Shown here one piece after another: positions 1 through 64,000 of a stretch of DNA of 64,000 nt. How positions within the stretch are numbered: position 1 is the first letter of the stretch; every line of letters starts with the position of its first letter. The DNA comes from Sulfobacillus thermosulfidooxidans DSM 9293 (lineage in GTDB: Bacteria > Bacillota > Sulfobacillia > Sulfobacillales > Sulfobacillaceae): assembly GCF_900176145.1 (NCBI RefSeq), contig NZ_FWWY01000001.1:1349819-1413818 (forward strand), written 5' to 3'. A program made the position numbers and the translations under genes. The notes under the pieces are model-generated. The model saw nothing but the letters and a program-made list of their open reading frames with translations. It ran no database searches and was not told the origin of the DNA.

Positions 1-864
1 TTGCCAAAGACTGCCGTTCGATGCGGGTAAGGCGGTTGCTGAGCCATAGATGGCGACATTGCTGGATGCTGAAATGTTACTCACATGGGTAATGCTTACC
101 GGAGTTCCCTGGCTATTTTGGGCTGCGACAAACATGTTAAAAGGCAAACCCGCGGGAATAGCATGGGTGATATCTGGATTCCAGCTGAGCAAGCTAATGA
201 GATCCCCGGAACCCGAAGGAAATTGTTGCAGATATGTGGGCGTCTCGTTGAATTGAAAGGCACTGAGGGATCCTGCTTGCCCTGAACTTTCTGGATGGGC
301 CGTCACCGTGGGACGGGAGTGGGGCAACAGGTGCACTTTGGTCAAGGTCATTTGATGGACAATGTGAATAGGCGTAAGCCCATTCACACTCCAAATATTG
401 GGGGAGACCGGGATGGCTGGATTATTGACATGGGCAGGCACATTCACCGTGACTAAAAATCCCTGCACACGCTGAATATGCCAACCAGCGGCTTTAAGGC
501 TTTTAAATGCCTCGTGCCACTGTGTAGGAGACGGGCCAAAACGCTTCATCAGCGCACGAGGACTCAAAAAATGATGGTATAAGGGACTTCCAACTTGGCT
601 GACGGCTTGGCTATATTGTTCAAGGGCCTTGATTTTACTGGGACTGTCAATCAAAACAAACAGGGTTTTGGGCCGGGACAAATCTTTTAAGTGGTGCATT
701 TCGGCCACGAGCGATGATGTTTGGTAAAAATTGGTTCTCGGTAATTGTTTGACCATCTTGGCATTAAGACTGTTCAGGTGAACGACTGGCAGCGGGGGCG
801 AAGAGGAAGGCGTGAGAGAACCTGCAACTGTCGATAAGAGAATGAGTAGCGAATGAGCAAGCAC
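1..864 (-). CDS. Sedolisin-type (S53) acid protease, N-terminal part
   Basis: The reading frame runs off the left edge of the window, so only the first 288 codons are visible. It starts at a GTG preceded by AAGGAGGAC 6 nt upstream. Residues 1-20 form a hydrophobic signal segment. Residues about 75-140 carry the pattern of the pro-kumamolisin activation domain: a conserved SPLYHHFLSP stretch near residues 93-102, then RFGPSPTQW and a GW.(I)..V.G..V.V strand. Sedolisins are secreted serine-carboxyl peptidases with the catalytic set E-D-S that mature by cleavage of this propeptide at low pH, which suits an acidophile. The catalytic residues lie outside the window, so activity cannot be judged. 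It is transcribed away from the surface-protein genes. Confidence 0.75.
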   Translation of the reverse strand, partial: MLAHSLLILLSTVAGSLTPSSSPPLPVVHLNSLNAKMVKQLPRTNFYQTSSLVAEMHHLKDLSRPKTLFVLIDSPSKIKALEQYSQAVSQVGSPLYHHFLSPRALMKRFGPSPTQWHEAFKSLKAAGWHIQRVQGFLVTVNVPAHVNNPAIPVSPNIWSVNGLTPIHIVHQMTLTKVHLLPHSRPTVTAHPESSGQAGSLSAFQFNETPTYLQQFPSGSGDLISLLSWNPDITHAIPAGLPFNMFVAAQNSQGTPVSITHVSNISASSNVAIYGSATALPASNGSLWQ

Positions 865-1073
865 GAAGATGTCCTCCTTGAAATTCCACGAAACACACTG
901 AAGGAACCGTCAATTGTTATCCGTAAATATTCGCCACAATGACGCAAAGTCCTCTTTTGACGCGATAGCAGTTCACCATGGTCACCGCGATAAAAAAGCA
1001 AAAACGATAAAATGAGCAAAAAACCAGTGTCTAAATATTTATTTTATTTTTCTGCAGCAATAGTGCATCCGTA

Positions 1074-1101
1074 TTGGAAAATATTTCGTATTTGTTAATA
1101 G
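1074..1101 (+). promoter_or_regulatory. Possible sigma-A promoter of the first surface-protein gene
   Basis: TTGGAA (1074-1079) and TAATAG (1096-1101) are separated by 16 nt and lie about 60 nt upstream of the chosen ATG at 1164, in an AT-rich stretch between divergent genes. It is a fair match to the vegetative consensus but is unproven. The rest of 865-1163 shows no gene. Confidence 0.35.
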
Positions 1102-1163
1102 AAGATATGATTTTGTCTTCAAGGCGTCATGATATGGGTCAATGGATTGTGGGAGGCGTTTTT

Positions 1164-3170
1164 ATGACATTGAAAAAAAGTTCTGGGCTGGCGTTAGCAT
1201 CCGCAACGGCAGCATTAGCATTGTTTCCGCTGACAGCATTTGCGGCATCGAGTACCCCAGTACTCATGGCAAGCACGAAATTAGCCAGTGCCGGTCAATC
1301 AGTAACCTATACGGTCGAAGATCCCTCTGCTACCGCATCAACTGAGTATCAATTTTGGGTGGAGACTCCTGCTGGACAATGGATGGTTTCACAAAATTAT
1401 TCTGCGTCAAATCACTTAACCCTCAATAATGTGAAAGCTGGTACCTATGAAGTGGTGGCCTATGCTCTCAACCAAAGCGAGGTGCAGGCTCGCGACTGGT
1501 CGATGGCGATGCCAACTACTCCAGACAGTTTATATGTGAATGCTTCGGTATCCCTTAATGTGACATCGACAACCTCCTCATCAGGCTCGGTGACCGCGAC
1601 GGTCACGGTTAACGCGGTCAATATTGGAAATGCCGTGTATCAATTGTGGTGGAAAACTCCAACGGGAAACTGGCATGCAAGTGGTAACTATCAATCCTCG
1701 AATACTTTCACATTACCTTTAACAGAAAATGGTAGTTATCAATTCGTCGCGTTTGCGAAACCGCCTGCCGCGGTATCAAGTTACGTCGGTGCATTAGCGA
1801 GTAGTGCCAAAACCATATCTGTTTCCGCTCCCGCGGCTATGGTGATGCTCTCGCCTGCTGTTAGCAGCTTGCACACATCAAGTGGTGGTCTTGACCCCGT
1901 GATGGTCACTGTGCTTAACGCTAAAGGCGAACAGGTAATGAACTTCAATGGGAGTGTCACCGTTACCGATACCGAAGGTCTCTTAATGAATGCGTCAGGA
2001 AAACCGGTGAGTTCCATCACGGTTCCTATTCAAAATGGCATGGGTCAGGTTCAAGTCATGGCGGGGAGCACAGCCGGCACCGATCAATTGATGGCATCGG
2101 GATTAACGGCCGCGACTGGTAGCGAAACGGCTCAATCCGTTACTTATCAACCAACGTGGGTGACGATGCGAGATTACGGCGGGAACATCAGCCAGCTCAA
2201 TACCATTGCCCCGGTGGCCAGTACGGTGGACAGTACCAACGGCGACCAAAATCCCTATGGATTAACGTTCGATAGCTTCAAAGGATCTTCCACGGCGCCT
2301 AACCCCTATTACGGCGACTTACTCGTATCGAACTTCTCCAATAAAGCGGGAAGTAACGGCGATGGTACCACCATTGAAGCCATTAATCCCACGACGGGTG
2401 CGGTAAAGACTTTCGCCAGCACAGCAGATGGACCAGTTGCTTTGGCGGTCAGTCCCAAAGGGCCGTTATGGATTGCAAACTTCGGAAGCAATGGTACCAA
2501 TGGCAATGATGAAGTGTTGGCACCGAATGGCACCACCTTTAAAAATGGTGGCAGCATTATAACCAATTCGAATTTGGATGGACCATGGGGTCAAGTTTTT
2601 GTACAAAACGCGACATATCCGGCCTTCTTGGTGACCAATGCCTTAAACGGTACCATTGATGCCATGTACGGATTTGCACCGCCGAACTTCAACACCGACA
2701 CCAAGTTCCTTGAAATTGGTAGCGGCTTAGCCCACTCCGGAACAACCGCCAATAATGTTCAAGGACCGCAAGGCATGGTCTATGATCCCACCACCCATAT
2801 GGTTTATGTCACAGATACCGCGGACAATTCCATTCGGGCGTTCTACTGGAATGGACCCAACACCCCGAACCAGGGACAAGGGCAGCTTATCTACCAAGGC
2901 GGCGCTTTAAATGCCCCGGTGGGAATCACCTTAGATCCCTTGAACGGAGACTTGCTGGTGGTGAACCAAGGCAACAACAACTTGGTAGAAATCGACTTGA
3001 ACAACGGCAATGCCTTTGTGGCGGGACAAAAAGTGCTTGATAACACCCCGGTGAACCCCACAACCGGTGCCGGTTCAGCGCTCTTTGGAGTCTATGCAAT
3101 GGACAACAACGGCCAATTGAACGTCTTCTTCACCGACGACAACACCAACACGCTCGATGTGTTGAAATAA
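1164..3170 (+). CDS. Secreted surface protein: two YQFW modules plus beta-propeller
   Basis: The protein has 668 aa. The ATG at 1164 is chosen over upstream in-frame starts because GGGAGGC lies 7 nt before it and a clean signal peptide follows (KK, a hydrophobic run, then AFA-A near residue 27). Residues about 60-125 and 155-225 are two copies of a module with the core YQFW/YQLW, a GxW turn, 'NY', a hydrophobic 'F.L' strand and 'Y.VV.YA'. This resembles the triple-tyrosine (Y_Y_Y) domains of clostridial surface proteins. An Ig-like stretch follows. Residues about 340-668 contain NHL/SMP-30-like propeller repeats (for example DGPVALAVSPKGPLWIANFG and GPQGMVYDP...VYVTDTADNSI). It is probably a cell-surface binding protein; the ligand is unknown. 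A terminator follows directly. Confidence 0.75.
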   Translation: MTLKKSSGLALASATAALALFPLTAFAASSTPVLMASTKLASAGQSVTYTVEDPSATASTEYQFWVETPAGQWMVSQNYSASNHLTLNNVKAGTYEVVAYALNQSEVQARDWSMAMPTTPDSLYVNASVSLNVTSTTSSSGSVTATVTVNAVNIGNAVYQLWWKTPTGNWHASGNYQSSNTFTLPLTENGSYQFVAFAKPPAAVSSYVGALASSAKTISVSAPAAMVMLSPAVSSLHTSSGGLDPVMVTVLNAKGEQVMNFNGSVTVTDTEGLLMNASGKPVSSITVPIQNGMGQVQVMAGSTAGTDQLMASGLTAATGSETAQSVTYQPTWVTMRDYGGNISQLNTIAPVASTVDSTNGDQNPYGLTFDSFKGSSTAPNPYYGDLLVSNFSNKAGSNGDGTTIEAINPTTGAVKTFASTADGPVALAVSPKGPLWIANFGSNGTNGNDEVLAPNGTTFKNGGSIITNSNLDGPWGQVFVQNATYPAFLVTNALNGTIDAMYGFAPPNFNTDTKFLEIGSGLAHSGTTANNVQGPQGMVYDPTTHMVYVTDTADNSIRAFYWNGPNTPNQGQGQLIYQGGALNAPVGITLDPLNGDLLVVNQGNNNLVEIDLNNGNAFVAGQKVLDNTPVNPTTGAGSALFGVYAMDNNGQLNVFFTDDNTNTLDVLK

Positions 3171-3202
3171 AGGGTATTACCCCATCAAAACGGTTTGATT
3201 CG

Positions 3203-3250
3203 ACCCCGGTCTCTTTTTCCCAACGGGAAGGAGACCGGGTTTTGTTTTGT
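3203..3250 (+). terminator. Rho-independent terminator after the propeller protein
   Basis: CCCGGTCTC pairs with GAGACCGGG across a short loop that itself contains CCC/GGG, followed by TTTTGTTTTGT. It lies 35 nt after the stop codon. Confidence 0.8.
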
Positions 3251-3422
3251 GTTTTCTCAAGAGGCTCTTGTGCACACATGGATAATTCCAGATGAATTTC
3301 CTAATTTGTCTGAAATTGGATCAGGTCTCCAAAGAGGACTCTCCTCTCTATTGTCGAATTGTGTCGAAGTCAGTCGGGTCTATCGATTGACGAGAGCTCA
3401 TAGGATGAGGAGAGGATAGGGA

Positions 3423-6400
3423 GTGTCAAGACGCTTTTGGGGACTGATGGGTGTGGTGGTAAGTCTGATGATCGAAGGGGAGGGGATTTTAGCGCCTGTT
3501 GCGAGCGCGGCAACTGTTCCTACAGTGGAATCTTTAACCGTTCATAAAGCCTCTTTGAATGGGATTACAAAGATATCTGCGTACGGTGAGGATCCAGACG
3601 GAATAGTGGAATATCAATTTTGGGTGGAGAATAACCAAGGTTGGTCCATGGTGCAAAACTATTCACCCACGAATACGTTCACATTACCCTCGTCCTCTAG
3701 CAGTGAGGTTGTTACGGTCTATGCCGTGGATAGAACAGCTGTAGAATCAGGACAGTGGCAGAGGGCTCTTGCGCAAACGCTTATTATCAACCATCACAGT
3801 AGCGTCTTGTTTTCATCACCGCCCACAGGCACTGTGGGTAATGCGGTGACATTTAAGGCTACGGCCCAAAATCTCGTTCAAACGGTGTATCAATACTGGA
3901 TCGAAAATCCGCAAGGAGAATGGCGTGCCAGTGGCAATTACCGTTCATCATCTGCGTGGACGTATACGCCATCACGTCCTGGTACGTATCATATTGTCGT
4001 GTATGCCAAAGATCTGATGGCTCCCAATGACGCCCAAGATGCCGTGTGGTCCGATCAAACCTTAACGGTCGCGCCTGTTGTGCCGCAAGGTTACCAGCTG
4101 AGTACGGCTTTAGCCAATCCGACTTTAGCACTCCATCAACCTAACGCATTGTTGTTAGGTCACATCGCGCAGGTAGAAGCCACGGTGCGTAATGCCGACG
4201 GGCAACCAGTGGCGGATGTTCCCCTATTATTTACGGCAACCAATGATTCGAATCCCAATGACCATGTCAGTTTTGCTCAAGGGTTAAATGATGAAGCCTA
4301 CACCAATCAAAACGGGGAGGCCCTGGCCGATATCTATGTGAGTAATCCGTCGGATCCGTCTTCATCTCAGCTCGCCCAAGATGCCTCCGCGATAACCCTT
4401 GTGGGTTATACTGTTTCCCTTCCGCAAGATCCTCTTGTGGATCCAGTGACGAATACGGTTGCTTATGGAGCCTATATCCCGCCAAATTTGACGGTTTCGG
4501 GGACGAATTCTTCTATGACCGAGCCTATTTACCGAAATACTCTGGTCCAAAACACCGCATATCTTCGCTGGCAGACTGCTGGGCAAGCGAGCCATTTTCA
4601 AATGAGTGGCCAATATCTTTTGCCCGTGGTGCCGCAAAATGGGGTGGTAACCATTCCTGTAAATTATGAGTCGGGCGCTTACGGCCCTGATGTTACCGAA
4701 ACGTCCACTGCCCAAGGATTTCCGGTCATTCCCATTGCGCCGGGGTTCAACGCCGCACAGATTGAACTCACGCAGCTGGGATTATCTTCGGGCTCGTCTT
4801 TTACGGTGGATTTTACGGAGGTAGGCAATAGTACTCCTGAGTGGACTAAAACCATAACAGGGCCTGTGCACTTCAATGACCGGATTATTCAAATTCCGGC
4901 ATCCCCGGTGGGCGGGCAATTGACATTTCGTTTGCAATCAGGAACGGTTGTGAATCCGGCCACGGCAACAGGTGTTAGTATCGGTTCGGTGGTAGTGGAT
5001 GCTGGGCAAAATCCTGGTAGTGAAGTGTTGCCCGCCTCTTTGCCGGTCACGTGGTCTTCTGTTCCGGTGAGCTATGGACCCTGGCAAAGTCTTTCGCCCG
5101 AAGAGGCCGCCCTATATCTGGGACAGAGTGCGCCCTCTTCCTCGGATGTCAGTTACCAGTATAAAGTGCCAGCATTTCCGGAAGTGGGCAATGCCGTGTT
5201 GGAGGAAATGGTCAATGGCCAACCACAAGCCTATTACTGGATTCCGACCACAAATAACGGCGCCAACCAAAACGTGTTATTAAGTCCTCCTGCTCAAGGT
5301 TCTGTGGCCATGCCTATTTCCCCTGCGTCTTTAACCCCACTCCTATTGACCACGAATAGCCATGAAAGCACGTGGACCCTGTCTTCGCAGCAAGTCGGTC
5401 AGAGCGAAATTGTGGCGCAAGTCACCCCAGATCAAAATCCCAGGCCTAGTGATACGCTTTATTCATATGTCGGCTGGGTGCCTAGCACTCCGGGCAATAA
5501 TTTTGTCTCGCAATATGCCTTGGCAGGTCAACAGGTGGTTCTGAGCGCAACGGTGCGAGATGAAGCTGGCAATGTGGTGCCGGCAGCGCCCGTGAATTGG
5601 TCGGTACAAGGCGGCGTGAATGTGATTCAACAAGAGGCGACGACCAACAGCCAAGGTGTCGCCACCATCATTTTGAGTGCTGCCGATGCGAAGACGGCCG
5701 TGGTGGAGGCAAGCAGTCCCGGCGAGCAAGTTGCCTTAAGTGATTTACCCGATCAAGTGCCCTTTACGGCGGCGAAAATTCACTTTGTGAGCTGGCATTG
5801 GCATGAGATGGCGATTCCGTCTTTGTCTTTTGCTGTCGGCAGTACGCACGAGATTGGGATCATGGCTGAAGGGCTCACCGCATCCAATCACGCCGTTCCC
5901 TTATCAAACATGGCTTTCACTCTTTCCCAAAGCGGTGTGGGTAATGCACGCATACTGTCTAATACGGCGAATTCCCCGGTCGGCATTATTCGCTTGTCCT
6001 CGGATCAGGCAGGGAATCAAGATCTCTCGATTTCTCCTGCAGTCACCCAACCCGAGTTGATGATTGACGGTCAACAGGACGTGGGTCAGGGACCGATTTC
6101 TGGGATTGCCCCAGCAGCCATAACCGTAAACTTTACAGCCAATGGCGGGAATTTATCGCTTCACGTTCCTTCTTCGCTGTCAGCCATTGGCACCGTGGTG
6201 CCCATTGATGTCATCGTGACGGATAGATTTGGCAATCCCATTGTTGGGCAGCCCGTCTCCTTTAGCTTGTGGCCGTCATCTGGAGGTACGGCGGGATTAA
6301 GTAGTACTCAAGGAGTGACCAATGCACAAGGATTGGCACAGGTGTTTTTAAGTGGGGGCAGTGTGGGCGAAATGGATGAAGTGGGGGCAAGCCTCGCTGG

Positions 6401-7053
6401 ACAAAGTCCCCAAACCACTCTGATTCAATGGCAAAATTCCACAGGGGCTCAAATGGCCCTGGTGAATGCTGAAATCGGTGGCAGTACCACTCCCAATACG
6501 CTGATGTTGACGATGAGCCGTCAGGTCAATCCTCATACTGTCTTGGCCAATGGTTCGCAATTTCAACTGGAGGATATGAGCACGGGTCAGATGTATCAAA
6601 TTGCCCATGCCACCGCCTCGGGGAATACCGTCACCTTAACCCTGGATTCCTCAAACCCCGTGTTAAACTTCAATAACCAAATCTATCAGGTGAGTGTTGC
6701 GCCCGTCACAAGTGATGGCGTGACATCTGCGGTAATGGACGAGCAAAACCAAGCGGCTCATAACGAGGTTACGTTTTTAACGCCATCAAGTCCCTCGATC
6801 ACGGCATCTATATCATCAGGTACACTCACAATCGTGTTAGGCAATGGGCAAGGGAATATTCCACAAGGACTCAGTGTCAGCGTGGTTCCCAGTAACGCTC
6901 AAGCATCTATCAATAACGGGATTCCAGGGGCTGTGTATCAAAGTACAAAGTGCCAGTACAACGAATACCGAAACAATTTCTGTTCCAATTTCTGGCCCTG
7001 CAGGAACCATTTATACGATTAATTTCGACGGTATATCTGGTACCTGTTCATAA
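3423..7053 (+). CDS. Large secreted multi-Ig-domain surface protein, 3' frameshift
   Basis: It starts at GTG 3423, preceded by AGGATGAGGAGAGG, with a signal peptide of about 28 residues. Two YQFW-type modules lie near residues 60-125 and 150-220. Long Ig-like/invasin (Big_1-like) repeats follow; typical cores are 'VRNADGQPVADVPLLF' (about residue 250), 'VRDEAGNVVPAAPVNW' (about 705) and 'VTDRFGNPIVGQPVSF' (about 925). The frame as written ends at 7022 with an atypical cysteine- and asparagine-rich tail. The +1 frame from the GGGG run at 6927-6930 instead continues with a normal Thr/Ser-rich beta-strand end (TNTETISVPISGPAG...) and stops at 7053, just before a terminator. The natural C-terminus is therefore probably out of frame, through a one-base indel, a sequencing error or slippage. 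It is a surface or S-layer-associated adhesin by inference. Confidence 0.7.
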
Positions 7054-7068
7054 ACTGATACGAAATAT

Positions 7069-7111
7069 GGCGAAAGAAGGGACGATTCCTGTCGCCTTCT
7101 TTCGCTTTTTT
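7069..7111 (+). terminator. Rho-independent terminator after the Ig-repeat protein
   Basis: GCGAAAGAAGG (7070-7080) pairs perfectly with CCTTCTTTCGC (7095-7105) and is followed by TTTTTT. It begins 16 nt after the stop codon of the shifted frame (7053), which supports that frame as the original end of the gene. Confidence 0.85.
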
Positions 7112-7438
7112 GGGTAATTAGACAATAGAAACGTTGGAATAATGGTTGATACCACTATTGACCTCACTCATCGTAATGAGTACCATTATGAATGGTTCAG
7201 GAATATCATTCCTCCATCGGGATATTTCTCCTTTTTTCGAGAAAAATCTCCCAATGAAAAGAGGATTTTCCAAACTGACCACGAATTGATTGGTAGAAAG
7301 GTTGAAACCACCCACAATGTATCGGTGAATGGAATGGTTCGCCTTTCGGGTAGGCAGGAGAAGACGAGCCTCGCGTCTAAAAAAGCAACCATATTCAGGG
7401 AATTCCTGAAAGTTGCAGGAGGTGAGAGGTGGTACGTT

Positions 7439-7648
7439 GTGGCCAATTTTTATGGACGGTCCCGCGCCTACGTATCATTCCAAGTCCGCCTTACACCTGA
7501 GCTTAAAGAACGGCTTTTACGTCGGTCTTACGAGACCGGACAAAGCCAAGTGGCTATAGTCAACGCGGCTCTGGAGTATTATCTCGATAACGTGGCCGGG
7601 ATTATGCCCGGAACGAAGCAAGAACCTCCGGGTAATCCGGAAGGATGA
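7439..7648 (+). CDS. Small ribbon-helix-helix (CopG-like) protein
   Basis: The visible domain is about 45 residues: a strand (YVSFQVRL) followed by two helices (TPELKERLLRRSYETG and SQVAIVNAALEYYLDN), the usual layout of MetJ/Arc/CopG DNA-binding proteins. The frame is open back to an ATG at 7142, but the upstream 99 residues look non-protein-like. A consensus AGGAGGTGA at 7417-7425 precedes GTG 7439 by 13 nt, which is longer than usual, so the start is uncertain. It lies 78 nt before the large GC-rich surface-protein gene and may regulate it or itself. No toxin partner is adjacent. Confidence 0.5.
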   Translation: MANFYGRSRAYVSFQVRLTPELKERLLRRSYETGQSQVAIVNAALEYYLDNVAGIMPGTKQEPPGNPEG

Positions 7649-7726
7649 CACAGAAATTTAACAACAAAAAGCTTTTCATGCAAGTGAATTTCAATGCAGG
7701 ACTCATTTTGAGGAGGTTTTTCAACC

Positions 7727-10700
7727 TTGGCTAAAAATATTGCGAAAAAAGCCAGTGGAGTCGCTCTTGGCTCGTCTATGTTTTTGTTGTCCATGTTGCC
7801 AACGGCGAGTGCCTTTGCAGCTAGCGCTCCCGCTGTGGTAAGCGTAAGTTTAAGCTCCGAACAAGGCACCGTGGCGGTCGGCAATCCCGTATCATTTACT
7901 GCAACTGCAACACAAACTGGAAGTGGTACTCCGCTTTACCAGTTCTGGTATCAAGGTCCTCACGGCAACTGGCATGGAACCAACTGGAGCACTAACAATA
8001 CCTTCCAGTTACCCCCTTTGGAGCAAGGAAGCTATGAGGTTGTTGTCTACGCCAAAGATAAAGGGCAAAGCGTTCCGGTCGACTCTGAAGCCACCAACAC
8101 TAATCAGTTCGTGAACGTGGACTCCAGTGCTACCTTAACCGCCCCGAGTCTTACCAATGTGGCTCCGGGAACAACCTTAAACTTCACAGCTAGTTCTAAA
8201 AACTTAACCAACCCGGTTTACCAGCTCTGGATTCAAAAACCTGACGGCACATGGTTCTCAAGCGGTCCTTACCAGTCCTCACCAGACTTCTCCGTAACTG
8301 CAGATGTTGCGGGTGATTACAAAGCTGTTTTGTTTGCTAAAGACCTTAATGCGCCTCAAGACGCTCAATTTTCAGAGTTCTCCAAAGCCACATTTGACGC
8401 CTTCGGTCAAGCGGCGGCGGTGAAACTCTCGGCAGCTTCGTCCAGCCTCGTGGCCGACGGCCAAGCGACCGACACCATCACCGCGACGGTTGTGGATGCG
8501 AACGGGAACCCGGTCGCGAACTACAACGGGACCATTTCTTTCCAAGGAACGGGAAATGGTAAAGACGCCAACCACAACTACACCCCTTACGTGACCACGT
8601 CAAGCGGCGCCTATATCGAGGGTGGCAGCGTCGACACCTCGACGAACGTGGAGACCTTTAATGTGGTCAACGGCAAAGCGACCTTGACCGTTGTGGCGCC
8701 CACGAGTATAACGGGAACCAGTGACAGCATCCAAGTGAACTGGACCGACCCCAATGGCAGCACCCAGAACGCCTCCACCACTGTACACTACAGTACTGCT
8801 CAGGCCCAGGCCTTCAAGCTGAGCACGCCATCGAGCCTTTTGTCGGCGGGCGGCTCGATTACCGTCCCGATCCAAGTTCTTGACCAAGCGGGCAATCCTG
8901 TCACGTTGAACCAAGACTACACGGTGACAGCGACGGTCACGGGGGACGCGTACTTCCCGGGAAACACGCAATCGCAAACGTTCACCTTTGCGGGGGGGCA
9001 GGGGTCTGTTACATTGGATGCGCCCAGTTACGCCTCCGGACCGGTGACCCTGTCGGTGTCGGGATCGATATCTGGCGGCGCGACCTTAAATAGCGCGGCC
9101 ACTACCTTGACGGTAGGCGAACCGGGTACTGCGGCGAAGTTAGCCGTGAACTTGCCGAGCAACAATCCGTACCTCATCAACGGCCAAATCAGTGCGGATA
9201 ACACGAGTCAAACCGTGGATCTCAGCGGAACGGTTGAGGATGCTAACGGCTTTACCACCACGAAGAGCGCCCCAAGTAGCGTGAAGTACACCATCACCAT
9301 GGGTGGATCGACGGTGACCACCGGGACGGTTCCCGTGACGAACGGAACGTTTGTGGTGCCCTTTGGCGGGAGTACGACCACGTTTGGCACGGCGGGCACC
9401 TACACCGTGACGGTCTCTGCGTCGGGATTAGCGAGTGCCTCGCAAAATGTGATCGTGGTCCCGGGGCAAGCCGCCGCGCTGACGATTACGCCCTCGGTGG
9501 CGACCTCCGATGTGTTGGCGTCGAATCCGACGACGACGGTGACGGCTCAATTGCAGGACGCGGAAGGTAACAATGTCGCGCAAGCGGGACAGACCGTCGA
9601 CTTTTATGTGACCGGACCGAGTGGAAGCCAACTGAATGGCGGCACGACCTATACCTCCGCGTCGACGCCGCTCGCGGTGACGACCAACGGAAACGGGCAA
9701 GCGTCGGTGACTTTGACGCTGCCAACGGGCGTGGGCAATACGGCCACTGTAACCGCGATGTGGAACGGCCATTCGCAGACCACCGGGACCATTAAGGAAG
9801 TGGGATTGGCCACGACCAATGTGAGCGTGACCCCGGGTCAAACCACCGCGTATCCGGCGGGGACCGCGGCTGGGAATGCGACCACCCCGATGTTCACCAT
9901 TAAGGCGACGGATAATTACGGCGATTTGGCTAACGGCGATGTGCTCCGCGTGACCCTGCCGCAAGGACTCTTTGGCGGCGCAGACGTGGCGAGTAACTTC
10001 GTCGGCGGTACGGCAACCCCGGTTGCGGGTAGCAACAACCTCGAATATGATGTCACCACGGCGGGGCAGCCGATCACATTCTATGGCGCGACCCCACAAA
10101 CCGTCGGGAATTACACGATTAAGGTGCAAGACCTGAGTGCGCCGACGCAACCGTCCGGCGTGGCTAACGTGGCGGTGACGGCCGGAGCGCTCCAAGGCTT
10201 CGCGTTGTTCAGCAATGGAACGGATCTCGCGCAAAGCGGTGCAACCGCGGTGTCGGTTCCGAGTGATTCGACCATGTCATTTACCGTGTCACCCGTGGAT
10301 GCCGGGGGCAATATTATCCCGGCCGATGCTGCGTACGTGGTCACATTGCCCACGATTAATGGCATCACCTGGGAGAACACCGCCGGAATCCCCATTACGA
10401 GCGTCACTATCGCGGCCGGACAAACGAGTGCGACCGTGGTGGCAGCCAATAGTGCGGCCAGTGCGGTGACTGTGGGACCCTCTAATGCGACCGTGACGGG
10501 AGCCCCAGATACCACCTCGGTGAAGGTGACGGGCACCACGACGTTGGGGACCGGATCCTCCACAGTCTTCACGGTGACGACGGTGAACAGTAGCGGGCAA
10601 GCACTGCCCAATGAAACGGTGTACTTGTCGGTGCCGACCAGTGAGGGAACCCTCAGTGCTGCGCAAGTCGTCACCAATAGTCAGGGGCAAGCGAGCTTCA

Positions 10701-11671
10701 CGTATACGGCCCCGGCCTCGGTCGGGACGTATCCGATAACCGTCCGGGTGGGCGGCGGCACAGCGGACGTGAGTGGATTAGCGTCGACGACGACCGAGAA
10801 TGTCAGCGTGGATCCGTCCGGGCTGGGCACCATTACGTTGGATCCCACCGGAGCCTCAGCCGCTGGGTATAGCACGACGGTCGGGTATTGGTTAAATGGA
10901 GAATTTGCGAATGCCACGACATCGCCGTTGCACGCGGTAGACTTTACCGCGCTGAATGCGAACGGCACTCCCGTGGCGGGGGGCACCGTGACCGTGAACG
11001 CCGCGTCCGGGGTCGAGGTGGCGAGTACCGAAGGGGGCACCCCCGGTTCGACCGCGACGATTACCGTGAATTCATCGGGTGTCGGGACCGTGTATGTCGA
11101 AAACACGAGTACCTCGGGGGCCATTCCCACCGGGACGGTAAGCACGCCGGGTTCCGTGGCCTCGGGCACCACGCTCTTTAGCGTCGCGGGCGTGAGTGGC
11201 GCGTTAGCCGCGGCGACACCCACGACGGTGACGACGCTGGCCAACTTTGCACCGGGCACGCTCGTAAGCAGCGGGAGCATCTCAGCGACAAGTGGGGCGA
11301 CCCTTGCGTTTGGGAGTGGTCTACAGCCTGCGTCGACCTCTGGCACCACGAATTACTTCAACTTCCAAGTGGCGGAATATGAGCCCGGGACGACCGATCT
11401 CGCAGATGTTCAAGTGGCTATTCCCTCTGGAGGCACGGCGGTGGGGTCTCTAACCGTGTCCGGAAGTACCATCACCCTTTATAACACATCAGGAAGCGTT
11501 ATCACCCAAGGGTCGGCAACGGCTAGTGCGTCCTTCGAGAATGGCACAACGGCGTTTTCTGCCACCAAAGGGTACATCTTCTCCATCGGGGAAGCGGATT
11601 CGAATGCAACGGCCGCACCCGCGCAACCGGTCACGTACACGAATGACGGATACAGTCGGGCGGGGTCGTAA
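7727..11671 (+). CDS. Giant secreted Ig-repeat protein (S-layer/adhesin-like)
   Basis: The protein has 1314 aa with a TTG start preceded by AGGAGG 10 nt upstream, and a signal peptide ending near AFA-A (residue about 32). Two YQFW/YQLW modules lie near residues 70-135 and 160-225. About 1000 residues of Ser/Thr/Gly/Ala/Val-rich Ig-like repeats follow, several with the invasin-type core 'V.DANGNPV' or 'DAEGNNV'. There is almost no Cys. From about 8400 the G+C content rises sharply compared with the first 220 codons and with the two paralogues upstream, which suggests that the repeat region was acquired or exchanged separately. A strong terminator follows. Size, low charge and repeat structure fit a major cell-surface layer or adhesion protein and a likely O-glycosylation acceptor (inference). 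Confidence 0.75.
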   Translation: MAKNIAKKASGVALGSSMFLLSMLPTASAFAASAPAVVSVSLSSEQGTVAVGNPVSFTATATQTGSGTPLYQFWYQGPHGNWHGTNWSTNNTFQLPPLEQGSYEVVVYAKDKGQSVPVDSEATNTNQFVNVDSSATLTAPSLTNVAPGTTLNFTASSKNLTNPVYQLWIQKPDGTWFSSGPYQSSPDFSVTADVAGDYKAVLFAKDLNAPQDAQFSEFSKATFDAFGQAAAVKLSAASSSLVADGQATDTITATVVDANGNPVANYNGTISFQGTGNGKDANHNYTPYVTTSSGAYIEGGSVDTSTNVETFNVVNGKATLTVVAPTSITGTSDSIQVNWTDPNGSTQNASTTVHYSTAQAQAFKLSTPSSLLSAGGSITVPIQVLDQAGNPVTLNQDYTVTATVTGDAYFPGNTQSQTFTFAGGQGSVTLDAPSYASGPVTLSVSGSISGGATLNSAATTLTVGEPGTAAKLAVNLPSNNPYLINGQISADNTSQTVDLSGTVEDANGFTTTKSAPSSVKYTITMGGSTVTTGTVPVTNGTFVVPFGGSTTTFGTAGTYTVTVSASGLASASQNVIVVPGQAAALTITPSVATSDVLASNPTTTVTAQLQDAEGNNVAQAGQTVDFYVTGPSGSQLNGGTTYTSASTPLAVTTNGNGQASVTLTLPTGVGNTATVTAMWNGHSQTTGTIKEVGLATTNVSVTPGQTTAYPAGTAAGNATTPMFTIKATDNYGDLANGDVLRVTLPQGLFGGADVASNFVGGTATPVAGSNNLEYDVTTAGQPITFYGATPQTVGNYTIKVQDLSAPTQPSGVANVAVTAGALQGFALFSNGTDLAQSGATAVSVPSDSTMSFTVSPVDAGGNIIPADAAYVVTLPTINGITWENTAGIPITSVTIAAGQTSATVVAANSAASAVTVGPSNATVTGAPDTTSVKVTGTTTLGTGSSTVFTVTTVNSSGQALPNETVYLSVPTSEGTLSAAQVVTNSQGQASFTYTAPASVGTYPITVRVGGGTADVSGLASTTTENVSVDPSGLGTITLDPTGASAAGYSTTVGYWLNGEFANATTSPLHAVDFTALNANGTPVAGGTVTVNAASGVEVASTEGGTPGSTATITVNSSGVGTVYVENTSTSGAIPTGTVSTPGSVASGTTLFSVAGVSGALAAATPTTVTTLANFAPGTLVSSGSISATSGATLAFGSGLQPASTSGTTNYFNFQVAEYEPGTTDLADVQVAIPSGGTAVGSLTVSGSTITLYNTSGSVITQGSATASASFENGTTAFSATKGYIFSIGEADSNATAAPAQPVTYTNDGYSRAGS

Positions 11672-11779
11672 GGCTCTGCAGCCATTGATCTGGCGGATCC
11701 GGCCTTGGAGGCGTGCCCAGTGATGAGGCGGTAGCCAAGCGCCGTCGGCTGGATCTGCAACGTGACTACCGTTAAAGAA

Positions 11780-11808
11780 GGAGGGAGGGGAACCCCTCCC
11801 TCTTTTAT
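11780..11808 (+). terminator. Terminator after the giant surface protein
   Basis: AGGGAGGGG and CCCCTCCCT form a GC-rich stem with an AA loop, followed by CTTTTATT. It separates the surface-protein gene from the glycosyltransferase gene. Confidence 0.8.
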
Positions 11809-11829
11809 TAACAGATTGAGGTGAGACTT

Positions 11830-13056
11830 GTGCGGATTTTGATTTGGTCGGATGCGGGGGCCAATACGGGCTATGGAACGGTGACGGCGAATTTGGCGGC
11901 ACGGTGGACACGTCACGGCGCGCAATTGGCGGCGTTAGCCAGCAACTATTTGGGCGATCCGTGGGCCGGGCCCATCGCGTTGTATCCCGCCACCAAGTAC
12001 GATCGCGCTGACGTGTTTGGCGTGCGCCGATTGCCCGAATTACTGAAAAAGCTCACACCCGACGTGTTATTTATTTTGCAGGATCTGTACACCGTGGCGG
12101 AGGGATTGAAGGTGTTGCAGGGACAGTTCCCGGTCCCGACAGTGATTTATGCTCCGGTGGATGGGACGCACTTGCCCCACGAGTGGCTCGAGGCGGTGCG
12201 GGCGGCGCATGCGGTGGTGGCGATGTCGCACCATGGGGCCCGGGTGTTGAAGGACGAGGCGGGACTCAAGGTGCCGGTGTTGTGGCATGGAGTCGAACAC
12301 GAGGTGGTGTATCCCGCCTCCCCTGAACGTCCTATCTATGTGGACCAACCGGGGACGAAACGGGCCTTAACGTCGAAAGCGGCGTGTAAAGAGATATTGG
12401 GCCTGACCAACCGCTTTGTGATCGCGGCCGTGAACCGCAACAGCATTCGAAAAAACTTTTACGACACGGTCCGGGTCTTTGATCGCTTCCGCCGCCGTCA
12501 TCCGGAGGCGTTTTTGCTGATTCATGCCATGCCGCGGGATGAGGGGGGCGACTTACCCGTGTTGCTGCACCGGTATGATCTGACCGATCGCCATGCTCAG
12601 ATTCACAATCCGGGGGATACGTTTGTGGGTTCCGACAAAGCGTGGTTGACGCTCATTTATAATGCAGCGGATGTGAAAGTGTCGACGTCCATGGCGGAGG
12701 GCTTCGGCCTCACGGATGCCGAAGCGTTAGCGTGTGGCACGCCCGTGGTGGCGCAGGATTATAGTGCGACGACGGAGGTTGTGGGGCCGGGGGGCCTTCT
12801 GGTTCCCGTCCAGCGGCATTTTACCACGGCGCGAATGGTCGATTTTGCATTGCCGGATCTCGATGCGATGGATGCGGCTCTTGAGACGTTGTATCAGGAT
12901 CCCGCCCAGCGGGAGATGCTGCAAGCCCGGGCAATTCGGCATGCACAACAATTTAATTGGGATCAGACGGCCCAAGGTTTTTGGGAGCTGTTTCAAGCAG
13001 TGACCGACGCGATGAACGGGAACAAGCGGGTGACCGATAGCGACTCGACGCGGTAA
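11830..13056 (+). CDS. GT4-family glycosyltransferase
   Basis: The protein has 408 aa. The second of two in-frame GTGs (11830) is chosen because GAGGTGAG ends 5 nt before it. The N-terminus (RILIWSDAGANTGYG) is the donor-independent Rossmann start seen in GT-B enzymes. Residues about 285-310 carry the GT4 signature: MAEGFGL, then EALACGTPVV, with the two glutamates E-x7-E that bind the nucleotide-sugar phosphate and ribose. It lacks a signal peptide and transmembrane helices, so it should act in the cytoplasm. It lies directly after the large surface-protein gene, which makes surface glycan assembly the likely role. Sugar and acceptor are unknown. It is GC-rich like the 3' part of its neighbour. 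Confidence 0.85.
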   Translation: MRILIWSDAGANTGYGTVTANLAARWTRHGAQLAALASNYLGDPWAGPIALYPATKYDRADVFGVRRLPELLKKLTPDVLFILQDLYTVAEGLKVLQGQFPVPTVIYAPVDGTHLPHEWLEAVRAAHAVVAMSHHGARVLKDEAGLKVPVLWHGVEHEVVYPASPERPIYVDQPGTKRALTSKAACKEILGLTNRFVIAAVNRNSIRKNFYDTVRVFDRFRRRHPEAFLLIHAMPRDEGGDLPVLLHRYDLTDRHAQIHNPGDTFVGSDKAWLTLIYNAADVKVSTSMAEGFGLTDAEALACGTPVVAQDYSATTEVVGPGGLLVPVQRHFTTARMVDFALPDLDAMDAALETLYQDPAQREMLQARAIRHAQQFNWDQTAQGFWELFQAVTDAMNGNKRVTDSDSTR

Positions 13057-13132
13057 CGACAAAGCGTTTGCCGATACGCGCTGAGAAGATTCGATACAAT
13101 GGGACCAATAATTCTCCATCGAGGTGAAAACG

Positions 13133-13483
13133 ATGGCCAATCGATATGATCGGGCATTGAAAGCACCGGCGGTTCAGCTCGTGTTGACCCAACAAAAAAG
13201 TGGCGCGCAAGTGGCGCGTGAACTGGGCATTCCCCGTAAGACCTTGTATGTCTGAGTCGCCGCGTATTAAGCCGACCCGGTGGAACCCTTTGTGGGTAGT
13301 GGGGATAGGAAAGCGGAAGACCAAGCCCTGCGCGATGTGCAGCGGCACCTGAGGGATCTCGTAGAGGCAAATGCGATTCGAAAAAAATCGATGCACCTCG
13401 TCACCAATGGTCGGAAGTCAACGTTCAGTTCATGGATGAACACCGCTTCCCCTTCTCGAACACGCAAAGGGGCCAACTATTAA
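13133..13483 (+). pseudogene. IS3-type OrfA remnant
   Basis: Forty codons resemble the HTH_Tnp_1 start of an IS3-family OrfA (the ...SGAQVARELGIPRKTLYV type) and end at TGA 13253. The same frame continues past a second stop near 13268 with 'DRKAEDQALRDVQRHLRDLVEANAIRKKSMH', the expected coiled-coil end of OrfA. A shifted frame then shows 'VNVQFMDEHRFPFS', like the N-terminus of an IS3 OrfB. It is cut at 13480 by the next element. The rest of it seems to lie at about 15130-15370. Confidence 0.65.
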
Positions 13484-13590
13484 GCCCCCAAATGCTTCTA
13501 GACATCTCCTACGCAAAGCGATACGATCCCATACAGTTATCGCTGCGGAAAATTCTGACATCATTTTCATCATGAAAGGATGTGAACCCC

Positions 13591-13899
13591 ATGGGAGAGT
13601 CGAAAACCATCACCCCAGAATTGAAAGCCCAGTGCATCCAAGAAGCGCTGGATATCCGGAATGCGGCGGCTGTCGCCCGCCGGCATGGATTATCGGTTCG
13701 TCTCGTACAAAAATGGGTGCAAACGGCCACAAAACACGGGACACCCGAAGAAGCGCGTGCCTTAAAGAAAGCTTTACAGCAAGCCACCACGGAAAATCAT
13801 CAGTTGAAACAATTATTAGGGGAGAAAGATTTAGAGATTGCGATATTGCATGATCTCCTAAAAAAAGCCCCCCGGGCCTCTCTGACCGATGTGAAGTAG
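13591..13899 (+). CDS. IS3-family transposase OrfA
   Basis: The protein has 102 aa. ATG 13591 is chosen over GTG 13582 because AAAGGA lies 10 nt upstream of it. Residues about 5-50 form a helix-turn-helix (TPELKAQCIQEALDIRN..AVARRHGLSVRLVQKW). Residues about 65-95 form the leucine-zipper-like coiled coil (ENHQLKQLLGEKDLEIAILHDLL) typical of IS3 OrfA. Near its end CTA AAA AAA G (13858-13867) provides a classical -1 slippery site, from which ribosomes would enter the orfB frame to make the OrfAB transposase. Confidence 0.85.
   Translation: MGESKTITPELKAQCIQEALDIRNAAAVARRHGLSVRLVQKWVQTATKHGTPEEARALKKALQQATTENHQLKQLLGEKDLEIAILHDLLKKAPRASLTDVK
13860..13867 (+). promoter_or_regulatory. A7 programmed -1 frameshift site (orfA to orfB)
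   Basis: Seven adenines (13860-13866) followed by G lie in phase for A-AAA-AAA slippage out of the orfA frame. The -1 frame is open from here straight into orfB. IS3-family elements are known to make OrfAB this way. Confidence 0.7.
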
Positions 13900-14841
13900 C
13901 CCATCGGTGGATCCAGCAGGGATACCCGCCTACCCGCGTTTGTCAGTTGGCGGGAGTGGCCCGGGCCACGTATTACGCATGGCGCGCTCGAAGACAGCGT
14001 CCGGCGTCCTGGACGCCGAAACGCGGGGGAGGTCGACCCCGGCGGGGCTATGTGTGGACGGCAAACGACACCAAAGTGGCGGAAGGGCAGGTCCTGGAAT
14101 GGCTCAGCGAGTTTATCATGGCGGGAGACGGTCAGGCTTATGGATATCGGAAGTTGACGACATGGCTCCGACGAGAACACGGATTGATCATCAACAAAAA
14201 GACGGTCTATCGTCTCTTGCGATCGGCCGATCTCTTACAAGGACAACCCTTGCGGCCCTCCGGCAACCGACCGCCCCGTGTTCTGGCCGCCAATCGGGTG
14301 GTGACGGGCCCCAATCAACTCTGGGAAATGGATCTGAAATACGGATACATTGCGGGAGAAGATCGGTTTTTTTATCTCTGCAGTGTCATCGATGTCTTTG
14401 ATCGATGCATTCTGGCGTATCATCTCGGATCTCACTGGTCCCGCTGTTCAAGCCTTAGGCGCCTTGGAAGGCGCCGTGCGAGCTCGCCAAGCCGACTGGG
14501 GTCCCCACGTTCCGGTGATTCGCACCGACAACGGGCCCCAATTTGTGGCTCAGCGATGGGCCACAGGGTGTCAGGTCTTAGGGATAACTCACGAACGCAT
14601 TCCGGTGGCGACTCCTAACAAGAATGCCCACATCGAATCCTGGCACAGTCTGCTCGAAGGAGAATGTTGGCGGAATCAGGTCTTTCAGACTTTGGCAGAG
14701 GCGTATACGGTGACTGCCGAGTGGATCCGTTTTTACAATGAACGCCGCATGCATGGGAGTTTGCACGATTGGGCTCCTGCCGTGTACTATGCGCAGTGCC
14801 AAACCGGCACTGCGCCCACGATTCACCCGGTGCGGTGTTAA
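13866..14841 (+). pseudogene. IS3-family transposase OrfB with internal +1 shift
   Basis: The OrfB frame, entered by -1 slippage, begins AHRWIQQGYPPTRVCQLAGVARATYYAW and contains an HTH_21-like segment and the rve integrase core. Motif D1 is in WEMDLKYGY. At about 14435, after AYHLG, the reading must move +1 to continue as LTGPAVQALGALEGAV. That frame carries D2 (IRTDNGPQF), E (KNAHIESWHS) and the C-terminus ending APTIHPVRC at 14841. All three DDE residues exist, but D1 is separated from D2/E by the shift. Copy B has the shift at the same spot. It is either an inherited lesion or an unusual second frameshift. Confidence 0.75.
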
Positions 14842-15090
14842 GAAGCCAGCCCGAGACGGGCTCGTCGCTTCGCTCTTGACCGCGGTTTTTGCCCGGGGGC
14901 CGAGGGGGTCCAGAGCGCTGCGGAGCAGCGGCCTCGCGGACTCTGGACGTCCGGCCCGCCGGGCGGTATCCTCGACGCGGCGAGCGAAGCGGAGGAATGT
15001 CCCCTGACTGGATTGGTATTTTTCACCATAGCATCGATATCCCGTGAAATATCATGCGAACAGGACTAGTGTCTAGAAATTGGGGGTTAA

Positions 15091-15454
15091 ACCGCCAAAT
15101 CCTCACCGTTCGCGAAGCGGGTCTTAGGCGTGGCACCATCGTTCCCTCCGTATCCGGGCACAAGCCCGGGTTTGGCGGGGCGAACGGATTCGGACGGTGT
15201 TTGCCGCGTCCAGCGAACGGTCTGGCAGCCCCAAAATCCCGCCGTGTTACGGCGGGAGGGAGAATGCATCAGCCAAAAAACGGTGGCGCGGGTGATGCAC
15301 GACCATCGGCTGCGGTCCCGCGCGGCTGTCCGTCACGAAATCTGCCGCTTAGAAACCCCTGACAGATCGGGGCTCGGCAGAACCGATTTTCCAGGCCAGT
15401 TGATGCTACCGGCGGTGCCTATCGTCAGAAACTATTTTTCACAGGAGGAATACC
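15091..15454 (+). other. Right part of the older IS3 remnant, then leader of next gene
   Basis: Around 15235-15350 one frame reads 'GECISQKTVARVMHDHRLRSRA', which matches the HTH_21 region of IS3 OrfB (usual form 'VSQKTVARLMREHGLRSR'). It is therefore probably the continuation of the remnant at 13133-13483, split by copy A. Several GC-rich inverted repeats are present. From about 15380 no coding signal is seen until the RBS at 15443. Confidence 0.5.
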
Positions 15455-17296
15455 ATGTCGTTTAACCCTCTCGCGTATGACGGAATATGGATGTGGCCCG
15501 CGCGACGCACGAATTCCACATCATGGCATGAACATATTCCATTAGCGTTTACACTGGGTACTTTGCTTCGACCCCACGTATTCGTGGAATTGGGAACTAA
15601 TAAGGGCGATTCTTATTTTGCGTTTTGTCAGGCAGTTGAACGATTTCACGATTCTACGCGTTGTTATGCGGTTGACACCTGGTCGGACGACGGCCACACG
15701 GGAGGGGATAACGTCTTCTATGAGGTGCGATGGTATAACGAGGCGCATTATAGCTCCTTTTCTACGCTACTACGTATGACATTTGATGAAGCCTTAGGGT
15801 GCTTTGATAATGGCCAAATTGATCTATTACATATTTACGGACCTGACACGTACGATGAGGCGCGACATCATTTCGACGCGTGGATGCCAAAGATGAGTGG
15901 TCGCGGCGTTGTGTTGTTGCATGGCATTGCGGCTGAATCTGGGGATGGTGGTATCAGGAAACTATGGGAAGAAATTAAAATGCAGTTTCCCTCGTTCCAG
16001 TTTTCCCATAGTTCCGGTTTGGGAATTGTGGCCGTCGGTCCGGAGATTCCCGCGATCGTGGCAACGTGGGTCCACGCTAATGACGAAGAGGCTTCTCGGA
16101 TACGACGATTCTATACTTATCTTGGAGAAGCGGTAACTCACCGAGCGAAGCCGTTGTGTTCCATTGTGATTCCGCAATATGGCCACGCCGAGCTCACTAT
16201 TCAATGTATTCAATCTCTTCAACAGACACTCTTATCTCGGTATAATTACGAAATTATCGTCGTCGACGATGGGTCTGAGGATGAATCCGCTACGAAAATC
16301 AAAGCCGTATTTGGGGAAACTGTGCGGGTGGTAGAATACGAGCCTAATTTGGGCTTTGCCTCGGCATGTAACCGAGGCGCATCGGCCACGTCTGGTACCT
16401 ATCTCGTGTTTTTGAATAACGATACCATTACTCAGCAGGACTGGTTGGGCCCGATGCTACGAGCCATTCAGGATCCCCAAAACGGCCTTATAGGAGCCAA
16501 ATTGATTCGCCTTAACGGCAGTGTGCAGCATGCTGGGGTTTGGTTTCATCAAACCGAATGGGGTCCCTTAACGGCTCTGGAACGACAGGGAAATAGTCCG
16601 CAGGCACCGGAACTGATGCAATCCTGTGCGGTCCCAGCAGTAACGGGAGCATGCGTTCTGGTACGCCGGGACGATTTTTTCGCGGTCAGCGGATTCGACG
16701 AGACCTATCCTAATGATTTAGAGGACACTGACCTGTGTCTGAAGATCGCGCAGAAAGGATTACGCATATGGTATGAAGCCTCTGCCGAAATCATCCATAT
16801 TGAAACGGCGACTCGAGGACGAACCTCGGATCGTTATCCAGTATCCTCAGGAATATTTTATCGAAAATGGCTCAGCAATGGTTTTTTTAACTTGAAATTA
16901 GCGGATCCGCGTGAACCCTCGGGCGGTGACCGACCTACTAATTACATTGTGTGGGCCAAACAAAATCGTCCCCGAGCATGGCAGGCCATTCAGACTATCG
17001 CGGGACTATGGACCTTACAGGACCGATTAGTGCTAATCGACGGAGGATCAACGGATGGCACACGGGAACTCATGGAAAACATTGCGCGGAATAATCCTGC
17101 AATTGTGCGGATGTTCTCTTCCCCAACATTTTCTTCGGCGCCAGAGATGCTGAGTTGGGTATTTCACAATGTGGATCTACTGGCCCATGATTCAATTGTT
17201 TGGGTACCCCAGTCAGGAATTGGAAACGTTGAGGAATGGAAACAGCAAATTATGCGGTGGCGACAAATGTCGGGAACCCCGGTCCTTTATTTGTGA
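15455..17296 (+). CDS. Methyltransferase-like plus GT2 glycosyltransferase fusion
   Basis: The protein has 613 aa, with ATG preceded by AGGAGG 6 nt upstream. Residues about 30-200 look like a class I SAM-methyltransferase of the Methyltransf_24 type: VFVELGTNKGDSYFAF is the glycine-rich motif I, YAVDTWSDD is motif II, and IDLLHIYG..TYDEARHHF follows. Residues about 232-460 are a GT2 (GT-A) domain: SIVIPQYGHAELT, the IIVVDDGSEDES nucleotide-binding motif, FLNNDT in place of DxD, and EDTDLC near the catalytic position. A third segment (residues about 490-613) starts like another GT2 (LIDGGSTDGTRELMENI) but is too short to be complete. It is the first gene between the inverted IS3 copies. It probably adds or modifies sugars on a surface polymer. 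Confidence 0.75.
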   Translation: MSFNPLAYDGIWMWPARRTNSTSWHEHIPLAFTLGTLLRPHVFVELGTNKGDSYFAFCQAVERFHDSTRCYAVDTWSDDGHTGGDNVFYEVRWYNEAHYSSFSTLLRMTFDEALGCFDNGQIDLLHIYGPDTYDEARHHFDAWMPKMSGRGVVLLHGIAAESGDGGIRKLWEEIKMQFPSFQFSHSSGLGIVAVGPEIPAIVATWVHANDEEASRIRRFYTYLGEAVTHRAKPLCSIVIPQYGHAELTIQCIQSLQQTLLSRYNYEIIVVDDGSEDESATKIKAVFGETVRVVEYEPNLGFASACNRGASATSGTYLVFLNNDTITQQDWLGPMLRAIQDPQNGLIGAKLIRLNGSVQHAGVWFHQTEWGPLTALERQGNSPQAPELMQSCAVPAVTGACVLVRRDDFFAVSGFDETYPNDLEDTDLCLKIAQKGLRIWYEASAEIIHIETATRGRTSDRYPVSSGIFYRKWLSNGFFNLKLADPREPSGGDRPTNYIVWAKQNRPRAWQAIQTIAGLWTLQDRLVLIDGGSTDGTRELMENIARNNPAIVRMFSSPTFSSAPEMLSWVFHNVDLLAHDSIVWVPQSGIGNVEEWKQQIMRWRQMSGTPVLYL

Positions 17297-17437
17297 TACA
17301 TTCTTGGAACGGATTCACGAATTAGGCATGATGTCGAAAATTCCCATGCGACGGTCTAGAAAGTCCAGACAGCGTTCGTGGTGCCGCATTTCACGGGCCG
17401 ACACGATGAGCAACCAACCGAAAGGGGTGGGCAGCGT

Positions 17438-18748
17438 ATGATTCCAAATATTCGCCGAGCAATCGTCGTGCTTGGCATGCATCGCAGCGGCACGAGTGTC
17501 ATTGCCGCAGGTTTGAGGGTGTTGGGGGTTGACTGGGGCCGGGATGATGAATTCCTTCCTCTAGCGACTGACAATCCCAAAGGGCATTTTGAGTGGGCGG
17601 ACGTGGTCTATTGGCATGAGGTGCTGTTGGCGGTGTTGGGACGGCGTTGGAACGACTGGGCAGCGCTCCCTCCAGAATGGCTCGACCAACCGTCTGTGCA
17701 GGCTGTGGCAGAGACCATGACCGCTCTCGTGCGGCAACGATTCGGGGAACACACCCTTTGGGGATTTAAGGACCCCCGAACCTGTCTCTTCGTCCCGTTA
17801 TGGGAACGAATTTTTTCCCGCCTGGATGTGGTGCCTAATTACGTGGTGGTAATTCGCCATCCCTTAAGCGTCGCATACTCCCTCCAGCGACGGGACGGAA
17901 TGACGCTCGCAGAGGGATTACAGCTCTGGATGCGGTATGTCATGGACAGCTTGCAAAGTACGCACGGTGCGCGTCGCGTTATCGTCGATTACGATGACTG
18001 GCTCGCCGATCCGATTGGAATATTGGAGCGCGTTGCCCGTATGCTAGACCTGGCGTGGCCGCCCGATCCACGGCTAGTATCAACGTATTGTAACGAGTTT
18101 GTCGATGAAAATCTTCGGCATGACAAGCGATCGTGGACCGACATGGCATCGTCGCCGGACGTGCCACCCTATGTGGCGACAACTTATGCAACTTTGGTTC
18201 AGGCGAGTCGGGTGTACGAGAACGATAGCCACCTCGCGGACCGCTTGCGCCCCGCTCGCGTGCAATGGCAATCGGATGCCGGATGGGTCTATGCCGGGCT
18301 CCAGCACGTGGGGCGCCAGCTGCCGACGGTGCCACTGGCGTATCTTGAAGTCAGCAGCACTGGCACAGCACTTCTGGCGAGGACCTTGTTGGTACCACAT
18401 CATTTCAAGGACGGGCTGTGGTCTGCCGCGATACGTTACACGACGATGTTTCCGGTACGGCAAATCCGGTTAATCCTGCCGCCAGGCACGGGCGTTCTCC
18501 ATCGCCTGCAACTGACCGTGGAGGGATCGCATCCCAACGCGACCCCTGCAGTCCTGCAAGTTGCTGGGGTGGTGCCGCTGACCAGGAATCGTTGGGGAAA
18601 GTTGACAGACCCTGCGTGGTTGCAGTGGACTGATTTGAAGGCGGATGGAAACAGCACGATCCACATTAATTATCTGTGGGAACCGGCATCTGCTGAAGGC
18701 GTTGTGCATGCGGTCCACGATTGGTTACAGGATCGCCATGGCAACTAG
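17438..18748 (+). CDS. Sulfotransferase-family protein
   Basis: The protein has 436 aa. The internal ATG at 17438 is chosen because AAAGGGGTGGG precedes it and the conserved core begins directly after it. Residues 13-20 (GMHRSGTS) are the P-loop-like 5'-phosphosulfate-binding motif of PAPS-dependent sulfotransferases. The stretch near residues 137-152 (VIRHPLSVAYSLQRRD) matches the 3'-phosphate-binding motif (R..P...S). GFKDPR (about 110) is also typical of Sulfotransfer_3-like enzymes. The C-terminal 150 residues are an unrecognised beta-rich extension. With an APS kinase gene 600 bp downstream, transfer of sulfate from PAPS to a glycan or protein is the likely reaction; the acceptor is unknown. 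Confidence 0.8.
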   Translation: MIPNIRRAIVVLGMHRSGTSVIAAGLRVLGVDWGRDDEFLPLATDNPKGHFEWADVVYWHEVLLAVLGRRWNDWAALPPEWLDQPSVQAVAETMTALVRQRFGEHTLWGFKDPRTCLFVPLWERIFSRLDVVPNYVVVIRHPLSVAYSLQRRDGMTLAEGLQLWMRYVMDSLQSTHGARRVIVDYDDWLADPIGILERVARMLDLAWPPDPRLVSTYCNEFVDENLRHDKRSWTDMASSPDVPPYVATTYATLVQASRVYENDSHLADRLRPARVQWQSDAGWVYAGLQHVGRQLPTVPLAYLEVSSTGTALLARTLLVPHHFKDGLWSAAIRYTTMFPVRQIRLILPPGTGVLHRLQLTVEGSHPNATPAVLQVAGVVPLTRNRWGKLTDPAWLQWTDLKADGNSTIHINYLWEPASAEGVVHAVHDWLQDRHGN

Positions 18749-19034
18749 TTCACTGCGCGCACGGAATGATTTTTCCACGCAGAGTTGGATATGGGTTTTT
18801 CAGCACAGCCAAACAAAAAGATATGTCGTCCAGTTCAACCACCGAGGTGGGAGGAAAACCCGGAAGAGAACGGGTCTAACAAAAAAACCAATCCCATCGC
18901 TATGCACAACATTCATCCAGGGTGGCACACCGTGCCGAGATTCCTTGAATGCGTGCGCCATCTTCATTAAAAGCTCAATATTAAAAGAATCTATTGCATC
19001 TGATAGAGCCTCCCGATGAGGCCGGAAGGCTCGC
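18749..19034. other. Non-coding stretch between sulfotransferase and remnant
   Basis: No frame shows convincing coding character. A weak hairpin (GAGCCTTCC/GGAAGGCTC type) lies near 19005-19035. The region is probably degraded DNA left by rearrangement. Confidence 0.5.
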
Positions 19035-19163
19035 CTAGAAAGTGACTGTACTTAGAGGTGTGTTCCAAGTTCCCGCCATAACACCCGGTAAGTTCCGAAA
19101 TTTGGTCCACACATAAGTACTGCCGGACCGCATGCCCGCATGCAGAAAAATCGGTCGACGCAT
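19035..19163 (-). pseudogene. N-terminal remnant of a second sulfotransferase
   Basis: An ATG with GAGAGGGGAG just upstream opens 42 codons: MRRPIFLHAGMRSGSTYVWTKFR..., then a short unrelated tail and a stop. The first 23 residues closely match the start of the sulfotransferase at 36109-37128 (MNKPIFVHSGWRTGSTYIWSKFR), including the P-loop-like G.R.GST. Everything after that is lost. It therefore looks like a paralogue broken by rearrangement, with its ribosome binding site still intact. Confidence 0.65.
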
Positions 19164-19360
19164 CGTTCTCCCCTCTCTATCGACATGAGGACCGACCCAT
19201 GGCGTCGTCGCCCGGGAACAGGTTACGTCTCCAGTATAACATACGGCCCCCGGTTCACGAACGGTGTCGAAAAATGGTGGACGGTGTGCGGCCCGTTTGG
19301 TATCATACAAGGAAACGCGCGGACGCGGTTCGCAGATTTTCAGACCGAAGGGGGGATGGC

Positions 19361-19969
19361 ATGTTCACCGCCACTACACCGCGTCCCTTTGTGGTATGGT
19401 TTACGGGCTTGTCGGGCGGCGGCAAGTCGACCTTAGCGCACGGGCTCTCGCAGCGACTGCAGGCTCGTGGGCTGGCTCACACGGTGTTAGATGGGGACGT
19501 CTTACGCACCGGATTGTGTGCAGATTTAGGTTTTTCGGTGGCGGACCGCCACGAAAATATCCGGCGGGCGGGCCACGTGGCGAAAATTCTCGTCGATGCC
19601 GGGCTCATCGTGCTGGCGGCCTTCATTACCCCGTTAGAAGGGGACCGACGCATGGTGCGGGAGCTTTTTGCCCCCGGGCAATTTGTGGAAGTCCATGTGG
19701 ATTGTCCCTTGGCGGTGTGCCAGCGCCGGGATCCCAAATTGCTCTACCAAAAAGCTCGTGCCGGGTTGGTGCCGGCGATGACGGGCCTCGCCTCCCCGTA
19801 CGAACGACCGAAACAGCCCGAATTACGCATTCCCACGGATCAGTGGGATGTGGAGACCAGTGTGGCGTATCTCTGGGAATTTGTGGCTACCCGCTATGCG
19901 ATCGGCACGACCCCTTCGCCCGCGAGGAATTCGGAGGGGCGCGATGGTGTCAGCACCCCGAGACGTTGA
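19361..19969 (+). CDS. cysC: Adenylylsulfate (APS) kinase
   Basis: The protein has 202 aa, starting at ATG 19361 after GAAGGGGGGA. It phosphorylates APS with ATP to give PAPS. G16-T24 (GLSGGGKST) is the Walker A loop. 'LDGDVLRTGLCADLGFS..DRHENIRR' is the APS/ATP-binding signature, and FITPLEGDR and KLLYQKAR correspond to later CysC blocks, so the core looks complete. The last 25 residues are an unstructured extension. It is encoded between two sulfotransferase-related genes rather than with sulfate-reduction genes, so PAPS for sulfation rather than assimilation is the better guess. The matching ATP sulfurylase gene lies at 32383. It is GC-rich compared with the sat-gmd genes. Confidence 0.9.
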   Translation: MFTATTPRPFVVWFTGLSGGGKSTLAHGLSQRLQARGLAHTVLDGDVLRTGLCADLGFSVADRHENIRRAGHVAKILVDAGLIVLAAFITPLEGDRRMVRELFAPGQFVEVHVDCPLAVCQRRDPKLLYQKARAGLVPAMTGLASPYERPKQPELRIPTDQWDVETSVAYLWEFVATRYAIGTTPSPARNSEGRDGVSTPRR

Positions 19970-20035
19970 GGGAGCTCCGATTGCGGTGGGCAGTAACCCG
20001 CTGGGCGCAATGGCGTGAGCAGTGAGGAGGTCGGT

Positions 20036-20788
20036 ATGAGCGATCACGTCTCGGGAGACCACAGGGCGCGGTCATTCCCGGCGCTGGACCCTGCGTGGGA
20101 TGGTGGGCCGTCGCCACAACCACCAGAGGATCCGGACGAGGGAACATGGCACCAGTGGATAGCCCGTGCGCAAGCAGGGGAAGAGGCCGTGTGGGACCAG
20201 ATTTTTGCGGCAACCGATGAGTTAGTTCACCGCATGCTGCGCGCTTATTATTGGCCGGGTCTCGACACCGACGCGGAGGATGGGAAGCAAATCGCGCGCA
20301 TCGGCGTGTGGCAAGCGGTGATGCAGTATCAGCCAGACCGTCAGGTGCCAGTACGTGCCTGGCTGCGGTGGGTCATTCAGCGGCGGCTCGCCGATGCGGT
20401 GCGCCAGGCCACCCGGCACAAACAGGTGTTTTACCGCCACGCCCTGCGGCTGGATAGTCCGTGGACGAAAACGGAGACCCAATCAGCGAAAGTGACGGGG
20501 CACCAGCGATTGCCAGCCGACGCGCTCGCTGATCCCCAGCAATGGGCAGATCAGATGGAGGAACGGAATCACTGGTACGCAAGCATGCAACGGTTGACCG
20601 CGTGGGAGTGGCAGGTCGTTTGGGATATCGCTGACGGGTTATCCTATCGTGAGATCGCCCGCCGCCGTGGGCGACCCGTTAAGGCCGTGGACAACGCGTT
20701 GCAACGCGCCCGGCGCAAACTCCGGCGGCACTGGACGCACGCGAGACCCACCTCACCTCAACGCCCCCTCCAAGACGACAACCCATAA
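20036..20788 (+). CDS. SigH-like RNA polymerase sigma factor
   Basis: The protein has 250 aa, with ATG 20036 preceded by GGAGG. Residues about 40-140 resemble sigma region 2: 'AYYWPGLDTDAEDGKQIARIGVWQAVMQY' corresponds to the 'y..g.d.eDl.Q.g.iGl..A...y' core, followed by AWLRWVIQRRLADAVRQATR. Residues about 195-240 are a region-4-type helix-turn-helix (WDIADGLSYREIARRRGRPVKAVDNALQRARRKLRR). Region 1 and region 3 are absent, as in SigH and ECF-like factors. No anti-sigma gene is adjacent. It is the last gene before inverted IS copy B and may be cargo of that structure. Its target promoters are unknown. Confidence 0.7.
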   Translation: MSDHVSGDHRARSFPALDPAWDGGPSPQPPEDPDEGTWHQWIARAQAGEEAVWDQIFAATDELVHRMLRAYYWPGLDTDAEDGKQIARIGVWQAVMQYQPDRQVPVRAWLRWVIQRRLADAVRQATRHKQVFYRHALRLDSPWTKTETQSAKVTGHQRLPADALADPQQWADQMEERNHWYASMQRLTAWEWQVVWDIADGLSYREIARRRGRPVKAVDNALQRARRKLRRHWTHARPTSPQRPLQDDNP

Positions 20789-20839
20789 ATAACGGAACCT
20801 CGTCGAATGATGATCGATTCCCCCTGCGGATTCAGCCTC

Positions 20840-20901
20840 GGTGTTACGCTTATCCTCAATGAATCGGTTGCCAGAAAAATGACTGGCCATGGCGTAACAC
20901 C
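20840..20901. repeat. Perfect 10-bp inverted repeat, 42-nt spacer
   Basis: GGTGTTACGC (20840-20849) and GCGTAACACC (20892-20901) are exact inverted copies in the gap between the sigma-factor gene and IS copy B. They may be an operator, the end of a lost element, or a weak terminator; there is no T-run. Confidence 0.4.
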
Positions 20902-20944
20902 CCACAATTCATACATAATGGCCTAAAGCACTGGTCCTTGCGCG

Positions 20945-21251
20945 GTTTAACCCCCAATATCTAGACAATGGTCCTGTTCGCATGATATTTCGCACCATAC
21001 CGATGTTATGGTGGAAATTGACAATCCATTCGGTGGACCTTCCTCGCTTCACGCCGCCTCGAGGATACCGCCCGGATGGCCGGGCGGCCAGAGTTCGTCT
21101 GGCTGCTGCTCCGCAACGCTTCGGACCCCTCGGCCCCCATGCAAAACCTGCGGTCAAGAGCGAAGCGACGGGCCCGTCTCGGGTTGCCTACTTAATACCC
21201 CACCGGGTGAATCGTTGGCGCGGTGCCCGTTTGGCACTGTTCATAGTACAC
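20945..21251 (-). mobile_element. IS3-family copy B, 3' end (inverted to copy A)
   Basis: Read on the minus strand, this contains the end of orfB (YYEQCQTGTAPTIHPV, stop at 21192-21194), about 225 bp of GC-rich tail strongly similar to 14842-15070 of copy A, and the right terminal repeat (TTAACCCCCAATATCTAGACA on the plus strand, 20945-20965). It continues on the far side of the IS256 element at 22671. Confidence 0.8.
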
Positions 21252-22662
21252 GAGGTTGTCCCAAGCTTCGTGGAATTTCGCTAGCGCATCCTTTCTCGTG
21301 ATTTATCCGATTTGCTCGGTTTTTTGTTCCGGCGTTTTGGAACACGTGGCTTTTAAGGCCGTTTGCAACACGGGAATCTCGCGATAGCCGGGGATCCGCG
21401 TCAACGTGTCTTCGATAAAAAAGCTCGCCGACGCCATCCACCGTAAGACTTGTTGCCCATTGGTCCAATGTTTGACATTTTGCGCATGAGTCCGCAATTG
21501 ACTGTTGATGGATTCCAGGGCATTGGTGTTCGCCAACGTTTGGCGCAAGAGGCCCGGAAGGCCCAATCGATGGACAGTTAAGGTTTCGTTGAGTCCTTCC
21601 CGAAGGCTTCCGGCGGCACCGGGATGGTCCCGTTCCAGCTCTTTCGCGAGTGCTTCTAATGCCTGTGCGGCTGTGTCCGCATCCGGTTCTTGATACGCTT
21701 TCCGTAAGCGCTGGCGGATCCGATTTTCGGCCGATTTCGGCAGGTGGTCGAGCACATTCCGTTGCTTGTGAATTTGGCAGCGTTGGATGAGGACTTGGTC
21801 TCCCTAGACGTCGTGCACGGCTTTGGCTAAGGCCTTGGCGCCATCGATAACCACGAGTAATCCCTGCGCGGCCGTCAGGCCGCGGGTGATGAGATCTGGC
21901 AATAAGGCCATGACCACGGTATGATTTTCTGTCGCCCCTTCGACCAATCCCAAGACGCGTTTGTGACCGTCCGCATCAATCCCTAAGGCGCCTACCACCA
22001 GATGGTCCGCTACACGCAAACCATCGATCATCACCACCCACGTCCGGTCATCCAATCGGCGCTGGAGGAAGCGGTCGAGAGCCTGTTGGGTGGCTTGGAT
22101 AAAGCGGCGGCTCACCGTGCTTTTGCTGGGGCCTGGCTGCTCCATCGCGGCTTCAAAGGCTGCATCGGCATGGCGCTGTTGGCGGCTCGCTAAGCCATAC
22201 AGCATGCGTTCCAGTACGGCTTGTGTCGCCAGCGTCGGGTCCTGAAATGGATGGTAGGTGTCTAACGGAATTTCCTCCGAGCCATCAGCGGCCCGCACCC
22301 GGGGGTGTGGAACGGAGATTTTGCGATCCCCCAAAAAGACACTGCCGACTTCGGTCCCGTGTCGGACCGCTTGGCGTTGCGGATCATGACGGCCTTTAGG
22401 TCCTGCCAACTGCTCCACCTCGGCCGCCATCATCTGTTGCAAAACCTGCAATCCGACCCGGATCGACAGCGCCAATAATCCGTCTTCGGCATCCTGGAGG
22501 ATGTCCACCCACGGCACCGTCACCGACTGTTCGGGAAGCGATTTTTTCTTTATACTGGTAGTCACTAGCGATTCCTCCTCAAGATGGGTTCAGACCTCTC
22601 TAGTAAACCAGAGAGCCATCAGGATCGCTAGTTTCAATTTCTACGAAAAATGGGGCATTCTC
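21252..22662 (-). mobile_element. IS256-family element (about 1.41 kb) with 8-bp target duplication
   Basis: The ends are imperfect inverted repeats: GAGGTTGTCCCAAGCTTCGT at the left and, reversed, GAGAATGCCCCATTTTTCGT at the right, extending through ..GAAATT..CTAGCG.ATCC. TAGTACAC occurs directly outside both ends (21244-21251 and 22663-22670), as expected for the 8-bp duplication made by IS256-type transposases. Removing the element restores the orfB reading '..GCCGTGTACTATGAACAG..' (AVYYEQ) of IS3 copy B. Confidence 0.85.
21303..22565 (-). pseudogene. IS256-family (mutator) transposase with one internal stop
   Basis: The frame spans about 420 codons, starting after GAGGAATCG. Landmarks are VEQLAGPKGRHDPQRQAVRHGTE near the N-terminus, the VMIDGLRVADH catalytic aspartate block, 'VVIDGAKALAKAVHDV' with the second Asp, and QRCQIHKQRNVLDHLP just after the lesion. 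TAG at 21804-21806 interrupts VHDV-x-GDQ, where a single base change from a Trp or Gln codon would suffice. There is no frameshift. The C-terminal part retains ESINSQLRTHAQNVKHW with the expected glutamate. The element is therefore recently inactivated or translated only by readthrough. Confidence 0.85.
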
Positions 22663-23112
22663 TAGTACACGGCAGAAGCCCAATCCTGCAACCGTCCATG
22701 CATGCGGCGCTCATTATAAAAGCGGATCCACTCCGCGGTCACCGTATACGCCTCAGCCAAGGTCTGAAAGACCTGATTCCGCAAACATTCCGCTTCCCGC
22801 CGACTGTGCCAGGATTCGATGTGCGCGTTCTTAGTGGGAGTGGCCACGGGAATGTGTTCATGCATGATGCCTAATGCCTGACACCCAGCGGTCCATGTCT
22901 GGGCGAGAAATTGGGACCCGTTGTCGGTGTCACCCCAGTCGCCTTGACGGGATCGCATGGCGCCTTGCAAGGTGCCTAAGGCTTGAACGGAGGGACCAGT
23001 GAGACCCGAGGTGATAAGCCGGGATGGATCGATCAGAGACATCGATGACACTACAGAGATAAAAAAACCGATCTTCTCCCGCAAGGTATCCATATTTCAG
23101 ATCCATCTCCCC
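22663..23112 (-). pseudogene. IS3-family copy B, orfB central part, truncated
   Basis: On the minus strand it starts abruptly at 'GEMDLKYGYLAGEDRFFYLCSVIDV' (D1 of the DDE core). It runs to AYHLG, needs the same +1 shift as copy A, and continues 'LTGPSVQALGTLQGAM ... TDNGSQF ... KNAHIESWHS ... RFYNERRMHG' to AVY at the IS256 target site. A small deletion removes about seven residues before TDNGSQF. The 5' end of the element and its orfA are missing. Confidence 0.8.
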
Positions 23113-23362
23113 GAGGAGCATGTTTACTAATCCCCAATTGGTTATTAAAAGCACACCTCTGTTCTGTTAGGGTACTCAGCGGCAAATAGCTATTTTGATC
23201 GCGTAGAGGAAAGAAGTCGCCCAACTTCTTATCCATAAACAAGGAGTTCATTCAGAACCTGCGTATGTTTCGGCTAGTACCTAAGAAAAGACGTCGAACT
23301 GAACGAGGTAGTTTTCCATAGCTAATGTGGGAGCAAAAGAACTTGAATCGCTTGTTGTGTTG
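23113..23362. other. Junction DNA left of broken surface-protein gene
   Basis: No coding frame or terminal repeat could be recognised. The left end of IS3 copy B is absent here, so this is probably a deletion junction. Confidence 0.4.
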
Positions 23363-24680
23363 TCACTGTATTATTCGTCCATGTCGTGATGATTTTGAGG
23401 TGCTGATAGAGAGCGGCAAACTGACCTTGTTCTTGGGCTGACACATGCCGCTGAAGTCCGACACCAGAACCGGATAAAATGGCCGACAAGTAACTGGAGT
23501 CGCCCCCTCGCCGGTGGCTGAAGCTCCGGTTTGAATCGCCGCGCGTTCCTCTTCATATCCAGGAGCTGAGCCCCCCGTAATAGCCTGGACCGCATTGTAT
23601 CCCATATTTCCGATAACTTGGCTCGTATTCTTGCCAATGGTTACGGGTTCCGTCGTGATTACAGGCAAAGTCCAAACTGATAATAATGGGGAAGAGATGC
23701 GGATGACATGGGTGGCAAGCAAATACGGAAATCCGTTATTCATAGTGGGTGACAAATGCCATACCGACGTGAAATTCCATCCGGAAAGGGTTGATTCACT
23801 GGTTAAATTAGTCGATGCGGTAATACCGGACGCTGAGTTAAAACCCACGGCGTGGGACGTGCCCGATAGGACCGGATCAAAATAGACGCTTGAGACCATG
23901 GGACTGCTGTATGAGTCATAGAGTCCCAAGATGGCTCCTGCGTAACCGCCACTCACCTTACCCACGGCATATCCCGTCACGAGCGTGCCGCCCTCTAAAT
24001 CGCCAATAAGTCCGCCTCTATACTCACTACCTGAATTGCTCACAGTTCCTGTGGCATAGACATTTTGCACGGTGCCTGAATTTTGATTACCCACGAGTCC
24101 GCCGATGTTGGCGTCATTTCCGGTTACTGTTGCCGTGGAATCACTATCCGTGATGGAACCACCAGCATTAGTTCCCACCTGACCTCCATCTGAAGCTGCA
24201 CCGCTAACCGTACCAGCTGTACTCACCCCAATGACGGAACCTTCCAATCGACCCGCTAAGATTCCGGCGTCAACACTCGAGTAGCCAGTGACTGATACCG
24301 AACCAGAAATCGGAACATATTCAATCACCGCGGAACTCCCAATGACCCCAAAAAATTCGCTATCTTCTACAGAACCCGTGACGCTTAGATCGCTAATGGC
24401 ATAATTCTGTCCATTGAACATTCCGTTAAAAGGGGTATTTTTTGTGCCTAGTGGCTGTCAACTAATTCCAGAGAGATCGATAGAAGCCGTGAGTTCGATT
24501 TTGGCTGTTAAGTATTGTGAGGGATTTTCACCTCCGTAAAGGAGCTCGGCCGGCGAAGAAATTTGAACCCAGCCATTCACCAAGGGTGGCGGCGTTGGCT
24601 GATAGCGAATACGGTTCCTACACCTTTGGTGAGACCAATAATGAAGCGCCAACGAATGCTGTGAATATTTTCTTAACCAT
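23363..24680 (-). pseudogene. GLUG-motif secreted surface protein, degraded
   Basis: An ATG at 24680 opens a signal-peptide-like start (MVKKIFTAFVGASLLVSP) that hits a stop and changes frame near 24610. The next frame reads 'NGWVQISSPAELL...IELTASIDLSGIS' and meets TGA at 24458-24460, where a Trp codon is expected (IS-W-QPLGT). It then continues for about 350 codons with repeats such as GGQVGTNAGGSITDSDSTATV and 'IGGLVGNQNSGTVQNVYATGTV', the GLUG-type motif of bacterial and phage surface proteins. Near 23500 another frame (SAILSGSGVGLQRHVSAQEQGQF) looks more natural, so a further shift is likely. It was a secreted adhesin-like protein and is now inactive. Confidence 0.75.
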
Positions 24681-24991
24681 GAACGACAATGGCTCCCCAA
24701 TGAGATTCCCAACCTGGTGTATCGGTGGACTAAAAAACACTGGGGATTACAAGGGATCAACTGTTGGTCTTATAGTCTTATCGGTCCCTATTGGGATATG
24801 TTTGGTTCCCATCATAAGGGTGGGGCAAAGGCCCGGCAATGGCCGAACACAAGTCGAGACCGGCTTTGAGACCAACAATGAGACCTTGTCTCTACCGTAG
24901 TCTCCCTGTTATTGAGAATGAAAAATGCCTAGAGATGAGGCATGGTCTTTAGCACCAAGTCCACTAACCAAACGCGCAGACCCATAAGGAC
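24681..24991. other. Intergenic region upstream of membrane-protein gene
   Basis: No gene was recognised. A small hairpin ATGCCT/AGGCAT at 24925-24943, followed by GGTCTTT, could be a weak terminator. Confidence 0.4.
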
Positions 24992-26689
24992 TTGTCCAAG
25001 ACGATAATGCGCGTATCGTTTATGATGAGGACTAATAGTCTTATTCATCACTGTTTAAGGTTTTTTCGGAGGACGCTGGTGACAAGAAGGTCTTGGGTTG
25101 TTAAAAATATCACATTGGCTAGTATTCTTTTGATCCTGTGGATGTTGTCGGAATTTATGGCCAGACGGCAGTACCATCCTTTTCGTGATGATTGGTTCAC
25201 CCTAGGGTTTCCAAATTTTTGGGCCGGGGGCAACCGCTGGCAATTCTATTTGGATCATCACTTAGATGCCTACCGCCCTCTGTCGTTTTTGATAGATATT
25301 GAACTCTGGTCAAGATTTTGGCCGCATGAAGTGGTCGTTGCTTTTTTCTTCTTTTATCGCTGTTAGCGACTGCACTGATCTGGCGATTTGTCCTCCGAGA
25401 AGATATGGGGCTACCCATTTTGGATATTTGTCCTTGCGCTGTTATGGTGGCCGTTAACGGATGAAGGACAATATTGGATTACGGCTGCTACGGGCATTGT
25501 GTTGGGACTCTTCATGTTGGGGCTCGGTTTGACTACCCTCAAATTTTTTGCGCGAAAAAAGCATTCTGTCGTTGTGTGGATATTGGCCTTCTTGACCTTT
25601 TTGGCAGCGGATTTATGTTATGAACAATATTGGTTTAGTCAATTTGTGCTAGTGTTCATCATAGCGTGGCATTACCGCAAGGCCTTTTGGCCGGTTGTTT
25701 TAAGTCCGGCATCGGCTTTATTGTTAACGGCAGCATGGTATGAACGGCATGTCCCTGGCATGGTCGCGAATGGCAAAGAAGCGAATCATAGCCTTGGGGC
25801 CGTACTCCATTCGTTTCAGGCGATTGTCCCTCAAATCCAATATATTTGGACCACTGAACAATTTTCGGCATGGCGTGAGGGATTAAGATGGTCACATGTC
25901 CCAGCGATGTGGCTCGTCGTGGTAATAATATTGAGCCTCATATTTTCCCTTTTTGTGGTTTCGTGGAATTATACAAAACCTCATGAGATAGGGGAGATGA
26001 GCGTTCATCCTCTAGCTTTAGCGGGGGCCGGGATAATTTGGATTGTGCTTAGCTATATGCCGTGGCTCTTCACGCATTATGTCTGGGTGGCGGACAGGTC
26101 GGTCACTGTTGCGGCTATTGGCATTGGTCTCTTGGCCGAAGCTCTTCTGGTCATCCTGAGACCATTTAATGTTCATAGGATCGGCCGGATGATGTCCATG
26201 GTGGGGCTGAGTGCATTTCTGGTGACGGTGATTGTCTTGCGAGGTCAAGATATTGCCGCCTATGATGCGGCAAATGCCTTTAGTGCCCAAATCGGGCAGG
26301 TTGTTCTCAAAACGCTTCAGCAGCACCAGGTGACAAAAGGAGTTATCGTCGTCAAAAATTCTACGTGGACATTTGCACCCTGGACCTATACATACCATGA
26401 TCATATTACCACCGTGTGGAATGCCAAATTGGGCACGCACTATATGTTAGAGGACTTATCGCAAGGACATGCTCACTACCACGTCGTGCCGTTATGGCCA
26501 GGTGATCTTGTGACGTCGGTCACAATCCCTAAGGCCACCGCCGTGATTTTGACGACCAAGATGCCGTCGTCCGCCTTAATTGCTCAACTTGGCGTAAGGC
26601 ACGGGGTGGTGATTCAATACCGTGATGTCTTTCCACAGCCTCATATTGTCAGAACCGAGTGGTTTTCTCTAATGCCGGAGCATCATTAA
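24992..26689 (+). pseudogene. Polytopic membrane protein (GT-C-like), frame damaged near 5' end
   Basis: It is a multi-spanning hydrophobic protein of about 565 residues. The N-terminal part has one transmembrane helix, then 'HPFRDDWFTLGFPNFWAGGNRWQ..LDHHLDAYRPLSF'. The paired acidic residues in the first outer loop and the 'RPLSF' stretch are reminiscent of GT-C glycosyltransferases that use lipid-linked sugars. Stops at 25364 and 25376 interrupt it, but one alternative frame over 25340-25420 reads 'FFLLLSLLATALIWRFVLREDMGLP' and joins the two parts. Two compensating indels, or errors around the T6 run at 25341, are therefore needed. About eight further helices and a soluble C-terminal domain follow. 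The start codon is unsure (TTG 24992 or ATG 25007). The function assignment is tentative. Confidence 0.55.
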
Positions 26690-26727
26690 GCATGATTCAA
26701 AACCATAACACATGCGCCATTTTGACA

Positions 26728-26768
26728 GAAGAGGACAGGCCCTTATCAGGACACGCCTGTCCTCTTCG
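26728..26768. terminator. Bidirectional terminator between convergent genes
   Basis: GAAGAGGACAGGC and GCCTGTCCTCTTC form a 13-bp perfect stem around a 14-nt loop. It lies between the membrane-protein gene (+) and the YQFW protein gene (-). Confidence 0.75.
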
Positions 26769-26850
26769 TTGTTGTGAAGAAGAAAATATTAATAGAAAGA
26801 AATGGGGGGATCAATCGCTATGTGGCACAATCGCCCTATGACATGAGCTG

Positions 26851-27900
26851 TTAGTTATGGACGGTAATGGTTGATTCAGGGCTCGCCACTTCGAGACTGG
26901 AGCGTTGGGTTGAGGTTTCATTTAAAGGGGCATTTAAGGGTCTGGCATAGACAACCACATGCCAAGGACCAGGCACCGTCGCCGGAATCACAAAGGTATT
27001 TGTCGCCTTGTACTCTCCACTGCTTTGCCAGCCGTTGGTGGGTGATTCAAACCAAAATTGATAAAGGGGATTGGTAATGCCCGTGGCATTTGCGGTTAAC
27101 GTAATATTGTTACCTACAGCCACCTCGTTGGCAAAACTTAATGAGACAAAACTGTTGGCGCTGATCGGATTCACGGGGTTCTCGGCATTGCCGCCAATAT
27201 CAATCACACTGGTATCCGATTTGGCCTCATAGATGGCTTGTTGATCCGCATTCTCATTGTGGGGTGCACTAAATTCCCGAGCATAGACCAAGACCGACAG
27301 GAAGCCATTTCGGGGCGGGGTGATCGTATACGAATTGGCGAAACTAAAGGGTCCACTCGAATGCCACTGCCCACCTTGCATGGCCCACCAGAATTGGTAG
27401 ACGGGTTCTTTAAACCCAGTGGGTTCTGCCGTCACCGTAAAATTGATGCCGGAAATGGCTGTAGTTGGAGCAACTAAAGCCACGGACTGTCCCGCGGCAT
27501 TTTGATAACCGGCATTGTTTCCAATGGGGCGTGCTACCCAACTCACGGCCAAAGGCATACTGTCTTTGGTAAGGACCGCCACGAACTTATCAGTTTGCGG
27601 AGAATGATGGATAATTGTTGTGCTCACCGTGGTGCCTGAGGTGACCTGATTGAGAATTTGTCCGGTGGTGGCATTCATGATGGCTAAGGATTCCCCTGTC
27701 GATAACGGGGTATTGGTGGCGGCCATCAAAGTCACACTTTGTCCGGTGCGGGCCTGGGGAGTGGTCGCATAAAGTGCTACGGGTTTCGTGGTAGCTGCTT
27801 GGGTGGTGGCTAAGGTGCGATGGGGAATGGCCGCTGTCAGTGTGACTAATCCAAAAGCCGCAATAGCCGAAAACCATATAGATCGTGTATTCATCATCAT
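26851..27900 (-). CDS. Secreted YQFW-module surface protein
   Basis: The protein has 349 aa, with three consecutive ATGs at the start (27892-27900) and a signal peptide ending near residue 30. Residues about 150-235 and 262-345 are two copies of the YQFW module also present in the three large surface proteins at 1.2-11.7 kb (YQFWWAMQGGQWHSSG and YQFWFESPTNGWQSSG, each ending in V.VVYAR/VLVYAR). It has almost nothing else, so it is effectively a minimal member of the family. No strong RBS was seen. It is probably cell-surface associated; the ligand is unknown. Confidence 0.75.
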   Translation of the reverse strand: MMMNTRSIWFSAIAAFGLVTLTAAIPHRTLATTQAATTKPVALYATTPQARTGQSVTLMAATNTPLSTGESLAIMNATTGQILNQVTSGTTVSTTIIHHSPQTDKFVAVLTKDSMPLAVSWVARPIGNNAGYQNAAGQSVALVAPTTAISGINFTVTAEPTGFKEPVYQFWWAMQGGQWHSSGPFSFANSYTITPPRNGFLSVLVYAREFSAPHNENADQQAIYEAKSDTSVIDIGGNAENPVNPISANSFVSLSFANEVAVGNNITLTANATGITNPLYQFWFESPTNGWQSSGEYKATNTFVIPATVPGPWHVVVYARPLNAPLNETSTQRSSLEVASPESTITVHN

Positions 27901-28103
27901 TGGAACATTAATCCCTCACTTTGCAAAAGAACATCCTCTCTTCCCATAATTCTCGTCATCATAAGTAATGTCCTGCCGATCTTTCCAAGATTTTGATGAA
28001 AAGGGCCACATATTGTCTCAATGGGAGCGGTTCAGGTATACTCGTTGAGTATAAAATTACTGTTGGACGTTATGTGACTATACGTGATTAAAGGATGCCT
28101 TGC

Positions 28104-30212
28104 ATGAAACACATCGTGATTACGAGCCGTGAATTAGCTGGATATAATCTATCAGGAGGGATTGGCGTCTATGTAGACCATCACGCAGCCTCTTTGAGCA
28201 GCCAAGGATATCATGTCACGGTCCTGACAGCCGCCAAGTTTCTCGAAGACCGTGACGAAATTGCTCCACCGCCCGAACGCCCGTACCAGATCATCCCGCT
28301 TCGGGCTGTCGAGGGATTTCGCACCGCTGAACATAATTTTTCGTATGCCGTTTATGTGACACTCAAAGAACTCCAAAAGACCCAGCCTTTTGATATCGTA
28401 GAGTTTCCCGATTACAATGGGGAAGGGTACTTTTGCATTAAAGCTAAGCGGTTATTAGGCGAATTTGGCCAGGTTATTCTGTGGGTCCATGGGCACATGA
28501 CTCTTCACCTGTGTGACACCTTAAATGAGGAACCACCGTCATTATACCGGCAAGCGATTTATAATATGGAGCAGTATTGCTTACGCTATGCCGACGTGGT
28601 CAGTGTACCCAGCCAAGATTTAGCGGCCGTTTATGGGCAAGACGTTCCCCGGGATTATTATACGATGCGCCATCCCATCCCGGCCTTTACCCATCCCCTC
28701 TTAGATCAAAAAGGGCCTAATTCTTCTCAGGACACTTCTGCTGTTCGGGTGCTATATGTGGGCCGTTTAGAACACCGCAAAGGCGTTGATTTGCTGGTTG
28801 AGGCCATAATTCGACAATTAGACCGGGGACAAAACGTGTCGCTACGCTTAGTTGGGGGGGATACGTGGTGGAAAGAGGGATCGTACCGGTCTTATCTTTT
28901 ATCCTTAATTCCCCCCCACCACCAGCAGGCCTTTGAATTTATGGGTCCGGTAACCCGGGAAAATCTTCAACGCGAGTACCTAAACGCGGATATTGTGGTT
29001 TTTCCTAGCCGTTTTGAAAATTGGCCTAATGTCTGTCTTGAGGCCATGTCCTTTGGCAAGCCCATTATTGCCAGCCGTTTTGGCGGCATGCGAGAAATGT
29101 TAGACGGGGGCGCGGGCTGGTTGATTGATCCCTTTGATGCGGACGCGTTTGATGAGGCCTTGACTGAACTCATCGCCCATCCCGAGAAACGCAAAATCTT
29201 CGGCGAACAGGCCCGGAGCGCGCTGCACAGAATGGCGCAAGCACCCACCGAACTCCCGACATGGTTTATCAATGAGCCAAAACTCGAGAACAGCATCTCC
29301 CAAGACGAACCCCTCGTTAGTATTATTGTCCCTTGTTATAACGCGAGTGAGACCATAGAGGAGACTCTTGAGAGCTTATTACACCAGGACTATCCCCACA
29401 TCGAGATTATTCTGGTCGATGATGGGTCCACAGAACCCGGCTTTGCTGCTCTCTTAGACCGCTTAGGACAAGCCCATAATCAGGTTCGCGTCTTTCATAA
29501 GACTAATAGTGGGCTCCCCGGGGCCCGCAATTACGGGGCGAAACGAGCGCAGGGTGAATATTTGGCCTTTTGTGATGCGGATGATCTGCTGGCTCCCATG
29601 ACCATACGGCACAGTGTACAGGCCTTGATGCGGCATCAAGACCTCTCCTTGGTCTATCCTATTATTCATTATTTTGAGGGAGCCCAAGGCTTTTGGGGAC
29701 CCCAAGATCTCTATGCACCTACGTTATTGGCGGAGAATCAAGCCCATGCCGGCATCGTGATTCGCCGGGACCGGTTTTTTGCCCATGGGGGCTATGACGA
29801 ATCCTTCCGCTATGGGTGGGAAGATTGGGAACTATTATTACGGCTGGCAAAATCGGGGGATCACGGTGAAGTGCTGCCTTACCCCCATTACCAGTACCGG
29901 GTTCGTCCGAATTCGATGGTGCGGACGACCTCAGCCCAGAACCGGCACCGTATTCAGAAGCAAATGTGGACCAAACATCAAGAGCTTTTAGGATTGCCAG
30001 CCTATTATGTGCTGGATAAAGAGGTCTTGCAGGGGAACTCGGCCCAAGGAGGATCCACGGAAAGTCACCGCGAATGGTTAAGGCGCATCATATTAGACTC
30101 CAAAGGCATGCGCCTCGTTATTACCGTATCGCGTATTGTTCCGGGATTTATCCGGCGCCCAGTGAGACGGTGGTTAAAACAGGTGGTTTTACGGCGGTTT
30201 AATTTAAGTTAG
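28104..30212 (+). CDS. GT4-GT2 two-domain glycosyltransferase
   Basis: The protein has 702 aa. ATG 28104 is preferred to ATG 28095 because AAAGGA is then 8 nt away. Residues 1-385 are a full GT4 enzyme: N-terminal 'SGGIGVYVDHHAASL' acceptor half, 'VLYVGRLEHRKGVDLL' (about 215) and 'FENWPNVCLEAMSFGKPII' (about 305) with the E-x7-E pair. Residues about 403-640 are a GT2 domain: SIIVPCYNASETIEETLESLL, ILVDDGSTEP, the FCDADD DxD motif for the metal-nucleotide, and WEDWELLLR with the catalytic acid. One polypeptide could therefore add two sugars in sequence. The C-terminus is basic and may touch the membrane. It is cytoplasmic and probably part of the surface-glycan pathway. Confidence 0.85.
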   Translation: MKHIVITSRELAGYNLSGGIGVYVDHHAASLSSQGYHVTVLTAAKFLEDRDEIAPPPERPYQIIPLRAVEGFRTAEHNFSYAVYVTLKELQKTQPFDIVEFPDYNGEGYFCIKAKRLLGEFGQVILWVHGHMTLHLCDTLNEEPPSLYRQAIYNMEQYCLRYADVVSVPSQDLAAVYGQDVPRDYYTMRHPIPAFTHPLLDQKGPNSSQDTSAVRVLYVGRLEHRKGVDLLVEAIIRQLDRGQNVSLRLVGGDTWWKEGSYRSYLLSLIPPHHQQAFEFMGPVTRENLQREYLNADIVVFPSRFENWPNVCLEAMSFGKPIIASRFGGMREMLDGGAGWLIDPFDADAFDEALTELIAHPEKRKIFGEQARSALHRMAQAPTELPTWFINEPKLENSISQDEPLVSIIVPCYNASETIEETLESLLHQDYPHIEIILVDDGSTEPGFAALLDRLGQAHNQVRVFHKTNSGLPGARNYGAKRAQGEYLAFCDADDLLAPMTIRHSVQALMRHQDLSLVYPIIHYFEGAQGFWGPQDLYAPTLLAENQAHAGIVIRRDRFFAHGGYDESFRYGWEDWELLLRLAKSGDHGEVLPYPHYQYRVRPNSMVRTTSAQNRHRIQKQMWTKHQELLGLPAYYVLDKEVLQGNSAQGGSTESHREWLRRIILDSKGMRLVITVSRIVPGFIRRPVRRWLKQVVLRRFNLS

Positions 30213-30251
30213 TCAATCCTCATAATAATTATGAGCGAGATAAAAGTCAAA

Positions 30252-30278
30252 AGGCCCAGGGAAATTTTCTCTGGGTTG
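30252..30278 (+). terminator. Likely terminator after GT4-GT2 gene
   Basis: CCCAGGGAAA pairs with TCTCTGGG across a TTT loop, followed by a T-containing stretch. It lies about 40 nt after the stop codon. Confidence 0.5.
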
Positions 30279-30358
30279 ATTTACATATTTCGGTGACTAT
30301 TTGCCAGAATAAAGCGTTGTGAATAGTATGATGGGACACATTGGGAAGGTGACGGAAC

Positions 30359-31210
30359 ATGTGGAAGCAAATGGGGCATTGGGGATTACCGGTGATTCTA
30401 TCAAGTGGGCTATTAGCCCTACCATCTTTGGGGACCATTAATCTTAACATCTCGCCAGTGGCTACGCAAAATGTCACGGCGAAAGTCTATCAGTCCGTTC
30501 CCCGGTATCCTCATAGTGTGGCGGTGATAGCTCCCCCCATCTCTTCACCGTTTGCCGCCCCGCTCGTGCTGGGGGCGGAGAATCATCTCTCCAAGCTTTG
30601 GCAACTACCCACGTCTTATGACCACGCGGAAAATTGGTATATGCATGAGATGGAAAAAGAGGGATATCATCTCATAAGCCAGGCGATGTCGAGCCTGGCG
30701 CATAGTGAATCCTTAACCTACGGCCTGTTATTTGCTCAGGGACCGCAAGAGACCACGCAAGTAGCCATCAATTTTCTTCCCCTGAATGCTCATACGACCA
30801 ATATGCAATATATCGTGGCCGAACTGCCAGTGCCTTCAAGACCTCAGAGCAGTCGCATGGCACCAGTTTCGGCGGTTCGCGAAATCACGGTGCACTACAG
30901 GGCATGGCGTTATGGGAGTCCTCTTCAGTCTTTTACGCTTAACAATCCTAAGACCATTGCCCCGGTTGTGGATTTGCTAAACCACCTGCCGGTATTGCCT
31001 CCCGAACTTTTTCACTGTGCGGCCGACTTTGGCCAGGGCGCCACCTTAATTGTGCACTTTCGCAACGGGAAACAGTGGGTCATTAGGGATAATGCGGCAT
31101 GTGATAGTGTGCAGATACCTCATGCCCCGGCTTTGCAAGATGTGCATTCTTCGCTCTATCACTTGCTAGGCCAAGATGCGAAAAAATTCACCACGAAGGG
31201 GACGTTTTGA
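30359..31210 (+). CDS. Secreted or anchored protein of unknown function
   Basis: The protein has 283 aa, with ATG after GGGAAGGTGACGGAAC. Residues about 8-25 form an N-terminal hydrophobic helix that could be a signal or anchor. The rest is soluble and includes VREITVHYRAWRYGSPLQSFTL and a later 'GQGATLIVHFRNGKQWVIRDNAACDSVQIP' strand pattern. The two cysteines near the end (FHCAADFG, NAACDSV) could form a disulfide. No family was recognised. It stands alone between terminator-like sequences. Confidence 0.6.
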   Translation: MWKQMGHWGLPVILSSGLLALPSLGTINLNISPVATQNVTAKVYQSVPRYPHSVAVIAPPISSPFAAPLVLGAENHLSKLWQLPTSYDHAENWYMHEMEKEGYHLISQAMSSLAHSESLTYGLLFAQGPQETTQVAINFLPLNAHTTNMQYIVAELPVPSRPQSSRMAPVSAVREITVHYRAWRYGSPLQSFTLNNPKTIAPVVDLLNHLPVLPPELFHCAADFGQGATLIVHFRNGKQWVIRDNAACDSVQIPHAPALQDVHSSLYHLLGQDAKKFTTKGTF

Positions 31211-31689
31211 ACAACTTGGGCACATCATGTGAAAATTTTGGGGATAAGTCTGTGGACAATTGTGGATATCTTTTGCTCCAACTGCAATTATTGTGAAGAA
31301 ATACAAGTCGATGGGGAATAGTTCGTATAGTAGGGACCAGTAAAATGTGATTCAAATCGTGGAGGTGGCGGACGTTAGCCAGCGTTTGCAGCGTAACCGT
31401 GAGGATAAAGGGCCGTTCAATGGTTGCCAATGACCATATCACAACAAATCGCGAATACCTACCCACCAATGAGTACCAGTTAGACCCACCCATGAACCAA
31501 CCGGACATACTTCACAATACCCCAGGCATGATGAGGATTATGCTCCAAAACTGGTATAAAAAGCGTTGAACTCACTCGTACTTATGCCGTGACACGGTCA
31601 TCTTCCGCGACTTTTGGCGGACCTTGTTGCCACAGTTGATGACTGGTCACCCGCTGATCCGCCTTAATCCTCATGCGCCACAGTTTGTG
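31211..31689. other. Degraded intergenic region
   Basis: A short GTG frame near 31347 after GGAGGTGG gives under 30 codons (VADVSQRLQRNREDKG) and no more. Nothing else could be recognised. It is probably decayed mobile DNA continuous with the following transposase fragment. Confidence 0.4.
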
Positions 31690-32075
31690 TCACGAATGAC
31701 CACACCAAAGATGAATTTTAATAGACTTTTTTGTACCAAAACCGGTGAAGCCTCTGCGTACGTCGGTTTTTCCTCGAAACATCTTAGACGAATTCGTTTT
31801 CCAAGGCACGGAACGGTTATTGATCTCATCTCCCACTGTATACAGCAGCTGAGTCACATCCGCGTGAAACGCTTTCGGAAACCGGCTCAGCACGTTGCAG
31901 ATTTTCCCCACCCTAAATGCGTATAACATCGGCCGTTGTATGGCTTAAGTAACGTCGATCCCGGCAGATATGACGGTTAAGGGCAGTTCCAAGTTCTACG
32001 GACCAGATCGCGTAAAAAGTCTTCCCATGCTTTATTACTGTCCGCATGACCCACGCTGAAACCGTCCTATTCAGA
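31690..32075 (-). pseudogene. Mutator/IS256-type transposase fragment
   Basis: Broken frames read 'SVGHADSNKAWEDFLRDLVRR' (near 32060-32000) and 'NVLSRFPKAFHADVTQLLYTV' (near 31900-31830). They match, in the right order, the 'GH.dS..aW..fL.dL..RGL' and 'H..RNVLS.vPK..h..v' blocks of mutator-type transposases. Several stops and shifts separate them. The sequence is not close to the intact element at 21252-22662, so it is an independent, older insertion. Confidence 0.6.
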
Positions 32076-32382
32076 CAAAATGGCTGCACCCGAATTTTTC
32101 CGACATCATTCTTTATCTCCCAAAAAAGGAAATAGGTAGGACTATGTAGAACAAGTTATTATATTGGCAAAAGGTGCTTGCACGGAACCAAAGAATTTAA
32201 ATGTCAAGTAGACTTCATAATACGATGGAGAAGAACCAGGAGCATTCTTAAGTACCCAGTTATCCGTTTTGAAATTGATGTTTCCTGCGATTTCTCTTAT
32301 TCGTAAGAGTAATGCCGCATCGAACTGCTGGTTATTTGTAAACGGATTCAATTTCACTATGCAATTAGGAGTTAATCAATCT
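32076..32382. other. Leader region of the ATP sulfurylase gene
   Basis: No gene was recognised. The sat frame is open upstream to about 32269, but the extra residues do not resemble the family. Confidence 0.4.
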
Positions 32383-33510
32383 ATGACTACATTATTTCCT
32401 CGTGACAAATTTAACGATATATCTCGCCCTCTGCCATCACATCAACTCGTTGTTGATGAAATTGCTACCGCGGATATTTATGCTCTGGGAGTTGGGGCAT
32501 TCGCGCCGCTCACTGGATTCATGGATGAAGTTACGTATGACATGGTTTGCCACGAAATGCGCCTTCCAAACGGTCTGATATGGCCCGTTCCTGTCACTCT
32601 ATCTGTTTCGGAACTCGATGCCTGTTGCCTTAAAGAGGGAATGGACATTCTTTTGAAGGGAATAGATCATACACTGTATGCTATTCTTCATCTCACGTCT
32701 ATTTACCGTCCTAATCGCGAGCAAGAGGCAGACCTTGTCTATGGAACACATGATCCTCATCATCCTGGGGTGAAACGCTTGTTGCAGCGAGGGCCCGTAT
32801 ATTTGGGCGGGGATTTGGATGTACTGCATATCCCACGTTTTCCTTTGATAGATCAGCCTTTCATGAGGGTGATGACACCGTCACAAGTCCGTTCACATAT
32901 TAAATCGCGTGGTTGGCAAACGGTTGCTGGTTTCCAAACTCGCAATCCTATTCATCGGGCCCATGAATATATTCAAAAATGTGCGTTGGAAATAGTTGAT
33001 GCTCTCTTTATCCACCCATTAGTAGGCCCTACTAAGGCCGACGATGTTCCATCATCGGTTCGTATTAAAACCTATGAGGTATTGTTGGAGCATTATTATC
33101 CACCAGACCGCGTGCTATTCAGCGTGTATTATGCAGCCATGCGTTATGCGGGACCGCGCGAAGCTGTATTCCATGCTTTGGTACGAAAAAATTATGGCTG
33201 TACCCACTTTATTGTTGGTCGAGACCATGCTGGTGTGGGTAACTATTACGGTCCCTATGATGCCCATAAGATTTTCAATCGGTTTTCACCCAAAGAACTT
33301 GGCGTTACACCATTGTTTTTTGAACAAGCCTTCTACTGCCGACGCTGTGACGGGATGGCTACCAGCAAAACTTGTCCACATGCGCCAGAACATCATGTTT
33401 ATCTATCTGGAACTCAGGTGAGAACAATGCTTAGAAAGGGCGAGGACTTGCCTAAGGAGTTTAGTCGACCAGAAGTCGCTGAAATTCTTAAACACTATTA
33501 TCGCGGTTGA
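32383..33510 (+). CDS. sat: ATP sulfurylase
   Basis: The protein has 375 aa. ATG 32383 is chosen because TTAGGAG lies 11 nt upstream and the homologous part starts there. It makes APS from sulfate and ATP. The PUA-like N-terminal domain ends near residue 150. The catalytic domain has 'FQTRNPIHRAHEY' (about residue 185; the Q-T-R-N-P..H..H nucleotide-binding motif) and 'FIVGRDHAGVGNYYGPYDA' (about 285). A CRRCDGMATSKTCPH cysteine cluster typical of bacterial Sat lies near residue 330. It has no C-terminal APS-kinase domain; that enzyme is encoded 13 kb away at 19361. Gmd, Rmd-like and sulfotransferase genes follow, so a role in PAPS supply for sulfation is more likely than dissimilation, though a housekeeping role is possible. 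Confidence 0.9.
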   Translation: MTTLFPRDKFNDISRPLPSHQLVVDEIATADIYALGVGAFAPLTGFMDEVTYDMVCHEMRLPNGLIWPVPVTLSVSELDACCLKEGMDILLKGIDHTLYAILHLTSIYRPNREQEADLVYGTHDPHHPGVKRLLQRGPVYLGGDLDVLHIPRFPLIDQPFMRVMTPSQVRSHIKSRGWQTVAGFQTRNPIHRAHEYIQKCALEIVDALFIHPLVGPTKADDVPSSVRIKTYEVLLEHYYPPDRVLFSVYYAAMRYAGPREAVFHALVRKNYGCTHFIVGRDHAGVGNYYGPYDAHKIFNRFSPKELGVTPLFFEQAFYCRRCDGMATSKTCPHAPEHHVYLSGTQVRTMLRKGEDLPKEFSRPEVAEILKHYYRG

Positions 33511-34906
<1,396 letters not shown>

Positions 34907-34907
<1 letters not shown>

Positions 34908-35833
34908 TGCGAAAAATAGTGGTGACTGGTGCGAACGGATTTGTTGGACGTCATGTGTGTCGTATGCTACAAGAGAACGGGTACGAGGTTATTCCAGTTG
35001 GGGGGCCTGCTTCGAGCCCCTCGGCGTCTTCTTATTCGGTGGACTTAACACGTAAAGACGAGCGTTTTGAGGAGTTCTTTCGAACTGTGCGACCTTATGC
35101 CGTGCTTCATCTAGCAGGGATCAGTTCTGTTTCTAAATCATGGCGTATGCCGACTTCGGTCATTGGAGTCAATACTATCGGTGCCGTGAAACTTTTTCAA
35201 GCAGCTCAGGCGTCAGGCGTGAAGCGCTTTATTTTTGTGAGTTCCGCAGAAATCTATGATCCCCTTGCTGGTCAGGACGGAGAACCATTAGATGAAGATG
35301 CGCCGATAAATCCGATTAATCCTTACGGCGTGTCAAAATGGAGTGCAGAACGCCTTCTTACGCTTTTATGGAAGCCTAACCTTGACTTAATTATTTTTCG
35401 TCCATTTAATCATGTTGGTCCGGGGCAATCAACCGGATTTGTTGTTCCGGATCTCGTCGCCCAAATCCATAGCATATTGAAAAAGCAAAGTCCACCTATA
35501 ATCACCGCAGGCAATTTAACGGTTATTCGCGATTTCTTAGATGTTCGGGATATTGCCCGCGCGTATGTGATGGCACTAAGTCCACCAGTTCGTCCTGGGA
35601 CATATAATTTAGCATCCGGGCGGGGCCGTAGAGTTGAAGACATTTTGCATGCGTTGATAGCGCAATCCCATTTAGACAATATCCAAATCATTCAAGATCC
35701 GAATAGATTTCGTCCCCAAGAACGCATGGTGCTTGTCGGTAACGCGAATCGATATCGCGAGGTTTCAGGTTGGGAGCCTTTAATTCCATGGGATCGAACT
35801 GTGCACGATATACTCGTGGACACAACGTTCTGA
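34907..35833 (+). CDS. NAD(P)-dependent sugar reductase, Rmd-like (GDP-rhamnose)
   Basis: The protein has 308 aa. ATG 34907 overlaps the gmd stop (TGATG) and has GGGAGCAAGGG upstream. Residues 7-15 (TGANGFVGR) are the Rossmann loop; SSAEIYDP supplies the catalytic Ser and PYGVSKWSAE the Tyr-x3-Lys. 'RPFNHVGPGQSTGFVVPDL' and 'VIRDFLDVRDIARAY' are typical of GDP-6-deoxy-D-lyxo-4-hexulose reductase. With Gmd it would give GDP-D-rhamnose. GDP-fucose synthase is less likely, because its epimerase Cys/His pattern is not evident. It is probably the donor source for the neighbouring glycosyltransferases. Confidence 0.8.
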
Positions 35834-36108
35834 GCAATTAATCTGTTGTCATTCAAATCAGTTTAAGTCAATGATGAAAGCGAACGTGCACTCAGGGGTC
35901 AAAGACACTTGTCAAAAATGGCTAACTAGCCCGGCTAAGGCCGCCACGAGGGTAGAAGATCCTATACTAGTAGACCAACGACGCGGTCCATGGTGCGGCT
36001 TGGAGTGTCTAGTAGCAACCAATGTGATAGTCCACAATGGTGCCTATTCATGGTCGAAGAGTGAGTTGATAACGGTAAAAAATGAATAGCACTAGAGTGT
36101 GAGATATT

Positions 36109-37128
36109 TTACCAGCGGATTCGCGGTTCCAAAAGAGGGACTTCTCGAACTTTGTGAATTATGTAATTAACATGTTCTGGTTGTAGCTCTGGAATTGAAC
36201 AGTACATTTCTGGTAACCACTGACTCTCCATGCGTTGCAATGCGTTGATAATCACGTTTTGCCAATGCGGCGGTCGATTATCGGGTCCATAGTGCGTTAT
36301 GTGCACGTCATCAAATGGTAAGGAGAGGTTCAAAGTTTCACGAAGAATATTCGACACTTCCTGCCTATATGTAAGGGAAAGATCTAATTCATCCATGTCA
36401 ATAACAATATCGACAAAGGGTAGCGCCAATAACGTGGAATATAAATACAAATCCAAAAAGATTCCAAACGACTGCGTTGTTGAGTAACTTGTTACAAGTG
36501 GTCTAATCTGGTGATAAGCATCAAAAAATGCTATGTCGCTTGTGTATTGAGGCAGCTTCCAGTACTGGGCGATGGTTCGTATAATCGGTGGAACTTCGTC
36601 CTGACCCATTATTAGATATGGCATGATTTCGAAATAGGGGTTTCCTTTGCGCAGTTGAGCACGACCTGATAACCATTGATCTATCGGATTACGGAGTAAC
36701 AAAATATGGATTCCGGGAAAGGTTTGTCGTAACCACGGGATTCGTCCGAGTGATCGGCAAAAATTGAAAACGGGACGTCGATGACTCTGATAACTGAGGT
36801 GCATAAGCATTGCCAAATAAGCAGCTTGATCCCAAAGACACTCTTGCTCATTGCGAAAGAAATTCTTAATAGTAAAATTTGGATGAAACCCTTGCACTCC
36901 AGTGGAAATCAAAGAACCATATTCAGAAAAATATGAGGTTGCCACCCTTGGATGGTGCGAATCCCAATTGGACGGCTGAAATGACGGTAACATATCATGG
37001 GTAATATGAACCAAAACTTCATTAAACGGTTCATAAAATGGCATGCAATCACTATGCAAACGAAACTTACTCCATATATAGGTGCTGCCTGTTCGCCATC
37101 CACTATGCACGAATATTGGCTTATTCAT
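36109..37128 (-). CDS. Sulfotransferase-like protein
   Basis: The protein has 339 aa. The second ATG (37128) is chosen because GGAG lies 9 nt upstream. Residues 6-17 (FVHSGWRTGSTY) are a 5'-phosphosulfate-binding-type loop. 'ILLLRNPIDQWLSGRAQLRKG' near residue 160 matches the 3'-phosphate-binding motif (R.P.....S). The remainder is helical without a recognisable second domain. The remnant at 19035-19163 is a paralogue of its N-terminus. It faces the Gmd/Rmd genes and precedes the flagellin region. A PAPS-dependent sulfotransferase acting on a glycan is the best guess; members of this fold have varied acceptors. Confidence 0.7.
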   Translation of the reverse strand: MNKPIFVHSGWRTGSTYIWSKFRLHSDCMPFYEPFNEVLVHITHDMLPSFQPSNWDSHHPRVATSYFSEYGSLISTGVQGFHPNFTIKNFFRNEQECLWDQAAYLAMLMHLSYQSHRRPVFNFCRSLGRIPWLRQTFPGIHILLLRNPIDQWLSGRAQLRKGNPYFEIMPYLIMGQDEVPPIIRTIAQYWKLPQYTSDIAFFDAYHQIRPLVTSYSTTQSFGIFLDLYLYSTLLALPFVDIVIDMDELDLSLTYRQEVSNILRETLNLSLPFDDVHITHYGPDNRPPHWQNVIINALQRMESQWLPEMYCSIPELQPEHVNYIIHKVREVPLLEPRIRW

Positions 37129-37660
37129 GTGTAAAGTCTCCATTGGTTGATATAATTCCTACTAAGATTATAAGAAATTTTGTCTAAATATGCCACGTTC
37201 TAATTAAAATTGAAAATTTCAACTGATGCAATAAGGCTATCTTGGCATAAACTTGCGGATTATGTGGGTTTGACACTGTTGCCAGCCCGTGTCATGGAAC
37301 TGCTCGGCTACGGACTGGGCGAGGCCGCAATGGTTGGTCATCGGACACCACCCAGGCCATCCAGTGGAACTCCTAAGTCTTTCAAGTGAAGACGGTTTTC
37401 CGTTCATAGCCATCGTGGGAATTGGGTTGTCTCTTTCAAATTTACCAAGGGACTTCCCATGGCTTGTAAACTCTTTAAGTTCTTTTAACTACTGACTCTG
37501 CTCGAATGATCTACGCGTAATTTATAATCATAATTCACGACTATAATTTGCAATCGGTAATTTCGCATGCTTATATTGGTTTTGAGAATAAAGGTGGCAT
37601 TATACCTTTAGTTCTCTAGTCTAAGGGAATAGACTTAAAGCGAGGAAGTAGGCGACCGAC
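37129..37660. other. Intergenic region before the GT4-GT4 gene
   Basis: No intact gene was found. The stretch about 37265-37375 is GC-richer than its surroundings and may be a transposase scrap, but no motif is clear. TAAAGGT/ACCTTTA (37589-37595 and 37604-37610) is a perfect 7-bp inverted repeat 50 nt before the next gene, a possible operator. Confidence 0.4.
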
Positions 37661-39841
37661 ATGGATGTCTTTTGGGATGGACCATTTTTTCGTGCGGCAA
37701 GTTTTGATCACGTGAATCGCGCGTTATCTCGGTCCCTGGCCGCTCGTAATATTAATGTGGTTGTTCATGCATGGGACGCGGTGCCCAATCCAGTTCCAGA
37801 AGATTGGAAATGGTTTTTAGCGCACCGAGCCGGATTTAAAACGGCAGACGCGCATGTCCGCCATGGATGGCCACCAACCTTTTCTTCTCGAATGGGTCCT
37901 TTTTTTCTATTGCAACATTGGGAAGCCGGTGCTGTTCCCAAAAGCTGGATCAATCCGATTCGCCGGTATGTTCGTCGCGTTTTAGTTGTCAGTGAGGCTG
38001 TTCGTGACATGTTTGTTGCGGGAGGCATCCCGGCCGAGATGATAAGCGTTATTCCCTTAGGTATCAATCCCCATCATTTCTATGCGGGTGGTCCGCGATG
38101 CGAACGGTGGGATCGTTATGCAACGCGCTTTCTGTTCGTTGGTGGATTAATCTCGCGTAAAGGTATAGATATTTTGTTGAGTGCTTACCAAAAAGCTTTT
38201 GACGCAGATCACTCGGTCATTTTAATTATTAAAGCAGTGGGAAGTCAATTTGCCTACGATGATGCCTCTATTCTAGATGCCCTGGAGGCCTTTCGTTCCG
38301 ATCCGAAAAACCCGGCTATTGATTGGATCACTGATAACTTGACTGAAGAGGCAATGGCCTCGTTATATCGGTCGGCATCCGTTTTGGTCCACCCATACCG
38401 CGGAGAAGGATTTGGTCTCCCACTCTTGGAAGCTATGGCTTGCGGTATTCCAATTATCGTTAGCGATTTCGGCCCGGCTAGGGAATTCGTGCCGCGTGAG
38501 AATGCTTTGTGGATATCAGGAAACGTTCGGTACTTTACACCTGAATCGTATGAAAGCCAAGGACCAGGCTGGTATTTCGAACCTAATGAGGACCACTTGG
38601 TAACTCTGCTAAGACAGGCCACTGAAAGGTTACCTGTCGTTCATTCGGGTGCGGAATGGAGCCAATCATGGTCATGGGACCACGCAGCGGAAGAACTTGC
38701 GGCCATTTTGAAGAGCGAAGTTATGCCACGAGAAGGGACGACGAAGGTCTATCCTGAGAAAGCCGTTTTGTGGCGTGCCCCGGGTCGAAGCCCGTCCGGG
38801 TACGGACAAGCGACGCGGTTATGGCTTAAGGCTTTTCAACATCACGGTGTTGCTGTCCGATTGCTTGACATTGATGATCCCGTCGTGTATGCACGGCACG
38901 AAGGCATTGATGTGGCTGCATGGGAGGACGTTGCCGTGCCCTCTGGTACGCCAGCAGTGCAATTTACTCCTGGTTTTGCTCTGCAATCCGACTATCATGG
39001 TCCAAATATTGTATATACGATGTGGGAGACCGACGAATGGCCGCACAGTTGGAAATTGCAATTGGAGCAGGCAGACCATGTGATTGTGCCATCGACATGG
39101 GACTATGAAAAGGCTCTCCGAATGGGCGTTGCGTCGGATCGTTTAAGCGTTGTTCCCCTGCCTCTAGACACTGATAAGTTCCATCCCGATGGACCGAAAC
39201 TCTGGCCAATGGACCATCGATTTCGTTTCTTAAGCGTTTTCGATTGGCAAACGCGAAAGGGATGGGATATATTGCTTCGGGCGTGGGCACAAGCTTTTCG
39301 GTCTACCGATCCTGTCGTTCTCATTCTAAAGGTTACCAAAATTTCTACAGCCTCCCAAGCACAACAAGAGCAGTGGAGAGCCATGCGAAAAGATCTGTCA
39401 AATACGGCTCCCATTGTACTTTTAGATTCTGTAGTCTCAACGGCTGAGATGGCTGCGTTGTACCGTTCGGTTCACGCGTTTGTACTACCCACACGGGGAG
39501 AAGGATGGGGATTGCCCATTTTAGAAGCTATGGCGAGTGGTCTGCCAGTCATTGCAACTGATTGGTCGGGGTCCTCTGTGTTTATGAATCGCAAAAACAG
39601 TTTACCCTTAGCCATAGACGGGCTTGAACGCGTTCCTGATTCTGAACCCTTTTCATTATTTCGCGGTCAACAGTGGGCGAAGCCATCTCTCGAGGATCTT
39701 ATTGAGAAATTACGCTGGGTTTTTGGTCATTATCAAAGTTTAGATGCCCTGCGGAATGAGGCTCGGCGTACAGCTGAGGATTATCATCCCGACCGTGTGG
39801 CATCAGCACTTTTGTCAGTGTTAGAGTCCTTCTGGGCATGA
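37661..39841 (+). CDS. Tandem GT4-GT4 glycosyltransferase
   Basis: The protein has 726 aa, with ATG after GAGGAAGTAGG. There are two complete GT-B units. In the first, 'FLFVGGLISRKGIDILLSAY' (about 165) and 'GEGFGLPLLEAMACGIPIIVSDF' (about 248) carry the E-x7-E signature. In the second, 'SPSGYGQATRLWLKAF' (about 370) is the start, followed by 'FLSVFDWQTRKGWDILLRAW' (about 525) and 'GEGWGLPILEAMASGLPVIATDW' (about 610). Two catalytic halves suggest addition of two residues or alternating polymerisation. It has no membrane segment. It lies 82 bp upstream of flagellin on the same strand, separated only by a short hairpin, so flagellar glycosylation is an attractive role (inference). Confidence 0.85.
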   Translation: MDVFWDGPFFRAASFDHVNRALSRSLAARNINVVVHAWDAVPNPVPEDWKWFLAHRAGFKTADAHVRHGWPPTFSSRMGPFFLLQHWEAGAVPKSWINPIRRYVRRVLVVSEAVRDMFVAGGIPAEMISVIPLGINPHHFYAGGPRCERWDRYATRFLFVGGLISRKGIDILLSAYQKAFDADHSVILIIKAVGSQFAYDDASILDALEAFRSDPKNPAIDWITDNLTEEAMASLYRSASVLVHPYRGEGFGLPLLEAMACGIPIIVSDFGPAREFVPRENALWISGNVRYFTPESYESQGPGWYFEPNEDHLVTLLRQATERLPVVHSGAEWSQSWSWDHAAEELAAILKSEVMPREGTTKVYPEKAVLWRAPGRSPSGYGQATRLWLKAFQHHGVAVRLLDIDDPVVYARHEGIDVAAWEDVAVPSGTPAVQFTPGFALQSDYHGPNIVYTMWETDEWPHSWKLQLEQADHVIVPSTWDYEKALRMGVASDRLSVVPLPLDTDKFHPDGPKLWPMDHRFRFLSVFDWQTRKGWDILLRAWAQAFRSTDPVVLILKVTKISTASQAQQEQWRAMRKDLSNTAPIVLLDSVVSTAEMAALYRSVHAFVLPTRGEGWGLPILEAMASGLPVIATDWSGSSVFMNRKNSLPLAIDGLERVPDSEPFSLFRGQQWAKPSLEDLIEKLRWVFGHYQSLDALRNEARRTAEDYHPDRVASALLSVLESFWA

Positions 39842-39847
39842 CACTGA

Positions 39848-39866
39848 TAGGGCGGAAAATCCGCCC
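39848..39866 (+). promoter_or_regulatory. GC-rich hairpin in the flagellin leader
   Basis: TAGGGCGGA AAA TCCGCCC folds into a perfect stem directly after the GT4-GT4 stop codon, but no T-run follows. It may be a processing or stability element separating glycosyltransferase and flagellin expression. No clear sigma-D (TAAA..CCGATAT) promoter was found upstream of flagellin. Confidence 0.45.
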
Positions 39867-39922
39867 GATCTCAACTCAGGATGAGAGAGGTCAATACTTA
39901 ACCTTCAAGGAGGAAACCTTCA

Positions 39923-41137
39923 ATGTACGTCAACACTAATATTACCGCGTTGTTTGCTGAAAACGCCTATTCGAACACGCTTGCTAAAGTGAACCAACTT
40001 TCTAATGAAATGTCTACGGGGCTTCAGATTAATTCGCCAGCAGACAATCCTGCAGGGTTAGCCATTGCTAATATTATGCAGGGAGAGCTGAATGGACTCA
40101 CTCAGGCCTCAGCAAACGTGTCTCAAGCAACCAATTTGGTGCAAACTGCTGTGGGTGGCGTTAACAACGACATGCAAATTCTTCAACAATTGCAGTCCCT
40201 AGCCACACAGGCGGCTCAAAACACGAATTCATCATCTCAGTTGCAGGCTATTCAGCAAGAAATAAATTCACTTGTCAACGTTGTAAACCAGAGCGCTCAA
40301 ACTACCAATTATAATAACCTTAAAGTACTTAGCGGCGACTACGGAGCTTCTGTGACAAATGGAACAGGAGTCGGAAGCGGCGCTACTATTAGTGCGGTCT
40401 ATCTTGGAGCAGACTCTGGAAGCGCGTTTACGCAGAATGTCAAGAATGCACAATTTACTGTTTCAGTGCAGGCACTTAATACGACTACAGGAGAAGATCA
40501 GGCCACCATTCAGGGTACTATGGTGGTTAACGGCGTAACTGTTACGATCCAGCCCACTACAGTGACCGTTACTACTGGTGCAACTAGTGGTACCGTGGAT
40601 ATCCAATTCAATAACCTGTCAGGAAGCAATGGATCAGTATCCGTCGCTCCATTTTCAATGATTATGACCGTCAACCAGGCATCGGTATCCACTACCGCCA
40701 CGTCTGGCACGGTTACTATCAACCCACCAACAGATAAAAGTACTCTGTCGTTCCAAGTGGGACCATCTCAAAGCAGTGCTGACATCGTAAACGCCAATTT
40801 CGCAGCAGTAGATGCGAATTCTTTAGGTATTGGAAACCTCAACGTTACTACTTCTACGCAAGCTCAATATGCCATTACTCAGGTGCAACACGCTATATCT
40901 TCCTTGTCGGCATTACAAGGTTACACGGGTTCCTTGCTCAATCAGTTCCAATATACTGCCAGCAACCTGCAGTCGGAAAATACGAATCTTACGCAGTCTA
41001 GGGCAACGATTATGGATGCCAACATGCCAGCTGTCTCTTCGGAGTTCGTGAAGGAACAGACCTTGTTGCAATCGAACCTGGCAGCACTTCAAAGTGCTAA
41101 TCAGTTGCCGTCCCTGATCTTAAAATTACTTGGATAA
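39923..41137 (+). CDS. hag: Flagellin
   Basis: The protein has 404 aa, with ATG after AAGGAGGAA. Residues 1-140 are the conserved D0/D1 N-terminal helices (MYVNTNITALFAENAY..., LSNEMSTGLQINSPADNPAGLAIA). Residues about 310-404 are the C-terminal D1/D0 helices (TQVQHAISSLSALQGYTGSLLNQ ... LLQSNLAALQSANQLPSLILKLL). The central 170 residues are Ser/Thr/Val/Gly-rich beta structure, with clusters such as TTVTVTTGATSGT that could carry O-glycans. It contains no Cys. The FliD and FliS genes follow directly. A terminator hairpin lies just after the gene. Confidence 0.95.
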   Translation: MYVNTNITALFAENAYSNTLAKVNQLSNEMSTGLQINSPADNPAGLAIANIMQGELNGLTQASANVSQATNLVQTAVGGVNNDMQILQQLQSLATQAAQNTNSSSQLQAIQQEINSLVNVVNQSAQTTNYNNLKVLSGDYGASVTNGTGVGSGATISAVYLGADSGSAFTQNVKNAQFTVSVQALNTTTGEDQATIQGTMVVNGVTVTIQPTTVTVTTGATSGTVDIQFNNLSGSNGSVSVAPFSMIMTVNQASVSTTATSGTVTINPPTDKSTLSFQVGPSQSSADIVNANFAAVDANSLGIGNLNVTTSTQAQYAITQVQHAISSLSALQGYTGSLLNQFQYTASNLQSENTNLTQSRATIMDANMPAVSSEFVKEQTLLQSNLAALQSANQLPSLILKLLG

Positions 41138-41146
41138 TGTGAATTG

Positions 41147-41185
41147 AGTAAGGCATGGCCTTTAAGAGGCTGTGCCTTACTTTCC
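41147..41185 (+). terminator. Terminator after flagellin gene
   Basis: GTAAGGCA..GCC pairs with GGC..TGCCTTAC around a short loop, followed by TTTCC. It lies 10 nt after the stop and is probably partial, so that fliD is transcribed at a lower level. Confidence 0.7.
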
Positions 41186-41222
41186 AATGCTAGATAACTT
41201 TAGATTAGGAGGCATGCGTCTG

Positions 41223-42779
41223 ATGAGTACGAATCCCTTATTGACCTTGAGTCCGAGTCAAATTTGGGGTAATCAAGCCAACAACCCCATAAGTTCCCTG
41301 ATGCTGACATATTCGCCGAATGTCATCGAAAGTCTAGCTTTGGCCCCGATATCTCTACAAGAAAAGCAACTTAACCAGACTCTCTCCCAAGTGCAGGCGG
41401 CTAGTAGCGCATGGAGCCAACTTCAGGCGGACGCAAGTGCTGTCATGAGCCAGTTGACGACATTAAGTAGTGGTTTGCCGTTTGACGCTCAAAGTGCTAG
41501 TAGTAGTTCACCAAGTGTGGCTACTGCTGCCGCTAGCTCTGAGGCTGCATCGGGCAGTTTCGGGTTGACGGTGAACCAATTGGCTCAAGCTGAGGTCGAC
41601 CATAGCGCGGTGTTCAGTTCAGCGACACAAGCTGCCAATATCAGCGGAACGTTCACCATTGCACTAGGACCAACGTCCGGCACATCGCCGACTACCACCA
41701 GCGCGTCGGTAACGATAACGTCTGGTATGACCTTAGAACAAATAGCGTCCGCTATAAATTCATCAGCCGGACAGTACGTGAAGGCTGCCGTGCAGGATAC
41801 CGCAAACGGCTATCAGCTGGTCGTTCAAGCCAATCAACCGAATCAGTTCATTTATTACGGAGAAAGTAGCAGTACCTCTATTCTTAACAATGGAAGCGGA
41901 GAACTAGGTCTTGTAAATGCGTCGTCTGGAGGTACTGTTATTAGCAGCGGCACAAGTAATAACAATACGGAGGCTGTAGCCCAGCCAGCGGAATACACAC
42001 TCGGCAACACTACCTTGCAAGCCAACAGTAATACGATCTCCAACATTGTCCCTGGCGTTACGGCGCAACTCCTAAGCGTTGGGACGACTACCATTACTGT
42101 GGGGCCAAACGTTTCCCAAATGGAATCATCGATAACAAAGTTCCAAAAGGATTGGAATCAATTGGTTCAAGATGTCAATACGCTGACACTCCCTGTAAAT
42201 GCTGGCCCTCCTGAGTCTTCGTCATCCAGTTCGAGCTCCTCGTCATCCTATAAATCAAACTCGCATCAGGTGATTTCTTCGCCCCAGCCCTTAGCGTTCG
42301 TGCAGCAGGCTCAGTCGGTTCTTGGAGAAACTGTCGCGCAAACGGCTGCCGGACCGTTAACTATGGCAGATGTGGGATTGCAATGGAACTATAGCGCACA
42401 AGATGGTACATTATCATGGGATCCTAATGGTTCAAGTCAAATCTCTGCCAATCTCAGCACGTTGTTGACGACACACCCGCATTCCGTAGCATCTTATTTC
42501 CAAACCTTATCAAACAAACTGATGCCTATTCTTCAGGTTTTTGCGCAAGGATCAACAAGTGTGTCGCAAACCGCGCAAAGTTCATTGGAAAATGAGATAA
42601 ACAGCCTGACCCTTCAAAAGCAAAATCTTGTGGCAGAAGCTCAGAGCGTTGCTAAAACTGCCAGGCAGGAATATCTCGCCATGGCTAACTCGATGACTGG
42701 AGCTCTGGGAGTTTATAATTACTTCCAAAATGTTGTGTTAGGTGGGCCATCATCATCAGGAGGAGGATTTGCCACGTAA
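41223..42779 (+). CDS. fliD: Flagellar filament cap protein
   Basis: The protein has 518 aa. ATG 41223 is preferred because TTAGGAGG ends 10 nt before it; ATG 41214 is too close. The N-terminal coiled region (PISLQEKQLNQTLSQVQAASSAWSQLQADAS) and the following 'SGSFGLTVNQLAQAEVDHSAVF' block are typical of FliD_N. 'ITSGMTLEQIASAINSSAGQYVKAAVQ' fits the hook-IN-type motif, and the C-terminal helix (SLENEINSLTLQKQNLVAEAQ) is FliD_C. A Ser-rich linker lies near residues 335-350 (ESSSSSSSSSSSYKS). It acts as the cap that folds exported flagellin. Confidence 0.9.
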   Translation: MSTNPLLTLSPSQIWGNQANNPISSLMLTYSPNVIESLALAPISLQEKQLNQTLSQVQAASSAWSQLQADASAVMSQLTTLSSGLPFDAQSASSSSPSVATAAASSEAASGSFGLTVNQLAQAEVDHSAVFSSATQAANISGTFTIALGPTSGTSPTTTSASVTITSGMTLEQIASAINSSAGQYVKAAVQDTANGYQLVVQANQPNQFIYYGESSSTSILNNGSGELGLVNASSGGTVISSGTSNNNTEAVAQPAEYTLGNTTLQANSNTISNIVPGVTAQLLSVGTTTITVGPNVSQMESSITKFQKDWNQLVQDVNTLTLPVNAGPPESSSSSSSSSSSYKSNSHQVISSPQPLAFVQQAQSVLGETVAQTAAGPLTMADVGLQWNYSAQDGTLSWDPNGSSQISANLSTLLTTHPHSVASYFQTLSNKLMPILQVFAQGSTSVSQTAQSSLENEINSLTLQKQNLVAEAQSVAKTARQEYLAMANSMTGALGVYNYFQNVVLGGPSSSGGGFAT

Positions 42780-42793
42780 GGAGCGAAATTGGG

Positions 42794-43183
42794 ATGAAAA
42801 TGGCTGAAAACCCCTACTACAATATGCATCTGCAAACTTTGAGTCCCGGGGGAATTCTCGAAGAGTTATGGCGGTATGGACGGCGGCAGTGTTTGGGCGC
42901 TCAAGAAGCATTGAGTGCCCAACGATGGGATGCGTTGGCACACCACGCCAGCGCATTGCAAGAACTGTGGGCGGGATTGCATGATACTGTCAATTCCGAG
43001 GCTCCTGGTGCCCAAACTCTTCGAGGACTTTACTTTGGCCTATGGCGTTTGGCACTGCGTCTCGCGGTAGAGCATGACGCCGACGCGTTACGTCTGATGC
43101 AAACCACGATGGATATTCTTGAACCGCTGACGAAAGGACGTACTCTTTTAAATGAAAGACCTGAAACAGAACGAGCGTACTAG
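42794..43183 (+). CDS. fliS: Flagellin export chaperone
   Basis: The protein has 129 aa, with ATG after AAGGAG at the end of fliD. The N-terminus 'NPYYNMHLQTLSPGGILEELWRYGRRQCLGAQEAL' matches the FliS pattern (NxY....T.SP..L...LYdG....l..A). The remainder is four-helix-bundle-like, with LRGLYFGLWRLALRLAV at the expected place. It binds the flagellin C-terminus in the cytoplasm. Gene order flagellin-fliD-fliS supports the assignment. Confidence 0.85.
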   Translation: MKMAENPYYNMHLQTLSPGGILEELWRYGRRQCLGAQEALSAQRWDALAHHASALQELWAGLHDTVNSEAPGAQTLRGLYFGLWRLALRLAVEHDADALRLMQTTMDILEPLTKGRTLLNERPETERAY

Positions 43184-43190
43184 GAGCGGT

Positions 43191-44423
43191 ATGGGGCAAT
43201 TGACCCTGGCTATGATTGTTCGTGATGAAGCCCGATGGCTCCCTTCGTGTCTGCAATCTGTCAAAGGAATTGTCGATGAAATGGTCGTGGTGGATACGGG
43301 TTCTCGTGATGACACGCCAAGAATTGCGCGGCAGTTTGGAGCTCGTGTCATAGAGATACCGTGGCGCCAAGATTTTGCCCGAGCCCGCAACGTTTCACTT
43401 GATTACGTGAAAACGCCGTGGGTATTGGTTTTGGATGCGGACGAGCAGCTGCACCCCGATGATGCCCCTCTCATCCGCATGGCATTGCAGACTGACAAGT
43501 TTCACGCCTATGATTTATGGCAAGTATCTTTGCTGTCCGATGCGCAAGATGTAGCTTGGGCCCGGGTTACTCGACTCTTTCGGAACTTGCCTGGTATTCG
43601 CTACGAAGGTCGAATTCATGAACAGGTCGCTAGTAACGTTGTCCGCCATGGTTATCAACTGGCGTCGTTGGATGCGCGACTGTGGCATTTTGGTTACTTA
43701 CGCGACATATGGACAGAAAAGGCCAAGGCCGAACGAAATTATAATCTTCTTCAAAGAGCAGTACGAGAAGAACCGGGCAATGGGTATCTCTGGTGGCAAC
43801 TAGCTCAGAGTGCTATTTCGCTTGAAGAGTGGAACATGGTGCAGGAAGCCACCAAAAAGGCTTTGGATGCGGGCACTCTTCCGGATTCTCTAGTGCCGGT
43901 GGCTTGGTTGACTTTAGGGAAGGGGGCAGCGGGCCAAGGCGTATGGACAGTAGCGGCAGCGGCATTTGCACGGGCCGAACAAACCGCTTTGCCAAACCCG
44001 TTTGCTGATGCGGTGTTTTATCGAGGCGAGGTTCATCGCGCTAACCGAGCTTGGGCGGCTGCTGAACAGGCATTTTCACAGGCCTTAACTATTGGCGATA
44101 CAACGCCCATCCCCTTGCATGAGCAAGGAACTGGATCATACCGTGCTTGGCATGGACTGGCATCCACGTATTGGGCGCGAGGAGAGAATGATCGTGCAGC
44201 GGCAACCGCCCTTGTTGCTTATCGCCACTATCCAGCATATCGTCCTCTATGGTTACTGATTCGTCAAATTTTTGGAAATTATACGCCTCGTGAATTTGCT
44301 CAAGTTATTCCTAATGTGGCAGCGGATCTTCCCGGATTAGTGAGAAGTCAGGCATGGTTCCCTGGCGATTTGGTTGATCAAGAAATTGCTCTCGGATGGG
44401 AGAACCTTCCTGTTCTCCCATAG
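43191..44423 (+). CDS. GT2 glycosyltransferase with TPR-like tail
   Basis: The protein has 410 aa. ATG 43191 is chosen because TAGGAGCGG (which includes the fliS stop) ends just before it. Residues about 3-210 are a GT2 domain of the SunS/'SPBc2'-like type: LTLAMIVRDEARWLPSCL, MVVVDTGSRDDT, 'DFARARNVSL', VLVLDADEQL (the DxD-type motif) and 'RYEGRIHEQV'. Residues about 225-400 are helical repeats resembling TPRs (GNGYLWWQLAQSAISLEEW, ADAVFYRGEVHRANRAWAAAEQAF). Some GT2-TPR enzymes modify flagellins directly, and here the gene is translationally close to fliS, which makes a flagellin glycosyltransferase likely. Confidence 0.85.
   Translation: MGQLTLAMIVRDEARWLPSCLQSVKGIVDEMVVVDTGSRDDTPRIARQFGARVIEIPWRQDFARARNVSLDYVKTPWVLVLDADEQLHPDDAPLIRMALQTDKFHAYDLWQVSLLSDAQDVAWARVTRLFRNLPGIRYEGRIHEQVASNVVRHGYQLASLDARLWHFGYLRDIWTEKAKAERNYNLLQRAVREEPGNGYLWWQLAQSAISLEEWNMVQEATKKALDAGTLPDSLVPVAWLTLGKGAAGQGVWTVAAAAFARAEQTALPNPFADAVFYRGEVHRANRAWAAAEQAFSQALTIGDTTPIPLHEQGTGSYRAWHGLASTYWARGENDRAAATALVAYRHYPAYRPLWLLIRQIFGNYTPREFAQVIPNVAADLPGLVRSQAWFPGDLVDQEIALGWENLPVLP
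44397..44420. terminator. Hairpin at the convergent ends of two genes
   Basis: TGGGAGAAC and GTTCTCCCA form a perfect 9-bp stem with a 6-nt loop inside the last codons of the GT2-TPR gene. There is no T-run. It may help termination between the convergent genes. Confidence 0.4.
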
Positions 44424-44452
44424 GAAGTTGAACCATAGCAATCTACAAGATC

Positions 44453-44980
44453 TTAAAGAAATTTGCCTAGCCAAATTTCGTCGATCGGCTCATTGTCAAG
44501 CCAGTACTGGCGGGGGAGTCTAGCTTCCTCAGTGTAGCCTAACCGATGATAAAATCGGAGAGCGTTGTCATTTATACCCAGAACAGCAATGCTAATTTTT
44601 CGAATTCCTTGAATACGCGCCCAATGCTCGGCACTTTCAACCAAGGGCTGTCCAATTCCTCGGCCGCGCCATGCGGGAAGAAGGGCCATTCCGAAAGTTG
44701 CTGTGAATTGGCTTTTTCGGAACGTGCCGCGTACTATTTCTAACGATCCAACAACCCCGATAGCTGGTACTTCTGCTACTAAAAGTAAATAGTTCTCTCC
44801 CATATGCCGTATGGTTTGTTTTTGATTTTCAACGCTCCGAGTTACCGTATCATGTAGCATGTAGGTTTGTTCTCGTCCTACGATATCCATTTGGACTAGA
44901 ATGCTTTCCGTATCATCTGGCGTGGCTTGTCGGACAATAAACGGCTCACCGCGCCGATCTTTCATATTCAATGGATCCAT
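44453..44980 (-). CDS. GNAT-family N-acetyltransferase
   Basis: The protein has 175 aa, with ATG after AGGAAGGGAG. 'FIVRQATPDDTESI' is the usual GNAT start. 'FGMALLPAWRGRGIGQPLVESAEHWA' (about 95-120) contains the acetyl-CoA pyrophosphate loop R-x-x-G-x-G, and 'AVLGINDNALRFYHRLGYTEEARL' (about 132-155) is motif B with the usual Asn/Tyr. It resembles RimJ/RimL or SpeG-like acetyltransferases. The substrate could be a ribosomal protein, polyamine or sugar amine. Confidence 0.85.
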   Translation of the reverse strand: MDPLNMKDRRGEPFIVRQATPDDTESILVQMDIVGREQTYMLHDTVTRSVENQKQTIRHMGENYLLLVAEVPAIGVVGSLEIVRGTFRKSQFTATFGMALLPAWRGRGIGQPLVESAEHWARIQGIRKISIAVLGINDNALRFYHRLGYTEEARLPRQYWLDNEPIDEIWLGKFL

Positions 44981-45363
44981 GGTATTTTGAACTCCCTTCC
45001 TAACCTAAATTTCAGAGCCACAACAACCGTCTCGATATGGGATTGTAGTGCGTGGCCATAGGTAAAACTTGTGGAAGTACCAGTCGATTATGTAGCCCTG
45101 CATAAATGTACTGTGTTTTGGCCTTTGTGTACAAATTTTAATGGACCATTGTTAGTCATATCAAAGAAACTGCCATAAGTTTGGAACGTTTTCCTCCCCT
45201 TTTACGGGAGGCCCATCTACCCAAGCGACTTGCTAGCAAAAATCAGAAAAAGAACTCTTTTATCCTTCGTGGTTTTCGGGGGGCTAACGGTCAGTCATCA
45301 ACTGGGGAATACTAATACTGCCAGCCAGGGAGAGAAAAGAGTCAGAAGATCGAAGCTCCCTGG
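44981..45363. other. Intergenic region before the MFS transporter gene
   Basis: No gene was recognised. CCAGGGAG (45325-45332) and CTCCCTGG (45356-45363) form a perfect 8-bp stem with a 23-nt loop that ends exactly where the transporter frame begins, so it may be a leader structure. Confidence 0.45.
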
Positions 45364-46596
45364 GTGAAAACATGGATTATGTGTTACAGGAGAGGGGAAG
45401 GTCTGATTCGGATTAAATATCGAAACGTCTTAATCCTTGCCTTTGTCGATCAAGTGGCGATTACCATGTCGCAGCAAGGCCTATCGATCTTAAGTGTGGA
45501 TTTCAAAAATTATGCTCACCTGGGTGTGGCTCAGATGGGCATATTATTTTCGACGGTCGCCCTAGGTGCCATTATTGGCATGATTCCTGCTGGGATTATC
45601 TTGGACCGTTTTGGCCCCAAATTGGTGGCATGGCTATCAGGTGCCGCGATCTTTATCGTCATGGGCGTATTAGCCCTGTGGCTTCCCACCCATTTCATCC
45701 CTCTCATGGTCTTATTAGGCTTCGTGGGATTCTTTCTCCCCGCTCTTTCTCTCACCGGTGCTGCCGCGGTGACCACGGTCTTTGATGGATCGCGCCATGA
45801 GGGCATGGCCATTGGCTTTCGCCAAGCTGCGACCCCGCTTGGAGGGATTATTGCCGCCAGCTTGTTTCCCCTGCTGGTAAAAACCTGGACCCTGAAAACG
45901 GTGTTATTGCTGATTGCCGTGAATGTGGGGGGATGGACTATGCTGTTTGGCACCATCTTACACCAGGCTCCTCTAAAAACTCACCCCTCACCTGCGTCAT
46001 CATTCCGTATTCAATATCTGTGGCACCAAATCAAAAAACTGAAAATGCCGCTATGGGTTAGTTTCTTATTATCCCCAGGTCAATATGCCCTGTTAACCTA
46101 TGCGATCTTAGACTTGCATGATCGCTGGCATATCCACCTGACCTATGCGGGTCCGGTGATTGCCCTCGCTTTGTTAGGAGGATTTATTGCCCGCATCTGG
46201 ATGGGCCATTTATCAGATAGGGGAGTTCCGGTTCCCAAACTGATTCGTCTCACGGCTGGCACTGGGGCCGTATCGCTGGGACTTTGGGCGTTCATTCCCA
46301 GAAGTACACCACTTGTTGCCCTATTATTCCTTTTTTTAGCCCTGGGGGCAGGTTTAGATGGGTGGAATGCCTTATTAACCGCTTGGATTGCCAATGTGAC
46401 TTCCGATGATGAACGGGGAATAGGACTTGGGTTAATTGGCTTGACGGGCTTTATTGGAATTGTACTCTTTTTGCCGGTCTTTGGCTTTCTCATTCGTTTT
46501 ACGCATTCCTACCGGCCAGCATGGGGATTATTGGCCGTGATTTATGTCGCCGGAATTATTGTCAGCCGCCCCTCTTCTCCCTACAAGACCCATTAA
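45364..46596 (+). CDS. MFS-family transporter
   Basis: The protein has 410 aa with about 12 predicted hydrophobic helices in two halves. 'GMIPAGIILDRFGPKLVAWLSG' is the MFS loop 2-3 motif (G...D..G....). 'ARIWMGHLSDRGVPVPKLIR' is the equivalent loop in the second half. It is similar in layout to nitrate/oxalate-type or cyanate permeases, but the substrate cannot be read. The start is uncertain: the listed GTG lacks an RBS, while AGGAGAGGGGAAGG at about 45388-45401 precedes an in-frame CTG/ATT rather than a standard start. Confidence 0.8.
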   Translation: MKTWIMCYRRGEGLIRIKYRNVLILAFVDQVAITMSQQGLSILSVDFKNYAHLGVAQMGILFSTVALGAIIGMIPAGIILDRFGPKLVAWLSGAAIFIVMGVLALWLPTHFIPLMVLLGFVGFFLPALSLTGAAAVTTVFDGSRHEGMAIGFRQAATPLGGIIAASLFPLLVKTWTLKTVLLLIAVNVGGWTMLFGTILHQAPLKTHPSPASSFRIQYLWHQIKKLKMPLWVSFLLSPGQYALLTYAILDLHDRWHIHLTYAGPVIALALLGGFIARIWMGHLSDRGVPVPKLIRLTAGTGAVSLGLWAFIPRSTPLVALLFLFLALGAGLDGWNALLTAWIANVTSDDERGIGLGLIGLTGFIGIVLFLPVFGFLIRFTHSYRPAWGLLAVIYVAGIIVSRPSSPYKTH

Positions 46597-46833
46597 TTCT
46601 AAGCAGCGAATACTTGCCAAGAACAGGTCTTACTCTAGTCGGGTACGGGATTTTTCCTACGAGATGAAGATTGTCTGCCAATAAATCGTACAGGGTGGCG
46701 ATCTTGTGCATAACGCTTTTCGATTACAATGAGGAGAACCGGTTACCATCCCAAGTACCGAGACCTATTCGCCGGTTAGGCTTCTATATCCAATCAAGGT
46801 CATGAGAAAATATTTGGAGGATGGAAACGGTAA

Positions 46834-47358
46834 ATGGGTACAATCTTCAGCTTGTTTATCAATTTTCTGTGGGTCGGGGCCTTGGGATTTGGCGGCGGTT
46901 TTGGCATGATCCCGCTCATGAAAACGATGACTTTAGATAATCACTGGGTGTCTTTGGCTGTTTTTGATCAGGCCATTGCCATGGGTCAAGTGACCCCTGG
47001 CCCTGTGGCTATTAGCGCGACCTTTATTGGTGAGCGCGTCTTAGGACCCTTGGGCGCTGTTGTCGCCACCATTTCGGTGTTTACGCCATCACAAGTGGTG
47101 ATCGTGATTCTGAGCCACTGGTATGAGCGTTTTAAGAAGCTCATGGTGGTACAAAACCTGCTCTATATTAGTCTCGCTGCTGTCGTCGGTCTCATTGCAG
47201 GAGTTTCAGTGACATTAGGTCTCTCCTTGATTCATGATTGGGAGGCTGGAATCTTAGCTGGTATCATCGCGTTTTTAGCCTTGCGTGTCAAAAAAATTCC
47301 CTATTGGGCTTTGATTTTAGGCGCCGGTACGTTAGGCGCTATCTTTTTTAGACCGTAG
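46834..47358 (+). CDS. chrA1: Short-chain chromate transporter subunit 1
   Basis: The protein has 174 aa, with ATG after TTTGGAGGATGG. The family hallmarks are visible: 'FLWVGALGFGGGFGMIPLM' near the N-terminus and 'MGQVTPGPVAISATFIG' near residue 50, followed by four to five hydrophobic helices. Short ChrA proteins of this size work as pairs from two adjacent genes, and a second subunit gene follows after 13 bp. It is a predicted inner-membrane chromate (CrO4) exporter, although sulfate-related roles are also conceivable. Confidence 0.9.
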   Translation: MGTIFSLFINFLWVGALGFGGGFGMIPLMKTMTLDNHWVSLAVFDQAIAMGQVTPGPVAISATFIGERVLGPLGAVVATISVFTPSQVVIVILSHWYERFKKLMVVQNLLYISLAAVVGLIAGVSVTLGLSLIHDWEAGILAGIIAFLALRVKKIPYWALILGAGTLGAIFFRP

Positions 47359-47371
47359 AGATACAGGGCTC

Positions 47372-47985
47372 ATGAAAGGATTGCGGTTTGTAATGAATGA
47401 GAAAAGCCCACTGGCTTCAGCAACCCTGAAAGCTTTAATCATAACGTATACCAAAATTGGACTATTAGGGTTTGGAGGAGGATTTGCCGTTTTAGCATTT
47501 ATCCGTACGGAAATCGTGGACCGTGAGCATTGGCTGACTCATGCCCAATTCGACCATGTCGTCGAAATGTCGGCCTTTGCTCCCGGACCGACGACGACGA
47601 ACGTGCTGGCGGCCATTGCCTACCGAATTTTGGGGTGGCGGGGAGTGATCGTAGGGAGTATTGCGGTCTTATGGCCATCCTTTGTCTTAATGCTGGTCTT
47701 AGCAAAACTTACGGCAGTAATCCATAACCCTTGGGTGACGGGGGCGCTTTCGGGGATGGAAGTTGCTGTGGTCGGACTGTTGGTGGATGTGGTGTGGACC
47801 TTGTGGAAAGATGTCCCGCATAAACTAATCACTATAGGGATCGCCGCATCGGCTTTTAGCTTGACGCTATTTGCTGTTATCCCGTACTCATTATGCTATC
47901 AGCCGCACTTTTTGGACTGATTGAATTTGGAATTCGCCGCAAACCATTAAAGGAACCAGAAACACCAACTAAAAGCAAAGAGTAA
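47372..47985 (+). pseudogene. chrA2: Short-chain chromate transporter subunit 2, 3' frameshift
   Basis: It begins ATG 47372 (or 47393) and shows 'TKIGLLGFGGGFAVLAFI' and 'EMSAFAPGPTTTNVLAAIAY', the second-subunit versions of the ChrA motifs. The frame ends at 47920 with an unnatural tail (YSLCYQPHFLD). From about 47880 another frame gives the expected last helix and basic end (VLIMLSAALFGLIEFGIRRKPLK), stopping at 47985. One inserted base after CCG (ATC CCG GTA) would repair it. It is a recent mutation or sequence error; the protein may be largely intact. Confidence 0.75.
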
Positions 47986-48046
47986 GATATCTGCTAAACA
48001 TGCGAGAGAGTTTATAAGCCCTATGAAAATGTCATCACATCTGGCG

Positions 48047-49492
48047 TTATTGAGCAGGGTGTTTAGCCAGAAGAGGACCCTGTACCTGCTGCCAGTCCCA
48101 AGCTAAGCGGAGGTGATACGCCACTTCAGAAGTTAATGGGGTTCCCAGCAGGCGTTGAATCCGGTTTAGTCGGTTTCTTAACGTGTTGCGGTGGATTTGT
48201 AGTCGCTGAAGAATTGCTGCGGTATTACCCGCTTCTTCCAGCCAAACTACGAGAGTTTGACGGAGGTCGGCGTCTGTGATTTGGTTCCACGTCATCTCAA
48301 GGAGCCGTTTCATACTATCCGCAGGCAGTTTTGCAACAATGTCGGGGTAGATAAGAGATCGGGAAGGGATTAATGATCCGGGGGTGGCGTGAGTCAGGAG
48401 TCGCAGTAAGTGCTGGTAGGTGGTTGCGATGTCAGTGACATCCACTGGTTCAGACATGATGCCTATAAGTTGGGGGATTTTTGTCGTGACCGTTTCGAAT
48501 TGGGTGTGAATAGCTGTTTCAGAAGTGTGATGGGAATCAAATACCGCGACCACGGTGTTATGCATGGGGACAGGGGTAAGGAACCCGTGAATTTTCTCAA
48601 ACGCCGTCCAAATACGCTCGTTAACATGAGATATTTTGGAATCAGTTAGTTTGTCATCTAATGACAGGACAATCACAAAATATTGATGTTCTAAGTCAAA
48701 TGACCCCGGGTCAATATCGTCACCAATGATACTGGGCCATGAGGATTGACCACGTAAAAATTGGGCAATAAAGCGCGAACGTGCATCCCGTTGTCTTTGA
48801 CGGTGCACTTGGTCTCGGAGCAGAAATAATCCGGTGACTGTAGCCATATGCCTTCCTAATTGGTCCGTAAACTGGTCGGAATAGGCGAGAGTTTTCGTAT
48901 CCATTTGGAATGACAGCTTCATATCGCTCAAGTCGTCTTGAGGAATGATGAAAGATCGCCCCGTGGTTTTTACAGAACGGGGCACAATTCGTACCAGGCC
49001 TCGTGTGATTAGGCTAAATTTATGCATTAATTCGTCCAATGAACGCGCTGTTAACGCGGCGTGAGTTAATTGCGTCTGCCACTGGGTTAGCCGCGTCCAG
49101 TCTTTAACATGTTCATTCACAAGATATTGGTGGATGGCGGCGGTAATGTTCACAAAGGGCACGTCCCAAGGTAATTGGATGACGGGAATTGCATAATCAT
49201 CTGCTAGAGCTATCATTGGCGGGGGAATCGTTGCCAAATAACGCCCACAGGCGACCATGACACAAGCCGCACCGTGGGTATTTAACTCACGAAACCATGT
49301 TTCATGGATGCTGTCATCGCGGAAGGGATGTCCAGTGGTTAAAATGGCGAGCCCGGGCCGAATCCATGATTCGATATCGGGTTCCTCGATCACATGAGCA
49401 AATTGCACCGGCCGACCGAGTCCATGAGAACCTGCGATAACCTGAGCTTTTTGTAGCACGTCGAAGTGAAGACACTGTTCAACGGTGAGCAT
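48047..49492 (-). CDS. PucR-family transcriptional regulator
   Basis: The protein has 481 aa, with ATG after AGGAGGATTTT. Residues 1-125 are the purine-catabolism (PucR) N-terminal domain: 'VIAGSHGLGRPVQFAHVIEEPDIESWIRPGLAILTTG' is characteristic. The C-terminal 60 residues contain the PucR helix-turn-helix 'LEEAGNTAAILQRLQIHRNTLRNRLNRIQRLLG'. Such proteins activate genes for amine, purine or amino-acid use. It is divergent from the aminotransferase-permease operon with a 137-bp intergenic gap, which is the likely regulated region. Confidence 0.9.
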   Translation of the reverse strand: MLTVEQCLHFDVLQKAQVIAGSHGLGRPVQFAHVIEEPDIESWIRPGLAILTTGHPFRDDSIHETWFRELNTHGAACVMVACGRYLATIPPPMIALADDYAIPVIQLPWDVPFVNITAAIHQYLVNEHVKDWTRLTQWQTQLTHAALTARSLDELMHKFSLITRGLVRIVPRSVKTTGRSFIIPQDDLSDMKLSFQMDTKTLAYSDQFTDQLGRHMATVTGLFLLRDQVHRQRQRDARSRFIAQFLRGQSSWPSIIGDDIDPGSFDLEHQYFVIVLSLDDKLTDSKISHVNERIWTAFEKIHGFLTPVPMHNTVVAVFDSHHTSETAIHTQFETVTTKIPQLIGIMSEPVDVTDIATTYQHLLRLLTHATPGSLIPSRSLIYPDIVAKLPADSMKRLLEMTWNQITDADLRQTLVVWLEEAGNTAAILQRLQIHRNTLRNRLNRIQRLLGTPLTSEVAYHLRLAWDWQQVQGPLLAKHPAQ

Positions 49493-49629
49493 AAAATCCT
49501 CCTACCCGTGCAATCTGCACAACAAATTATTTTCAGATTAGTCAAATGTGTCAAGGGATTCCCTCCCGATATGCCGAAATATTTGTGCGAATAGGATAAG
49601 AATTTCGTTTAGAGAGGGAGACGAACAGG

Positions 49630-50952
49630 ATGCTTTCGCGGTGGGGACCTTATACCAATATGCGGATGATGACCAGTTCTGGGCCGATTGTGATAGATCA
49701 TGCCCAGGGTGTTTATGTATGGGATGAAAGCGGCAAAAAGTATCTTGATGCGCATGCCGGACTTTGGCTGGCTAATGTGGGCTACGGGAGAGCCGAGATT
49801 CATGAAGCCATTGGCAAACAAGCGGAGAAATTGAGCTGGTTTTCCTCTTTTGGTGGGTTTGCCAATCGACCTTCATTGGATTTGGCGGAGCGCTTGCAGG
49901 CGTTATTTGCGCCAGAGAATATGGCTACCGTATTTTTTAGCAATGACGGCTCAGAAGCGGTTGAAACGGCATTGAAGTTAAGCCGGGAATACTGGAAACT
50001 CATGGGAAAACCGGGTAAAACCAAGCTGATCGGACGGCAATATGCCTATCATGGGGTCACTATGGGAGCCTTGTCAGTGGCTGGGATTACACCGAACCGC
50101 CGGTTATTTGAGCCGCTTTTAGCCGACGCACGTCATGCCCCGGCTCCTTACCGCAATCATTGTACGTTTCATCCTGGGGATTCTCAGTGCACGATGGCGT
50201 GTGCGAGGGAATTAGAACGGATTATCCAATTTGAAGGCCCTGATACCGTCGCGGCCTTTATTGCGGAACCGGTACAAGCCGCGGGTGGAGTGATTTTTCC
50301 CCCGGCCGATTATTTAGCACAAGTCCGCTCAATTTGCCAGCAGTATGATGTGCTTTTCATTGCGGACGAAGTGGTTACTGGATTTGGCCGCTTAGGGGAA
50401 TGGAGTGGTTCTAGGTACTATCATATCCAACCGGATATGATGACTTTTGCTAAGGGAATTACTTCGGGATACTTACCGCTTGGAGCCACAGCCGTTTCTG
50501 CGCCGATCTTCGAAGTGTTTCTTCAAAATTCACAGGATAGGGGTCCCGAATTTCGTCATGGCAATACCTACAGTGGCCATCCTTTGGCCTGTGCGGCGGC
50601 TTTGGCCAATATCGACCTTATTGAAAAGGAAGATCTGTTGTCGCGGGCACAGGAACAAGGTCGCTATTTGAATGAACAGTTACAAAAGTTGGTGCGGGAA
50701 TTCTCTGAGGACATTGTTGATGCCCAGTGCGAGGGCTTACTGGGACGGGTGGAACTTCACCCGCACGAAGGGCAAGCAGCCGGTATCCAGGGAGAGAAAG
50801 TGAGTGAACACATGAAAGCTCAGGGCGTCATTGTTCGACCTGTGGGCGATGTACTGACCTTATCGCCGCCACTTATTATTACGCGGCAGGAGATTGATGA
50901 GATCATCTTTGCCCTTCATGAAACCTTAGCAGGACTAAAGGCAGCAAGATAA
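49630..50952 (+). CDS. Class III aminotransferase (PLP-dependent)
   Basis: The protein has 440 aa, with ATG after GGGAGACGAACAGG. The fold type I features are 'FFSNDGSEAVETALKLSREYW' (PLP phosphate contact), 'RQYAYHGVTMGALS', 'ADEVVTGFGRLGEW' with the Asp that contacts the pyridine nitrogen, and 'MMTFAKGITSGYLPLGA' with the Schiff-base lysine. 'GNTYSGHPLACAAALANI' follows. It is close in design to omega-amino acid/pyruvate or putrescine-type transaminases. It shares an operon with the APC permease (62 bp apart) and has a divergent PucR regulator, so amine or beta-/gamma-amino acid catabolism is probable. Confidence 0.9.
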   Translation: MLSRWGPYTNMRMMTSSGPIVIDHAQGVYVWDESGKKYLDAHAGLWLANVGYGRAEIHEAIGKQAEKLSWFSSFGGFANRPSLDLAERLQALFAPENMATVFFSNDGSEAVETALKLSREYWKLMGKPGKTKLIGRQYAYHGVTMGALSVAGITPNRRLFEPLLADARHAPAPYRNHCTFHPGDSQCTMACARELERIIQFEGPDTVAAFIAEPVQAAGGVIFPPADYLAQVRSICQQYDVLFIADEVVTGFGRLGEWSGSRYYHIQPDMMTFAKGITSGYLPLGATAVSAPIFEVFLQNSQDRGPEFRHGNTYSGHPLACAAALANIDLIEKEDLLSRAQEQGRYLNEQLQKLVREFSEDIVDAQCEGLLGRVELHPHEGQAAGIQGEKVSEHMKAQGVIVRPVGDVLTLSPPLIITRQEIDEIIFALHETLAGLKAAR

Positions 50953-51613
50953 ATTTGGACGAAACAAGGAGCCATTTTTGATGGGGAATTGTGACAAAAC
51001 GAAAGTGAGGTGAATGGTTGTGCTAGGGACAGAACGACCCGTATCATCAACGAATCGACTAACCAGAAATTCTTTGAGCACAGGCGATATTTTAGGGGTA
51101 TCTTTAGCGAATACCGCTCCAGCCATGAGTTTCTTCTTCTCCTTTGCAGTTATCGCCGCGGCTGCTGGTCTTGCCAGTCCTCTCGCCATTGTTGTGGCTG
51201 CCATCGCTGTCTTGCTCAAAATTAATAGTTTGGTTGAGTTTACCCGGGTAACACCCAGCACGGGATCGTACATTTCGTATATCGGGAAAACGTTTGGTGC
51301 AGTGCCTGGGGTGATGACCGCATGGGCACTAGGCTTTGGATATATCGTGGCTGTCGGCTATGTGATGACGGTTATGGGCGCGTGGTCCTCGCTCATGCTG
51401 GCTAAATTTATTCATCTTCAGGTGCCTTGGCAACCGATAACCGTGCTGTTTGTCCTTTTCGTCACATATCTCGTCTACCGGGGTGTCAGGATTTCTACCA
51501 AATGGGCTGTTATCACGTTTGGTTTTGAACTGCTTCTGATTCTCGTCAGTATGATTGCGATGATTGTGACTAGTAGAGCCCATCTCAACTTGGCGAGTTT
51601 AAATCCTCACAAT

Positions 51614-51765
51614 AGTGAACTGCTCCCGCCTTCACTTCGCTTAGAGGCGGAGAGCTTCTTGCTTCATCGGCCATCGCCTGCTATAGCAGGTCTTACATGA
51701 TCTCCACAAGCGTGACTTCGGCCCATTCCATGCCTAGTTGAGCAGACACGTTAGCTCGCTTGATG
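51614..51765 (-). ncRNA. Predicted omega-RNA (reRNA) of TnpB
   Basis: In IS605 elements the guide RNA of TnpB spans the end of tnpB and the downstream terminus, with its guide taken from the flanking DNA. Here that places the scaffold over about 51765-51614, including the terminal hairpin, and the guide immediately beyond, complementary to permease sequence near 51598-51613. The position is inferred from element architecture; no direct transcript evidence exists. Confidence 0.4.
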
Positions 51766-52836
51766 TCGGATTTCTAGCCCTCGATGGAGAATGTTGATCG
51801 CGGCGTTGACGTCACGATCAATTTCTAACCCACACGTCGGGCATTGATGGAGACGCACAGACAAGTTTTTCTTGACGATGGTTCCACACCCGCCACTGCA
51901 ACGTTGTGACGTATAATGCGGGGGCACTGTGATCAGGTGCTTTCCAGCGTTTTTCGCTTTGTATTCCAGGTAGGTAGCGAGTTTACCCCAGCTAGCATTC
52001 GCAATGGATTTTGCCAGTCGATCATTTTTCATCATCCCTGTCACGGGCAAATCCTCCATGCAGATGAGATCGTAACGGTCTACCAATGATCGGCTGATCT
52101 TGTGCAGATGGTCCTTGCGCTGGTTCGCCACATGATCGTGTAGACATTGTAATTTTTGTTTCGCTTTCTCGCGGTTCTTGCTCCCTTTCTTTTTGCGAGA
52201 AAGCTGCCGTTGCTTGCGCTTCAAGCGCCCTTCACTCTTCTGTAGCCACTGCGGATTTTCGAAGAATTCTCCTTCTGAGGTGGCAATCAGCGAAAGGACC
52301 CCCAGATCAATGCCCACCGCGTTTTGAATCTCTGTACGTGACACCACGGCTTCTGTCCCATAGGTCAGGTTTACGTCCCATCTGCCATCATGGAACTTGA
52401 CATTGATTATTTTGACGGACGCCGCATCGAAGGGCTGATGGGCCATCATTCTAACCCATCCAATTTTCGGCAGATACACCTGGTTTTCATGAAAATAACG
52501 GGCTCTGGCTTGGGGGTAGGTGATCGAACGAAACATGAATTTGTTTTTGAATTTCGGGAACCGTGCCCGTTTCTCAAAGAAGTTCACAAAAGCCTGATCC
52601 AACCGTTGCAAGACGTTTTGCAGCACTTGCGAATGGACTTCCTTGTACTCGGGATGTTCCTGTTTCCATGTGGGGAGTTGGTTTTGTTGATCGGTGTAGC
52701 GAATGGAGATGCCCTTTTCTCGGTAATAGGTGATGCGTTCCTCCAGCGCCTGGTTGTAGAGTTTTCGACACAAATAGAAGGTGTAAAAGAGCTTTTGTTC
52801 CTGTTCTTTGGTGGGTTTTAAGCGAAAGCGCAACAC
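51751..52836 (-). CDS. tnpB: TnpB, RNA-guided nuclease of IS605 element
   Basis: The protein is about 361 aa if read from the GTG at 52836, the first start before the conserved LRFRLKPTKEQ; AAGGAG lies upstream at a long spacing. The RuvC-like catalytic residues are present: D in AVGIDLGVLSL (about 175), E in LICMEDLPV (about 258) and D in DRDVNAAINIL (about 335). The four-cysteine zinc ribbon (CSGGCG...CPTCG) lies between the last two. The frame is intact, so the protein may be active. TnpB family proteins cut DNA guided by an omega-RNA and help keep the element. Confidence 0.9.
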   Translation of the reverse strand: MLRFRLKPTKEQEQKLFYTFYLCRKLYNQALEERITYYREKGISIRYTDQQNQLPTWKQEHPEYKEVHSQVLQNVLQRLDQAFVNFFEKRARFPKFKNKFMFRSITYPQARARYFHENQVYLPKIGWVRMMAHQPFDAASVKIINVKFHDGRWDVNLTYGTEAVVSRTEIQNAVGIDLGVLSLIATSEGEFFENPQWLQKSEGRLKRKQRQLSRKKKGSKNREKAKQKLQCLHDHVANQRKDHLHKISRSLVDRYDLICMEDLPVTGMMKNDRLAKSIANASWGKLATYLEYKAKNAGKHLITVPPHYTSQRCSGGCGTIVKKNLSVRLHQCPTCGLEIDRDVNAAINILHRGLEIRHQAS

Positions 52837-52846
52837 GCCAACGATT

Positions 52847-53242
52847 TCATTCTCCTTGGTTTTCGATGTACGTTTTAATGGTCTCAATCGAGGCTCCTCC
52901 TGTCGTGAGCAAGCAGAAACTGCGTGACCAGAAATACTCTTTCCAAAGCGATTGTCGTATGAGCGGAAATTCTTTTTTGATGAGCCTTGACGATGCGCTT
53001 TTGTATGCGTTGATAAACCGAGAGAGTGCGGAATTGGGATGCGCCTTGAACAAAATATGGACATGATCGCCATCAGGGTTCCATTCCTGAAGGGTGATGT
53101 GGTACTTTGGCTGGATGGACTCAAAAATCTCGCGCAAACGGGCGGAAATGACATCATCTATCACCTTGCGTCGGTACTTGATCACCAGAATCAGGTGATA
53201 GTGCATCAAGAACACTGAATGATTATTGCCATCAAGTTCCAT
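52847..53242 (-). CDS. tnpA: TnpA, Y1 HUH transposase
   Basis: The protein has 131 aa. The ATG at 53242 gives the normal family N-terminus, with GAAGG upstream; the frame stays open further but without similarity. HVHILF is the HUH metal-binding motif. 'TIKTYIENQGE' at the C-terminus holds the catalytic tyrosine. 'YHLILVIKYRRKV' is the conserved first strand. All key residues are present, so the element could still be mobile. It lies 10 bp upstream of the tnpB start on the same strand. Confidence 0.9.
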   Translation of the reverse strand: MELDGNNHSVFLMHYHLILVIKYRRKVIDDVISARLREIFESIQPKYHITLQEWNPDGDHVHILFKAHPNSALSRFINAYKSASSRLIKKEFPLIRQSLWKEYFWSRSFCLLTTGGASIETIKTYIENQGE

Positions 53243-54319
53243 TGACAAATAACCTTCTTTGCTATTACTACTGATAGGATAACACGAGAAGGAAAAACAC
53301 GCCATTCATCTCGCCGCCTAAGAGGCGGGAGACTTCTGGCGCAAGATCGTTAAACATGGGCTACAAGGCATCGGCATGGCTTTTCCCCTGGCTTTATTTA
53401 TGTTTATTGGGGTGGGAAATCCGGGTGCCATGGTCGAAGAAACACGTAATGCCAGGCAGACCGTTCCTATCGCCATTTATGCGGCGACCATCTTTGTGAG
53501 TATTTTGTATGTCATGATGGCATGGTCAACGTCTATCGCATTTCATGATCATGCCGGGATTATTGCCCATTTAGCGGTTCCCTTTGTCACGGGAGCGAGT
53601 AAGTCTTTGGGACCCTTGGCAATTTTAGTGTATCTTGCCGGGTTAACCAGCACGTTTGCGTCGTTAATTGGTGCTACCAATGCCCAAATTCGGATGATAT
53701 TTAGTGCCGGACGGGAAGGTTTATTACCCTATGGCTTAGGCAAAGTGAGCCGTTATGGCACTCCTTGGGTAGCGTTACTGCTCTATAGTGGCCTTGCCTT
53801 AATGATTACCCTGATTTGGGGCAGTCAAGGGTCTGCTCTTACGGAAGCCGGGGTTATCGGCACATTAGGAACCATTCCCATTGCCCTCGTTTATCTGGTG
53901 CTGAATCTTGCTTTACCAGTTTATTACCTGACTCATCACCGAGATTTGTTTTCGTGGTGGAAGCATTTAGTGGTGCCGGTTTTAGGAACTTTAGCTCTGT
54001 TGTTACCCTTATGGGGACTTATTCAACCAGGACAACCCGCCCCGTTTAATCTTTTTCCCGGCATTGTGCTAGCGGTTTTAGTTGTTGGGGCCATTTACGC
54101 GGTAATCCGGCGGCGACAAATACCGGACCTGTCAAAACGGGTTGGTAGTATTATTGCGGATGAATGATGGTCTCGATGAGCATTCCAATATGAGAATTCT
54201 TTGGTGAAAGCGATCACGGGAACGGTAGAAGCCCATTATGGCGGGCACCTAATGGTCATAATATTTGTTTCATATCCCTATAGGCCGAACACTGTTATTT
54301 AGTTAAAATGCTACTAATA

Positions 54320-54375
54320 GAGCCTACCACGCCTCTTCCGTGGAAATGGTGAGGCGAACCAGGGTAGGCCTTTTC
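54320..54375 (+). terminator. Terminator after the split permease gene
   Basis: There are two nested stems, GCCTACC/GGTAGGC (54322-54328/54363-54369) and CGCCTC/GAGGCG (54330-54335/54351-54356), followed by CTTTTCC. The rest of 54168-54439 shows no gene. Confidence 0.65.
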
Positions 54376-54439
54376 CACGCGTCAGAACCGCCGCGTAAGA
54401 GGAAAAACGCTGTTCCCGTTATAAATATGAATTTAGGGT

Positions 54440-55069
54440 CTAGGCGGTTTTAATGACAATCCATTGATTATCTGAATACCCAATATGTTTCCACCATGAG
54501 GGTAACTCAGAAATCAATCGAGTCGGTCCGGGCCAGTTTGGAACGTCATCAAAGACAATTAAGCCGCCTTCTTTCACATAACCACTCCACAATTCAAAAT
54601 CTCGGCGCACGGCATAATAGTCATGATCCGCATCGATAAATAATAGTCCGATAGGTTGCTCAGATGGCCATGCTTTGGCCCCTTCAGTTGTTGTCATCCG
54701 TAGTGGGACAATCCAGTCTCGAAGTCCTAAATGGCCCATGTTGTGCAAAAATTCTTCAAAAAGTTGATCAGGATGGTAATTGGCGAGCAGCTGTGCATGC
54801 TCTTTTTCGCTCGGGGTACCACGCCAAGTATCTACACAAATGATTTTCCCAGCCGAGTTTTGATCAGCTAAAGCGGCTGCCATCCAGGCGGTGGATCGAC
54901 CTTTCCATGATCCTAATTCCACGACGACAGGTACGGGAATTTTGTTCTGGACTAAATGATATAAGGTTATGCCAGCAACAGGAGAGCACCATCCTTGGAT
55001 GGGTTCAATCTGCTCTTGCCAGTATTGCAGTCTTTGCTGCGTCTCAGGCGGCAATTCATTAAAGTTCAT
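54440..55069 (-). CDS. Class I SAM-dependent methyltransferase (Methyltransf_24 type)
   Basis: The protein has 209 aa. 'VVVELGSWKGRSTAWMAAALA' (about 48-68) is the SAM-binding motif I. 'IICVDTWRG' is motif II, and 'GLLFIDADHDYYAVRRDFELW' (about 140) is a motif found in glycan and macrolide O-methyltransferases of this group. 'GGLIVFDDV' follows. The N-terminal half of the fusion at 15455 has the same architecture. The substrate is unknown. No clear RBS was seen before the ATG. Confidence 0.8.
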   Translation of the reverse strand: MNFNELPPETQQRLQYWQEQIEPIQGWCSPVAGITLYHLVQNKIPVPVVVELGSWKGRSTAWMAAALADQNSAGKIICVDTWRGTPSEKEHAQLLANYHPDQLFEEFLHNMGHLGLRDWIVPLRMTTTEGAKAWPSEQPIGLLFIDADHDYYAVRRDFELWSGYVKEGGLIVFDDVPNWPGPTRLISELPSWWKHIGYSDNQWIVIKTA

Positions 55070-55261
55070 GGACTAACCATTCTTTCATGCCAATTTGCTC
55101 CCACATTTTTCAGAAATAATGCTACCATACAAGCATTACTTTCCCTGCGAAATTAGAAGCAATAATCTCATCATACCGGACAAGGCCATATAACCATTAC
55201 GACTTTCGTACCTTGGCAAGTCCATCGCAATTTTATCTAAAGTTTAAGGAGGAATTTTTTC

Positions 55262-56374
55262 ATGAGCTGGATGGACGGGGTCCCCTTATGGGATCACCAT
55301 TGTCACGCCTTAATTGGCCCGAGTTTGGCTGGGGATATGGAGGTTTTTGCTTATGCGCTCACAGAGGCCCCACGTTCTTATCCCCTGAGCGATATTCAAG
55401 AGACGGTGACCTATTGGCAAGCCTTAGCCGTTGCGGCCAAGGAACTCGGTTGTGAGATTGACGATCAGGGGGTAGCAGAAGCCTTGCGGCAAAGGGATTT
55501 TGGAGCCTATTCCCGTTCTTTATTTCAACAAGCGGGATACAAGCGCCTGTTGATTGATACCGGCTTTACCCCCCAAGGAGGCTGGGCCTTACCCGAGTTA
55601 GAAACCGTTTTGGGAGTGCCGATTCTAAAGATTTTACGGTTAGAAACCACGGCCCAAGAGCTTTTGTATCAATTTGCCGATGTGAGAGACTGGATTTTAG
55701 CGGTGAAGGACCGTGTCAAAAATGCTCGCAGCCAGGGTTATGTGGGGATGAAATCGATTGTGGCCTACCGCTCCGGATTAGAAGTTTATCCGGTGAAGAC
55801 AATCGATGCGCAGGCGGCGTTTGCCGAGATGCAAAAGCAAGGCCAAACCCGCTTGACGGATCCTAGACTTTTGAACTACCTCTTGTGGGAAGTGACCCCG
55901 GTTTTCATCTCCGAAGCGTTACCCCTTCAGTTTCATACGGGCCATGGCGATCCCGATACCAACCTGTATAAGGGAAATCCTTTATTACTGCGGGAGTTTC
56001 TTGAGACTTTTATTCCCCAAGGACTTCAGGTGACACTGCTTCATACCTACCCATATCACCGGGAAGCGGGGTATTTGGCGTCTGTTTATCCTCGTGTCTA
56101 TTTTGATGTATCTTTAGCCCTGCCATTGGCAGCAAGCGGGGCTAAGCGCATTGTGGCCGAAGCCTTGGAATTGGCTCCGGCCAGTCGTCTGTTATTTGCT
56201 TCCGATTCCCACACCCGTCCGGAAAGTTTCTATTTAGCGGCAACCCTATGGAAACAAGGCTTAGAAGCCTATTGCGATCATATCACCCAAGACCATTATA
56301 TTTTGCCGCAGGTGGCCGAACGCTGGGTGAATCTGATTGCTTGGGAAAATTGTCGCCGCGTTTATCAACTTTAA
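55262..56374 (+). CDS. Amidohydrolase_2-family TIM-barrel protein (FluG N-half-like)
   Basis: The protein has 370 aa, with ATG after AAGGAGGAATT. 'LWDHHCHALIG' (residues 9-19) is the H-x-H metal motif. 'PLQFHTGHGDPD' (about 220), 'LLHTYPYHREAGYLA' (about 260) and 'LLFASDSHTRPES' (about 315) supply the later His/Asp ligands, so the barrel looks active. In fungal and plant FluG-type proteins this domain is fused to a glutamine-synthetase-like domain; here a GS-like gene lies directly next to it and is convergent, overlapping by 4 bp. The likely role is hydrolysis or decarboxylation in amine metabolism; the substrate is unknown. Confidence 0.8.
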   Translation: MSWMDGVPLWDHHCHALIGPSLAGDMEVFAYALTEAPRSYPLSDIQETVTYWQALAVAAKELGCEIDDQGVAEALRQRDFGAYSRSLFQQAGYKRLLIDTGFTPQGGWALPELETVLGVPILKILRLETTAQELLYQFADVRDWILAVKDRVKNARSQGYVGMKSIVAYRSGLEVYPVKTIDAQAAFAEMQKQGQTRLTDPRLLNYLLWEVTPVFISEALPLQFHTGHGDPDTNLYKGNPLLLREFLETFIPQGLQVTLLHTYPYHREAGYLASVYPRVYFDVSLALPLAASGAKRIVAEALELAPASRLLFASDSHTRPESFYLAATLWKQGLEAYCDHITQDHYILPQVAERWVNLIAWENCRRVYQL

Positions 56375-57705
56375 TACCGAAATCTGTGCCATGCTGCAAT
56401 CTCTTCGGGCGACTTGTTCTGGTAGAACGCAACTTCAGAGCGTTTGACGGCTAAATAGCTTTGCACCAGCATCTCGCCCATGGCCTCTTGCAATACGGCA
56501 TCTTGCGCCAAGTGATCCAGCGCTTGATCTAAGGATCCCGGTAAGCGGATAATGCCTCGCGCTTCCCTTTCGGAAGCGGGAATATCATCAGGATTACTGA
56601 GCACAGGTTCTTTAGGATCAAGCTTGTGAGCTATGCCATCAAGCCCGGCGGCGATAAGCGCGCCTAAGGCTAAGTAGGGGTTACTCGTTAAGTCTGCGGG
56701 CTTAAACTCCACATTCACACTTTGTTGTTCTTGCGTTTTGATCGGAGACGCGATGCGTAAGGGCGCTTCCCGGTTATCCGGTCCCCAACAGGCGTAGCTG
56801 GAACTCCAGGCATTGGGGACCAAACGCTGGTATGAATTAACAGTCGGTGTCGTGAGGGCCAGTAAAGCGGGAAGATGAAAGAGGATGCCGGCCATGAACT
56901 GGTAACCCATTATGCTTAAGCGGTAGGGATCACGCGGATCATAAAACAGGTTGTTCCCTTCATCATCCCGTGCGCTGAAGTGGATGTGCCCTCCGTTTCC
57001 CGCCTGATCGAGCCAGGGCTTAGGGGCAAAGGACACCTGAAGTCCGTGACGTTTGGCTACGGCGCGGATGGTTTCTCTGATATACAGTTGTTGACTGGCG
57101 GCCTCCATAACGGGGCGGTGGCGGACGGAGATTTCGTGTTGACCATGGGCCAGCTCCGGATAATATTGCTCCAAAATGATGCCTTGTTGTTCGAGGCTCT
57201 TTGCGAGATCATCAATAAAGTCTTGAGAGATTAGCATTCCTTGTGACGAAAAACATAAGGTCTCATCCCACGGCTTGTCGTCTTGAACGAGGCTAAACTC
57301 ATTTTCGATACTGGCCTGAATGGTGATTCCCATCGCCTTGGCTTTTTGATCCATACGCGCAAGAAAACTGCGGGGGCAGGCGTCCCAGGGATGACCATCA
57401 AGCGTTGTCATGACGGTTAAGACCGCAGCGGTGTTAGGGGCATAGGGAAGGACCTGAAAGGTCGATAAATCGGGAACGAGCCGCACTTCCCCGACGGGAC
57501 CCATGCCGTCCACTGCCTGTAATTGATCCAGGCTGTTCATGGCTTGCATGGCAACGGTGAGCCCAATGCCGCTTGATAGTCTGGCTGGGAGCGTGGGGGC
57601 ATAAGCCGATTTGCCGCGAATAATGCCGCCATTATCACAATATAAGAAACGGACAAACCGAATATCTTGCTCTTGAACTTTCTGCAGCACGTCTTCGAGT
57701 TCCAT
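56371..57705 (-). CDS. Glutamine-synthetase-like ligase (GlnA/gamma-glutamyl-amine type)
   Basis: The protein has 444 aa, with ATG after GAAGGAGTG. It has the beta-grasp start (FVRFLYCDNGGIIRGKSAYAP), then the catalytic barrel: 'SIENEFSLV' (metal Glu), 'GQHEISVRH' (Glu), 'GNGGHIHFSAR' (metal His), 'NSYQRLVPNAWSSSYACWGPDNREAPLRI' (ATP/glutamate Arg) and 'VEFKPADLTSNPYLALGALI'. The tyrosine adenylylation loop of GlnA is absent. The glutamate-binding segment departs from canonical GlnA, as in gamma-glutamylpolyamine or gamma-glutamyl-anilide synthetases. It is divergent from a second GS-like gene across a 270-bp gap. It most likely ligates glutamate to an amine. Confidence 0.85.
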   Translation of the reverse strand: MELEDVLQKVQEQDIRFVRFLYCDNGGIIRGKSAYAPTLPARLSSGIGLTVAMQAMNSLDQLQAVDGMGPVGEVRLVPDLSTFQVLPYAPNTAAVLTVMTTLDGHPWDACPRSFLARMDQKAKAMGITIQASIENEFSLVQDDKPWDETLCFSSQGMLISQDFIDDLAKSLEQQGIILEQYYPELAHGQHEISVRHRPVMEAASQQLYIRETIRAVAKRHGLQVSFAPKPWLDQAGNGGHIHFSARDDEGNNLFYDPRDPYRLSIMGYQFMAGILFHLPALLALTTPTVNSYQRLVPNAWSSSYACWGPDNREAPLRIASPIKTQEQQSVNVEFKPADLTSNPYLALGALIAAGLDGIAHKLDPKEPVLSNPDDIPASEREARGIIRLPGSLDQALDHLAQDAVLQEAMGEMLVQSYLAVKRSEVAFYQNKSPEEIAAWHRFRY

Positions 57706-57865
57706 AAAACACTCCTTCTAACCGCAAAGTTGTGGTTGGCTCATTTCATTATGACGATCTTTTTGGAGAAGAAAATTTGGGATTCTGCCCAAAAATTCTC
57801 CGGATAGACAAAAAATTTCGGGAATTGTGGCACATCTAGCAGGAAAAATGCCGGATTATCACGAA

Positions 57866-57900
57866 TTGACAATGAAATCTACATTCCATTTCTCTTATCA
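57866..57900 (+). promoter_or_regulatory. Possible promoter in the divergent GS-like gap
   Basis: TTGACA (57866-57871) is a perfect -35 hexamer; the best -10 candidates (TTTCTC at 17 nt, TATCAT at about 25 nt) are weak or badly spaced. GAAAT-N9-ATTTC (57874-57892) overlaps it as a possible operator. Confidence 0.3.
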
Positions 57901-57975
57901 TTTTATCTCACCGTATTTTTCCATACCACAGGCTTGAGAAGTATTTGTTCGAGAAACGATCAGGAGGCATGATAC

Positions 57976-59313
57976 GTGACATATGAAGACATTAACCAGT
58001 TGATTGCGGACAACGATATCGAAGTGATTCGGGTCGTGTTTAATGACATCACCAATGTTTCACGGGCACGCAACATTCCGGTGAAACATTTTCAGGACAC
58101 CGTCATGCAAAAAGGCGTGCAATATCCTTCGGCCATGTTATCGGTCGACACATCCGCCAACTTTGTCTTAGCGGCAGGAGCAGGATTCGCTGGCGGATAT
58201 GGTAGCTGGCTCTTAAAAATCGATCCGGAAACCTTTCGCATTATCCCGTGGGCGAAAAAAAGCGCGCGGGTCATTGCTGATCTCTACACCCTGGAAGAAG
58301 TGCCCGTTCCGGTGGCACCACGATCGGTCTTTCAGCGCGTCCTTCAGGAATTAGATAAAGAAGGGTTAGCGGCCTATGGCGCCGCTGAACTCGAATTTTA
58401 CATTTTCAAGCAATATGACGAACATGGTTTTGATCCGACGTGGACAGGCCTTCAGTGCTACTCCGAAATCAAACAGGGAGAAATTGACGAAATCCTGTAT
58501 CAAATCGTCAGCGGCCTAGCTGCTGTGGATATTCACGTCGAGGCTGCTAATACGGAATACGGTCCGGGACAATTCGAAGTGTCAATTAATCCGGCATGGG
58601 GTATTGCCCAAGCGGATGTGGCCTTTACCCTTAAGACGGCGATTAAAGAAATGATGGCGCAACAAGGACTCTTGGCGACCTTTATGACCAAGCCGTTAAC
58701 GGGGTTAAGTGGCAGCGGCAGTCACTTCCATCATTCGCTTTATCACAAAGCCACAGGCCAAAATGCCTTGTTTGACCCAGAAGATGCTTACGGACTGAGC
58801 GATTTGGCGAAACATTTTATCGCTGGGCAATTGCATCATGCCAAGGCTATTTCTGCTTTGGCTAATCCGACGATTAATTCCTATCACCGCTTGCGTCCTT
58901 ATACATTCGCGCCCAGTAATGTGACGTGGGGATTAGAAAACCGGATGTGTATGATTCGCATTCCTGGTGCCAGGGGACAAGGGACGCACATCGAGAACCG
59001 GTTACCGGGAGCGGACAATAATCCCTATTTGATGATGGCTGCCATATATGCGGCGGGATTAGACGGCATAAGACGGCAATTACCTGTACCTCCACCAGTG
59101 GAGAATGAAGATGCCTACGCCAAAGCGGATGCATCGTCCCTTCCGAAGAGTCTTGGCGAAGCTCTTGAGGCCTTAAATCAGGATGAGGTGTTGGTTAATC
59201 TGTTAGGCCCTGAATTTGTCCAAGCCTTTACGGCACTAAAAACTCATGAAATCAACCGCTTTACCGATCATGTGTCCGACTGGGAAGTCAAAGAATACCG
59301 TGAACTCTTTTAG
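57976..59313 (+). CDS. Glutamine-synthetase-like ligase, second paralogue
   Basis: The protein has 445 aa, with GTG 57976 after CAGGAGGCATG. It carries the same GS core as its divergent neighbour: 'VIRVVFNDITNVSRARNIPV' beta-grasp, 'GAAELEFYIF' (Glu), 'YGPGQFEVSINP' (Glu), 'GSGSHFHHSLY' (His), 'NSYHRLRPYTFAPSNVTWGLENRMCMIRI' and 'IENRLPGADNNPYLMMAAI'. The sequence is only moderately similar to the 56371 protein, so the two probably differ in substrate. It begins an operon with the AhpD-like gene (12 bp) and an APC permease gene, consistent with gamma-glutamylation of an imported amine. Confidence 0.85.
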   Translation: MTYEDINQLIADNDIEVIRVVFNDITNVSRARNIPVKHFQDTVMQKGVQYPSAMLSVDTSANFVLAAGAGFAGGYGSWLLKIDPETFRIIPWAKKSARVIADLYTLEEVPVPVAPRSVFQRVLQELDKEGLAAYGAAELEFYIFKQYDEHGFDPTWTGLQCYSEIKQGEIDEILYQIVSGLAAVDIHVEAANTEYGPGQFEVSINPAWGIAQADVAFTLKTAIKEMMAQQGLLATFMTKPLTGLSGSGSHFHHSLYHKATGQNALFDPEDAYGLSDLAKHFIAGQLHHAKAISALANPTINSYHRLRPYTFAPSNVTWGLENRMCMIRIPGARGQGTHIENRLPGADNNPYLMMAAIYAAGLDGIRRQLPVPPPVENEDAYAKADASSLPKSLGEALEALNQDEVLVNLLGPEFVQAFTALKTHEINRFTDHVSDWEVKEYRELF

Positions 59314-59325
59314 GAGGAGAGACGA

Positions 59326-59745
59326 ATGAGTTTAGTCGAAGGTGTCGCTGAAGATCAGGCAGTCGGGATGGTTAAAGAGATTTATGAGGAAATGAAGCGG
59401 GTTCGGGGATGGGACCGCATTCCTGCCATTTGGCGAGTGATGGCCCTAAAACCCGAATACCTTAAGGTCAACTGGCAGCGCTACCAGAAAATCATGATGC
59501 AAGGCCAGATCGACGCCAAGACCAAGGAAATGTTGGCTTTGGCGGTCAGCATGGTGAATGGGTGCAGCTACTGAATTGACAGCCATTCTTTCGCGTTGCG
59601 AAAGATGGGAATGACTGATGAGGAATTGGTTGAACTGGTTTCTGTCATTGACTTCTTTGCGGGGACGAATGCCATGTCGACGGCTTTAAAGATTGCCTTT
59701 GAATGGCCATCACTCTCATCACCTTCAGAGGATCCAGCCCGTTGA
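59326..59745 (+). CDS. AhpD/CMD-like protein, candidate selenoprotein (CxxU)
   Basis: It has 139 codons with an in-frame TGA at codon 83 (59572-59574); ATG 59326 follows TAGGAGGAGAGACG. AhpD/carboxymuconolactone-decarboxylase-like proteins of this size use a C-x-x-C-x-x-x-H centre for peroxide or thiol redox chemistry. Here 'EMLALAVSMVNGCSY-TGA-IDSH' places TGA exactly at the second Cys. Downstream the frame is intact and family-like (ALRKMGMTDEELVELVSVIDFFAGTNAMSTALKIAF) to a normal stop at 59745. A bulged hairpin starts 8 nt after the TGA. AhpD-like selenoproteins with CxxU-type centres are known from other bacteria. The alternative is a simple nonsense mutation (TGC/TGT to TGA). Selenocysteine machinery is not visible in this window. 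Confidence 0.65.
59583..59608 (+). promoter_or_regulatory. Candidate bacterial SECIS hairpin
   Basis: Eleven base pairs, CCAT and CTTTCGC with GCGAAAG and ATGG, form one stem with a single bulged U (59587) and a GUU apical loop (59595-59597). The loop lies 20 nt after the TGA, inside the 16-37 nt window of bacterial SECIS elements. A bulged U in the upper stem plus a G-U in the loop is what SelB recognises in the E. coli fdhF element. Confidence 0.6.
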
Positions 59746-59836
59746 TTTGGACACGTGGTTATTTGGTCCGCACAAAATTGTGGCGGCTTTAATCAAGATT
59801 CTTGAATAATGATGCAAGAGAGGAGCCTTACCCACC

Positions 59837-61453
59837 GTGAAGTCTGATTTGGATTATGCCAATCAAGCTGCTGATTCTAAACAAAGCGGGTATAAAAAAG
59901 AACTAGGGTTTTGGACAGTCGTGTTTTTAGCCACGGGAGGCATATTGGGACCTGCTGTCGGGTTCACTCCCGTGTCTGTGCTGGCTTTGGCGGGTCCATC
60001 GGGCATCTTATCATGGATTATTGCCTTTCTATTAATCATGGCAGTTGCCATGGCTTACGTGGAACTGGGAACCATGTGGCCCAAAGCAGGAGGAGTGGCC
60101 TATTACCCCGCAAAAAGTAGTGGGCCCATTGTTGGGGTGATGAATGCATGGGGTTCCTTTGTCGGCTATGCCTTAGCGGTGCCGTCGATTGTCGTGGCCT
60201 TCGTGGAATACTTGAGTTACTGGTTTCCTGGTTTATATAAAGGCGGGACCTTAACCACTACAGGTATCGTTTCCGCAATTGCTGTGACCGTCGTTATTTT
60301 TTGGATTAATACTTTGCGTATCCGGTATATGGGCCAATTGAATAACATTTTTACGGTATTAACCATTGTCGGTCTTGTTGTGGTCAGTGTGGTGCTGTTA
60401 ACTCATATGCATCCAAGTAACTTTCACCAATTTCACGGGTTTGTTCCTTTTGGGACTTCGGGTTTATTTCTTGCCATCTCGGCTACGATTTATGGATATG
60501 GCGGATTTCGGCAGCCGATCGATTATGCCGAAGAAGTGAAAGACCCGGGAAAAACCATTCCTAAAGCGGTCTTTCTGACCATGATCATTACGCTAATAAT
60601 CTATTTTCTCGAAAGCCTTTCTTATCTTGGCGCCATCAACTGGAAAGGCATTGGTGTTCAAGCGGGAAATTGGTCGGGATTGTCTAGCTTGGCCTATCCC
60701 TTTGTTTCTATTGGTCATGGTATCGGTCTACCAATTATCGGGCTCATAGCCATGATTACCATGCTCATTGCTTCGTTCAAAGATGGTTATATCTATTTTG
60801 GGGGCGCGAGCCGGGTGGGATATTCGCTGAGTTACTATGACGGGTATTTACCCAAGGTCTTTACAAACATGACCAAAAATGGGATTCCGTTGCCATCCGT
60901 CCTATTAGTGTTGGTGGTGTCGTCGTTATACATCATCTTATTGCCATCTTTCTCTTCTCTTTTTCCCTTAGTGGCGAGTGCCTTATTGTTGTCATATGCC
61001 CCGGGCCCTTTGAGCTTGGCGATTTTTCGCACAAAATATCCTCATGAACCAAGACCTTATGTATTGCCAGCGTATAAGATCCTCGCACCTTTTGCTTTTG
61101 TGATCAGTACGCTGATGATTTATTGGTCAGGGTGGGCCTCGGTGCACATTTTGATTCCGTCTGTGTTTATTGGCTTATTGCTCCTGTTCTTTTATCGCAA
61201 ACATAGCCGCATTACTCAAGATGACTGGCGAAGGGGTTTATGGCTTCCTATTTTTCAGATTATCTTGATGGGACTATCTTATATCGGAAGCAAGAATTTT
61301 GGCGGTCACAACCTCATTCCTTCACCATGGGACACGGTAGTGGTAGGGATTGTTGCGTTAGTATTTTATTACTGGGGATTATCGTCAGGATTAAAATGGC
61401 AAGAACATGATACATTTACTGAGTCTCCCTCAGCTGGGGCAGTAACTCGGTAA
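59837..61453 (+). CDS. APC-superfamily amino-acid/amine permease
   Basis: The protein has 538 aa, with GTG 59837 after AGGAGCCTTACCCACC. About 12-14 hydrophobic helices are visible. 'FLATGGILGPAVGFTPVSVLALAGPSGI' is the first broken helix with the substrate-backbone-binding glycines. 'VAMAYVELGTMWPKAGGVAYY' matches the APC consensus loop (YAEL...P.aGG.Y.Y). 'GGFRQPIDYAEEVKDPGKTIPKAV' is the conserved helix-6 region. It follows the GS-like and AhpD-like genes and is probably the importer for the amine they use. Confidence 0.9.
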   Translation: MKSDLDYANQAADSKQSGYKKELGFWTVVFLATGGILGPAVGFTPVSVLALAGPSGILSWIIAFLLIMAVAMAYVELGTMWPKAGGVAYYPAKSSGPIVGVMNAWGSFVGYALAVPSIVVAFVEYLSYWFPGLYKGGTLTTTGIVSAIAVTVVIFWINTLRIRYMGQLNNIFTVLTIVGLVVVSVVLLTHMHPSNFHQFHGFVPFGTSGLFLAISATIYGYGGFRQPIDYAEEVKDPGKTIPKAVFLTMIITLIIYFLESLSYLGAINWKGIGVQAGNWSGLSSLAYPFVSIGHGIGLPIIGLIAMITMLIASFKDGYIYFGGASRVGYSLSYYDGYLPKVFTNMTKNGIPLPSVLLVLVVSSLYIILLPSFSSLFPLVASALLLSYAPGPLSLAIFRTKYPHEPRPYVLPAYKILAPFAFVISTLMIYWSGWASVHILIPSVFIGLLLLFFYRKHSRITQDDWRRGLWLPIFQIILMGLSYIGSKNFGGHNLIPSPWDTVVVGIVALVFYYWGLSSGLKWQEHDTFTESPSAGAVTR

Positions 61454-61596
61454 TCGTGATTCTTCTCAAAGACGCATTGAACGTCTAGCCTAAGTTCCGG
61501 GGAACGATAATTTGGTAAAGCCCACAATGTTGTATGATGCGTGGATATTCCATTCATGGCCAGAAGCTATTGCACTAAGTCGATGAAACTCGATCA

Positions 61597-61629
61597 CGGA
61601 AGGGGCAAAGCACCAGTGTGGCCCCTTCT
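61597..61629. terminator. Terminator between convergent permease and amidotransferase genes
   Basis: AAGGGGC and GCCCCTT form a stem around a 15-nt loop, followed by CTGTC. It lies between the two convergent stop codons. Confidence 0.55.
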
Positions 61630-61662
61630 GTCATCGTATTCGGATGGCCCTAGATATAGGAC

Positions 61663-62346
61663 TTATGAGATTTCAATGGCCTGAGCGTAGGCGAGTTGTT
61701 CGATGGATGTCGCTTGCGGGAAAATCACCTCGAAGACGTAATCGTCAAGACTATGTAAGCTCGTTGTCACTAGTTGCATAGAGCCAATGCGGAAAAGATA
61801 ACAGGGATTCTCGTCATTGCCAGCATAAACGGCTAATGTACCGTGTGATGATAATGCCATGAAATTCGCCCGTCCTTCTAAATGCTGATGCGTGTCGACC
61901 AGGGCTTCTGTGATGGTGCGCCCGCGTTTCAATTGTTCAAGCCAGTAATAATAGCCGACTTCACTGTCGGACGTTCCTTCCAACTGCTCGGCAAATTCGC
62001 TTCGGTAGGCCTTGTGGCGACTTAAGAATCCATTATGGGCAAATGCATAGGTTCTCAGAGGATCGCAATAGGGCTGGGCATTGCGGGGACTTTGTGTCGT
62101 CATGAGGCTTGGCCGTCTAAGGTGAATAAACGCACGACGGGTCCGCACGTCCCTTAAGGCATCATTCGCATAGGGATCCTTGCGTAAGCCATAAAGGGAG
62201 CGGTAACGGTGAAGGCCCGTTTCATCGATCCAGGCTAAGCCCCAGCCATAGCCAGCAACGCCCAGTTCCTCAAGATTCCTGGCCCACGCCAAGAGTTCTG
62301 ACATATTGACAAAATCGGGGGATGAAACGGCTAACATTTCACACAT
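61663..62346 (-). CDS. Class II glutamine amidotransferase-type protein
   Basis: The protein has 227 aa, with ATG after AGGAGGACCATC. Cys2 directly after Met (MCEMLAVSS) is the Ntn nucleophile exposed by Met removal. 'RAFIHLRRPS' and 'PYCDPLRTYAFAHNGFLSRH' (about 90-115) match the glutaminase pocket (the HNG motif), and 'GTSDSEVGYYYWL' follows. It is a stand-alone GATase_4-type domain, like the small subunits used with gamma-glutamylamide or N-methylglutamate enzymes. It is divergent from the IclR regulator gene and in the same island as two GS-like ligases, which suggests hydrolysis of a gamma-glutamylamide intermediate (inference). Confidence 0.85.
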   Translation of the reverse strand: MCEMLAVSSPDFVNMSELLAWARNLEELGVAGYGWGLAWIDETGLHRYRSLYGLRKDPYANDALRDVRTRRAFIHLRRPSLMTTQSPRNAQPYCDPLRTYAFAHNGFLSRHKAYRSEFAEQLEGTSDSEVGYYYWLEQLKRGRTITEALVDTHQHLEGRANFMALSSHGTLAVYAGNDENPCYLFRIGSMQLVTTSLHSLDDYVFEVIFPQATSIEQLAYAQAIEIS

Positions 62347-62562
62347 GATGGTCCTCCTATACGTTCAATTTTGACACAGTGAATTCGTTGAGTTTCTTCA
62401 GGTTTCCTGCCTGTTTGGGAATTTCAAAGAATTTTTGGCAATCTATCCAGGTCAAGAAGGAATTTTTGTTGAGATGACGAAGTTATTTTAAGAAATGGAA
62501 TATACTTTTCATTTTACCGAATTGGTCTTAAATTGTCAGGGGGAATGAAGAAGGGAGATGTC

Positions 62563-63318
62563 ATGGAACCTCAGCAAGAAGAATCTCACATACCATCACT
62601 CCGGGCCCTAGAACGAGGTCTTCAATTATTAGACTACCTCATCCGGGTGAAAGAAGCTCGCTTGCATAAAATTGCGGAAGAAACCTCTTTGCCACCATCA
62701 ACCACGCACCGCTTATTACAGGCTTTAGAACGCCATGGCTACGTGACAGGGACCCAGCATGGATTCTATAAGCTAGGGCTGAAAGGCTTTTGGTTAACGG
62801 GAGTGCGTGAAAGCCTTCGTCATGTCCTAGAAGATTTGCAGAAGAAAACCGGGGAAACCGTCAACCTGGCCATGCTCGTGCAAGATGAAATGGAGTATGT
62901 CGAGCGAGCGGTATCTGATCATGCCTTGTCTTTTGTGGTATCTGTCGGCCAGCGCGTTCCCCTAAATTGTAGCGCGCTGGGAAAGGCGGTCCTGGCTTAT
63001 CAGCCCGATCTTCTTGCCCATATAAGCCTAAAACAGAGAACTTCTCATTCCATTACGGATCTGGTTGAGCTCAAGGCCGAACTCGAAGTGGCCAGACACC
63101 GGGGCTTTACGCTTGATAACGAGGAATATTTTGATGGGGTGTTTTGTGTGGCTGTGCCGGTTTTTGATCAACGTGGGGAAGCCATTGGGGGTGTATCCAT
63201 TTCAGGTCCCACGGTGCGCTTTTCCCGTGAACAAGCCTTTCAATATGCGCCGCTGTTAAAAGCGGCGGGAGAACGGATTTCCCAATTACTGCAAACCCAT
63301 GAAGGAGGAGAAACGTAA
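62563..63318 (+). CDS. IclR-family transcriptional regulator
   Basis: The protein has 251 aa. ATG 62563 is chosen because AAGGGAGA ends 6 nt upstream. Residues about 10-70 are the IclR winged helix (SLRALERGLQLLDYLI...LHKIAEETSLPPSTTHRLLQALERHGYV). Residues about 85-245 are the effector domain, with 'VGQRVPLNCSALGKAVLAY' and 'GFTLDNEEYFDGVFCVAVPVF' typical of the ligand pocket. It is divergent from the amidotransferase gene (185-bp gap) and is followed directly by a cupin gene. It likely controls both directions. Confidence 0.9.
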   Translation: MEPQQEESHIPSLRALERGLQLLDYLIRVKEARLHKIAEETSLPPSTTHRLLQALERHGYVTGTQHGFYKLGLKGFWLTGVRESLRHVLEDLQKKTGETVNLAMLVQDEMEYVERAVSDHALSFVVSVGQRVPLNCSALGKAVLAYQPDLLAHISLKQRTSHSITDLVELKAELEVARHRGFTLDNEEYFDGVFCVAVPVFDQRGEAIGGVSISGPTVRFSREQAFQYAPLLKAAGERISQLLQTHEGGET

Positions 63319-63319
63319 C

Positions 63320-63766
63320 ATGGCCAATGACACGTCCCCACAAGAACAGGGATATTTTGTCCAACCAGAAAACCGTGTGGTCGAGGTTTCTGAAGATTTT
63401 CTGCCCCAATATATCAACATCGATCAATTACCGATTTCCTTAGTATCAGAGGGCGTTGGCCTTAAAGGGGTATTTGGGCACAATCTGATGTTGTCTTTTG
63501 TCTACATGAAGCCTCATTCGGTGGCGGCATTACATAGTCACCCAGAAGAGCAAATTGGGCTCGTGTTAGAGGGAGAATACGAATTTGAGTTAAATGGCGT
63601 GAGGAAATTGATTGGCAAAGGGGATGTGTACATCGTGCCTCCTGGGGTACCCCATGGCGCCAGGACTCATGATAAAGCGTGCCTGGCTTTAGATATCTTT
63701 GCACCGCCCCGCTCGGGATACCGAGAAATGCTTGAAGCCACGCATAAAGTGATGACCTTTGATTAA
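63320..63766 (+). CDS. Cupin-domain protein
   Basis: The protein has 148 aa, with ATG after GGAGGAGAAACGTAAC, one base after the IclR stop. Residues about 55-125 form a single cupin barrel: 'VAALHSHPEEQIGLVLEGEYEFELNG' gives the two His and Glu of motif 1, and 'GDVYIVPPGVPHGARTHDKA' is motif 2 with its His. A mononuclear metal site is therefore probable. Such small cupins act as isomerases or dioxygenases, or bind small molecules. It is part of the IclR-cupin-SDR operon. Confidence 0.85.
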   Translation: MANDTSPQEQGYFVQPENRVVEVSEDFLPQYINIDQLPISLVSEGVGLKGVFGHNLMLSFVYMKPHSVAALHSHPEEQIGLVLEGEYEFELNGVRKLIGKGDVYIVPPGVPHGARTHDKACLALDIFAPPRSGYREMLEATHKVMTFD

Positions 63767-63844
63767 GCCCACGATATTGTATCTAGGCGAAGGCGAGAAG
63801 ATTGACCACTCAGTGTGGACATTATTTTTAAGGAGCGAGATGAC

Positions 63845-64000
63845 GTGGATTTAGGACTTCATGGTCAAGTGGCGATTGTAAGTGGCGGATCACGCGGCGT
63901 CGGTCAAGCCATTGTGCAAGAACTGTTGGATGAAGGGGTTAAGGTTGCAACGGGAAGCCGCCATCCTGAGGATTTTGAGCGCGACCTCGTGGATTCCACA
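63845..64000 (+). CDS. Short-chain dehydrogenase/reductase, N-terminal part
   Basis: GTG 63845 follows AAGGAGCGAG. The 52 visible codons begin with a beta strand and the SDR cofactor loop 'GQVAIVSGGSRGVGQAIVQEL' (TGxxxGxG-type, here S-G-G-S-R-G-V-G), then 'GVKVATGSRHPED'. Arg after the second strand suggests NADP(H). The catalytic Ser-Tyr-Lys lie beyond the window. It is probably the third gene of the IclR-cupin-SDR operon. Confidence 0.85.
   Translation, partial: MDLGLHGQVAIVSGGSRGVGQAIVQELLDEGVKVATGSRHPEDFERDLVDST

Follow-up and report, generated by a model that had tools for sequence, protein, structure and literature searches.

The window, a 64,000-nt stretch of the Sulfobacillus thermosulfidooxidans genome, carries an open reading frame for an AhpD-like protein that contains an in-frame TGA at codon 83. 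The frame starts with an ATG placed 12 nt after the end of a glutamine synthetase (GS)-like gene, ends at a terminating TGA at 59743-59745 and encodes 139 residues once codon 83 is decoded. A first-pass annotation of the window, made from sequence alone, had proposed a CxxU selenoprotein with its own hairpin, encoded in an amine-use operon between a GS-like ligase and a permease; these two genes indeed lie on either side of the frame. The features of the locus are collected in Table 1.

Table 1. Features at the AhpD-like locus (positions in the window)
Feature	Position	Strand	Remarks and evidence
Amidohydro_2 enzyme of the conserved cluster	55262..56374	+	family match, synteny
Second GS-like gene	56371..57705	-	best NCBIfam match gamma-glutamylputrescine synthetase, below cut-off
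GS-like (gamma-glutamyl-amine ligase-type) gene	57976..59313	+	directly upstream of the AhpD-like gene; syntenic in eight relatives
AhpD/CMD-like gene, predicted selenoprotein	59326..59745	+	139 aa, motif CSYU-IDSH; PF02627, PDB 2ouw alignment, orthologues
Predicted Sec codon, in-frame TGA, codon 83, second position of CxxU redox motif	59572..59574	+	alignments, orthologues
Weak lower stem of putative SECIS hairpin	extends to 59583-59609	+	folding
Core of putative SECIS hairpin	59587..59605	+	8-bp stem 59587-59594/59598-59605, GUU triloop 59595-59597; folding, synonymous constraint, covariation
APC-type amino acid/amine permease	59837..61453	+	directly downstream of the AhpD-like gene
Class-II glutamine amidotransferase-like protein of the cluster	61663..62346	-	family match, synteny
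IclR-family regulator of the cluster	62533..63318	+	family match, synteny
Cupin of the cluster	63299..63766	+	family match, synteny
SDR oxidoreductase	from 63815, beyond window edge		adjoins cupin

The PF02627 domain was matched across the TGA (residues 44-124, E=4.6e-21; 75 bits against a Pfam gathering cut-off of 23), in agreement with the earlier view that family-like sequence continues up to the stop at 59745. The AhpD core model TIGR00778 gave 64.9 bits. Scores with the peroxidase-related subfamily TIGR01926 (68.7 bits, curated cut-off 81.8) and with true AhpD, TIGR00777 (34.9 bits, curated cut-off 191.95), were under the respective cut-offs, and the protein therefore appears to belong to a separate subfamily, related to TIGR01926 yet outside it. 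The closest solved structure by sequence is PDB 2ouw (Alkylhydroperoxidase AhpD core, 138 aa, E=5.4e-23), which is collinear with the window protein over residues 8-125. In this alignment U83 of the readthrough motif C80-S-Y-U83-I-D-S-H87 stands opposite the second Cys of CSYCAHSH, so that 2ouw has CxxC where the window protein has CxxU. Homologues with Cys at the same residue place the TGA identically, as the first-pass annotation had done in assigning position 59572 to the second Cys of CxxCxxxH. An AlphaFold2 model built from the single sequence (pLDDT 45.9) was too poor for interpretation.

The catalytic residues of AhpD (Glu, CxxC(U) and His) are all present as E68, C80, U83 and H87, and in nine aligned homologues E68, C80, Y82, C/U83 and H87 form invariant columns. 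The AhpD relay consists of Glu118, Cys130, His132, Cys133 and His137, and PA0269 has Tyr in place of His132 (PMC3141380). Mycobacterium tuberculosis AhpD, PA0269 and the window protein thus share a relay of Glu, Cys-x-(His/Tyr)-Cys and His with the same spacing, the window protein differing by the predicted Sec for the second Cys. Since E68, C80, Y82, U83 and H87 are invariant and spaced as in AhpD, Sec is assigned to the second Cys position of the relay.

Homologues were found at E<=1e-10 in 12 of 154 genomes of the class. Seven family members, the window gene included (L024-L027 and L029-L031), carry TGA at codon 83, and the six orthologues among them (L025, L026, L027, L029, L030 and L031) keep it in the same operon; these seven genomes represent five genera. 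Remote homologues with TGA are L032, L033 and L034 of family f24 and L069 of another family of the phylum. Two homologues have TGC at this place: L028, from the same family as the window genome, and L067, 66% identical, from another family of the phylum. All TGA-bearing genomes of the class have selA, as does G119, the genome of L028. A genome-contig search for related loci returned only three short Oligosphaera matches. As a separate observation, L033 and L034 (around 1681) represent a second, longer AhpD-like CxxU protein of family f24, a putative selenoprotein encoded outside the operon, with the motifs CRYU-LNSH and CRYU-LGSH.

Past the TGA the mRNA can form a hairpin that begins 8 nt downstream, at 59583, and exposes its GUU triloop 20 nt from the codon. 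The bacterial SECIS model of PMC13188914 calls for a loop of 3-9 nt, an upper stem of 4-16 bp, a G within the first two loop positions and a distance of 16-37 nt from the UGA. The GUU loop, 8 bp and 20 nt of the AhpD-like hairpin agree with that model, which bears out the proposal that the element is of the SECIS type and lies at a SelB-compatible distance. The 11-bp stem with a bulged U and a GUU loop proposed at first is a possible drawing, yet RNAfold favours 8 bp followed by a 2x2 internal loop and a further 2 bp. As a conserved core the 11-bp stem was rejected: relatives share its upper stem and GUU loop but neither the lower stem nor the bulged U. An Rfam scan of 59300-59800 gave no match, which weighs little because bacterial SECIS elements are too diverse.

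Taken as a single sequence, the hairpin is only moderately unusual (MFE -13.7 kcal/mol, z -2.4 to -3.0). When the same peptide was recoded at random with synonymous codons, 0.8% of the sequences formed all eight pairs and 1.75% reached the observed MFE. Conservation and covariation tests were much stronger. In the seven TGA genes synonymous codon identity amounts to 85% of pairs over codons 88-96, compared with about 45% (range about 35-60%) elsewhere, and drops back immediately past the hairpin. In L033 and L034 the stem differs (CCGCCUU/AAGGCGG) in a compensated manner, the GUU loop and its 20-nt distance from the UGA being unchanged. When these two were included, 97.2% of cells were paired (43-57% in slid controls), both sides had changed in six of the eight stem pairs, and covariation was 0.542 (0.21 shuffled, <=0.16 slid controls), the independent compensatory events being few because most come from these two related distant sequences. 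The stem of L032 and L069 is GCCGC/GCGGC; its 6-nt loop (CGUGCA or CGUGAA) lies 20 nt from the UGA and has GU at its second and third positions, which is consistent with the SECIS model, although the L032 fold alone is not striking; folding z-scores are weak in L032 (-0.7) and L034 (-0.6).

Only the TGA forms have the hairpin. In L028, changes at TCA, CTG, CGG and CAG leave six of eight pairs and a GCU loop, and the fold is no better than that of shuffled sequence (z +0.22); in L067, two of eight pairs are formed. Decay of the gene in Cys-encoding relatives without the hairpin had been named as a sign against a selenoprotein; the genes of both Cys homologues are intact, and the TGA relatives keep codon and hairpin together. 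L028 (G119; Cys, hairpin absent) and L030 (G118; TGA with hairpin) form a matched pair from one genus and the same operon. The protein tree is compatible both with loss of Sec in L028 and with its earlier branching.

The genome that holds the window (3.86 Mb, 99.9% complete) encodes all four components that the first-pass annotation had suggested looking for. A tRNA-Sec with a TCA anticodon, SelB (357.6 bits, above cut-off) and SelA (556 bits) were found, and SelD contains an in-frame TGA (TSKSG-U-GCK) followed shortly by a hairpin (L017:1530-1575) with a perfect 8-bp stem and a GGA triloop (MFE -18.5, z -3.9). SelD of this genome is itself a selenoprotein. Other selenoproteins of the genome were sought by family searches only. 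A match to the formate dehydrogenase (FDH) alpha subunit contains one TGA, in line with the Sec-containing formate dehydrogenases reported for all Sulfobacillus genomes analysed in PMC4378227. Two FDH-alpha-like matches (L058 and L064, G000:C1:1926149-1930633) each have a TGA inside, one spanning model positions 51-672 and the other, downstream, positions 1-54.

Termination at codon 83 might itself be functional. Known systems show competition between Sec insertion and termination, and a truncated product is therefore likely made as well; codon 83 could accordingly be viewed as a regulated true stop, with an 82-residue N-terminal protein ending in CSY as the functional product and only rare read-through. 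However, residues 84-127, which include the relay His87, are as well conserved as the N-terminal part, and the hairpin fits the SECIS model and is lost in Cys forms, which makes a regulated stop very improbable. An accidental origin of the stop in what was once a CxxC AhpD gene, whether by nonsense mutation, pseudogene formation or sequencing error, would need only a single-base change from TGC to TGA, and TGC homologues do exist (L028 and L067). Yet the same TGA recurs across the five genera and in the remote homologues, purifying selection acts downstream of it (mean dN ~0.13, dS >1.6 where computable), the hairpin shows synonymous freeze and covariation, and the genome has the full Sec machinery. 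On these sequence comparisons an accident has a negligible probability and can be regarded as excluded, as was argued from the start on the grounds that a chance nonsense mutation would not be expected to coincide with such a hairpin. Decoding of the TGA as another amino acid by a suppressor or a near-cognate Trp or Cys tRNA, a kind of read-through that occurs in some bacteria, is hardly credible either, given Cys at the aligned residue of homologues, a dedicated tRNA-Sec (TCA) and SelB, and a hairpin that accompanies the TGA form only.

Reading of TGA codon 83 as selenocysteine in the AhpD-like gene is thus, judged from sequence, almost certain. With the machinery, the codon, the hairpin, their joint conservation and the operon read from the genomes, we infer the insertion of Sec and propose a redox chemistry and a pathway role as follows. 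SelB and tRNA-Sec would decode the UGA under the direction of the downstream hairpin, and Sec83 would stand in for the second Cys of an AhpD-type relay consisting of Glu68, Cys80, Tyr82, Sec83 and His87. Peroxide or a disulfide would most likely be reduced through a Cys80-Sec83 selenenylsulfide; the intact Glu-Cys-Tyr-Sec-His relay makes a peroxidase or thiol-disulfide role probable. The ahpC gene is not among the annotated neighbouring genes.

Family relatives have largely kept the cluster around the AhpD-like gene (two GS-like genes, amidohydrolase, amidotransferase-like protein, permease, IclR regulator, cupin and SDR). Family f24 has kept part of it, alongside a class-IV aminotransferase and a metallo-beta-lactamase-fold hydrolase. 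Both GS-like ligases resemble gamma-glutamylputrescine synthetase with scores under its cut-off. The operon likely encodes an amine or amino-compound pathway via gamma-glutamyl intermediates, which the AhpD-like protein may serve. L067 and L069 lie outside the cluster, and the AhpD-like protein family is therefore not confined to it. That the protein's role is specific to the pathway of the operon is a tentative suggestion. We would put forward with the same reserve the idea that AhpD-like selenoproteins of a distinct subfamily have a dedicated part, catalytic or protective, in gamma-glutamylation amine use; if so, these bacteria would need selenium for one route of amine catabolism. Literature searches found no paper on a gamma-glutamylamide/IclR/amidohydrolase operon and none joining a selenoprotein, CMD and glutamine synthetase.

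Descriptions of CxxU AhpD-like selenoproteins go back to 2005, and CxxU AhpD-like/CMD selenoproteins are an established group (PMC1088965, PMC2398784 and PMC13188914); PMC13188914 lists TIGR01926- and PF02627-type entries. The window protein shares with them the CMD/AhpD domain, Sec as the second residue of CxxU and a SECIS element right past the UGA. In the same sources the entries are largely metagenomic and their descriptions, as far as accessible, mention no GS-like/permease operon, whereas the window member is fixed in one such operon of a Sulfobacillus-like lineage. NF041238 (AhpD_rel_CFYUT) and NF041047 (GSU3128) have the AhpD core and Sec/Cys interchange in common with the window protein, which differs from them in length and falls well short of their cut-offs (34 of 175 and 26 of 110 bits). 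The selenoprotein reading of the first-pass annotation stands, but the novelty that it implied was overstated, since the CxxU AhpD-like family was already known. What is new is the window member, itself well supported, its Sulfobacillus-like lineage and the linkage to the GS-like-ligase/amidohydrolase/permease/IclR operon; no description of an AhpD-like selenoprotein in Sulfobacillus was found in the open-licence literature.

Genes of this kind are easily mis-annotated as truncated proteins, and a family known mainly from metagenomes gains a testable functional context in a conserved amine-use operon. The G118/G119 pair constitutes a natural experiment, as both genomes have SelA, and this matched Sec/Cys pair from close relatives offers a way to test why Sec is used.

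Two further features of the region were noted. In six relatives (L026-L031) the AhpD-like gene and the permease are separated by a Dabb (PF07876) gene, at the place of window positions 59746-59836; it is absent from the window genome and from its closest relative, G109. Within 51014-54167, an APC permease gene appears to be interrupted by an IS200/IS605-type element (TnpA-like ORF 52847-53305 and TnpB ORF 51751-53157, minus strand), which leaves an N-terminal half (51014-51700) and a C-terminal half (53376-54167).
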